64,000 nucleotides of DNA from Owenia fusiformis (Eukaryota > Annelida > Polychaeta > Sabellida > Oweniidae). A program made the position numbers and the translations under genes. The notes under the pieces are model-generated. The model searched no databases, had not been told where the DNA came from, and saw nothing but the letters and a program-made list of their open reading frames with translations. This document shows, piece by piece, positions 1 to 64,000 of this stretch (position 1 is the stretch's first letter; every line of letters starts with the position of its first letter). The DNA lies in NCBI GenBank assembly GCA_903813345.2, contig CAIIXF020000001.1, forward strand, positions 49,493,885-49,557,884, written 5' to 3'.

Positions 1-251
1 TTATTTTTTCTGATGTAATATGTTAATTAAGCACTAAAATTGTAAGGTCCGTGTAATGGAGTAAAATATATGTAAAGCTGGTAATTTTAGTTTCGAATGC
101 AGGCTTTAACCGTTAGCACAACAGTCAGATACTTATCACCATCTCTGTCTTGCAAAGACTTTACTAAGAAGAACTGTCATAGGCATAGCGCACAGTACTC
201 TGGGTACGCACAAGCGTACCAGATGCTTGCAAATTCGCTCCAAATACAACC

Positions 252-644
252 AAAGGACGATTCTCGGTTTGGAGAACAGCCTCCTGGGCTAAAAAAATTT
301 TCATGAAAAATATAGAAATATTACCCAAATTAAACTATGAATATTCAAAAGAGGACAATTAAATCTACAAGATGTAAAAATAACAAATTGGTCTGAAGCA
401 GGGATAATGCTCAAATAGACCGATTCAATAAAATACAAGTCTCGATTTGGGGAAAGAAGTTCATCAGTGTACTGCGCTAATATTCTTTTGCGAAAAATCT
501 AGAAATATTACCCAAATTAAATTATGACTATTCAAAAGAAGACATTCAAATCTATATTATGTAAAAAAATCAAATTTGTCCGAAGCAGGGATAATGCTCA
601 TTTAGATTGATGAACTTCGTTCTCCAAACCGAGAATCGTCCTTT
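252..644. repeat. Foldback plus direct duplication at left edge
   Basis: A perfect 26-bp inverted repeat links 252-277 with 619-644 (core GGACGATTCTCGGTTTGGAG on the left arm). Between the arms, 305-420 and 492-606 are diverged direct copies of one about 115-bp segment, both containing GAAGCAGGGATAATGCTCA. The combination suggests a small decayed mobile element or rearranged dispersed repeat. No coding potential is seen. Confidence 0.7.
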
Positions 645-3600
645 CCCAGACCCCCCTAAATACTCATTTTTTGCTTCGCTCAACTCTTGTTCCTGCGATG
701 GCATACTACATGTACTTAAAAATATAGCGCAGTGCTCATGACTGTATACTGTAAAACCTGTATATCTGAACACCCCTCTAATCTAAACACCTTCCAATTT
801 GAACACTTTTTCTCAGTCCAAATTTTGTTATCTCCCTCGTATAAGAAAAGTGAACACTTTTTCTCCCATTGACTCACTTGTAAGTAAACCTTGAATAGTG
901 AACACTTTTGGGGATTGTCCAGTCCTGTTGGTGTTTAAATTAGACACGTTTTACTGTATACAAGTTCAGTAGAATACCCTGAAATCTAGAGAAAATAAAT
1001 ATAGATGGTACACTCTTTCAGATATGCAGAGGGTAATAAATCACTACAATCAATGAAAAGGAAGTGAAAAAACTTACAATCAATGAAAAGGGAAACATTT
1101 AATGAAAAAACTTGTAATTTAACTTAGAAAATGCTTTAATTGAAAATCATTTCTAGCTGCATCTATAGAGGTCACTAGTGAATCTTAATGAATTTAAGGA
1201 ACTGAAGTTGTATTCAGTGTGATACTTATACACAGCTGCATAAAGTGCATTTGATCCTCATTTCAAAGTCATATTGACATTGTTTCTCAGGATCTCTAAT
1301 TATGATAAAGGATATACTGTTTGCAGATGCCATATGGCAACTGAAGACATGAGAACGCAGGTTGACCATTCATCAAGAAAATAATGAATTGGTATATTCT
1401 GTCATACACTTTCAGTTATAATATATAACATGGTCTGTCTAGTCTCTATCTATACTGTGTTGAAATATATCTTGTCCTGATCTTTTATTCCAGAAAATTT
1501 TCAAATGTCTTTTTGAAACAAAATGGAAAATATTGAGCATTGAGAAATCATCAAATTTTCTAATCATTTTCAAGATCTTTTTTGTTTTGTTTTGTACATT
1601 TTAAAAAAGTTGAGGGAAGGTTCAGATATATAAGTAATGTCAAGTTAAGCCTTTCACCCCCCCCCCCTCCTAACTAAACACCTCACATCAGGAGGTCCAG
1701 AGATTTCATGTAGGAAAGATCTCATACACTTATTTCAGTCAATCAATACATTTTTAACTAGCTACAAGCCCTTATGACCCCTCCTACTACTTGACTACAC
1801 ACCTTCTCACACAGGAAGGGGAGGTGTGAAGGGGGGGGGGGGTCTCTCAAGGATTTGTAGCTAGACTAGTTTTTAATGAGGAGAAAGGGGTCTACTCTTG
1901 TCCTTCGTTAGATTACATTCATGAAAAGAAAAACATTGACATTTTGGCCCGGCCCCTTCCCTTGGAATGCACAAAAATGTAATTGTTTATATTTTAGCTC
2001 ATGATATGATTTCAACATTCAAATTTTCATTGGAAAATTAACCTTAGGCAAAATAATTATATTATATCTTAGGTTTTTGTAACCTGATTGTTTTGGTATG
2101 CTATAATCACAAATTATTATGCACTAGGATGAATCAGATCATAATTTTGATTGCACTTATTGACCCAGGTTGTGGTAATTCTGATCCTGTTATATGTGTT
2201 TTGCGTGAATGATAATTAATAATGGGATGTTGATCATCATTAGTGTCTTTTTCCAGTTGCTTGTCTTAATGTCTTGTACTGAATTGCCTGACTTAATTTG
2301 AGTAAATGTTCAATTAGATGTGAAAGGCGAAACTTACTTTTTACCTTAATTTGATCACTGGGGGCACAACTATACTGGTTCATTGGTACATTGTAGTATA
2401 CTTAATTAAGCCTGCATGGGGCCTATGAATGGCTCAAAAAAAGATTTATTGGCCCCTTGAAATAGAATGAAGGTACCATTATATTTGCAGATCGGATTTC
2501 ATAGAAAATGCTATCTCAGCTTTTTGCCGTACCCCTTCCAATATACAGGGGTACTCTTGAAGGTAATATATCAATGGAGGTAATATAGCAAAGGTAGTAG
2601 TATAGACAAAGGTGATACAACATAATCATCAGTATCAGTACTAGAATAGTATATCATTTACCTGCATAATAACACTGATACCCTAGGATAGGCCCAGAAA
2701 AAAAAATTAGGCCCAATTGAAATTCTTTTAGTTGGCCTTTTTGGGCATTATTATTATTTTAAATTCTAGGCCAATTTATCGAGAAAATAGGCCTTATAAA
2801 GCCCCCCCCCCCAACTGCTTCACCATCAGATATTGAATGGCCAGGTGTGTAGTGAGGGGTCAAAAGGGCTTGTAGCTAGACTGGACTACAACTAATTTAA
2901 CAAAAAGGCTAACTATATCAACTATTGTGATTGGATGGTTTGGCTGCAAGGTATCTTGGCTTTAATTGCTTTAGTTGTCATCTCTCTGACCTGTTGATCC
3001 TATTAAATCAAATTTATTGTCCCAAATATAAACTACTTCATTTTTGTTGATGTAGCATTCAATTTAATCAGTTCTTTTTTACAAAAAGCACTTCAGAAGA
3101 AAAGTTGATGAATATGGGACTAAGGACATGAAGTGAATAAATGAGCTTAGATTGTAAGATGTGAAATATCTAGAAATAATAGAAGTAAAGACCTTTATGA
3201 AATGCCTATTTAGGCATAAGGGGTCATCTCAGACTAAAGTTTTATTCATTAGGCATAAGGGGTCATCTCAGACTAAAGTTATATTCATTCATGTATTGTG
3301 ATTCCATTCAAAGGGGTCCAGTCAGATTTGAACAGAAGTAAAATTAGATACCTTTATTTTGAGCAATCTAGACAACAATGGGGTGCTCTTATAATGGATG
3401 TTTTATTCTCACGGTATTGTTTTTCCAAGTGGTACTGTTACATTTTATTTCATGTTCAAGAATAAAAGCACAGATGGTATCGTACTTCTCTATTGTGTAA
3501 TAAAAGGAAAAGTACACACTTACGAAAGTCTGGTATTTCAATAAATGTTATAAATCACAGCTCTTAAAATGTAGTTTCTGAAAAGAACTATTTGTTTTTA

Positions 3601-6059
3601 TTTAACATTTACTCAGTGTCGCTTGCCTACCTATAAGCATGTTTTCATACAATGTTGTTTTATATAAGTGAACCATAGAAGTTGTGTAGGAATGTTATTC
3701 ATATTTGCGATAATTACATATAATACTTAACAAATACAAAAATTTGATTTTTTGACATGAGCTTTTAAACATGGGACCATACAGTGCACTGTTGGGGAAC
3801 TTTTGTGGCCCCTTTATTTTACCTTGCTAACTCCATTGTGGGATCCACAGCCTTTACTATCCCTTTGGAATAGTTCAAAAGCGTTAGGTAAAGAGGGACT
3901 CTGATAAATCAGAATGTGCTAACTCAGGTGAAACTGATTGATATCATTTCGTCATTTGATTATATATGTATACCTTGAGTAAAGTGAATGCTCAATAATA
4001 GTGGACAATAGAGTCAAGCTGTAAGTAATTAAAAGTTGTAGAAGTAACATATTAAAGGTCAATGCTGTGGTATTTGTGGTCAATATTTTAGCTGTGTGTC
4101 TGTATACAGATAAACATTGGGCTGTATTCTAAACTATCAGTTTATCCAGTTTATCAACTGGCCCCAACCAAGATGTGCTGATCAGGCCAAAACAGTGAAA
4201 TATACAAGCCACATGGGATTATATTACTTGATAAGTACCTTCAAGTTTACGTTTACATATACTGGTCCAAGCACATACATTGAAAGATTGGGAAAACAGC
4301 ACATAAAAGTCACAACAACATTCATGTACAGCTCTGACAGGTCACAACATAAGCTGTGGACAATCATCTAGATTTAGGAACATTGCATTCAACAGTGCTG
4401 TGCTGGTATATCAAGAAAGGAGCATAAATAGTTCATTATGAGAATACATGGACCAAGAATTCAAGTTCCAAGAGCTGTAGATTGAAAGTTATCTCAGTAA
4501 GTGGTGTTTGGAAAAGTAATAACATTGCAGAGCTATCAATTGGAGTACCAGGATAAGCTGCAGGTTGGCATAGTTTGGAGTTTACATATTGACATTCAAA
4601 TTCAGTCTACAGAAATAGCACCATGGATCAGATTTGATTACATCAGAAAAGTCACAAAGTCACATAGTTCTCATTTGTTTGGATGGGATAATAATCAAAA
4701 CCACATTGATGGTTGTGTTCATCATCGGTTTTTAAATCAGGAGATTCGAAGTTCAGCAAGACCTGCAGGCGAAGTGAACATTTATAAACACGGAGTGACA
4801 GTGAAACAATGGAGTCATTTCAACGAAAAGTCACACATGTACGAATGAACTTTGGTTAGTTTGGATTTGACTTTACTTGTGTGTCATACATGACATCACA
4901 TAGACTGGCTATTTACATGTGATCTGCCACATGTATTGTGACATCATACAAAAGGCTATAATGAAGCCCCAAAGACCAAAGAGCTGGCACCATGAAGGTG
5001 CAATGAGGTAAGTTATGTTTTAATTTTAATATTGCATTTATAACAGGGTATCTTCATTATGCCAAAGGGTATTGTACCTCACTAGCTGAGATTAGGGGAG
5101 GGGGCTCATTTTCTCCAAAATTTATTGAAAATTTTAGATTTTCCTTCATGGATTTTTAGATCCACCATGGACCTAAAGACATTATAGGGTTACATTTAAG
5201 TTAGAACTACAATACTTTTTGGTAAAATGAGAGACTGGTTATAATTTGTTTAAATTCTAAAGTTGTTTAAATTTGAGAGTATGTTTTAAGTAAGTTAAAG
5301 ATGCAGCAAAGATAAAGAGACAAGTTGAAATTAAAAAAGTTGTCACAATTTTGTTTTTATGTCACGCTTATTTTCTAAATAGTCTAACATCCCTTTTTTC
5401 AGTGCTTATGAATTTGTACATTTCTGAATCTTTTTTGCAACAAGTTCCATAATTGACCAGATATTACAATTTCTCAGATGATAAATTTGGATTGTAATAG
5501 CAACTTTGGCTGCTACTTAAAGTTGTCAATCTATGCCAACACTAATGGCCAGTTATTCTAAAAAATGTAATGTCATTCACTGACCACCTTGTAAAGTTGT
5601 TAACTATTCAGTTATTTGAAATATTAAGCCATATAACTGATTGAATTGAAAATAACTTTGCATGAATAAATATTTTTAAGGTAGATCTGCATTTTCACAA
5701 AAATGTTGAAAAATATGGGAAAATGTAACTTCTGTCTATTCTGTTTAATTGAAATATTTTGATTTTGAACAAAGTATTCTCCTGAATATCCACATAAACT
5801 GTGAAAATATTACTTAAAGTAGTTATTAGTAATGAGGAATTGTGAAAATTACACCCAAAAATATTCCTATCATGTAGAACTACCTTAAGAGAGATAGAGA
5901 TTCGACAGTTAACTAATCAAAGTTGAGCTTTGAGAATAAATGTCAACTGTTGTAATTGACTGATTGATCATGCATTGATCAGTGTAGAGTATTGATGATT
6001 ATCACATGATAATCAAAATTATCAAACTGGCGGTTGTCAAATCATGATAATAGCAGTCA
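645..6059. other. Non-coding stretch, no gene recognised
   Basis: No open frame here resembles a known protein or is bounded by convincing splice sites. Small structures seen: a dispersed repeat at about 745-960 rich in 'gaacac' words (related segments occur at 31.58-31.99 kb and 48.67-48.84 kb); poly-C/poly-G runs near 1660 and 1830; a 39-bp tandem duplication at 3211-3289. An open frame at 4501-4848 (115 codons) has no recognisable motif. Confidence 0.6.
3211..3289. repeat. 39-bp tandem duplication
   Basis: Two adjacent, nearly identical copies starting at 3211 and 3250, each beginning TAGGCATAAGGGGTCATCTC. Confidence 0.85.
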
Positions 6060-6079
6060 TATAAGAGTTTTTGTGTTAC

Positions 6080-6770
6080 TATGAGAATGAACACGTTGAA
6101 TGGTGTTACATTGAGAATGATATTGTTGAATGTTATATATAGTTCCTGATACTTTGAAAATGTTGAATGATTGATTGTACTTGACAATTAACATGTTGAA
6201 TGATGTTACATTAAGAATGATCATATTGAATGATGGTACATTGGGAATGATATTGTTGAAAATGTTGAATGATTGATGGTTCTTGACAATTAACATGTTG
6301 AATGATGTTGCATTAAGAATGATCATATTGAATGATTGTACATGGGAATGATATTGTTGAAAATGTTGAATGATTGATGGTACTTGACAATTAACATGTT
6401 GAATGATGTTACATTAAGAATGATCATATTGAATGATGGTACATAGGAATGATATTGTTGAAAATGTTGAATGATTGATGGTTCTTGACAGTTAACATGT
6501 TGAATGATGTTACATTAAGAATGATCATATTGAATGATGGTACATAGGATTAATATTGTTGAAAATGTTGAATGATTGATGGTACTTGACAATTAACATG
6601 TTGAATGATGTTGCATTAAGAATGATCATATTGAATGATTGTACATGGGAACGATATTGTTGAAAATGTTGAATGATTGATGGTACTTGACAATTAACAT
6701 GTTGAATGATGTTACATTAAGAATGATCATATTGAATGATGGTACATGGGAATGATATTGTTCAAAATGT
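6080..6770. repeat. Tandem array, about 101-bp unit, 6-7 copies
   Basis: The word TTGACAATTAACATG (one copy has a single change) recurs at 6181, 6283, 6384, 6485, 6586 and 6687, a spacing of 101-102 bp. Each unit also contains internal copies of 'gttgaatgat', so an older, shorter repeat is nested in the unit. The open minus-strand frames across it are by-products of the repeat. Confidence 0.9.
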
Positions 6771-6779
6771 TCAATCTGG

Positions 6780-9700
6780 CTGAACATTTTTTCAATAGTA
6801 TCTGTTTCTCTGTTAATGCCTTTGGCATATCCTTACATGTCAATGTCAGAGAGCCTCAAAGCAGGTGGATGGAAAGATAGATTACATAGACATGTCTGCA
6901 GCTTCTAGTTTTGCAATTCTCTACTGTTCTGCAATCCAAAACATTCTCATCATTGATTCAAAAATGCTCAACTGTAAACCATTTTAATTTTAGTTTTTAG
7001 TTTTGTCTCATTTTATTCAAACCTATTGTTACTAATTGTAGCAGGCCTGTCAACTTGGGAACACCTAACATGAGTGACTTGGAAATGTTGAACACCTCCC
7101 CTCAAAATGTGGACATCTTGGTCCAAATCTGAACACCTTGATCCAAATTTTGAACACCTTGGTTTAAATTTTATTACATCTTGCCAAATTTTGAACACCT
7201 CAAATTTTTCGCCAAATTGACATTTTCTGTCACGCAAAAATAACTGGCGTGACTTCAAATTCTTCAGCAAATGCGTGACAAATACGCAAATTGCGTGACA
7301 GTTGACAGGCCTGTTGTAGTCATGGAACAAGTCCTTAAACTGATCTGATACTAGTATTAGATAAAATGATATTCATTAAAAGTGCCTCATTTTGAGACAT
7401 AACCATTGAATCAGTGCCACTCTGATCTGGTAACTGGTTATTCCATCATTACAAAAAATCAAATGAACCCCTAAACTTGTGAAGATTTGGAAATTGTGCT
7501 TCTTTAGAAATTCTTTGACAAAATAGTCCCACAAAAACACTGCAAAAACCATCTTTTAGACAAAAATAATTATGATGAAAACCTCTTAAATAAACTGATA
7601 TTAGATAGACAAGAATGGGTTGAAAGGTCAATTTTTCTTAAAATATGTTTTGACTGAGAAATATAAAGATGAAATTGATCAATTACAGTAAAAATATATT
7701 TCCTAGATTGTCTTAAAGAGTGACCAGATCAGCCTGACCTTGGAGTTTTAACACAACACATCAATTTCACTTCCAAATATAGAGCTGTCAATCAAAATCT
7801 TGAACTGTGTGGAAAAGTTAAAGTTGACTGATGTGGATGATGTTCATTTTGAATTGTTCTCAGAAACAGAATTGAATTTTTGTAACAATGCTCAAAATTT
7901 AATCTGTTAAGATTTATAAAATGATTTCTTTGTAAATATATACAGGTCAGAGTGACCTACATGAAACATACCCTGACCTACTTGTATAAACAGATTTTTG
8001 AAAATATTCTATTTTAGCACAATGAAATAAATCAATAATTCATTCATATATTGTAGATGTCCAAAAAACACATTGAAATAATTTTAAAAAAATAATATAG
8101 ATAAATAAGTTTAAGTGAATTATTGATCAAAAATGCTTGTCTTTAATGTTTTCTTTTATATTAAAGTTTTAAATTCTTACACAACATTTTGCAGACTTAA
8201 AATTTTTGACTTGTCTCCAATTTTTTCCTAGATTTGTGAAAAGATTCCTACTCTTAAGCATTTTGATAAACATTTTGGGGCTAATGTGAAATTGAATTTA
8301 TATAAATGATATAAATTCAATGGTTGGTAAGGCCCTTTGTTAGAGGTGATCTGCATAGGGGATCATAGTTCCTTGAAGAAAAAGTAAAGCTGCTTCCTCA
8401 TCTAACATTCAACATAATTATGACAATTGCCATTTTAAAGCAGTAAGGTGATACTACTATGAATCTGTAAATTAAAACCTTTAAACTTTTTCTGATTTTG
8501 TTGTTTCTATTTTGAACTTATCCCCTGCATAAAAAAGTCCAGCCTTCATACATTTCCATAAATTTTAAGGCTTCATTTACGTTTTACCACTTAACCAGAA
8601 AATTGTACCTCAGTAATTGTAGTACACTTAAACATTGAAAAGACCCATTGAATGTCCAGTTCATATTTGTGAAGTATGTTGCAAATCTGCATCTAATCTC
8701 ATATTGAGAAGAAATAATTGAAGAAATTAATATGAAGACATAACTCATCATTATCAAACTCATTTTTCATCGAAGAGAAATATTTTCAGTGATAAAGCCA
8801 AAACTTCTTTCAAAATTATGCATGCAGTTTTTCACTATTCTGCGGCAATTTTCAAGTGAATTTGAGCGAACTTTTTGAAAAGTGAACCCCCTTGGCATAA
8901 GCTACCTACAGGTCCGTCCAAATTCTCATCCATATGGGGGAATTCTGGAATAATAACAAATAAACATCTCTCCATAATGTTATGCTTGAAAACAGTTGTT
9001 TGATGTCAAATAACTGGATTGAACTTGGATAGAAAGATGTGACTTTATGAAGAATAGGGAAATACATAATGTGGAAACTATCAGTAGTATTATCTCGTTT
9101 TTGATTAGAAGCCAGGAAAGTTCACTGTGATTCATTTATCATGATAAATGTACAAACCCAAATGTGAAAGGTATATTGATGGATTCACCTGTTTTAGCCC
9201 TGACTGTGTTATGAATGACTTCAGGTGTAGGTCTAAATATTTCATTACTAGACCATGTGTCATGATTGGAATCTGCTGACCTGTTGACATGTACTCAGAC
9301 AATGAACTGCTTACATGGTGGATCCAGGAGGGATCATGATGAAAATGGGCCTTTTGTAAGAGTAAGCCCAATTTCTACACAAAATTTCAAAAACTTTAGA
9401 TTTTCAAGTTGGCTCTTTTTTTTTAGAGTTGCATTAATATGGTCTGCATGATTCCTTCATTTAATGTTCTAAAGCAGAATTGAAAAATGGACCTATAGCT
9501 ATTATTTTGTTATAATAAACAGACAATTGACCTGATATCTGTACAGGTGTCCTTCTTGTGGTATTTTCACTTGAGGTGAAAGGTGCCCCATTAGACTTAC
9601 CACAATCATGTGTAATAAAGCATCACATCTAACCACAAATGGGAGACCATCTTGCACTATAGACCCATAGACTGTCTGTTGAATCAGACCTAGAATCAGT

Positions 9701-11956
9701 ACTGGCACAGTCATCATCAGTTTTTATCAGTTCCTTTTTAGAAGGTATATTGACAGTTTGAAAACAGAGATGTGATGAGTATCAGAATAGGCTCTGTACT
9801 CGATTGAGATTTTGAAAGTATTTTGCACAAAATTGAAAGTCCATTTCACTCACTTCAAATCACATAAAATTGAACTATTTTAGGACATTTTAGGACATCT
9901 TATTGTCTTATTATGGAATATTTGGAACAGTTGAATAAGGATGGTGCATATTGTTGAGAAAAGAACTCTTGATGAGAACACTCAACTACTTTGTAAATTC
10001 CAGCACTGAATGTTTATTGATTTTGCTTCATTTGTTGTTCTGCTATGACGTATTTATACAATTCATTAGATGACTTTAACTCAACTGCCCAAGGCCCATT
10101 AGTGAACATTTAGAGTGAAAGGAAAGAGAAGTTTCATAATCGCATTATGTCATTAAACATTACTTCACTCAGTATACTAATGATGTCTGAATCTTACTTT
10201 ATAATTGAATTTAAAATTGTCACAAACTACAAATTGATTGATCAATTTTCTCAATGATATCTTTAGGTAACATTAACACTTTCACCGAATGTATAAATGT
10301 AGTCTTGCATCAGGTCTCCAGAGGGGTCGCAAAGGCTTGAAGCAAGACTATACTAGTACAAGTATATAAAATGTCAAACTACCCCCTCTGCCATTCCCAA
10401 ATCTAATATTTTGTTCCCCATAGATCACATCTCTGCTTCACTCTATTTTATGAGAAACATAATCGTAATATTCTCAGACTCTCAGATTTTCCCGTTCTTA
10501 TCAACGTCTGCTGGGTTATTAGCTATACTTCAAGTATTGTGGTGATAAAACATTATTGAAATCATAAAATCTTGAGAAAGGAGCAAAATTACGAGACACA
10601 TTGGCCCAATATTTTGATATCCAATCATTTTGTGTTAATAATAGTTAAGAAAATCAATGTGTAAGTTTCTTGCTTTGGTAACCAGTTGTTGCTTCGTTCA
10701 GACTACAACGTGGTCAGTTTGGCGAATCCTATTGATTAATTTCCAGTCATTATATAACATTCAATTATAGATTGAAGTAGGAAATGAAACCCTTGATAGA
10801 TAATTATCTATATATAATTACTTGCCATTCTCTGACGTTTAGGAGTGAAGAGTGACACTTCTCTGATGAAAGTATTCCACTTGAGATACTTTTAGTCCAG
10901 TTTATTAATTTAAAACACTATATACTGAAGAATTTTACCTAGAGGAAATCTAAAGAATGGTATACCACATCAGTAATTATTGCTTTCTAATTAAGAAAAT
11001 GAATAAGGGTTAAAAAGAAAGCTCAAATTAATAGGGTAATATTAAAAAACAAAACTACTCATACACCCTTTTGAGTTGCTTGGTGCCTATTTCCAACCCA
11101 AAAATACCTTATTTGAAATATCAGAACAACCAAAGGCTTGCCTAATGCTCCTTTAATAGACTGATGCATATCTTCTTTTTCATTACTGAAAAACTGTTGA
11201 ATTGATGGTGTTACTTTTCAATGACAATATGTCATCTACAAGGATTTTCTTGTGATGAATGATGAATTTTGATCTATTGATGACACTGATTGAAGTTTAT
11301 TGGTGCAATCAAACAAATTGTTTGCAGGATGAAATGTTATGAATGCCCGAGATTATGTGAGATAAGGCCACTTTTGAGTTTGTCTCTGGTATGTACTGTA
11401 TGTGAGTTCTGTGACATCTGTGTAATAAATTCTGTGTCTTGAGTTGATTGCCAGTATGCTTGAGTTTTGAGTCTTGGATTGTGTGCCTGAGGTTTTGTGT
11501 CTGTGTCTCAATCTGAGTGTCTGTTCTGAGCTGTGTGTGTTTCAAGTTGTGTTTTTTTGTGTAGCATGTTGAATTATGAAAATGTTTATTCAATTAAGTT
11601 TTGTGTTTTTGACTTGGGTTATGTATCGAGTGCTGTTATGTGTATGGAGCCTCCAGTCGGTCTCGATTTCATATCGACCATAGAGCTCGCTGTGTCTCTG
11701 ATATGATATTGCTGGCCCGTAGCCAGGATTTGCCAAAACTTTCCAGGGGAGGTTCACATTTGACAATTTTGGCCCAAATATGACTAAAATCACTTGAGAA
11801 GTGCTCAAAATGGTGAAAAACTGCATGATTTTGAAATAATTTTTGGCTGGGGGGGGGGTGAACCCCCCCGGCTACGGGCCTGATATTGTATGGTATGGTA
11901 TCTCTACAATGAACTGTGAATTCTTATATGATCCAATGTCTCATATTACATTGCAG
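6780..11956. other. Non-coding stretch, no gene recognised
   Basis: AT-rich sequence without a recognisable coding exon. At about 11,713-11,882 a repeat begins and ends with inverted 'ggcccgtagcc' / 'ggctacgggcc' words around a poly-G tract. Related pieces, with 'aaaagtgaacccccttggc', occur near 8,820-8,905 and 25,010-25,125, so this is a dispersed repeat family. Any first exon of the downstream phosphatase gene would lie here, but I could not identify one. Confidence 0.5.
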
Positions 11957-12226
11957 CATATCATCAGCCGCCAGATGTTATCACTGTCACGAAAAATTCA
12001 CTCTTGCCGAGAACGCTATAAAACATTGTATAGAAAAACATGCAGATAAAGAAGTAAGCCTCTTAAGGCCAAAACTCATGCCGGATAGATCGCGTGTAAG
12101 GCATCGGTCAATGCATTATGGTATCACTGCCAAGGATATCGAAGGTGGAGCTGCGGCAGTGACGCTGGAACAGATTACGTGGAGACTGAATGTTACACAG
12201 ATTGAAACTACATTCAGTGAACTCAG
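11957..12226 (+). CDS. Probable 5' exon of the PP2C-like gene, encoding a C2H2 finger
   Basis: The exon lies between a TTGCAG acceptor and an ACTCAG|GTGTGG donor and gives 90 codons. Near its start is CYHCHEKFTLAENAIKHCIE followed by K-H, which fits the classical C-x2-C-x12-H-x4-H zinc finger. The rest is basic, then hydrophilic (LRPKLMPDRSRVRHRSMHYG). The exon ends two bases into a codon, and the next recognised exon at 18,951 begins with the third base, so the two join in frame as ...FSEL-R-FHKKKK. The exon itself needs two bases from an earlier exon that I did not find. Assignment to the phosphatase gene rests on strand, order and phase; it could instead belong to a separate gene. Confidence 0.5.
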
Positions 12227-15200
12227 GTGTGGTACATAATTACTAAATAGGTTAGGGCTGCAGAATTGTGTATTGTATGTATCAACTATATGGTATTGCT
12301 CGTGTGCTGGTTGAGACCCGGAGATTTTCAACCGATCTCTGAGGGTATAGCATAGTAAAACATGAAATTTTTTGCATGCATTTTACTTTCACGAAAATTA
12401 GGTTCACTTGAAACTAACGTGTTATACAGTATTGTATGATTGTATGTAAATTTCCTGGTACAGACCATTTTCTGTAGTATGTACCAACTTAAGAGCTTTA
12501 GCGTATGCTTGTATGTACATGTAATGTACATATTCAAGATATTAGATATTAGATATTGTATTCACAACTTCAGAACGTATTAGAGGTATAGATCAAACTT
12601 TATTGTGTCATATACTCATAAAACCTGACCCTAGAGTAAGGCAAGATTAATGGATTGACAATGAACATAGAAGTTAGCAAAATTAATAGTACCATGGGAA
12701 AGCCAGAATTACCAACTGGAGAATGAGTTGTGATCGGTTGATGTACTTCAATGTGTCGCCACAACATAAAATGTTAGTATCTGAATTTTCACTTAACATT
12801 AATGATGTTTATGTAAATAGTGCTATCAGTGTCAAACTTATCTAAAGCTGATGATTAGATCATTTACTGAATTGTTGGGAGATTACCTCAGCTCCATCCT
12901 CTGCAAAAGTGATGGCGTTTGTTTCAAACACTTTTACTTACCAAAGAATACTTGTATTTGCTGAGTCAATCAGAGTGGGTTGTGTATCAGTCACGCTTTT
13001 TCATAACTGGTCAATTCCACTGATTTCTAAAACTACTGTAAATATATTTTCATTGGTTTGTGATGCACTCTGACTGGTTCATGAATAAATGTCAGTGTAG
13101 TAGGTTTGAATGATTCCCAGGCAATGTGGGAGGGGGCCACCAAATTAGAAAATGCATTTAATATATTGCATAATCAATAAGCACCTCAACCCTGGATGTA
13201 GTCATTCCGTTTTTTTGTGGATAGATCTTGTGAAACAGGGTCTATTGTAAGTTATGATTTGGACCCAAGGCATTATTCACCCAAACATAGACAGATTTAC
13301 TTAGAATTGAGAGTTACAGATATTGCACAACTTCTGAGTCCTCAAACTTAGTATATCATGTGATTAAAAAGCAAAATTAGTGAAATCATCATTATATCAT
13401 TGTTATACTTTCAGTTTCAAACCTCATTTATAAGATGGAAAGACCAAACCTGCTGAAAAATTCATGAACATTAACATGGTGGTTCATTCACTTCACTGAA
13501 GCTCTGCAAGATATTATATTTATTTGGAAACCGAAATAGATCTTGGATTGAATTAGACTCTGAATTAGTTAGATAATCCTAGGTTGTGCTAGATTATCTG
13601 TATTAGATATAGGATCGAGTAATAATACATCTGAAGAGCTCTTCATTACGATTATTGAAGTTCAGATCACCTTGACCCCCAAATTGTAGTAACACCCATA
13701 TTTCTGGCTAACTATAGCCTATGCATACTGCAGTTTACCATTTCCTTACATTTACAAAAGAAAAACTCCACATTGGTCTTTGGAACATTTCAGTGGATTA
13801 TTGTACAAAAGTTACTTGAGAATATTTCGATCCTTGGCAAAAATAAATTGCATTTAATACACAAAATTGATATTCATACTTGTAAAATACTGTAATGTAG
13901 CTGAATATAGTAACTGTATATCTAAAAAAATTCTTGTAACTATATAAAGTTGAGTTTTATCAACTTTACCTTCACTCAAACCATCAAAACCTCATATTAC
14001 CTGGACATGTGTAAGGCTCATAAGCACATTATTTATGCAGAAGATATGTATGTAAAGTTTTCTCTAGGGTATAAATGATTACATAATAATGACTTTAATT
14101 GATTACTTGTTCATAGTCATATCTATACTACAGTGTAGTCTTACATAAACTGTATGCACCCCCCCCCCCCCCCCCCACCTCTGAATCTCTATGACAAGAA
14201 GTAAAGATGGGAAAGGGGTTGTGATTTGATGCAACAGCACGTGTATATCTACAGGTAATTCAAAAAGCATAAACAAATATACAGTAACGAATACTGTATT
14301 CATTGAAGGATGTTTCTCAATCAATCAATATATCTCATTATTAAATATCTAAAAGAATGTATATTAAACATGTATACTGGTACATAGGTGAAGCCAGGGG
14401 GGGTACGATGTAAACATTTTGAAGCTTCTAGCTCAATTTTGAAGGAACTTATAGCACCCCCCCCCCCCGACTGAAAATTGAAATTTTTTGGAGATGGCAC
14501 CCCCCCTTGACTGAAAGCTGGCTAAGCCCATGCTAGTAGAATATTCCGAACCTTCGTTGAGAGAGTAGAATATATAAAAGGGTGGGGCTTACCAGAATGG
14601 AAGTAAATGCCCCAGCATGATTCACAAAACAGGTTCATAAAAGAGACTGGATTCAAAAAAGGACCTGTTTGGTGTGAATGATTCAGAGAATTTTTCTTCT
14701 GTATTAACAAACTTCATAATATATGTAGTCTATCATTAGTTCAGAAAATTAGAATATTGCCACCTTGTAATTCTTTAAAACCCGAGGACCCGGGCCTGAG
14801 GAGGGAGATGATCAAATGGCAAATGAGTAAAATGTGGCAGGCAGGTAGCCTATTATATACCTGTATCTTCGCTTTACTGCTGGTCTGTGTGGATAAATTG
14901 ATAATCACTATCATGATTGATAAGAAAGAATGCAAGTGGAATTTGAGATAAGAAATCAATTTTATTTTTGGCACTTTCTAGTACTTACAGGAGGCAGTTA
15001 ACTTGTTTGGAATGATTACATTAAAGATAATAGCTTTGATTATTTCATTTCTGAGCTAAGATCTGAAGGGAAGAGATTACCATTGGAAACATATGTTCGT
15101 GTTTTTTCAAGTGGGCTGTTCTTTCTATGTGCCCTGACCTTCCTCATCAGAATAAGTGTGCGGAGATAAGGATGAGTGTTATTGTATCTTTCTGGTGGGA

Positions 15201-15309
15201 TGCACCTTTACTAAAGGAAATATACAGTAAAACGTGTATGTGCAGGGAATGCTCTCTTTATTCACTGAAGACTGAAGAGATGTGTTACCTCATACTTCTT
15301 TTTCTGTAT

Positions 15310-16270
15310 TCTTTTTTGGCTCACACAGAGAGCCTATGGGATTGACCAGGCGTCCGTCCGTCCGTCCGTCCGTCCGTTGGTCCGTCCATCAACATTGGCC
15401 GCACAAATTAAAACTGCTATTCGGATTGAGTCCTATCCACATTCATTTTATGCATATCCATAATACCTATCATCGCCATTTCCCAAGTTCGCCCGGTTTC
15501 CGAGAAATTGCGGATTTTGACATCAAAAAGTCAAATTTTCTGTAAATACTAGACACTTTGTTGAAGCAGAACTTTCAAATACCTTTTAGTAGTTGGTGTA
15601 TATGCAACTTATGTCCTCTGAAGATTTCAAAGCTCTTGGAATTACGGTTATTGGTGATTACTCTTTAAAATTTGAAAAAAAGTAAGGAAACTTTCTCATG
15701 TATAAAGTCAATGGCAGGTTTTGTGATTGACAAGATTCTTAAAGTTTGCCTTATACTTGATCATTTCCTGCAATAAATTACATCATTAATAGATTTAAGC
15801 ATTCCCTACATATTTCTCAATATATGTCAGCATCAAATTTTTACCGTTTTTGAGATATTTGACGTCAAAAAACAGTAAAAATAAGTTATTTTTCAACTTG
15901 CTTCAATTTGACCAATTTTTTTTTTTTGAAAATCATCTACAAGTTACCAGGAGTTCAAATCTGACATTAGTTTTAGGATTTGATCTTAACTTGACCTTCA
16001 GTGACCTTCGAAAGGTCAAAAAACTTGATTTTTCAAATTGATTTTTGGATGTAAATTTTGGTCAGCTTAATCACAAAAGACCTTACTGAGCTCTGAATAA
16101 GTAAAATTTTCAAGGTCAAAGGTCATCAAATAGGTCACACAACTATGCTATCTAAGTTTGTCAAAGTTCGAGACTACAAATCCAAATCAATATTTTTGTT
16201 TGAAAGTCAGGATATAAATTCCTCTGAAGGTTCCAAACTGTGTGAGCATAGGACCGTGGGTCCTTCATTT
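15310..16270. repeat. Dispersed repeat with (CGTC)n tract
   Basis: A CGTC-type microsatellite at about 15,350-15,376 is preceded by GGCTCACACAGAGAGCCTAT. The segment ends near 16,255 with GTGTGAGCATAGGACCGTGG, which partly mirrors the left edge. The interior has many 'aggtcaaa'/'tgacctt' words. This has the look of an interspersed repeat; the boundaries are approximate and no transposase is visible. Confidence 0.5.
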
Positions 16271-17249
16271 TATATTTTTTGAACTCTTGGGTATCAATTA
16301 GTCGGAGAAAATGCCACAGCAAGGCCTACAATTGAGCTATGTTTGTATATAATCTTACTTAGCTTTTACTTTTAAAGTTAATCCTTTTTAGATATTTTAA
16401 TTTAATAGGTTGTTTAATATATTGTCAGTATATTTTAAGGCAATAAAATTGAGCAGTTGTCAGTCTTGCATCCTCTATCTCTTCTCCTGCCTTGAAATTT
16501 GTTCACAAACCTTGTTTGAACTTGATCGTTTAAGACAACTTTGACGTATGGTGTATACTGCACCTATAAAATACATGAAAAGTACTTTCCATTAGTTAGA
16601 CCTATCTCAAATTGATAAATGATAAATGGGCCGATTAAATGCATCTTGCATTTTTCTGACCTATTTCATTAGTAAAGCAGATTGCAGCTAGCTTTATATA
16701 TGAGATGGCCAGGTAAACCATCCCACCTTGAAATCCTGATTTACAGATGCGAACACACAGCATGAATGGATTGTGTTTCTCACTAACTATGGAAAATTAG
16801 GATGTTTTTCAACCATCATAGTACTAAATTATCTGGGTGCTGATTTTTGACTTAACAAGTCAACAGGTCAAACAATTTTGAAAATATTATTTTGATACTG
16901 CAGTGTGAAAGTTTGAAATCCTCACATTGTAGTGCCAAATCTGACAAGATTTCTTATTTATTTTTAATTTTTATTTATTTATGTTTATGTGTTCAATTGA
17001 AGTTACCAATTTTTGTTTTGTTGATATTATCATATAGTCAGTTGTCTGTATTTTGGAGATAGGATTGGTTGAAAATAGGAATAGCAAGGGAAGGCCATTA
17101 AGGAAATTACCAGGATGTCTTTAAAAAATCCTAGCAAGGGCCGTGCACTTTCCCACATTTTTGAATTTTTGATAATTTGAACTGTTGCATTATTTCTTAT
17201 TCCCATGCTGGCTGGCATTGATAAGTAGTATAAGGTAGAATATCACATC

Positions 17250-17375
17250 ATTTTGAGTGATATCATTTTTATCGCCGAGTTGATATCAAATATCAACACG
17301 AGTGAGCGAAGCGAATGAGTGTTGATATTTGATATCTACGAGGCGATAAAATGATATCACGAGAAATTATGTGAT
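17250..17375. repeat. Hairpin-forming inverted repeat
   Basis: Two arms of about 50 bp (about 17,250-17,298 and 17,320-17,375) pair around a short loop containing GAGTGAGCGAAGCGAATGAG. The arms share GATATCAAATATCAACA and its complement. Similar palindromes are seen at 31,121-31,248 and 61,607-61,738, which suggests a family of short foldback elements. Confidence 0.75.
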
Positions 17376-18950
17376 ATTGGGTTTATCCCATGATTACAAT
17401 CACCTTGTGATGTTCTGATCCAATTTCCAGGATATTGGCAGACAATATAAACTAGAAATTAGAGAATATCAATTGAATATTTGAAACACTTTATTTTAAC
17501 AATTAAAAGTAAATAACATGATATAGTTCGTCATAAATACCATTTTTAATCGTTAGTTAGCAGCCTTCTAATCAAATTATATACACGTCAATCGTAATTC
17601 AATACACCAATGAAACTTAGAGAATAAATTAACGAACTTATTTTCTCAAAAGAGAATAAATTATCTGACCTAATTTCCAACAATATTGTGGCGCAAAATG
17701 CAAATGTGATATCACAGGGATATGCGTGAGATAAACGATATCACACGCATATGAGTTTGATAAACGATTTTCTGGAAAATATCACACGTATTTCAATAAT
17801 ATCAGAAATATCAATAGCTGTTATTGTACAGATAACACATTAATTGTGGGATAAGGTAGAATATCAGCTCTTATCAGTAGAGCTTATTTTAGACTGATCT
17901 ATGTATATTTTATCATTTAGCATATTTCAAACACCATAGCTCTATGATATCATGTTAATTAATATCATCAGGTATCTAATGATAAAGTAAGGTATTTTAC
18001 TATATTCCATGCCTATAATCAGGGGGAGCTCTGGGGGTATGCATAATGTATGCCCCCCCCACTCAAATTATGCTGTTTTGAGAATATGCTAGGTCAGATT
18101 AGCATGAATTTTGTCATAATTGGCTCTTTGGCAAAATTGGCTAAATTTTGAGTTTTGAATTCTGGGGAAAAATAGAGTCTCTTCCTGAAGAAACTTTGCT
18201 GAAATCATATTTATTATTATTATTATTTATTATATTAATGAAATCATGTTGAAAGACCCGCTTTGTCATCTCCATAATTTTTTCAAGTCAAGAGAAATAA
18301 TTGAGAGAGAGAGAGAGAAATGTAGAGAATATCAAAGTGCATCATTATTGTATCCTCAATCTTGATACATCAAGGATACATGTTATCTCCTCAAAAGCCA
18401 AATGAGAAACATCCGTTCAGTTAGTCTCATTATTCAGCTTTATGTCCTGTAAGTTTACTTGCATTTAACATATGCAGCTCATCAAAACAGGAATATTGCA
18501 GCCTCTCCATAAGAGTACATCTTTCAAGGGTTATTATACTGAAGAAAAAAAGGGATTCTGGTAAATTCTATTGTGGAACATTTTTAGTTGAAATAACTCT
18601 TAGAAATTATCATCATATTTTTATCTTTTTCTTGTACAGTATTTCTTATAAGCTTTATCGTCATCTGTCTTAGAAACATTTGTGATTAATACATCATACG
18701 AATTTATAAATTGTCTATGAAGATATATTAATCAACTTCAATTTGATAATAAAAAATATTGGCCCATGGTAGCCCAGATAAATCAGATATTTCTTACAAT
18801 CTTATCGTGATGTAATTTTATTACTACTCTGTGCTGCAAATCATCATCATGCCCTCAATTCTTATCGCTCATATTTATCGATATTGCATTTATCTCAAAA
18901 ACCAATTTCAAATGTAAATCAACCAATCAATGTGATTTTTCATTTCGCAG

Positions 18951-21900
18951 GTTCCACAAGAAGAAAAAGGCTGGAACTGATGTGTGGTTCGCTGAAACAT
19001 GTGAGCATCTACAAAACAAAAAGATCGCACCCATGGTTCCAGATATATTCGCTTCATACTCCGGCCCAGATGAAGGCCTAACTATTGTCCATAAAAATAC
19101 TGAAAATGGTATGTACAATTGAGTGTGAATAAAGCCGGTCACACCAGGATTATGCATTTAGAGAATGAATTCATGGGAGGAGAAAAAACATAATTGGTCA
19201 TTTCTGAGCCAAAGTCATTTTAGTGTGTCATCGTGTATGTATTTCACATTGTGATAGGCATAGCATATTTACAAGAAGGCTGAGAAGAAATGAGATGCCA
19301 TGGTCTATCATGAAGCTACATTTTTCTTGCAAATTCACTTGATGATCACTGATGTTTTTAGTGAAGAAAATTTCACATCTTGAAGTTATTTTCACAAAAA
19401 CCTCCCAGTTTTCACTATTCTTCTTCCCATTCAAAAGTTTTAAGACTCCTCAGAAGTGATTTTAGCTAGTTGATATAGCTAACATTTACATGTCAAGAAC
19501 TAAACATTTTTATTATATTGTACATATATAAATATGTACACAATGTATCTTAATCTATTTGTGGAATATCGCAACAAGACACTAAAACAGAAACAACTAA
19601 GAATATTTTCAAAAATTTGATTATGGTGCGTGTTATTTTTTAGGTCCATCCAACAATAGCACAGCTAAACAGAAAACAATCCTTGGTGCCAAAAACTGGT
19701 CAGTTAAAAGTCGCAAAGCCTACGCCATATGTATGTCACTTTATGACCAGAACCCTGTCAATGGCAAGATTTCAGGTAATGTAGAACCATGTCAATGGCA
19801 TGATTTCAGGTAATGTAGAACCATGTCAATGGAAAGATTTCAGGTAATGTAGAACCATGTCAATGGAAAGATTTCAGGTAATGTAGAACCATGTCAATGG
19901 AAAGATTTCAGGTAATGTAGAACCCTGTCAATGGCATGATTTCAGGTAATGTAGAACCCTGTCAGTGGCAAGATTTCAGGTAATGTAGAACCCTGTTAAT
20001 GGCAAGATTTCAGGTAATGTAGAACCCTGTTAATGGCAAGATTTCAGGTAATGTAGAACCCTGTTAATGGAAAGATTTCAGGTAATGTAGAACCATGTCA
20101 ATGGAAAGATTTCAGGTAATGTAGAACCCTGTTAATGGAAAGATTTCAGGTATACATGGAATTACAAAACACTGTCAATGGCAAGATTTCAATATAATTA
20201 TAGAACAACATTGTAAAACCCTATCGATTGCAAGACTTTACATGTTTTAAGATCCTCTGAACCTGCCAATGTTTCTGAGTTTTTCTGAGCATATTTCCTT
20301 GAAGGTTTTGTAGAGAGGCTATTTCTAGAATTACATCCACAGTACAGATTGTATAAAAACTAAAATCCATGGTAAAACTGTTGTAATTACTTCCAGGGGA
20401 CCCAATCGCAGATGCTTTTGGTATTTGTGCCAGGAAAAACAATGCTCTCCTAGTTGTCGCAGATGGTGTAAACTGGGGAGAGAAATCCAAGATGGCTGCA
20501 CGCAGCGCAGTTTATGGGTGTATGAAATACATGCATGAGAAAGTCTTCTGTTCAGGAAGAAATCTCAAAACAACTCAAGTAAGAAACTTTGTATGGATAA
20601 GGTTGTTTTCCTCATTTTATTGAGTGTGAAGAGATATAGAAAACCACAAGCTTGAGATTGTTTAAGTGGTTTAACAGATTAAGTTCTAAATATGCCACTT
20701 AGCTATGTTTTAATGCTATTTTTGAGATTATATGAGCACATTTGTTATTGTTTTTTATGTTTGTTAATGAATCAATTCATCAAAATATGCTTACTAAAGA
20801 TCATACTGCCATTTTATCTATAGAGAATTTGATTTTGATGACCTTGTTGTTCAATCTGAAAGTTAAGGGTGATATAACTTTTTGATTGGTAAACTATAGG
20901 CATAAACTAATTGTTGCTTCATTTCAAAGCAATATTTATTTTATACTTACATTTAATAATGGCTTTATGAAGATAGCTTTAAGGAATAGTACAAAACTTG
21001 ATGTCTGCTGATGTTTTGTTCTGATATTTCAGAGTGACCCAAAAAATCCCTTTAAATGGAATCCAAATGTATATTTTTTTTTGTGATTGTGAAGATTATA
21101 CTTACTTATTTGCGCATAACCATTTGTCCTCCTGTATAAACTAAATCTGATGAATGAAATTTTATATGTATTATTATGTGTATTTCAGGAGGTGTTAGCA
21201 TGTTTACGACGTTCGTTTGACTGTGCACACGAGACAATTCTACAACAGGAAGCTGGACTCACAACGCTGTGCGCTGCCATGGTAGTCCCACTTAAAGATA
21301 AAAAACAATACGCGGTTTGTGTGGTTAATGTAGGTGATAGTTTTGCATTCGTACAGAGTAACGCCAATGGATTCCGTGAAATTACCATAGGCTCTCATGA
21401 TATTGACAGTGTACGTGATATACGTGATGCCGGGGGTGCACTGGGTCCAGTAGATGGCACTAACCCAGAACTACACAATCTGACATGCTCCATGACTATT
21501 GTAGACCCTGGAGATATTGTCTTCCTCACCACCGATGGAATCTCAGACAATTTTGACCCTGTGGTCACAAAGATGGCCGTCCCAACTAAAGATGACGATA
21601 GTGACGAGGAGGAATCTGACAGTCCATCCTCTCCGTCATCAGATAGCGGAATACAAGCATCAGCCAATAACAATCCAGTTGACTTTAAGCCTGCCATGAC
21701 TCCCCAGGAACGTCATCAGTTCTGTGTCAAAGGCATGGAACGGGTTCTACATGAATTTGAATTATTTGCAGAGACTCCATGTTGTGCCCAAGAACTCTGT
21801 GGTGCAATAGTACAACATGTTACCCAACTCACAGACCAGAAACGCAAAGTATTAGAAAATCCAGAACTCTATGGAAAAAAATTGAAATCAAGACAACGGA

Positions 21901-22142
21901 AAGAACGTGATGAGAAAATTGTAGCAAGTATGAGGCAAGCACCAGGGAAATTAGACCATGCAACTATAGTTGCGTATGAAGTGGGAAATTACCATTATGA
22001 TGATGAGAATTATGATATTGAGAGTAGTGAAGACGAGGAGGAAGATGGGGAAGAAGCAGCATCAATGTCCACTAGTAACAACAGCAATTCAAGCCCAAGC
22101 AGGTCCAGGCCAAATTCAGTCTTATTTGAATCAGCCCTTTAA
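18951..22142 (+). CDS. PP2C-like serine/threonine phosphatase (CG9801-type), four 3' coding exons
   Basis: Exons 18951-19108, 19644-19775, 20397-20578 and 21189-22142 (stop) join in frame to about 475 residues. PP2C/PPM hallmarks are present in order: [20 protein letters not shown] (motif with the metal-binding Asp of the DGxxG region, exon 3), [22 protein letters not shown] (second metal Asp) and [12 protein letters not shown] (the late D-N/H motif). All expected metal-binding Asp residues are visible, so catalytic activity is plausible. The family dephosphorylates Ser/Thr using Mn2+ or Mg2+. An acidic, Ser-rich insert follows the FLTTDG motif and the C-terminus is also acidic and Ser-rich. 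The resemblance is to PP2C-like proteins of the Drosophila CG9801 type, judged from memory of the family; the substrate is unknown. The N-terminus is incomplete here: exon 1 of this set starts mid-codon and probably continues from 11957-12226. The second exon's 5' splice site is expanded into a tandem array. Confidence 0.85.
19776..20152 (+). repeat. 34-bp minisatellite made from exon 3' end plus 5' splice site
   Basis: The last bases of the PP2C-like exon (AACCCTGTCAATGGCAAGAT, then TTCAG at the exon edge) and the first intron bases (GTAATGTAG) are repeated in tandem at exact 34-bp spacing. The junction TTCAG|GTA occurs at 19775 and then every 34 bp to 20149, giving 12 potential donors including the genuine first one. 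A weaker, donor-less copy follows at about 20,173-20,191. Copies differ at a few positions (C/A, C/T, G/A) but every one keeps AG|GTA. Reading past the first donor soon reaches an in-frame stop, so only the first donor is productive. Confidence 0.93.
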
Positions 22143-25100
22143 GTGGTCCAAAATCTCAATTGGGTGCCAAAAGATTTTCAACAGGGTGCAAGGAAATTCC
22201 AATTCTCAGTGGGGTGTTTCAATGTTTAATGGGGTGTCCCAATACAAAAATACTCTAGGCACAAGGAGTGACATTTTGTCTATATAAAGCCGTTTTTTCT
22301 AGTTACAAAGTTACAATTATTGACTTTTAAAGTTTAACTGCATACACTTATGGTGCTGTAGCAAGCAAAAGGGCTCCTGATGAAACAATTGTTGAAGGTC
22401 ACAAATGTTAACTTAAGCATGAGTATGTCTGCAACACTGAATTTTGACTACCTCTCAATATGACTGTAATTGGCAATATTTATATCTTTTTTTAAGATGT
22501 AGTCAAAGAAGTGCTTAAGCTTACATAGTTTTTATTATATTATTATGTCACCATAAAAATCAGTGATGACGTATCGTTGTGGTCACAATTTTTATAACTG
22601 CCATTCGACACCTGTGGCCACTTTCTGTCACAAACTGTTACACCTGTAACTGGCATCTGGAACAAATTGTTTGCAATGATAACCATATACTGTATTTGCA
22701 ATAATTACTTACTAGGTGGTGATATTTTATCATGTTATGCCTTTAAGTTGTGAATATCAATACATTATCTGATATCAGTGATCTAGGGCAAGATGGGGCT
22801 GTCAACTGAAGAAATGTTCTTGTGAATTGAGGTCCCAAAATCGGACCTAGGAACTGTCCAGCGCTTGTGGTTGGATTCAGCATGTAGGAATGACTTCGAA
22901 TTTTTCACAATATTTTGTAATTTATATACATGTAATTTTACATATGTGCCAAACCATCGTAAATTGTAACAAGTTGAGATGTGGAGCTTAATTAAAGGTA
23001 GAATCAGATCCAGACAAAATTGCAAGCAAAAATACAATTGACCCACCAATCTATTCCTTACAATCTCAAATATAATATCTCAGAAAAGATCATTGATATG
23101 TTATTTCATAATATATTATTGTAAAATCTTAAGTTTTCCTGAAATAAAGTATGTACTTTGGGGATTTTTTGAAAAAAGACATGACAAGGAATGAAATGAA
23201 CCAAAGATTTTCTAAAATTGAAACAATTTTTTTTGTTTTAGCTTGCTCACTTGATCCGATTATCTCTTGTATTCTACCATTTTGTCAGCAGTGTCAGAAA
23301 TTGAGAGAAATGTTCAACATCAGTATTAATCACCCACCAGAGGTTTATACTCAAAATCCAAGATTACGATTTTTAAAATTAAGTAGGTTAAAATAGGTTA
23401 CATACTATACATTGTTTCATTTAGGAATTGTGGTTCTCAAGAATATTTTGAGAAAGGGACAAGTGCAAGTGAGGAACAAAGATAGATTTTAAGACTCAGC
23501 GTGGAATGGGAATGTTCTATGTAGTTTTCCATGACATACATTATTCAAACGAGCAAAAATGCAAAATCTAACATTTTTTGAGCCAACATTAATGGTCACA
23601 TGAAACTAGGGCAATCGTGCCAACTATGAATTACTAGATCTGGAAATGTATAATTACTGTATAAGGGGTATTTAATCTGAGCGGTTTTGCCGAATTTTCA
23701 AATTTTATAATTTTCCTAAGTTTGATTTTCCTAATAACAAGAAACTTCCTATTGGATTATGCATTATGAAGATAATATTTCCGACATTTAATTTTCCGAA
23801 CTTGGCAAAAATTAGGCAATTGGCAAATTATATGATTAGGCAAAATTACCACTTATACAGTATTCTAGTAGTAATGTAATTGACATCTTTATTGATGTTT
23901 AGTTTGTTGGTTTCTTAAACTGCTAAGCATGCATTGATCAATATATAAATAAAAAATATGAGCAGACAGGTCCTTCAAAAAGTTTTGTGAAAAATATGTC
24001 CAGCGCTTGTGTTGATCTCACTTTTTCTTCTCATGATATTCATTTTAAAGAATTTACATTTAAAATTGTGGTAGAATGTGGAATGAAATTTTTTATTAAA
24101 CTTATAGAATGACCTGATACAATATGATCACATTCCCTCTTAATATCAAGAACAGTTAGATCTAGCAATGAACATGACATATGCAGAACATTTACACGGA
24201 GGTGTTCTAGAATTAAACCGAGTTGTGCTTGTATTTTGTCAATAATAGTTATGATAATGTATGAAGAACATTGAACTGATATGTATTTTGTTGAGTTGTT
24301 ATGTTTTGAAATTCCTATACTCATGTGGACTCTTGTGTTTTAGGGAAGTAATTACCACTCATTGATCATCATTTTATTTGTTCAGAACTTGAATTGTTTT
24401 GAAATTGAAATAATTCATGTTTCATGAGTGGCTTTCTTGCTTTTTAAAGCCCAGTTCTAATTACTACCAACCATTTTGAATAGGTTTTTACAATTGTTAA
24501 GATTGATACATATGCTAGCCCCACTATTGAAAATGCAAAATATGTACTTTACTTTCTGTAAAAAAAAGTAATTGTGTCATACTGCAATCTTACCGATTGT
24601 CTGTAATTAATGAATGAAAATTGATTGAGTTTTGTTTCAGGTGCATGTAGTACTATAATGCAGATTCAATTCTATTGCAATGACTATGATGTATATAAAT
24701 GAATGAACATGCTTGTTTATGAAATAAATGCGACTACAAGTCTCCCAGTAGTCTTGCTTCAGTCTCTCATCCCCTTCCCCCTCCTTACAGCCACACCTAC
24801 ACACGTTGTGGATGAGAAGGTATGGGGAAAATGAGGTATACAATTACGTATACAATTACAAGAGTTTGAGTTCAGACCTACACTATGAAGAGAAAATAAT
24901 CATTTATTCTTATCCATAACATCAAGTCAATCAAAATGCAAACCTTATCAATAGCTATACTGTAAAATTATCATGGCCCATACCAATCCCCCCCCCCCGC
25001 CAAAGATTTTCAAAATTATGCAGTTTTTCACCATTCTGAGCACCTTTCAAGTGATTTTGAAAGTAGGCAAAGTAGTTAAAAGTGAACTGGAATTTTTAAA

Positions 25101-25999
25101 AAGTGAACCCCCCTTGGCAAAGCCTGACTACTTCAGGGTTACAGAGACATGATGCAAGGCTACTGCAGTAGTTGTAATGCATGGAGGGAGAAAAATCTCC
25201 ATTCTCAGTTTCGTTGTAGATAATGCCAAATGCAATACATGTATTTTGTTTGAAAGTGTGTATTTATACAAGATTTATCATTAGCTAACACCATATACAT
25301 AAAATACAATAATTAGCTAATGTTCAAGGAACGAAATGATTAACGAAATAAATCAATTGAAATTATATGAATTTATTTTGTACAATATGTTATTGATAAA
25401 GATAGCTGAACATTGAGAATCTAATGATGATACAACATTTATAGCACAAAATTCTCTATTCTGCAAAACATTATTACATGTACATGTACATTAACATGCA
25501 CAGCTATGCAGTTGCTGGGTCACTTGAAAGATGGCACTGTCATCGATTTGTACATTGTATATTTGCCACCTTTCAATTAGCTCAGCACCAAATTGTATAA
25601 ATATATACTAAGTTTTCACAGCCATCCAGCTTTCATTTCACACCAGTGTGAATTGTGGATGAAGAATTATTTTCCATTCCCTTTTTATAGATGGCAGACT
25701 GATAGCTTTTTATTACCATCAGTATTCATGTGGACCTTTCGTGATATCTGTCTACAATACAATAAGGTTTACTCTGTCATTCATTTGTTTGATGGTATAA
25801 TAATATCAGTGTTAAAATCCAAAATACATGATTCTATCTTTATTCCTATTTACACTACAACATCTTAGACCTGTACTAATCCATGTATAATCACATAGCA
25901 CCTTTGTAACATAACTAAACTACCATAGAGGTTCTGCCACTATTCTGTACAGTAATGTTCTTGGTCCTAATTTATACTGAGTGACTTCCATTTTGACAT
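22143..25999. other. 3' UTR of PP2C-like gene and intergenic sequence
   Basis: The first part is presumably the 3' untranslated region, but no site clearly marks its end (an AATAAA at 23143 lies inside a dispersed repeat). The repeat at about 23,050-23,290 has a diverged relative at 28,860-29,110 and a shorter one near 30,350, recognised by shared 'caaatataatatct' and 'gacatgacaa' words. No coding exon is recognised. Confidence 0.5.
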
Positions 26000-26251
26000 C
26001 TATCCACACACTGGCTTCATTCCTACAAGGTTCTCTGAGCATGTTTTGGGCAGGTTGATCACCTTCAGTATTGCCTCGCAGACATCATTTAGGGGAGTTA
26101 TGCACACGCTGAAGGGAATGAGGAAGATGTACAACCAGGCGAGGAGCCCTGCTATTGGCCAGGCAAGCAGGATAAGGATAAAGAACCAGCATATGGACCA
26201 TAATATACCTGGGCAAGCACCTCCTTTGCCGCTACCTTCACCCTGTCCCAT
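26000..26251 (-). CDS. Small Cys-containing membrane protein, 83 aa, unknown function
   Basis: A single open frame from ATG at 26251 to TAG at 26000. After a Gly-rich hydrophilic start (MGQGEGSGKGGACPG) comes a continuous hydrophobic stretch, about residues 15-51, with small residues and prolines near its middle (LLAWPIAGLLAWLYIF), long enough for two helices or a re-entrant hairpin. The tail has Cys at 58, 71 and 82 (motifs VCEAIL, LPKTC, KPVC), with earlier Cys at 13, 21 and 50. The ATG lies one base after a TGACCTAG acceptor, so a non-coding first exon is expected; an ideal donor (CCAG|GTAAGT, exon end 27551 on this strand) fits. I cannot name the family; the composition and clean splice acceptor argue for a real gene rather than a chance frame. 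Confidence 0.65.
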   Translation of the reverse strand: MGQGEGSGKGGACPGILWSICWFFILILLAWPIAGLLAWLYIFLIPFSVCITPLNDVCEAILKVINLPKTCSENLVGMKPVCG

Positions 26252-26534
26252 CCTAGGTCACTGGAATCAAGAAAAACATGTTCATCAATGCAATGGAAAT
26301 TATTGTGTTTGGATAAGAGCTAAGAATATGTAAAAGGAAGGTTCAGTTAATGAATGGAATCATTTGAAGAGAACACAATTTTTGAAATCAATATGATTAA
26401 CAGACATGTCTTTTACATCATCTTTTCATCTTTGATCTCGTGATTTTCACCGCACAAATTGAAAGTTGTATCTTCTTTATATATGGGTATAATTCCATCT
26501 CCATGGTTTTGTCAATAGAAACTTCAAAGAATAT

Positions 26535-27190
26535 GGTGAACTGAATTCACCAATGTTTTTCTCTTAAACCAATTATTGAAAACACCTTTATGTAATGGTC
26601 ACTGATTGACAAAAATTTAATGCAAAAATTAATTAAAATATATTTTTTATAACTGTTTTTGTTAACTTTTTTCCTTTCTACCAATTCTTGAAAATGAAAT
26701 AAAAAGATCTTTCCGAACCTTGTTAGAACAAAATAGCATATACAACATTTTCTTAGACCTCTCAATATTATAGGAATACAAAGGAAAATTTGGTTGATTT
26801 AACAAAAAGTATTTAAAAAATTTAAACAAAAACTCCAAAAATGGATAAAAATTAAAGTAAACCTTTTATTTTTAAGATACTTTTTTTAAATCAACCAAAC
26901 TTTCACTTGTACAATTACAATATTGAGAGACCTAAACACATGATGTATATGTCATTTTGTTCTAATGAGGTTCGGATAGATGTTTCATTTCATTCCGAAT
27001 ATGTGATACCAAGATCAAAAGAAGTGTCTGATGTGTTTTCTTAAATAATATAGAGAAAATTATATATATTTCTTTCAAATTAAACTACTGTTACCATTCA
27101 AAAGATGATCATTAGATTGACGATGTGTAAAATTTTCAGAATTTTGTGATGACTGGTTTAAGAGAATCATGTGTTCAATTCAGTTTGCCA
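26535..27190. repeat. Imperfect long inverted repeat (foldback element, about 650 bp)
   Basis: The left edge (TTCTCTTAAACCA at about 26,560) is mirrored at 27,160 (TGGTTTAAGAGAA), and matching blocks continue inward: 'ccgaaccttgttagaacaaaat' near 26,714 against 'attttgttctaatgaggttcgg' near 26,955, and 'ttggttgattt' against 'aaatcaaccaa'. It has the structure of a foldback transposon or MITE. It lies in the presumed intron upstream of the small membrane protein gene. Confidence 0.7.
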
Positions 27191-27551
27191 TATCAATACC
27201 CTATATCCTTTTTATCCTTTTCTACTATAATATACTGAGTTTTATTATTGATAGCAAAAGATATGTTCCTATTGGAATTAATTTGTTATTTGTTGTCCTA
27301 ATCATTCTTTCATTCTGGTTGCACAAATAATTCACATTTTATCATAGCTTCACTTATTTTAGAAAAAATATAATGATAAAAAGCATGCTGAAATGCTAAT
27401 TTAATTCATAAACATTTGTATTTGAAATATAGATTTGGTGGGGTTACCAAAATAATTTTAGACCATTTTTGGAGCAGGAAATGATTGACTGTGTTGTATT
27501 GTTTACCTGTAATACACAATACTCCAGGTGTAATAATCATAATAACTTACC

Positions 27552-30500
27552 TGGAATATGATAATATATAATAATATCAAGGAAAATCCACACCCTGAAA
27601 CCTTGTTAGATCACTTCTAATGTATATCCTAATACAACTTGTCATCAAAGCTATCACCTCTGGAGCCAATCTAAATTCCTGAGAATTGTCATAAAAATCC
27701 AATGTTTGCTTTTGTTGTAGCTCTAGGGAGTGTGTTAACAGGCAACTAGGGGACTTTGTACCTATTATCTCTGCACATTTGTACTAGCTGCCAGATTCCT
27801 CCTATAGAGTTTTATATTATCAGATCTACGGTATAACCTATATCAATGAACGTATTTTGCTATGTATGGATAACAATGCATATATACTGTTTTTATGAGG
27901 TCACTTGGTGAGCTATTGCAATTACCACTTATCTGTCTGACTGTCCATCCATTTTTCAAGTGGAACGTTTTAAACCTAGCTCTGATTCTACCATTGGAAA
28001 GTCAGATATTCTTCTTTTTTTAAAATCATTATTTTGAATTGTTAACAAGGGGTGTACAGTACTTTACATTTTAACTTGTACAATTGTGGCTTGCTTGATT
28101 TTCCCTTCACATTCAGATTTTATGCTTTTGGCTCCATTGTTTGCAATAGGAGAATGTTGGATTCATAATCCCTTCAAAGTATTCTTTAAATGACATGAAC
28201 TATAAATGCCAATGTACAGGGTGAGCCAAAAAAGGTAACCCAAACAAACATTAATAGCTCAGTCATCCAGCATAGGTTTAAGATCATATTTGGCACAATT
28301 AAACCTTGTTCAATGTTCTTTCATTCCAATGAGTTTCACTGGTCTATTTCAAATGACCACAATCTTATGGCTATTTTACAAATCATCCTCAAAATGCCAG
28401 TCTCCTCTCTGGAGGCTAATTTGAACACAGTGGGTGAAGCTGTTCCAAATAAAAAGGCCAAAATCCCAAACGGAAGGAGCAAATAAAGTCACAATACGTT
28501 GGTAAATAACAAGGTGTTGTTTGCTATAGAAGAGTATCACTGTATCATATCATGTATATCACCAAATCATATCGCACATACTGCCTAATGAATTTACAGA
28601 TTAGAAGAGTAGATTACAAGTATGGTTTTCTGAAGGCTTTGTTAATATCCTAGTTAATATCTATGTGTGAGTACAATGCATGATCAAATGACATATTAAC
28701 ACGGCTCATTGCTACATGACCTGCTACTAAGCCATCTGCGAAATTGATAAAATGCATTATTTGTGCATCCTTAATTCTGCTTGATGTTAAAGGCATAATG
28801 ATATCATCTATAGGGGTTGACGAAATTGTAAGCAACATGAACAATTGATCTATGAATCTATTCCTTATGATGTCAAATACAATATCTCCAAAAAGATCTG
28901 CAATATGGAAGAAATGGGGGAAAAGTGTTTAAATTCTCCCAAATAATAAAAATGGTAACCATAAAAATAAAAAAAATAATGCTTTATTGTAGTTTTCCTG
29001 AAATATGTTTAGAAAATAGACATGACAAAGAATGATATGAGCAAAAAATATTCTAAAATCATACAATTTTTGGGTTTTCTTGCTCGCTAGATCTGATTCT
29101 CTCTTTAACTATAGGAATTTATTGTCAAGTGAATTTTCTATCAACATGCCATACATGTAGTTAACATAATTTGAAAAAAGATATCAGTGATTTGCAGTGT
29201 TACACCTGCAAAGTAAACAAACCTAGAAGTACCATGTCAAAAGTGTTTATTAGGGGTAGTATACATATTGATAATAACTCCTCTGGTATAGAGATAAGAT
29301 AAAACATACTTATTTTACAGTTTTACACACACCGCTGTGTGCAGACAAGATAAGCATTATACAATTATATCACTAATAAATTCTGCTAATTGCACATAAA
29401 GATAACAGAACATTCATAAGAGATAATCTTTCACAAAATGAAATATTACATAACATAAAAGTAACAAGACATTATTTATAGTAGAGGGGCAATTGTAATA
29501 AAGTATTAGTACAAGACCCAAAAATGTAAAGATTTGGTGGGTCTTAGAAGAAACAAAGCCCCCTCCACACTTAATTTTGTTGATCTTCACTATAGCGCAA
29601 GCGCAATGTTTTAAAACATGTGAAGGACACACAATTTGTCCAGAGATTCCTATACACCATTGGAAAGTTTGGACTATGAGCCTTTTGAAACTGATCAGAT
29701 TATCAGTTTCATCACCAAAGTAAATTATAATTCGCCATAATTCAATATCCGAAGGCATGAATATTTGGGTGATTTCTGAAAAACATTAAATTAAAGCATT
29801 ATGTTATGAAAAGTAATTTTAGTATTACAGTACAAAGGGGCTCAAAATCAAAACCAAACAATTCAATTTCAATTCAATTTCAATTTATTAAATATATATG
29901 CATACAACAATACAAAATTGATGAAGGGAGCGAGACACCACTGAAAGGTGTATGGTGCCCCCTGTAACAATAAAAATTCATATGAGTTAGCAATTGAAGA
30001 TGACAAATAGGTATATGAATGGAAAAAATCCTTGGAACTATTATATTAAGTAAAAAAGCTTTTGTTCCTGCAATTTCAGCTATGATACAAAGCTGTTTTG
30101 GCCTCCTCCCAATGCCCCCGTTTCCTGATATAGTTGGTGTTCATGCTAAAGATGAAAAACAAAGATAAGAATTCTTGAGATCAAAAGTGCCAAGTTAAAA
30201 CAAGTTAAAAGTGTACAAGTGTACATTGAAATGGTCATTAAAATATATGTCAACTCCTTATATTTTCCATTGTATTGCTGTTTTCATTACATTGATTAAA
30301 GGCTAAATCAGAGGTATATACTCGTTTAAGAGACAAAATTCCAAGCAACATGTACAATTAATATTCTTTACCATCTCAAATATGCTAATATTATCTCCAA
30401 AGAGATTCATATTTGATCAAACAGTAAAGTTACGTCTATCCATCCCATGCCCAGCTAGGTAGACCATGCTCAAAATATGAAGATTCAAGGAAGACTCTGG
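27552..30500. other. Intergenic stretch with transposon fragments
   Basis: No exon is recognised. A mariner-like terminal sequence (TACAGGGTGAGCCAAAAAAG, starting about 28,215) is present without a detectable partner end; a similar solo end is at about 56,639. A dispersed repeat at 28,860-29,110 matches 23,050-23,290. Open frames such as the minus-strand one at 29,414-29,758 show no known motif. Confidence 0.5.
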
Positions 30501-31013
30501 AACAGCCATATCCTCCCCCAGTGGAACTACCATATCCACCCCCAGTGGAACAGCCATATCCTCCCCAGTGGAACTGCCATATTCTCCCCAGTGGAACAGC
30601 CATATCCTCCCCAGTGGAACTACCATATCCTCCCCCAGTGGAACAGCCATATCCTCCCCAGTGGAACTACCATATCCTCCCCCAGTGGAACAGCCATATC
30701 CTTCCCAGTGGAACTACCATATCCTCCCCCAGTGGAACAGCCATATCCTCCCCAGTGGAACTGCCATATTCTCCCCAGTGGAACAGCCATATCCTCCCCA
30801 GTGGAACTACCATATCCTCCCCCAGTGGAACAGCCATATCCTCCCCAGTGGAACTACCATATCCTCCCCCAGTGGAACAGCCATATCCTTCCCAGTGGAA
30901 CTACCATATCCTCCCCCAGTGGAACAGCCATATCCTCCCCAGTGGAACTGCCATATCCTCCCCCAGTGGAACTGCCATATCCTCCCCCAGTGGAACAGCC
31001 ATATCCTCCCCCA
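30500..31013. repeat. 23/24-bp minisatellite, about 22 copies
   Basis: The unit is 'ccatatcctcccc(c)agtggaac' plus a two-base ending (ag, ta or tg). Units vary between 23 and 24 bp by one C, and units ending in 'ag' and 'ta' mostly alternate, hinting at a two-unit higher-order repeat. Three plus-strand frames stay open and would read Pro/Tyr-rich, but the mixed unit length breaks any common frame, and no start context or splice site supports a gene. Confidence 0.9.
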
Positions 31014-31120
31014 GGCTCTTGATTGAAACAAAACTCTTACACAGGTGAAGAAAAACAATATTGTCATGTTCTGTAATTGTCATAAAGGAATATGTACCAT
31101 GGTTTATCCCACCCTAAGTG

Positions 31121-31248
31121 TAATGGTTGATTCTGTATATCGCTATACTCTCGTGAGTATATGATATATTCACTCGTTCCCTTCAGTTACTCGTGAATAT
31201 ATCATATACTCACTTGAGTATAGACACGATATACAGAATCAACCATTA
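31121..31248. repeat. Palindromic hairpin element
   Basis: Arms of about 55 bp (31121-31174 and 31187-31248) are nearly perfect inverted copies. Outer ends are TAATGGTTGATTCTGTATAT and its complement; the loop is about 12 bp. The structure resembles the 17.3-kb hairpin. Confidence 0.85.
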
Positions 31249-31249
31249 T

Positions 31250-34200
31250 ATAACCTAATAATATGTCATTCTGTGAAACTCTGTTATTAGATCTTATTTA
31301 GCACATGAACTGCAATTCTTGGAATGAGGTGTACATGTAATATCAATACTCTAAGGAATAAGTAGATGTTTTTCATCATACTGTACTGCCGCTTAATTTG
31401 GTGGTACTTATTTTAGCGGATTTGCTGTTTTGAATATTTTGCGGCTACTTAATTTGGCGGACTTGCAATGCACAAATGGTACTTATTTACCTGGTACTAA
31501 AATTACTGGGGAATTTGGTGGCTACTTAATTTGGCAGACTTTAACAATTTGGGGGATCTGCCAAATTAAAATGGTCGATTAGGAGGTGTTCACATTTTGA
31601 GGTTTTTGCATTCGCGAGATTCCTGATTCTGAAGAAATGTGAACACATTTTCGGTACATATGGCATTTCAGAAATTTGAAAATTCAATTCAAATGAATCC
31701 AGTCATGCTGGAAAGCCCTAGTATAGGTTAATCAAGACCATTTAAGTTTTTCCCCAAAGTTTTGATATAACAATATTTGAGCAATTTTGTATGAAACGTG
31801 TGAAATTTTATGAAAAGTGTTCAGATTAGACGGGTTAATTTTTCAAATATGACTGTTCACTGTTCAAATTGAGAGGTGTTCACATTTCAAGTTTTTTTAA
31901 ACATGGGAGTCAATGGGAGGAAAAAATGGGACCGAAAAAAGTGTTCAGATATGGAGGTGTTCGGATAAGCCATGTGTTCAGATATACACAGCCAATATAA
32001 TTCGACACCGTTTCGGCATCGAACAAATTCGGCACCGTTCCGGCACCGTTTCGACACCGTTCCGGCACTGAAACCTTTCGACACCAAAATTTGCTACCGG
32101 ACTAGTCAGTCCATTTGGTGCCGAAACGGCACCGAAATTTGGCACCAAAACGGCGTCGAAAATCAGATTGCATTTTGGGGGTGTACAGGTTCTACTGTAC
32201 AGTATTTATTTTACCATTACATTGGTTGTATTTTTAATGTAAAGGGGACCCCAAAGTAATTGTTTTGACTCTAGTGTCAATAATCCAAACTTATGAATGT
32301 CTGTTTAATGAATATAACTACAACTGATTTGGGTGTTGGCAATGGAAAATACAAAATGTTGCATAATATACTTCAAAACACTTAAAATCCAGGGGAGCAA
32401 TTTTTGCAGATTTGCAAATTAGGACAAATGGAGTTATTAATTTAAAAAATATACAAAAGATGGTTTAACATGATCTTTGTGTTACTTCAAGCATTAACAA
32501 AATTTGTACTAAAATGTCATCTTTGTCATCTTGAAGTGTGACAACGTCTTAATGCTGACTCTGATGCCCATTGGATTAAAACAATAAGCCAGCTCTTTTT
32601 GGTTGTCATGAACACCATTTTCACTTTTTAGTAAACAAATTATCCTTTAACCACAACACTTCCCACTCACTCACCCATATCATGTAATTGATTTAATGTA
32701 GAATTCTGTGTGAAATATAAAACCAACAAGGTTTGCAAAATGTTACTACCTGCCATTTGTTACAGATGCCAACCAACGAACACCATCCACAAAAAGAGAC
32801 TATAACCTTCTGGAGTTGACCATTTCTGGTGGTGACATAATTACATGCATTCTGCTTAGATGTACTACCATTATAGATATATGCAACAAAACTTTTAGAT
32901 ATGTTTTTAAATACATTTATATTTTATACTAAATAACCTGTGCATGAAGTTTGACAAAACAGACATATCACAATATATCATACTAAACAGCCATTTTTGA
33001 ATTTTTTTGTAAAACTTGTGCCATAATTTATAGTGGGGAATAAAAGATTTTTGAAAAGCTGAAAACAATGAGCAACAAAAATAAAACTATCATAATATTA
33101 TTTTTGATAAGTTTATGTATCATTTTACATAACCATGACAAACCTGGGAATTCCTTCTTGAAGGAGCCCTGTGTTTTTCATGTGCATTGATACATAGACA
33201 TGCAAGTACATATACCTCAGGCTTGTGTTTGAGCATATGTCTAAATGGATCAAGCAAATCATTCTTGTAAGGACTATGTGAAGCATATGCACATGTATCA
33301 TATGGAGCGTATTATATTTCATCATGACATTCACATTATGATCAGGAAACAAATTACTAGCTATAGCATACTAATTGAATATACACAATTTCCAGAATTG
33401 TCATTATTAGCACAGGCCTTTACTTCAATACAGTGACTGATAGAATATACCAGCAAGTTAGAGCTACATACAATGCAGGGGCGTAGCCAGCTTTCAGTCG
33501 GGGGGGGGGGGGGGGGGGGGTGCATTCGCCAAAATCTTTTCAGTTTACAGTCAGGGGATTGTGGCATAAACAAGCCAACAAATAAGATTTATTTTGAGTT
33601 TTGCAAAAATTGATGCAACTTCCTTCTAGCTAGAAGCTTCAAATAAAAAGCATCTTAAAGCTCTTTTCTTCTCTTTTCTCATAGTTTTATTTTTATTGGT
33701 TATGGGGGGGGGGCTACGCCTATGCAATGTACAGGTAGATCTTTTGGTGTGTAGTAATATAGGTTACATGTTCAGATTATACAAGTATTTGTGATTTTCA
33801 AAATCACTTGTCAAACTTGAAATGGATCAAATATCCACAATAATTTTTACAATCATTTGATTATAAAATGTATTGTACTTCATACAAATGTACAATGTAC
33901 ATATGTTGTCATTCATTTAATACATATTGACACAAAAAGAGTGCTGATAGTGTTAAACCTCTTAAAAACTTGCTATTAATTTGGCAATATTGAATTTCTA
34001 GGGGAATTTTCTAAATATTGGCCTTTATAATTTTTCAACATCCACAATATTCAACAAAATATCAACAAATACATGTATTTTAGCATATATCTGTCTTTAA
34101 AAGTCAGATTAAATTGTAACTAAGGATGATATGTAATATTAATATTTCTGCCTATAAAGAACAAAACTTCATCGATAGCTAGATGGATTACTTATGCATT

Positions 34201-35759
34201 TCATTTTCATCTTGCTGTCATCTGAGACATTTTCCAAATGACATTGCAAATAGTGTGTGGTTACATTTTATCTAAAATCATGATTACATAAAGGATAATA
34301 TGGCTAAGAGCATATTGATATATGGGATCATAAATACATGTACACTGTGTACTCAATTTTCAAATTAATGTTTAACCATGGAACAAGAAGACTCCAGTGG
34401 TACAGTAAAACCTCATCATACAGATAAATGTAGAAGTGACAAAATTAAGTCTCACATAATGTAACAATACATAAAATCAATTGTTTTTAATCCTAAATAT
34501 TGGGTTTGTTTATATCAGAGTTAATGATATGTATTCTTGGTCCTCTTATGACCATTAATATTCTGATAATCTGAATCTACATGAATATACATAATTTCTA
34601 ATTGTGATTATTCAGATTGCACTTATGTCGTTAGGAGATAATAATTTATAGTTTTCATGGAGTCTGCATTGATTTGTTCTTCATTTGCAATGTTTTATGA
34701 GTACAATTTTATTACATGTAGGCAAACATTGACTGTGGCATACCTATTTTTCAAATTTTTATCCTGGAAAATGGCAACAAAATATCATTCCCAAAATCAA
34801 CTTGTGAATTTGAAGATTGTCGTTAATATCCAAGGAGTAAATCAGTAAGACAAAGTTACATTTGAGCTCTGCTTTTAAATACCTTCAAGTTGAGAACATG
34901 AATAATAATAAAGCCATCAAAAAACATTTGCAAAGAATTTATTTTCTTAATCAATAACCATTAGTGTGAAACTATTTTTCATTGTACATTGTACTGACAG
35001 ATGGACTGACTGAGAGTTTCACTATATCCCTAACAAGACTCCGTTAAACATAAAATAAATCTAGAAACTATACAATACTTGTTTGCATAACGCACGTCTT
35101 TACAGTAAATACAAAGTAAACATAATTAATATTTGCATGAGACAATGTTTAGTCCCAATTAAGCAATTTAAATGAATACAATCTATATATAATTTAGGAG
35201 TATTGTTTACTCCTAGCTGTATATGTTAATAATACATATGATTTTCAGTGACATCTATTACCAAACCACGAAACTATAAACATGATTATCAAACAACTCC
35301 CACCATTCACACCTTCTATACTTTGAAAGTGACTGAGGGTTTCCGCTAATGGCCAGGGTCTCATTCATTGGCAATTGGAACATATTGTCTTATACTGCAA
35401 GTTTTTCCATCTGCAAGACACCCTAGTCTATGACTGAAATTTCAAACAAACATTCACTTGAACATGTGGCCTTGAATGTGCATATCAAAAATACTGGCAG
35501 TATCGTACATGTATAATATGGATTTCGTTCTTAAATCCTCTGAACCCTTCCTCTAATTCCTAATCCCTATCAACTTCCCCGACCTAAGCCATGGAAGACC
35601 TTACATTGAGGATGAATACAATCACAGGGGATTGGTGCATGACAATTACACTCATTGAGACTTTTCTGATATGTGACAATTCAATACATTCACTTATCAA
35701 TCAATCATTCCTTTCTTCCTTATTAATGTACAACCCTTCTTGAAACGCTAGATATAGTC
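31250..35759. other. Intergenic stretch with repeats; 3' flank of Abi
   Basis: No exon is recognised. It contains repeats with 'cttaatttggcgg' words (31,385-31,560), the 'gtgttcagat' dispersed repeat (31,577-31,990), a degenerate 'cggcaccgtttcg' cluster (31,999-32,161), and a poly-G tract flanked by 'ggcgtagccag' and 'ggctacgcc' words (about 33,480-33,720). A minus-strand AATAAA at 34,938-34,943 is about 0.8 kb past the Abi stop and may end its 3' UTR. Confidence 0.5.
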
Positions 35760-40032
<4,273 letters not shown>

Positions 40033-40240
40033 TTTTTATGTAGGTCAGTACCTCGTTTTGAAACAGAGCCTCGTTCTGAAAATGTTTACTTCCTGAGTTT
40101 GGATAAAAATCTTGCCTTCTAGTTTAGAGTCGTTTTTTAGAAGTTATTTGCGATATAAACAAGCCTTGCTTACATAATAAGGGAAAATGTAATCCCAAGA
40201 TTATCAATAGCTAATTTTGCAACAATAAACTGTCGGTACA
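40033..40240. promoter_or_regulatory. Shared bidirectional promoter region, Abi / MLX
   Basis: Only 208 bp separate the Abi start codon (minus strand) from the MLX start codon (plus strand), so both 5' UTRs and core promoters must lie in or overlap this interval unless there are unseen non-coding exons. It has slightly more CpG than the surroundings and a short repeat 'cctcgtt(t/c)tgaaa'; no clear TATA box. Confidence 0.6.
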
Positions 40241-43200
40241 ATGTCGAATCAGTTGAATCAATCCGGGATCACTGATGAAGAAGAGGCTGCATGGATTGCT
40301 CAACAACAGGTGCATTTTTTTCTAATTGACACATAGATGTCGGCCAGATTGTAGTAGTATTAGATGCTCAATAATATTATTGTTGAGCTCATGACACTAC
40401 AAAACCATCTGGGATGAATCTATGGTCCAACATACTGTAACTCCCTCCCTGGAGGTTCACTGTCAGTGACGTAGCTTGGGCATTTTGTGAGTGTACGCCA
40501 CGAGTGAGCAACCTGATTTTGAGGGGGGTTTGAAAATGAGATTGTAGTTGAAGCGTTTCATACGATACGAAATTTCGACTAAATATTGACTAATGAAATG
40601 TAATATAAAATATCAAGGCCAATTTTATCCATGTTTAAGTGTGGGGAAATTCAATCTAAAATCAACTTCTCTCTAAATTTTGAGAGTATGCCATGGCGTT
40701 TTATGCATATATGACGCTATGCCATTGACTGTATAGAAAATTCTGCAGGGGTCCTAGGCTCAGATATCAATATGTTCCCAATCCAATCTGTATTTTAATG
40801 TGTTCCCATACCAACCAAAATAACGCCCAAAAGTCATACCAAATGTCCAAATATAAGTCCCAATATCGTACCAAATGTCCAATATAGGACTAATGCCATA
40901 CCAAATATCCAAATATAAGACCAAGGGCATTCCTTCCAAATGTCTATAGCCCCAGGAAGAAGGCAGATTTTTGAGGAAAATGATCCAAAACAACCTCAAA
41001 TTAAGGATATGTGTAACAACTTGACCAATGCCATACCACAAGTGAGAGGTAACATATTTTCTATGACCATTCTCATACAAGAAAGTGGAAAAATCCGACC
41101 ATTACCATACCTCACAGTCATAATTTAGGGGGCATTCTCATACCAGATCCTAAAGTTTGGTTCCATTGCCATACCAAAGGTCAAAAAAGGTACCCCATGT
41201 GTGCCAAGGATCCCTGTCAAGGTTTATATACATTGAACCCCCCACCTTCCAGGGCCCATTCCCCCGATAACAAGTCAGACTAGAAGACTCATGGAAGATG
41301 CTCCAGGACTAAAGTCTTGAGAACGTCCCTACATATTCATGTGTTTTGCATGAAACATCCCCACCTGTAAGGGTGGACACGCAGAATTGTTCAAGGGGGT
41401 GAGATTTTGACAAAGTACTTCGTTCCAGGAGTACCCCCATAAATGTAGGGTTGATTCACCCCAACTATTTGTCTATTGAAATCTTGCAGTTTTAAAACGT
41501 TGTCAGTAGTTGACACAAACCTGAATTTTATCGTAAGTATAGCCACAAATCCAGCTTATTTTCAACCACAAGATTTCAATACACTAGTAGTTGTGGGGGT
41601 GATTTGAAAAATCAACCCCTTATTTATGGGGGAGTAAGGACTTTTGAAATGCATATTTCCAGTAAAGATAATTTTGATCTTATTTGACCAGCTATTATTG
41701 TGCCCACGGTAGGGAATATGACAGCACATTTTTTATTTTCATCAAAATCACCAACCCATCCTGCAAACCTTTGAATGGTGCAAGATTTGACAAAATACTT
41801 CATGTATTTTTATTATCACTACAAGTCCTGAGCGAAGCATACATTGCATATATTTTAATAATCTCATATTTTGTTTGTTTCAGGGGCTGCATGTAGATTT
41901 CATAGATAGCAGTTTTGAGTCCAGCATGGGTAAGTCACCTTCACTTAATATGCCTTTACTCTGTTCATATTGGTGCCAAGGATTGATTTAAGGATGCAGT
42001 ACCAGGTCAGCGTAGAAAAATTTCCAGACATTAGATTTTGCTCATATTTTTTACAATGTATCACTATGATGTTATCATCATCCAAGTGCAATATGAAGAG
42101 GATTGACTGTCTGGTAATTACAAAATAAAAAAATTATTTTACCCACCCAAAATGAGTTTGAGTTTTCAATAGAGCTGGCACCTTTTGAACCCTGGTTTTC
42201 GTATCCACTAATTGCGACTCAAGAACAAGTTTTCCCATAAAAGTGAAAGGGATAAAATATGCTTGATAAAATGTTTGCAATTTAATTATTTTCTGGAAAC
42301 ACCATTAGACTATCGAAATAAACTATAATTTTTGAATAAGACTAAATGCGAAAATGACGTTCTTCGGAGCTAGCTTTCTCAAACCGGAAGTCAAACCTGC
42401 GCAAACAGACGTGAAAACCGACCCAGTACTGCATCCTTAACGTCGCCTGAAGTTAACCAGTATTGAAAGAAATATTGATACTTGTGATATACTAGGTACA
42501 TCATGTAGTTCAATATTTTATTTTGGTTTTAATTATGAGTAGAAACATTGAATTTATTAACTTTAGTGCAAATCATTAAGTCATTTTTATGTCACCACCA
42601 CAAGTGGTTCAGAGTTCAGCGTCTGTAACAAATGGCAGGTGTTGACAATTTACATGTTGATTCTTTGTTAATTTTACTTTAAGTGTACATAAATTGTTTC
42701 TCATGGGTTATTTCAAACCCGCATATATAAAATTAATAGAATAAAATATTGAAAACAAGTTTTGAATTAATTCTGCTATTTAGATGGTAAATCTGACAGC
42801 CTCCTTATCTGATGAAAATACAGTTGATGGAAGTGGCCATATTACCAACTGATTCATGCTTGCATACAATATGGAAGGAAACATATAATACATTATTGTA
42901 GGTCTTGTAGAAGATATCAAGGTTGAGTCGACGAGTCCAACTTCAAACAATGCCAGATTTTCTTTCTCCCGGGCAAGCAGCACTGGATCCATCCCTGCTA
43001 TAAGCTCATCTGCTTCCTCCGCACAGAACACAGGTATTTCAAAAGCACACTGTACTGGTAACATCATAGGATAATGTAGCCGTGATACATGCATATTGCA
43101 TATTTAAGTATTATCTGGCTATCTTATGATTTTCTAGAGGTGTGTAATTGCAAACTGTATTAAGCTGTATAAGCTAATGTTGCATTAAAAAATTTAAAAT

Positions 43201-46197
43201 AGTTCATGCTTTATTTGTTTTTCAGTTTTTATTTTTGTCATGTATACTTATATTTTTGGTTTTTGCTTAAAGGGACACTATGCCCATCCATATATATTTA
43301 ATCCTGGTAATTTTAGCTTATACATTCCATTTGCACATGTTTTGACTCATATTCATGCATTTTTGGGGTTTGTATTAGTTAAAGTTACTAAATTTAAAAT
43401 CGTGATATTAACCTTTTTCGCTCAAAATGGCCACTCACCAGCTTATTTGAGCATTGCCCATAGTGGTAGCTTATGGTGTATGATTTCTCATATCTTTGCC
43501 CTGTGAAATGTTATTTTAAGGCTGGAATCCTGGGACCTTAAATTATAAAACTAGGCTAGGCTATAAGGTGTAGCATATAAACATTTGGATAAAGTATTCC
43601 TTTAAATGTAGATTACTGTTGATTTTGTTCATTATAGCAAGTTGAAATCTAATGAATACTCTACCTCCTTTTATTTCCCATTCTCTTATATTGTTGACAT
43701 AGCCTTGCCTTGTTTGTAAAAAGTTAATGTTAGTTTGAAATTCAGTTTAGTTTTTTAATGCAACATGGTCACAGCTTCAAAAAAACTCCTGGAGATAAGT
43801 AACATCAGATTTCAACATAACATACTCGGGTGTTTTAGATGACGAAGACTCGGATCAGAAGCAAACTATGACCTACAAGGACCGACGCCGCGAGGCTCAC
43901 ACGCATGCAGAGCAGAAGAGACGTGATGCAATCAAGAAAGGGTATGATGAACTACAACAGTTAGTCCCTACATGTCAACCGGATCAGCTGATTGGTAGCC
44001 AGAAGATGAGCAAGGCCGCAGTGCTTCAGAGATGTAAGTTCGTCTAGTCATACCAACCAACTTTCCTGCTTAAATCATAATTCGGGGATTTTGGCTCCAA
44101 TGGCTTTCTCCCAATTCTCATACAAATATCTCCTTTTTAAGGCTACCAATGGTTGGCAGGTATGACATGAAGAAAAGGGCTTGGTTTCCAATAAAAAATA
44201 CATGTAAATTTTATATAGTATTACATGTATCTTCAGTACAAATACTTGATGACTGGTATTAAAACAATCATAAGGCTGACATGTTGTCATACTAACTTGG
44301 CCAGGTTAACACATTTGTGATATTGGGCACTATATGAATCCTTAAACCAGATATTAAGACCCTTAAACCAAAAGTATTGTTTCTGTTAAAATACTGTGCT
44401 AGAAATGAACCAAAAGGGTGGAACGCCATTCAATTATATTCTGGGGAGACCACAGTTAAATTTCATTTATTTGTTCTATTACAGCCATTGATTACATGCA
44501 ATTCCTTGTCCAACAGAAGAAGAAACAAGAGGATGAAGTGGACTCACTCAGAAAGGAAGTTATGGCATTGAAGATTATGAAAGCGTATGTGTTTATTAGT
44601 TTATTTTGTAGTAGACTTACATATTACACATACAATGATACTATAAATGAAATAGTCAGAACTGTTTTTTTGTTTCAACATTTTGTGATGTGTGAAAAAG
44701 ATGCCTAATAGGCATTATAAGGATTGAGAAGCTGCATGAACTGGATTCACATTATACAATAGTATTTTTCATTCTATTTTGTAACTGTCTGTAGCACCAT
44801 GCCTGCTTTCGCTGTAATAATGACTATATTGTCAATAATTCAATGGAGACAGAAACAAACAAATAATTATCAATGGTTCTATTTCACCCAAATACAAATC
44901 CTAAATTAAAAGAAGGCGCATCGACATTCCAAAATCTGATAAAAAAAGTACGTCCTCTGATCCAAGATTTGGTTCCAAGATCCAAAATAGAGTTCTGTAG
45001 TCCTGTGTTTGGAGGATGATGTAGCATTGTCATTATGTTTCAGGAACTATGAGCACATAGTGAAGGCCCACCAGAACACACCCCAAGCAGGCCAAAATCA
45101 AGTGCCAGATGAAATCAAGTTTCAAGTGGTTTGTACAGAATTTGTGTGCCTATTTTAGCCCATTATGTAATGAATCATGCTATGAAAAAACAGATTATTG
45201 GCCAGTTAGTAGGACATCATGATACATTATACTTTAGTAATTATAATATTGATACATACAGTATCTATTTATCCTAACAATATGCTACAAATGATACGAT
45301 ACGAACAAGGAAAATGTTAATTCAGAAATTTTGAAGTTTTTAAAAGCTTGATTTGAATAACACATCTTATACAAGACATATTTCAACTCAAAGCATTTTA
45401 TGAATGAATCATCCCCAATGTTCAAATTTATGCAGAAAATGTTTCTGAACCCGAACTATAATTTAAAGTGAATGTTTTTGTGTTACAGTTTCAGCAGGTG
45501 ATGGACACATTGTTTCAGTCATTCAATGCATCAATCTCAGTGGTTAACTTTGCTGAACTATCTGGTTGTATATTCAAGTGGTTGGAGGAACATTGCAAAC
45601 CACAAGTGAGTCATTTTGTAATACAGTACACAACAATACATTTTTAGTTGTCAGTGCCTGAAATCCTTCTAATGGGCATACACACGCCCTGTGATCGGAT
45701 AGAATGAATGGAGGGGGGGTGGCGATTTCTGCAAGAAAATTCAACAAATCTCAAAGAATTATTTTTTCAAGAGAGAAATTATGATTGAATTGCTAAATGA
45801 AAAGGTGCACGGTATGGTAAAATATCTTAGGTCTTCCAATACAATAATAGCAACGTGTCATCACAATGACAAGAAAACCATTCCTTTGAAGTTTGTTTCA
45901 AAACCATCTGTTTTGTGGAGATTACATGAAGTGTGTCCCTATTGTTTTTTTGTTTTGTTTTTATTTATAAAAATAATATAAACATATTTAAATAATAGTG
46001 ATAAAGACATCCCAGGTGTTCAGTGTTAGCCCAAGATAATGAAAAAACGGATATCCCTTAACTTACTAAAATTTCTTGATGGAACTCACAACCGTATGTT
46101 GTAATGGGAAAATAAGTTTGTATTTCTTTTGTTTCAGACACTTCGAGAGTTGACTATGAATGTATTACGCCAACTTAACAACCAACTGAGTCATTAG
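40241..46197 (+). CDS. MLX: MLX (Max-like protein X), bHLH-zip transcription factor, complete, 7 coding exons
   Basis: Coding exons 40241-40309, 41884-41929, 43839-44033, 44485-44584, 45044-45128, 45489-45605 and 46138-46197 join in frame to 223 residues. The basic region (YKDRRREAHTHAEQKRRDAI) carries the His-Glu-Arg E-box contacts; it is followed by helix-loop-helix (GYDELQQLVPTC, SQKMSKAAVLQRSIDYMQFL) and a zipper (QQKKKQEDEVDSLRKEVMAL). The C-terminal half matches the dimerisation/cytoplasmic-retention region of MLX and MondoA (DTLFQSFNASISV, WLEEHCKPQTLREL, ending LRQLNNQLSH). MLX pairs with MondoA/ChREBP or Mad-type partners and regulates glucose-responsive genes. The short N-terminus (MSNQLNQSGITDEEE) resembles short vertebrate isoforms. 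The donor after 45128 is GTTTGT, weaker than consensus. AATAAA hexamers at 46285 and 46578 are candidate poly(A) signals. Confidence 0.97.
40834..40935. repeat. Degenerate short repeat in MLX intron 1
   Basis: Words like 'cataccaaatgtccaaatata' recur about four times with a spacing of roughly 30 bp, with further 'ccataccaaa' words to about 41,180. The interval lies in the first MLX intron and has no coding signal. Confidence 0.55.
42780..43094 (-). other. Unidentified open frame inside an MLX intron
   Basis: A 104-codon frame antisense to MLX within its second intron. The middle part (CAEEADELIAGMDPVLLARE, then KENLALFEVGLVD) is balanced in composition and less AT-rich than the surroundings, unlike the random frames nearby. 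It has no recognised domain. It could be an exon of a nested gene, a retrocopy fragment or a transposon remnant. The ATG choice is arbitrary. Confidence 0.3.
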
Positions 46198-49196
46198 CAG
46201 GAAAGAGGCCACTAAAGTGTGGCTGTTTTATAGATGTGTTGTATTCGCCACTTACATGTAGTTTCTTGGTGTAGATTATCAAGGAATAAAACAATGTGCT
46301 CAATATACAGGATTCTTTTCATAATCAAATACAATATCAGTGACGTTTATAGTGACATTATTTTAATCTATTGTAATCTATTTAATTTGGGTCATAGACT
46401 ATGTATTTCAATTACAAGTCTATAATCTTAAATGAAATTAAAATACCTCAAAGATGAACAGTTTTTAAAATCCTGTAAATTTGATCCATCTATTTATGTT
46501 ATGAACCTCTCTTATACACCCAAGTGTAACACATTTTTGCAGGCTCAAAGGCTTTATTATAATGTATTTGCAATGCAAATAAAATTTATTATCATGTAAT
46601 TTATTTACTTAATAAGTAGGCACAATGTATTCAAGCTTACTAGAGAGGTCTTGCTTTAAGTCTATGCCTTTTTGCTATTTTCCTAAACTTCCTTTTGGTA
46701 TATGCCTGTAATTGTATAAGCATGTTTGTATGTAGATGCACCACATTGTCAGTGTGTTTCCCACTGTTTTAAAAGTGATTCCAATATATAAATTTAAAAA
46801 AAATATGTGTAAGGGGGGTATGCAAGGGCTTGATGCTAGACTGACCTGAGAAACAGATTTATGCTTTTTTATAATGCTTATATGATAATGATAATATGTA
46901 ATTTTCATTGATTGTTTTATCTGCCTGGAAGGTTGTGCTAATTGTTTATATTTGAATATATCTTGGTATAAGACTGTCTAATGAGAACCTTTTTATTTAT
47001 TTGAAGTTCGCATTTAACTGTAGAGTACAAATTGGGTATAGCTTTCTGTAAAGTAATGAGAATTTTTGAAAACGCAAGAAGCATAATATATCTTATGGAG
47101 TATCCTGTAATTGAACATAAACAAGTTGTCATAGACTCCTTATTTAGACTTTAAAATTTGTTATACGATTACACAATTTATACTATAGTACATAAAAAAT
47201 TCCTTGAAACAGAAAATGTATAGTATTCAGTGTACTTGAATTTTTGTATGCTTTTCAAAATGATATGAGATACTGTATTGGCTCATGTTCTAGGGCTTTT
47301 CAGCAGTTCAATATTTTGATTGTAGTTAAGGTCTTTGTAATTGTTTGGTTATATTTAAAATGGACAAAACTGATGCTGGAAAATACGATTGCGCAGCTAC
47401 ATGTCAGTTGTTCTCTTTTTGAAGTGCATGGTCACAGTACTTGTGTAGGTTGATTTATGTAAATGAATGTAATACAATTGTAAATGATAGTTCATCATGT
47501 ATGCATATGGTTCATCAGTGTTTATTTAAATACACTGATCATTAGTTATGATGTACATACGCCATACATTGTCCTCATTTTCATATATGATGTAAACTTT
47601 AATGAAATACATTTTCATAAATCTATAAATACATTGAAATAAACTGTTTGTTCATTGCAATTTATTACAATTTTTAACATAATGTAGAAATCTAATCTTC
47701 AACTCCCATAATATTTTATTCAAAATCCCTAATTGATGATACATGTAAGCTGAACTGAACTGAACTGAATGTTTAATGAGATTTAAAATGTTGAAAAAAC
47801 CTTGAAAATGATAGAATTGTCATGGTATCATTATCCCACCGAATAAAGTTAGATGGGGATATATTAGAAGCCGTCCATCCGTTGTTCATCTGTTGTAGGC
47901 TATCAAAAACCATTCTTGTTTATCCTGATATTTTACAAAAAAGACCGATGAAAGGGTGAGTTTTTGATTGTTTCTGGTATATGGCGAGAGGTCCATTTTT
48001 ACCGCTAGGTCATAATTTGTTCTATTGTCTTTAATATTTTTTATGGGCCTGTTCATTGCTTTTTCAGGATTATTTCTGTATTTTTGGAGACCAATCATTG
48101 GAGTTTTGTTTTCCAATTTGGTCTGCCCCCCCCCTGGGTTGGCCCAAAATTTGAGTCCAATTTTTGGTTTCGAAATGTGCCCCCCCCCCCCTAGCTTCTG
48201 GTTCCGCCAGTGTGAACATATGCTTTTTGATGTTGATTGTTCCCTGCTAGGACTGTAAGGAAAAAATATAAGAGAAAAAGAGAAATACTATTCTAAATAA
48301 TCTAAACCTACAAACAAACATCCTTGAATGCTAATAAAGAAACCAGCAGCTCATACCATCTAAACATCACTGAACTTTTAATATCTGCACTGTCAAAAGG
48401 TAAAATTGATTGAAAATATTTATCAGTTTATGGACATGAGATATTTCTGAATCACTGCTTTAATTTACAACACGTTAAATAGACGGATAGAAATGATTAT
48501 TTCTAAATTCTATATGGTAACTATTTATCAGTATAACGAAAGTTAATTGAAGAGATTAAATGATATGTAAAGGTTTAATTCCCAATTGAATGACTTAAAA
48601 CCAGTAACAGCTTGTACATCTTTATATTGAAGATTACCTGAGTAGGCAAACCCTCCAAAATCCATGACAGTAAAACCTGTCTTATCAGAATGCCACTAGA
48701 CCAGCCAAGTGTTCAGATTGGCAGATGTTCACATTTTAAGGTGTTTAACATGGAAGTCAATGGTAGATTAGAATTGTACTGAAAGGAGTGTTCACATTGA
48801 GAGGTGTTCAGATTAGAATGTTTGGATATACTGGTTTTCTGTATTCAATGAGTTTAAAATTTTGCTCACCTCATGGAAAAATTTGGCACCAATGGAAAGC
48901 TATGACATTGAACTGTAACATCAGTTTCAAAATAGCATTTGCTCTTACAGAAATATTGGCATTGACCAATATCCTAATAAGAGTAAAATATACATTGCAA
49001 GGGGTCTTACAGTGAATGATAAAATATGTATCTTATTAATGGACAAATGCGGGGAAGTTTACCATGTTTATTTATCTTGAACACATTTGATACACAGTTG
49101 GTTTAAAATGTAAAGCCATTAACCTGTGTTATTATCCCATCAAATGAAGTCAGGGGATATAGAGAATGCTTCCATCCTTCCTGGCAATAACTCAAA
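46198..49196. other. MLX 3' UTR and intergenic sequence
   Basis: No exon is recognised after the MLX stop. Dispersed-repeat pieces are seen: 'attatcccacc...gatggggatat' at 47,830-47,890 with a relative at 49,128-49,190, poly-C tracts near 48,125 and 48,180, and the 'gtgttcagat' repeat at 48,665-48,845. Confidence 0.5.
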
Positions 49197-50819
49197 CAGG
49201 GTTCGTACACACCTGGAAATGTCAGGGAAATTGATTTATTTTTCCAGGTGCTGGAAATGTCAGGGAATTTTAAAATTGGGTCAAAAAGGGCCAAAAATGT
49301 CAGGGAATTTTGAAACAGTAGATGTGTCAGGGAAATGTCAGGGAATTTTGTATCAATGTTGAAAGAATAATGTTCCAGCAAAATACATTTTAGGGCTATG
49401 ACAGGATATAAGTAAAATCCAAAATCATCCACTTGTTTCCACAAATTGCAAATCTTTTCATTAGGGTTGGTTGAATGACATTAGATCTGGTATTGTCTAT
49501 TTGTAAGAACAGTGTGAACATTACACTGAAACCGAACAATAAAAATAATGTATAGATGATTTAATACAATTATGCTTTTTATTATGTAGTAAGCTTAGTC
49601 TTAGGCCATTCAAAGTTAATTACTGGTATATATTTCATGGTTTGATGAGGGGTTAATCTGAGGGGGGGGGGTGGGAGGTGAAAAACAAAAAAAATTCTGG
49701 GAGCTCTTTACAATGTAAAATTGTATTTATATTAAGAAGCTGTCTGTTCGACAGTCTGATCGTATGTCAGTCTTTTCAACTTTCAGGGGCTTTGCCAATT
49801 TTGAAAACCTTAGCACATGGAAGTAGGCAACCAAAATGTGTGTGGGGTACTATTAACAGTTTTTGAATTTGGTCCAAATTTTTCTTCTTGTAAAGATGAA
49901 CCCAGCATTTTACTTTGGCTCAAATTTTGTATGATGTAGCCTTAGGGACAAAGGACCTGCTCAAGAAGAAATATTCAAGATGGTCTCTGAATTCAAAATT
50001 GCCACCATTTTTTTATGAAATTTTTGATAATTTAAAGAAATTTGATTCCTGATAACACAAAATACTGATTATTTGATTTGGTATCATAGGCCTGAGCCTT
50101 TTCGTGATCTGGTGATGCTACTTGAGAAGGAATTTCTAATAATATGGTGTCAATTGTTTTGGTGTAATTTTCCCAAAAGGGAGAAGACAATAGTAATGCC
50201 AGGTTATTGCTATCATATAATGTTCACAATGATAGTATTCAATAGAAATATGTTTCATTAGGTGGGAATTGCCCCTCAAGTGAGTTGCTATTTTTCTAGT
50301 AGGATTTAGATCAAAATTTTAAAGTTTCAGTTGTCATTTGGATTCATTACAAAACATTTACAAATTATAGTTTGAAATGCTTAGAATGCATCATATACAA
50401 TTGTCAATTTTGAAAAATTTCCGGGGGTGAACCCCCGTACCCCCCTTCTGGTTTTCCTTCGCTCGCAGTGATGCAAACCCCAAAAGATGCACCTCCTTGA
50501 TACTTATTGGCTATGCCCCTGCACATGTATGTTTACCTTTGGCCTTATGCAATGTAAAATATGTAATATTAAAAATAAAATGTATCAGGAATAAATTGGT
50601 GAATAAGACTGCCTGTACAAGTAGTTAAGTCATGAGAAATGGTACTGAAGGAGAAACCCCAAATGTTTCATAATAAGCCTTTTTGTCTTGAATAATACAC
50701 TTGTTTGAGACTTTTTAGAGGGCGCGCGAGGAACATTAGATCTGGAAATTTTCTTTTTTGCCTGGAAATGTCAGGGAATTGTCAGGGAAATTCATTTTGA
50801 AAAAGGTGTACGAACCCTG
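49197..50819. mobile_element. DNA-transposon-like element, 1.6 kb, with inverted ends and a 5-bp target duplication
   Basis: The left end starts CAGGGTTCGTACAC and the right end is the inverse (GTGTACGAACCCTG). Both subterminal regions carry repeated 'cctggaaatgtcaggga' words in opposite orientation. Directly outside, TCAAA occurs at 49192-49196 and again at 50820-50824, a clean 5-bp target-site duplication. No transposase frame is visible inside, so it is non-autonomous. The superfamily is not assigned. Confidence 0.8.
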
Positions 50820-50824
50820 TCAAA

Positions 50825-52566
50825 TACCCTTCGCCAAATATTGTTTCAGTATTTTAGTTGCATCATATAAAACTGCAATATGAATATGTTTTAATGCAAA
50901 AATACATGTTACACTGATTTGGTTCAAAATCTTTTTTTTTGAAAAACATGATGGCCATAACCTTCTGCCCTGGAGGTGAAGTAGATGCTGGAGGGATCCA
51001 AGACTATTATACACTATAGATTCAAAAAACAGATGAATGACACAATAATGCTTGTTGCTTGTTTTTCAATTTTATTTACAAACTGTATTGCTTCTAATCT
51101 ACTATACACATATCACACACAAATGTATTTTACAAAATCAACATACTTTCAGCTGCACATCATTCAAATATTATGCGACCCATTGTGGCCTTTATGACCT
51201 CAACATTTTAATGTTAAAACAAAACAAGGCATTAACATGCAAAATGTCACCACCTGCCAATTGTTACAGATGCTGCCGAACACAAAAAGTCAGAGACTAT
51301 GACAATATGTCAACATTCTAGTGGTGACATAATAGCGAAACTGTTGATTCAAATATGCATTAGTCTTGCATCAAGTCCCCATTCCCGATTTTAATTCCTT
51401 TACTGTGTAAGTATCATTAAGTTAACAGGGGCTTGATACAAAACTTGTGTGTGAACTGCATCTACAGATGATTGATGCAGTTTGATCAGCTATTAACATT
51501 TTCATAAAATATATATAATAATAAAATTTAATATCTATCAATTATCTAAATATCTAAATGTACAAAAATGTAGCACCATATCGGCTGTTTTGGCAATCTA
51601 TAAAATGATTAGAATTGAACATACAGATACATACAATGATGCCAAGCTAGGACAAACCTTTTTCAAAATGCATCACATCAAAACTTCCATTGGCTTCCTT
51701 CTTGATTTTTTCAATTCATTTTTAAAATTTGTTACATTATATTTTGGTTCTTCTGTATTAACATCTGAAAGGTGGATCTTCCTAAAGAATGTATTCATTT
51801 AAGATCAAAGACCTAATGTACTGCAACCCAGATTAATTTGGAGCCTGATTTAATTGGCAAATTTGGCAATTTGAAAAATTTGCCAATACACATCTTTGTG
51901 TATAAATTGAACTTAGCCTAAGTTAAACAGCTGCCAAATGTTTAGAATTATGAGAATTCATCAAAAAGTAATAAGGTTATCTAAGTTACAGTATATTCAA
52001 TGGAAATGATACACAAATCACTTTATAACAATGAATCTCTTAAGGTATTCCATGAACGAGATGAATAGCAGTTTCATTTGTCCAAAAACTGTTCATGGAT
52101 GGACAGACAGACAGACAGCTAGACAGACAAGTGGGTGAATACTCTCACCATGTGAGGCAAAATAGAACTGTACATGTACCTACTCATGAAAGAAATTCAA
52201 CAAGAAATTCAAATAGCAAGTCTCTTGAAAATCTATCAACAATTATTCTTGTTATTTTATCAAAATAAAACAAAGCATGTATGTAAAGCACACTACCATT
52301 TACAATTACAATGTGTCTTCATTTTTCCATCATAGTTCTTCTCTAATCAATTACATATTAATTGGTAGGAAGCATAAATGCGAAAGGATGTATATGTACA
52401 TGTTGATAACAAGCATTCTGCAATAATACATATATTCTCAGTTCACATGTTACTGTGGTTGAGGCACTCAAACTGTACTAATATTATATTCACAGCTCAG
52501 CCGAAATATCAATCAAAAAATTATTCTGATGGACATCGTTTTATTTTATAATGAACATGATCAAAG
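50825..52566. other. Intergenic stretch downstream of the MyD88-like gene
   Basis: AT-rich sequence with a (GACA)n tract at 52,100-52,130. No coding exon is recognised. A minus-strand AATAAA at 52,540-52,545 lies 22 bp past the stop of the last TIR exon. Confidence 0.5.
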
Positions 52567-52835
52567 TTATTTTTTAGATTGATAACTAAGACGCCATTTT
52601 AGTACCTCAGATATTGTTCTCTTGAATTTTATTGTAGCTTTATATGAATCTGGCTTATCCATGGCAATATCTTGGGGAGTTGGCATCAGATCGAACGAAC
52701 CGAGGAGTCTGTGCCAGCTCCAGTCGAGGACGCCACTCTCACTGCTGAAATCTAGCGTACAAAGTACCCCTAAGGAGGATGGGACAAGGGAATAATGACC
52801 CAAGCTCACTAGAATCACCTTTGTCTTTGCACTCC
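52567..52835 (-). CDS. MYD88-like: Terminal exon c3: TIR second half, variant 3
   Basis: Follows a TTTGTTTTAG acceptor and enters in the phase left by the constant exon. It encodes KTKVILVSLGHYSLVPSSLG, then a CTLDF strand, and a box-3-like helix VLDWSWHRLLGSF, then an 89-residue-total end at TAA. Box 3 has SW where FW is usual. A minus-strand AATAAA only 22 bp after the stop supports its being a last exon. Its spacing most closely follows vertebrate MyD88 (PS.L..., DY/DF, W.W.RL), so it may be the ancestral end of the gene. Confidence 0.75.
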
Positions 52836-55800
52836 CTAAAACAAAGAAAAAGGAATGGTCCAATGGATTTTTGTTATTGGGGAGGCAAAGACGTAGCCTA
52901 AGAATAGTCTAGGAAAACTTAAAATAAAACTATTCGGGCAAAAAAGATTTAAATGGGAATAAGTAATACATGTATCAATTAAAAAAATTGATTTAAAATG
53001 TCTGAAATATCTGGTGAGGCCTGTCTTTTCCCTGGGTATGCCCATGGGAGGTCATATACTTTTATAACAGGATCTCGACCTCTTACACCTTGCCCTTATA
53101 AGGGGCTATCCTCCGAGGGGAAAGGCAGATGTACGCAACAGGGTGAGACAATTATCATACATCACACCTTTGGCTATTTTTGCACGCTAGATTTTACAGT
53201 ATAAACTCATTGTTTAACTCGGTTATGTGCGACCTGACTACTCCATTAGATACTCCATCATCAACTATATCAGACAACCACAGTTGAAATTCTGTTAATA
53301 TATTTCTTGGCAGATGCAACCTTTTTCAAACAGCAAAAGGGAAACCATGACTGGTAAAATATATACAAAGATTTTCAATCTACAACATACGAAATCTCCT
53401 GTTGGAGGGGAATAGATTGGAACTGAAAAATCTGACAGATGATATTTTTAATATGAGGGAATCATAGTAAATCAAAAATCCAATGAATGAAAAAGCTTGT
53501 GCTAATCTTCATTATAATATGTATGCATACTGTACATAAGGAATAGGGTTTTAAAGCAAAGGGGTTTTTCTCCAAAGTTACCAGTTACCAGTCCACCAAG
53601 AAACATGTACATAAGTGATCTAGCCTATATATAAGTGATCTGGCCTATACATAAGTGATCTAGCCTATACATAAGTGATTTAGCCTATAAACAGCAGTTT
53701 AACTAGAAAATAATGGACTTCAATAACTCTGAGCTTCTGTAAAAATAAGGGCTTTAATTATTTACACATGTAGGGTTTCAAGGTTCAACAACCTCAAATT
53801 ACAGGGTTTGAACTACTTCCAAAAAAGCACAATTCGAAAATGAGTACACTTCTTTAGCCCTGCAATTCGAGGTTAATTGCCCTTGCATTGGAGATCTCCA
53901 GTCCAAAGTTTGGAAAAGACAGATCTATACAGATGTGCTCTCTTCAGATCTGTCAAATGATGTATTGCTTTTAGAAGATACATCACTCATTTGACTCGAA
54001 CTACTTGATGAAGATGTGCTAGAGAATGGAGTAAGAATTGCTCGAATTTTTCGATTAACTGTCCTGCTGAATGTCTTCTTCCAGACATTTTTTGGCAGCT
54101 GAACAGATATCTGCACAGGTTGAATTTCAAACACATCCAAAACACGCTTCCAGAACCAATCTTCTGTCGTTGGGTTACCTTTCATTTTGTAATAATCTAG
54201 GTTGCAAAAATAGCGTCCCAGTGGAGTATCATCTTTGTCAGTCATACGTATTGGTACAATCACCTTGTTCTTGACATGGCCTAAAATAACATAGTCATTA
54301 TGTGTGTACAAGTATGTAATTTGCATTTTTGATTTCCAAGTATGCTCTAGTATGAAGCAGGTGGTACATTTGAGGAGAAAAATTTGGGGGCTTTTGAAAG
54401 GAATTGTGTTGATCATGTATTTCTGTTTAACATTTTTTCTCCCATACTGAAAGTGTTACCTGAACATGTGAAATGTTTTTCTAGCAATACATACTGGTTA
54501 TCAATAAACATGTTTTAAATTGTGTTCCCACTATTCTAAATTGCAAAATCAATCAATGCATTTATACTTGTCAGAACGTAAATTAAAACATCTGCAGATC
54601 CCATATGCTCTATTGACCTAAAAGTTAAATCACATACATATTTTTATGTTTCGGTCCGCCATTTTTACAACCTAGATTTCACAATGTGGATCCACCTTAT
54701 AGTACGTCCACTCCATATTTAGACTACCATAACTTGTTATAATAACATATCATTTTCTGCGTATATTAGAAAATTGTGTTTGTGTTGCCCTTTACAGATT
54801 ATAAGTGGTGCCCTTTACAGATTATAAGTGGTGCACTTTTATTGCTGCTGACTAGGAGGGCAACATTTTAAGCCATTTTATTTTCACTAAAGAAGCTACA
54901 TATAAAATACTATAAATGTTGCAAATCACAGGCTGTTTAAAAATTGGGGATAATTTAAAAACTATATTCTCTTACTTATCAAGCTAATGGTGTCTGGGAA
55001 TAAAAGGTATAAGGAAAGGTAACAGGAACATAAGCATAGCCATATAGCAGCCCCACTTTATATGTCATCCATGCTAAATCATTACATTTAAGGAGTTCAT
55101 ATATAGAGGTTTGTACAAGGTATTTGAAATGTTTGCGACTGGTATAAATTCTTTGTGGGTGTTTATATCACAGAATGTGGTAAAGCATGCTTAAACTATA
55201 ACAACATATAAAGCAAGTCCTGCTTTGCCTAGAAATATAGTATGTTCACATTTTAAGTCACTCCAATCAATCTGTCTGTCACCTCCATTATTTTTGAAAT
55301 CCTCACACACTACTTTTTTCAATTAAATACATTTTTATAGCATCTCAAGTATTGCTTAAATGTAAAAGATAAGAAATATAATGTAAAATGATGAATAAAA
55401 CTGCTAAAAAGCGATCGTTTCAAAGAGAAATGTTTCCCATATATAAAATATAAAATAAAATTAACAAAACTGATCAAACATAGAACTTATTGAGCATTTA
55501 AGATGCAGAAATGTCCAAATTCATTGAAACTGAAAAAAGGATGCCCACTTTTCAGTTTATGCCAGATAACCTTATAAATGAAAGGATTATCCTGATATTA
55601 AGAACTGAGGGTGATTTAGAAAATAGGCATGATATAGATCGAAAAGAGTAATTAAAATTGTTGGGTTTTTAGAAAATAGGCATGATATAGAACGAAAAGA
55701 GTAATTAAAACTGTTGGGGTTTTAGAAAATAGGCATGATATAGAACGAAAAGAGTAATAAAACTGTTGGGGTTTTAGAAAATAGGCATGATATAGAATGA

Positions 55801-58800
55801 AAAGGGTACTTAAAACTGTTGGGGTTTTAGAAAATAGGCATTATCTAGAACGAAAAGAGTAATCAAAAACAGTTGGGTTTTTAGAAAATAGGCATGATAT
55901 AGAAAGAAAAGAGTAATTTGTGATAATTTTCTCGAAACTAACTGTAACTGATCTCTATCCCTTTTATTTGATGAAATCATATTATTGTAACATCAGGACT
56001 TTTTCAACGAACAGAAAAATTAGGAAAGAGAGCTAAAAACAAGGACATACATATATTCATCTAAAAAGCCTGGTAATCATCAAGAAAATAACTTTGTGTT
56101 TTTTTTATATTGTCGTCTTGAGGACTAAAAAGTTGAAACACTATGTAAAAACCAAGAAGGAATGTTATGACTTTTACTAATATATCATGTATCTATTCTG
56201 TCTTTGGTGGTTTGTCCAACAATCTCATATGACTGAAGATCAACATCAATGTCATCATTTACAGTCTCATTTACAGCTTGTGTATTTCCTGATGTAACTC
56301 TGTTGCTCTCCTTTGGTTTCTTGCCATGAAAGAAATTCCAAAGTTTCTTAGATATAGTTTTTGTCATTGAGAGTTGACTGATGTCGAGATGTGACATATG
56401 TGAATGTAGATTACTACTAGACCTAGGAGGAAGACCTAGAGAGGCCGAGGGCTTCTCATCTTCAAATGCTTTCAGAACTTTGGGCCAGAACCATTTCCTT
56501 GTACGCTCATTAAAATAGTCTAAGGGTGAAAAATGGCGGACCATGGTAGGCTCACTTGACCAATCATGGATTCTGATTGGCAAAAGCTTTTTGTTGCATA
56601 TTGGATCTGCAAAATGTAACATGTTTATTATGTGCATGTACAGGGTGAGCCAAAAAAGGTACTAGTCACGCAAACAAATGGTTCATCCAACACAATCAGC
56701 CATTAACATTCAATCAAACATGCAAGCAGAACACTTTTTAGCAACAATATCTCTTTTAACTTGAAACAGAACCTGGAAGTAAAGAAATTGGCATTATCAT
56801 TTGAAATCACCGTTCTTTTCTCATGTTCTTGTTTGTGATCAATTTAAAACTTAAACAGTGAGATGTTTAAAGTAGCTGTAAAACAAAATGATAACTTGAC
56901 TAAGAACTTACCATTAGAGAGGCTCTGAGCAAACTTAGCTTTGATATTACCATAAAAGAGGATCTGGGCAAACTTGACTAAGAACTTACCATTAGACAGG
57001 GCCTGAGCAAATTTGACCAAGAACTTACCATAAGAGGACCTAAGTAAACTTGACCTAGAACTTACCATAAGATAGGACCTAAGTAAACTTGACCTAGAAC
57101 TTACTGTTAGAGAGGGCCTGAGCAAACTTGACCTAGAACTTACCATAATATAGGACCTAAGTAAACTTGACCTAGAACTTACTGTTAGAGAGGGCCTGAG
57201 AACACTTGACTTTGAACTTAACATTAGAGAGGGCCTGAGCAAACTTGACCTAGAACTTACCATTAGAGGACCTAAGTAAACTTGACCTAGAACTTACTGT
57301 AAGAGAGGGCCTGAGAACACTTGACCTAGAACTTACCATTAGACAGGGCCTGAGCAAACTTGACCTAGAACTTACCATTAGAGGACCTAAGTAAACTTGA
57401 CCTAGAACTTACTGTAAGAGAGGGCCTGAGAACACTTGACCTTGAACTTACCATTAGAGAGGGCCTGAGCAAACATGACCTAGAACTTACCATTAGAGGA
57501 CCTAAGTAAACTTGACCTAGAACTTACCATAAGATAGGATCTAAGTAAACTTGACCTAGAACTTACTGTTAGAGAGGGCCTGAGAACACTTGACCTTGAA
57601 CTTAACATTAGAGAGGGCCTGAGCAAACTTGACCTAGAACTTACCATTAGAGGACCTAAGTAAACTTGATCTAGAACTTACTGCAAGAGAGGGCCTGAGA
57701 ACACTTGACCTTGAACTTACCATTAGAATGGGCCTGAGCAAACTTGACATAGAACTTACCATTAGAGGACCTAAGTAAACTTGACCTAGAACTTACCATA
57801 AGATAGGACCTAAGTAAACTTGACCTAGAACTTACTGTTAGAGAGGGCCTGAGAAAACTTGACCTTGAACTTACCATAAGAGAGGGCCTGAGCAAACTTG
57901 ACATAGAACTAACCATAAGATAGGGCCTGAGCAAATTTGACCTAGAATGTACCATTAGAGAGGGTCTTAGTAAACTTGACAGGTAACTTATTATTAGACA
58001 GGGCCTATGCAAACTTCACCAAGGACTTACCATTAGACAGGGCCTGGGCAAATTTGACCTAGAACTTACCATTAGACAGGGCCTGGGCCAACTTGACCAA
58101 GAACTTTTCATTAGAGGACCTAAGCAAACTTGACCAAGAACTTACCATTAGACAGGGCTTGAGCAAACTTGACCAAGAACTTACCATAAGACAAGGCTTG
58201 AGCAAACTTGACCAAGAACTTACCATTAGAGAGGGTCTTAGCAAACTTGACATGGAACTTATCATTAAAGGACCTCAACAAACTTGACCAGAACTTACCA
58301 GTAGACATGGAACTTATTATTAGACAGGGCCTGAGCAAATTTGACCTCGAACTTACCATTAGAGGTCCTAAGCAAACCTGACCAAGAAATTACCATTAGA
58401 CAGGGCATGACCAAACTTGACATAGAACTTACCATTAGAGAGGGCCTGGGTGAGCAAATTTAACCAAGAACTTACCATTAGAGGACCTAAGTAAACTTGA
58501 CTTAGAACTTACCATTAAAGAGGACCTGAGCTTTGACCTGTCACTTACCATTAGAGAGGGTGTGAACAAATTTGACCTAGAACTTACCATTAAACAGGGC
58601 TGAGCAAACTTGACCAAGAACTTATCATTACAGGTCCTGGGCAAATTTGACCAAGAACTTACCATTAGACAGGGCCGGAGCAAACTTGACCAAGAACTTA
58701 CCATTAGACAGAGCCTGAGCAAATTTGACCAAGACCTTACCATTAGACAGGGTTGGAGCAAATTTGACCAAGAACTTATCATTAGAGGTCCAGGGCAAAC

Positions 58801-60058
58801 TCGACCAAGAACTTACCATTAGACAGGGCCTGAGCAAATTTGACCAAGAACTTACCATTAGACAGGGCCTGAGCAAACTTGACCTGGAACTGGCACTCTG
58901 GAGACAGCTTCCACTTCTCTGAGAGAACAATCACCACACGTGAGCACCTGTAACAAGTAACTGCATCTAATTACATGTACATGGAAAGGTGTTCTATGTT
59001 TTTTATCTGATAATGGTAATAGGGATTCATCATGTTCTTTTCACAGTAAGTGTGTCACTTTATCTACTATAATTTGTCCTATATCATTCGAAAGTTACTT
59101 TTATGGCAGTTTGCTGTTTAAAATGTTTTATCAAGATGTACCAAGGCTCAATAAATAGAATAAATAGAAAATATTATTTTTCAAGGTTTTTTATATCGTT
59201 TTGAATTTATCAAAAAAACTTTATGTTGAAATAAGTCATTACTTTTCCTAAGGAAGTTAGTAAGCAGATAAAATAAAGAAATATCCTGATGATAATCGCA
59301 AACCTTTTCTCCATAAGTTCTGCAGTGACGACTGTTCTGAAGTTACCACTAGTTCTGAGATCTCTATCCGGAATGAAAAGCTTTTTGCCATTTTCTTTTT
59401 CCAGTTTTTGGATCAACTGAAGCACAAAATCCAAGTCATCCTCGTGGTAGCTCACATAGGCATCAAAGTGCTGTTTTCTTTCTGGTGCTGAAAACAAAGT
59501 ATTTAGTCACTAAAGGAACATTCTAGGAAAAGGAAAATGATGTAATTATTGGTACAAAAGCAGGGTTTCTACAACATTTTCATCAAGAGAATCTCTGAGA
59601 TTTCCAAGACACTGAAGGCAAAAATATTGGCTTCCAAATTTTCTGCTTTGCCCGGCCTCCCGAAAGCCCAAATAAATAGATTTTCCTTACATTTTCAGAT
59701 CTGTAGGAACCATTCAAAGACTCCTTGATTTATTGTTTCATGATGGATAATCATTTAAATCATAGCAAAATGCATGACACATGTCATACCAGAACATAAA
59801 ATTGAGACCAATAATATTCATCATGTATATAAGTCATGAGACCTATTGAAACAGGTTAGGGTCTTCATCTTGGAGTGGTACTAAATGATAATGCTTTAAC
59901 AATTAACATGAGATTGAAAAAGATCCGTTACAAGAGTGGGTGTAATGTAGTCTTGCAAAGTGAAAATTTTGAATCCCAAAGAAACTTACTATCCCCTACA
60001 GCAAACAGCATATCATCAACAGGCACTACTAGCTCAGGCTCACACTCAGAGCTATCTA
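52567..60058 (-). CDS. MYD88-like: MyD88-like TIR-domain gene, 3' part, with three candidate alternative terminal exons
   Basis: Constant exons on the minus strand are 59990-60058, 59304-59487 and 58856-58947, followed by alternative last exons 56185-56606, 53925-54280 and 52567-52835. The constant part reads DSSECEPELVVPVDDMLF and then PERKQHFDAYVSYHEDDLDF (TIR box 1), KLFIPDRDLRTSGNFR (box 2/BB loop), ELMEKRCSRVVIVLSEKW and ECQFQVKFAQALSN. This order, with the 'DSS...PER-x-FDA' lead-in, matches the intermediate region and TIR of MyD88, the adaptor linking Toll/IL-1-type receptors to IRAK kinases. No death domain was recognised; it should lie further 5', probably beyond the window. The BB loop lacks the usual Pro-Gly. 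All joins agree in phase (constant exon 3 ends one base into a codon; all three terminal exons begin with the two completing bases). Confidence 0.85.
53613..53690. repeat. About 20-bp tandem repeat, 4 copies
   Basis: Four copies of 'ataagtgat(c/t)t(a/g)gcctata' in a row between terminal exons c3 and c2. Confidence 0.85.
53925..54280 (-). CDS. MYD88-like: Terminal exon c2: TIR second half, variant 2, with Ser-rich tail
   Basis: Follows a TTATTTTTAG acceptor, same phase as c1 and c3. It reads HVKNKVIVPIRMTDKDD, an LDYYK strand, and box 3 as WFWKRVLDVFEI, then a basic segment (VWKKTFSRTVNRKIR) and a Ser-rich end with a run of eight Ser (SSTSSSSSSSQMSD). It has 118 residues before TAG. An ATTAAA variant hexamer on this strand (53,752 region) is the best poly(A) candidate. 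Compared with c1 it keeps the fold-defining positions but differs elsewhere, as expected of an old exon duplication. Confidence 0.8.
55610..55915. repeat. About 53-bp tandem array, 6 copies
   Basis: AGAAAATAGGCAT recurs at 55618, 55671, 55724, 55776, 55829 and 55883, with 'gaaaagagtaat' and 'gttggg(g/t)tttt' in most units. It is non-coding and lies between terminal exons c2 and c1, just past the c1 poly(A)-type signal. Confidence 0.9.
55963..55968 (-). promoter_or_regulatory. Poly(A) signal AATAAA for terminal exon c1
   Basis: Canonical hexamer on the minus strand 217 bp past the c1 stop, which would allow transcripts to end there rather than continue to c2 and c3. Confidence 0.5.
56185..56606 (-). 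CDS. MYD88-like: Terminal exon c1: TIR second half, variant 1, with long tail
   Basis: Follows a TTTTGCAG acceptor. Joined to the constant exon it gives ...ALSN-D-PICNKKLLPIRIHDW, an LDYFNE strand and box 3 as KWFWPKVLKAFED, then about 90 residues of hydrophilic tail with a basic, aromatic patch (KKLWNFFHGKKPKE) and an acidic end (NDDIDVDLQSYE). Stop TGA at 56185. This is the terminal exon nearest the constant exons and lies directly after the 39-bp array in transcription order. Confidence 0.85.
56639..56720. mobile_element. Solo mariner-like terminal sequence
   Basis: TACAGGGTGAGCCAAAAAAG matches the edge seen at about 28,215, but no opposite end or transposase frame is recognised, so this is a fragment. 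Confidence 0.45.
56894..58883 (-). repeat. 39-bp minisatellite made from TIR exon 3' end plus its 5' splice site, about 51 copies
   Basis: On the gene strand each unit is GTCAAGTTTGCTCAGGCCCT, then GTCTAATG|GTAAGTTCTTG: the last 28 bases of the constant TIR exon (coding VKFAQALSN) followed by the first 11 intron bases. The genuine exon end (58856) is the first unit in transcription order; roughly 50 diverged copies follow to 56,894. Most are 39 bp, a subclass with 'gaggacctaag' (plus strand) is 37 bp, and a few are irregular. Most keep G|GTAAGT, ACAGTAAGT or a close variant. In the distal half, units recur in a higher-order pattern of three to four types. It sits in the intron between the constant exon and terminal exon c1. 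Confidence 0.95.
58856..58947 (-). CDS. MYD88-like: Constant TIR exon b, source of the 39-bp array
   Basis: From the GTTACAG acceptor to donor AATG|GTAAGTTC. It encodes CSRVVIVLSEKW, KLSPECQF and QVKFAQALSN, the middle of the TIR domain (the vertebrate MyD88 counterpart is the segment with VVVVSDDYL and KFALSL). The donor at 58856/58855 is the only one whose upstream sequence is the complete exon; the next copy, ending at 58817, would add 13 residues in frame. Confidence 0.9.
59304..59487 (-). CDS. MYD88-like: Constant TIR exon a (boxes 1 and 2)
   Basis: Acceptor TTTTCAG, donor AAAAG|GTTTGC. It encodes PERKQHFDAYVSYHEDDL (box 1), a helix (FVLQLIQKLEKENGKK) and KLFIPDRDLRTSGNFRTVVT (box 2 with the BB loop), ending ELMEKR. 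The usual BB-loop Pro is replaced: the loop reads RDLRTSGN. Confidence 0.9.
59990..60058 (-). CDS. MYD88-like: Linker exon upstream of the TIR domain
   Basis: Bounded by TTATTTCAG and GGATA|GTAAGT. It gives 22 codons, DSSECEPELVVPVDDMLFAV then GD, joining to T-PERKQHF. The DSS at its start and the acidic/hydrophobic character match the MyD88 intermediate region between death domain and TIR. It needs one base from an upstream exon. Confidence 0.75.
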
Positions 60059-60422
60059 CTGAAATAAACAATACATAAAGTATATATATTTACTAAATAT
60101 TAACATCATTCTGATTTACAAGACCCTTCTTATCTATCATTTGTATGGGAAGGTCAAGACAAAGTGACAGTGTATATCATCCTCATGCATTCAATCATCT
60201 GGTTGTTACTAATGTAACAATGTGTTTTAAGTCTCATTGTCATGGCAACAGTTCTGCAAAACAAAGATTTTGTATTGAAAAGTATGTATAGTTCAGAAAT
60301 CCTGCACACTTTTGTGCTGTTATTGGGATATGGCACTTTATCACATACTATTTAGAAATCTAGTGATTTGATTGGTTGCTTTCTATGACGTATTTCCCGT
60401 ATCACATAGATTTCCTATGATA

Positions 60423-61390
60423 CAGGGTGACAAAAAAAAACTGGAACCCATAAATCATAAAATTTCTCAGAAAGTATTATACCTACATTCTTCATTTCTT
60501 CAGGGTAGAAACTAGACTGAATGCATGACAAAATGACATAATAATGAGTACTGTAGCTTAGATATTAATCATGCCATGGACGACAGAAGAAAATACTTAT
60601 ATTGTGAGAAAGTATATCGAGACAAAAAGACAAACTGCCTATATGAGAGATCACAGGGCAAGAAGAGCCCCTTGCAAGTCACAGATCTTTAGGCTTGTAC
60701 AGAAGTTTGATTCAGAAGGAACTGTAAAACCAACAAAGAAGAAAAGTGATGGTAAACCAACCTATTCGGGGAGAGAGAGGTCTGTCAGAACTCAAGACAA
60801 CTCAACAGTCAACTCAGAACGTTACATTCCTAACGTTCAAAAGTTTTGGAGAGAGCTGGGTAGACGACGTGACTTGAGAAGGGACCAGCAATGGTTCCAA
60901 CAAGATGGTGCCACACCCCACACCTCAAATGAGTCCATTCAATGGCTTCAGGCTCACTTTGGTGATCAATTAATCAGTCACCATACCCGCCACATCTGCC
61001 CCCCCCCTCCACTCCCCTGATTTGAACCCCCCAAATTTTTATCTGTGGAGGTATCTCAAGGATAATGTGTATACAGATAGTCCACTGACCATTGATGACC
61101 TCAAACTCAACATTGGAAGACTAATTAGAGAGATAGACAGATATGAATGCAGTCGGGTCATGGACAATTTTGCAAGAAGAATCCAGCTCTGCATCCAACG
61201 TTGTGGTGCACATTTGGAGCACATTATCTAATCGTGCCTCATTTGGAGACTAATTGAGCTATAATGCTAAAACTTTATCATCTTGTCATACATTCAGTTG
61301 ACTATACATGTACCCAATAACTAAGCTCAATATGCATTATTGACGAAGTTATCAAGACTTAAGTGGGTTCCAGTTTTTTTTGTCACCCTG
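60423..61390 (+). mobile_element. Mariner/Tc1-type element, 968 bp, internally deleted
   Basis: Terminal inverted repeats of about 28 bp (CAGGGTGACAAAAAAAA then CTGGAACCCA) are flanked on both sides by TA, the target duplication of the Tc1/mariner superfamily. It contains a broken transposase gene (60571-61231). The ends differ by one A in the A-run. Confidence 0.9.
60571..61231 (+). pseudogene. Degenerate mariner-type transposase
   Basis: The first frame (60571-61020) has an N-terminal helix-turn-helix-like part (KSQIFRLVQKFDSEGTVKP), then jumps to the later catalytic part around WFQQDGATPHTS, which holds one catalytic Asp. The segment with the first catalytic Asp seems deleted. A poly-C run near 61,000 shifts the frame; the remainder (DLNPPNFYLWRYLKDNVYT, matching the usual 'DLNP.DFYLWG.LKD' block) continues in another frame to the stop at 61229-61231. 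It is not functional as it stands. Confidence 0.8.
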
Positions 61391-61606
61391 TACAAGCACA
61401 CGTACCACACGTTGTCTATGGTAACGAAATGACGTCATACAACTTTATTCTATTCTTTCCTGATTCAAAATGACGTCATATATAGGCTATGTTACTATTT
61501 CTAGAAACGATGAATTCGTTATTTGAGGAACTAGAAGTTAGAACGACAAAGAAAGATATCGATCAAATCACTAGATTTCTACATAGTATGTGATAAAATC
61601 GTCATC

Positions 61607-61738
61607 ACACATTTCAGTGTATGCGATACGGGAAATATTCCACTCAGTAAAAAAGTATCACCACTCAAGCTGCGCTTTCGTGGTTATACAATTTTTACTT
61701 TCATGGAATATTTCCCGTATCGCATGCTGAAACGTGTA
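61607..61738. repeat. Palindromic hairpin element
   Basis: TGCGATACGGGAAATATTCC near 61,621 is mirrored by GGAATATTTCCCGTATCGCA near 61,706, with further pairing outward ('cacatttcag' and 'ctgaaacgtgt'). A related word lies at about 60,390 (TATTTCCCGTATCACA), linking it to the neighbouring inverted-repeat element. Confidence 0.75.
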
Positions 61739-61918
61739 ATAACTGATAGTATGCTTCTTTTTTAAAGAAAGGGTTGGGCTGTTTTTTTGTCATATTTATT
61801 GGGATCATAGTCATTACACTGTTCATTGCCATTAATATTAAAGTGACCTGGTACCGATTCCTTTACATCAATACAATTGCCTCTCAAGATACAAGTATGT
61901 AAACATACAGTCATCTAC

Positions 61919-61951
61919 CTGTACCGCTGACAAATCTAACAGCTTTGAATT
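61919..61951 (-). CDS. MYD88-like: Tentative micro-exon of the MyD88-like gene
   Basis: A possible 33-bp exon between TTCTCAG and ACAG|GTAGAT, reading FKAVRFVSGT and ending one base into a codon. Joined to the linker exon it gives a V-D-S-S sequence, which matches the MyD88 intermediate region. The acceptor tract is poor in pyrimidines and the exon very short, so this is only a candidate. Confidence 0.25.
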
Positions 61952-64000
61952 CTGAGAATTCTTTATTTAGATTAAATTTTTTTAAATAGGAATAGGACTA
62001 CAACACAAAGCAAGATGTTAATGTCAATTGATTGCTGACATACATAGATTTCTATTGAAATATCCTAAAAACTAAAATTTGAAAAATGTTCTCCTGCAAA
62101 ACAAATGTGCCACTCATAATACCTTACTGTAGACTTCTTTAGATTGGCGGGTCGGGTGCAATATTTCGCGCCCTGTGGCATGGAGGATGGGATTTACGCG
62201 TGTTTATAAAAGTCATTGAATGGAGTTCAATTGAAATATATTTAAACTTTTACGCACTTACATGGATTTTATAATATAGATGTACACGTATATTGATAGG
62301 GTATGCAGAAATTCCAAAGTGAAGCTATTCTGATCAAGCTCTTTGGTTGAATCCAAATATTTTTTTGAACTAAAAATTGCAAAACATATTAAAATGTGAC
62401 ATAAGAAACCATTCTCAGGAATCGATTATTAGACAATATTAGATAAGTTTATTAGTTGTAGAATTTTTTTCAAAATGTCAAGGTGACCTCTGTATGAATT
62501 ACCTGGTCTTCTAAATATTTTTCCCATTACCTGGGTGACCTGTCTGTCTGTTTGTATCCTATAAGATGTTATAATGCCATCAATATGATCATGCATACCT
62601 TAAACATTGTACTGATTCTAATGATCTCATAAAAATACTCTTTATTTCAAATAACTTTTTTAAAAACTGGTATCTAAATACAACAGATTTCATATATGAC
62701 TTTCAGTTTCGTTTATTAACTTTGAGAAGGCAGTATAGAGGATTTATAGCCAACTTAAAGTTTGCAGGCTTATACCAGGAATAGTATCTCCTCATACACT
62801 GTACTAAAAGACATTGCCCACAATGTAATCCAATGGGTTGGAAAGAATGGCCGACGGACCAGTTTTAACGTTATCCGATTTTGTTGAAAAAAATCAGTGA
62901 ACTATTGGCACCATTTGTAACCCCATGTTAAAGGGCCATTATGATCTGAGAACATTCTTGAAAAATGAAACACCCTACACTGGAATCATCTATTTATCCA
63001 TCAATATAGCGAGTTATCTATTTAGGATGTCTACCAAGCAACTGATTTATGCAACAGCTACAGGAGATCTTTCTGATCTCTTGCAAGGTTTAAATTAACG
63101 GAATAAGGCGTTTTAATGACTTATGTAACTAAATCTTTATTTTTAACTTCATTTAGAAGATTTTTTATAATACAGTGCATGCATAGTATAAACACATGAA
63201 TAGATTGTTAGTGTAAAGTTCATACTTAAAGTACTTTAGGAACATAAGTTGGTCTAAAACATGAATATTAAAAAAGCTATTGAGTACATTTGAAATTAGA
63301 AAAAGCGCCATTAATCTGGTTTACTTCCTTGTATATTTCTCTGAATCTACCATGCTGAAAAAATATTGAGAATTGATTCGTCTTGTAAAGCACACCTGAT
63401 TTCACAAAAGAATGAAAGAAGAGTGTCTTTAAAAGCTGAGTAAATTTTTTTGGAAAATAGGCTTTATTTTATATTGTAATAAAAATCTACATAAATCTTA
63501 AGTGATTTATTTGTTCCATAAATGTATCAATATTGATTTAATAAAATTTGAATCAATGTCAAACTGACTGTTAAGTCATTTTTTCTCTGTTCAGTTTTAT
63601 TCTCATTTTTGAAAGTACAATTTAAATGTACACTGTTTACCATACCCAGTGAGTCATCTTGGGATTTTTATGATTTAGGCATTTTCACGAATAAGTGACA
63701 CTTTTCCATTTCAAAATGTCAAAATTTTTTTTTCAAGTTTTCCTTATTGTTTATGAAGATTTTTGCTCTTTTATATGTCAGGCTTTTGATGATGTAAAAA
63801 TTCCTAAGTATCCGCATCTGCAAATTTACAAAATACTGTCATCTTTATAGGTACTGAAATTGGCATTACGGACAATTCACGCTCAATATGCTCACAAACC
63901 AACATTCAAAACAGGAATATTATTGTTTCTGACATATTTTTTAAGTCTTATATCATTGATAACACATTTTGTACAACAACTGGTTGCAAAATATGAAGAA
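61952..64000. other. AT-rich right edge, no firm gene
   Basis: I searched the minus strand for a death-domain exon and found none convincing. On the plus strand, 63,028-63,087 reads MSTKQLIYATATGDLSDLLQ before a possible weak donor (GTTTAAAT), which resembles the start of an ankyrin-repeat protein, but this is a single short frame. Confidence 0.4.

What the first reader, a model, noticed from the sequence alone, without database searches (positions are those of the whole stretch)
56894..58883. About 50 tandem copies of an exon end with its 5' splice site inside a MyD88-like TIR gene
The 39-bp repeat unit is exactly the last 28 coding bases of the constant TIR exon plus the first 11 bases of the following intron, including G|GTAAGT. 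Most of the roughly 50 copies keep a usable-looking donor. The array lies between the constant exon and the alternative terminal exons, so it is a field of decoy or regulatory 5' splice sites that could bind U1 snRNP, delay splicing or suppress premature polyadenylation. The derivation from the exon is read directly; any function is inference.
Basis: partly seen in the sequence, partly recalled or inferred. Interest (0 to 1): 0.88.

Follow-up and report, generated by a model that had tools for sequence, protein, structure and literature searches.

The report
Exon-edge splice-site repeat array ("mirage")
A MyD88-like immune adaptor gene carries about 51 tandem copies of the end of one of its exons together with its splice donor, and this turns out to be one case of a known kind of repeat, "mirages", that is common across many unrelated genes of this genome, so it is most likely tolerated repeat growth and not a dedicated splicing control.

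Summary
Window 56893-58891 (minus strand) is a 39-bp minisatellite with about 51 copies. Its unit is the end of the second TIR exon plus the start of the intron, including the donor ATG|GTAAGT. It occurs at no other locus found in the genome. The host gene is MyD88-like (TIR, two alternative TIR terminal exons, probable death domain upstream). 31 of 51 copies keep a donor with the same U1 pairing energy as the real one. The functional reading is not supported. Donor bases are only marginally better kept than the rest of the unit. Only donors 1 and 2 keep the reading frame; all later ones give a truncated TIR. The decisive result is recurrence: on contig C1, 12 of 13 regular GGTAAGT arrays lie at exon ends of unrelated genes (tetraspanin, BLOC1S5, GTF2H2, WDR35, UPRT, NIF phosphatase and others), one with more than 90 copies. 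Arrays also sit at exon starts. The same structure is published in lancelets as "mirages", where splicing was reported normal. This genome looks annelid-like rather than lancelet, so scale and taxon look new. Verdict: a large new member of a known kind, most likely neutral; a U1-sink effect on terminal-exon choice stays possible but untested.

The parts
59990..60058 (-). exon upstream of the TIR domain (exon 3 of this model)
   Evidence: acceptor TTTATTTCAG|, donor A|GTAAGT, open in frame
59304..59487 (-). first TIR exon
   Evidence: Pfam TIR_2 and TIR on the spliced protein; PDB MyD88; boundaries
58856..58947 (-). second (constant) TIR exon, ...KFAQALSN|G, source of the repeat unit
   Evidence: MyD88 alignment; coordinates
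56893..58891 (-). 39-bp exon-edge minisatellite, about 51 copies of exon end + donor; its first copy is the exon itself
   Evidence: confined to this locus
58816..58855 (-). first intronic unit between donor 1 (58855) and donor 2 (58816); the only two donors that keep the full-length frame
   Evidence: frame table
56893..56911 (-). terminal partial copy (GTAAGTTCTTAGTCAAGTT), probable start of the pre-array intron
   Evidence: AGTTCnnnGTCAAGTT is shared with the exon
56185..56606 (-). alternative terminal exon A (coding part to the stop), end of the TIR domain and tail
   Evidence: open and in frame with the constant exon; Pfam TIR
55963..55968 (-). AATAAA downstream of exon A
53925..54280 (-). 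alternative terminal exon B (coding part to the stop)
   Evidence: open and in frame; Pfam TIR; PDB MyD88

Best explanation
The array is a 'mirage': a minisatellite born at an exon-intron boundary. A short imperfect direct repeat (AGTTCnnnGTCAAGTT), once in the exon end and once just after the donor, probably seeded a 39-bp duplication, and unequal exchange or slippage then expanded it to about 51 copies (inferred). Because the real exon end is the 5'-most copy, the growing array fell into the intron and left the normal donor and protein intact (shown by sequence). Splicing most likely still uses the first donor, now and then the second (+13 aa in frame); use of later donors would give truncated TIR transcripts (shown by translation; actual use not tested). 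The duplicated donors are passengers of repeat growth. The same process has acted on many unrelated genes in this genome.
For: The unit derives from a conserved TIR exon and is absent elsewhere. Units 27-49 show higher-order periodicity (identity peaks at lag 3 and lag 7) and units 2-26 do not, which is typical minisatellite turnover. About 40% of copies have lost the strong donor and donor constraint is not significant by parsimony. All donors after the second give a premature stop. On C1, 12 of 13 regular GGTAAGT arrays abut exon ends, with exon homology by Pfam for tetraspanin 2.5e-37, Muted/BLOC1S5 5.9e-15, NIF 4.9e-6, Ssl1 3e-26 and UPRTase 1.1e-7, and by PDB for WDR35 1.2e-11 and GTF2H2 4.2e-23. 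Exon-start arrays occur too: SSF 5.3e-32, Nic96 5.5e-16, zinc finger 1.7e-13. Most unit lengths are not multiples of three and the second donor usually gives a stop. Lancelet mirages: PMC3087553, PMC3902484.
Against: Among 9-base windows of the unit, the donor window ranks second of 39 for intact copies (0.59 against a mean of 0.34), so weak constraint is not excluded. No RNA data were available. The survey classified exon edges by open frames, acceptors and homology, not by annotation; three of the twelve C1 cases (DCAF17, TSP1, neurolysin) have only weak homology and two (L074, L077) have none.
Confidence: 0.8

Rival explanations
1. The array is a regulatory field of U1-binding decoy donors that delays splicing or shields the proximal poly(A) site of terminal exon A (telescripting), shifting the gene towards isoform B.
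For: At least 31 copies pair with U1 as well as the true donor. The array lies between the constant exon and two alternative terminal exons, 0.9-2.9 kb upstream of the exon A poly(A) signal at 55968. The donor window is among the best-kept parts of the unit.
Against: Constraint on donors is marginal. Comparable arrays occur in unrelated genes. Lancelet mirages were reported not to disturb splicing.
Confidence: 0.1
2. The array creates protein diversity: donors 1 and 2 alternate and insert 13 residues (GKFLVKFAQALSN) into the TIR domain.
For: Donor 2 at 58816 is identical to donor 1 and keeps the frame.
Against: Only one extra copy is usable; unit 3 is 37 bp long and the donor after it lacks GT. 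Most other arrays in the genome are out of frame.
Confidence: 0.05
3. The array mainly causes unproductive splicing that lowers MyD88-like output, or yields a truncated dominant-negative TIR protein.
For: Every donor from the third on gives the same stop after the TIR is cut short.
Against: No expression data. The same arrangement is tolerated in conserved core genes such as GTF2H2 and WDR35.
Confidence: 0.05

Closest known systems
Mirages: minisatellite-like tandem duplications of exon/intron boundaries in amphioxus globin, Adh3, TnC and PGBD5 genes (PMC3087553, PMC3902484)
   Same: Unit spans an exon-intron boundary; either edge can be affected; copies keep splice signals; homogenisation within the array; the first or last true boundary stays usable.
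   Different: Here the copy number is about 51 (and more than 90 in another gene of the same genome) against 3-6 in globin BflGb6; the genome looks annelid-like, not cephalochordate; cases on one contig already number at least 12.
Intron gain by tandem duplication of AGGT-containing segments (Rogers model; potato RdRp case PMC4974935)
   Same: Tandem duplication that copies a splice signal.
   Different: Here an existing intron is extended with donor copies; no new intron is shown. PMC4974935 was seen only as a search result, not read.
U1 telescripting and decoy 5' splice sites
   Same: Many potential U1 sites within an intron ahead of a poly(A) site.
   Different: No binding, protection or retention shown; origin by repeat expansion explains the sites.

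Membership tests
Mirage (exon/intron-boundary minisatellite) | repeat unit spans an exon-intron boundary of the same gene | tested here: met
   28 exon + 11 intron bases per unit
Mirage (exon/intron-boundary minisatellite) | head-to-tail minisatellite array at the boundary | tested here: met
   51.4 copies, period 39
Mirage (exon/intron-boundary minisatellite) | copies derive from the local exon, not from a dispersed satellite | tested here: met
   no copy outside the locus; exon is a conserved TIR exon
Mirage (exon/intron-boundary minisatellite) | concerted evolution inside the array with edges less homogenised | tested here: met
   lag-3 and lag-7 identity peaks (0.90, 0.91) in units 27-49, none in units 2-26
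Mirage (exon/intron-boundary minisatellite) | normal splicing undisturbed | not testable with these tools
   no RNA data
Mirage (exon/intron-boundary minisatellite) | length or somatic instability | not testable with these tools
   one assembly only
Mirage (exon/intron-boundary minisatellite) | cephalochordate host (where described so far; not strictly defining) | tested here: inconclusive
   no GFP family found (a negative without a positive control); annelid erythrocruorin linker family found at three places
Regulatory decoy 5' splice-site array | donor bases under stronger constraint than the rest of the unit | tested here: inconclusive
   parsimony p 0.07 (-3..+6) and 0.26 (GTAAGT); rank 2 and 3 of 39 windows
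Regulatory decoy 5' splice-site array | specific to a gene with regulated splicing | tested here: not met
   arrays of the same kind in GTF2H2, WDR35, BLOC1S5, UPRT and others
Regulatory decoy 5' splice-site array | U1 occupancy or effect on isoforms | not testable with these tools
   needs RNA experiments
MyD88 | TIR domain closest to MyD88 | tested here: met
   PDB best match MyD88, 7.9e-23
MyD88 | N-terminal death domain | tested here: inconclusive
   exon 71513-71956 beyond the window: Pfam Death 5.7e-4, below cut-off; linkage to the TIR exons not proven

The most novel reading that the evidence does not exclude
The array is a cis-acting U1 snRNP sink that suppresses the proximal poly(A) site and so sets the choice between the two TIR terminal exons of a MyD88-like adaptor, with array length tuning the ratio between individuals.
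Probability: 0.07. Interest if true: 0.85.

Novelty: new member of a known kind. Interest (0 to 1): 0.5.

Why it matters
The array belongs to a class so far reported, in the papers found here, in a handful of lancelet genes. Here it appears at large scale in what looks like another phylum, in core genes such as TFIIH p44 and IFT121. Each case offers the spliceosome many near-identical donors of which usually only the first gives the right protein. That is a natural test of how the cell picks one of several equal 5' splice sites, and of how tandem boundary duplications feed intron gain.

Tried and rejected
Exon as copy of a general satellite: rejected, no copies elsewhere and the exon is conserved. 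Array as coding repeat: rejected, 37-bp units and in-frame stops break the frame. Enrichment of donor-word arrays over other words: not settled. GGTAAGT gives 1146 places, the reversed word 1215 although it is about five times more frequent in a 165-kb sample; a third word, GATGAGT, is dominated by a dispersed repeat. I therefore claim recurrence at exon edges, not a proven formation bias. GGTGAGT arrays were listed but not followed to exons. Identifying the organism: GFP family search empty, annelid linker family found, literature search on chromosome number unhelpful. Literature on splice-site decoys gave nothing specific. No structure prediction was run because the domain was clear by sequence.

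Full report
What is there. The minus strand of 56893-58891 is a head-to-tail array with period 39 and 51.4 copies. Aligned unit by unit it has 51 full copies after the one inside the exon, most of 39 or 37 bp, and a partial last copy. The unit is the last 28 bases of an exon that ends ...KFAQALSN|G and the first 11 of the following intron, centred on ATG|GTAAGT. Nothing like it was found elsewhere in the 498-Mb assembly. 40 of 52 donor positions keep GTAAG and 32 of 52, the true donor included, keep full U1 pairing near -9 kcal/mol.

The gene. On the minus strand the exons are 60058-59990, 59487-59304, 58947-58856, then terminal exon A from 56606 and terminal exon B from 54280, both in frame. 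Either spliced protein has a TIR domain, and the exon B form matches MyD88 best among solved structures, 7.9e-23. A death-domain-like exon (Pfam 5.7e-4, below the curated cut-off) lies about 11.5 kb upstream, beyond the window.

Origin. The exon contains AGTTCCAGGTCAAGTT, and the last, partial copy, which I take as the original intron start, contains AGTTCTTAGTCAAGTT, so an imperfect 16-base direct repeat at 39-bp spacing may have seeded the first duplication (sequence; inference). Units 27-49 show identity peaks at lags 3 and 7 (0.90 and 0.91) and units 2-26 do not, as expected when unequal exchange renews the middle of an array.

Consequence. Donor 1 gives the normal protein and donor 2 adds 13 residues in frame. 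Every donor from the third on leads to the same stop in a truncated TIR domain. Productive splicing therefore needs one of the first two among 32 strong donors.

Selection. By parsimony on a tree of units, donor positions -3..+6 change 1.9 times each against 3.0 elsewhere (random-set p 0.07); GTAAGT alone gives p 0.26. By intact copies, the donor window ranks 2 of 39 for nine bases and 3 of 39 for six. This is marginal. It neither proves nor excludes weak constraint.

It is not alone. A search for three spaced GGTAAGT words found 1146 places. On C1, up to 58.8 Mb, these form 14 loci: 13 are regular arrays and one is irregular (L096). I read the flanks of all. 12 of the 13, this one included, sit at an exon end, with the unit made of exon end plus donor (in L075 the array starts right at the exon end but the exact donor is less clear). 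Homology supports the exons: tetraspanin, Muted/BLOC1S5, NIF phosphatase, Ssl1/GTF2H2, UPRTase, weakly DCAF17 and TSP1; WDR35/IFT121; GTF2H2; weakly neurolysin. Two have an acceptor and an open frame only (L074, L077). The exception is L080. Copy numbers reach 32 or more in BLOC1S5 and above 90 in the neurolysin-like gene, and most unit lengths are not multiples of three. A second exon-edge-like array lies in this same window, plus strand 19749-20152. Arrays with the acceptor word TTTTCAGG number 261 against 61 for the reversed word; of 11 read, five start exons with homology: sodium symporter, Nup93/Nic96, zinc finger, SBF-like and, weakly, AlaRS. Both edges are thus affected.

Comparison with what is known. 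Tandem repeats spanning exon-intron boundaries were named mirages in amphioxus Adh3, are described in globin genes at either boundary with unequal crossing-over and normal RT-PCR products, and were proposed as a route to intron gain (PMC3087553). PGBD5 and TnC cases are noted in PMC3902484, again without aberrant mRNA. Our array meets every mirage feature that could be tested. What differs is copy number, frequency and host: the GFP family was not found (weak evidence) and the annelid erythrocruorin linker family was, so the genome is probably an annelid. The species was not identified.

Verdict. The proposed regulatory role is possible but has no positive evidence beyond position and donor number, and recurrence in unrelated genes makes a passenger origin the better account. 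The broader finding, many boundary arrays in a probable annelid genome, is the more interesting result.

Noticed in passing
window 19749-20152 (+): Second exon-edge-like array in the window: 34-bp unit, 11.9 copies, following an open frame that ends ...[19 protein letters not shown]; no Pfam or PDB match for the exon.
   Followed up: partly
L083 and L095 (C1:58792900-58798900): Neurolysin-like exon end copied as a 34-bp unit more than 90 times over more than 3 kb, longer than the array reported.
   Followed up: partly
L054 (C1:442747 region): Tetraspanin exon end copied 18 times as a 54-bp unit; the whole array stays open in frame, so it could be read as protein if the last donor were used.
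   Followed up: partly
L084 (C3:2523400-2524500): Exon-start array whose unit encodes ESGLGKSTLINSL, a septin-like P-loop.
   Followed up: no
window 55615-55918: 53-bp tandem repeat, 5.7 copies, downstream of the poly(A) signal of terminal exon A.
   Followed up: no
window 30498-31014: 47-bp array (two 23-24 bp half units) with repeated TCCTCCCCAG, acceptor-like on the plus strand; no exon tested.
   Followed up: no
window 60562-61017 (+): Open frames that look like a mariner-type transposase fragment (TPHTSNESIQWLQAHFGDQLISHHT), not searched.
   Followed up: no
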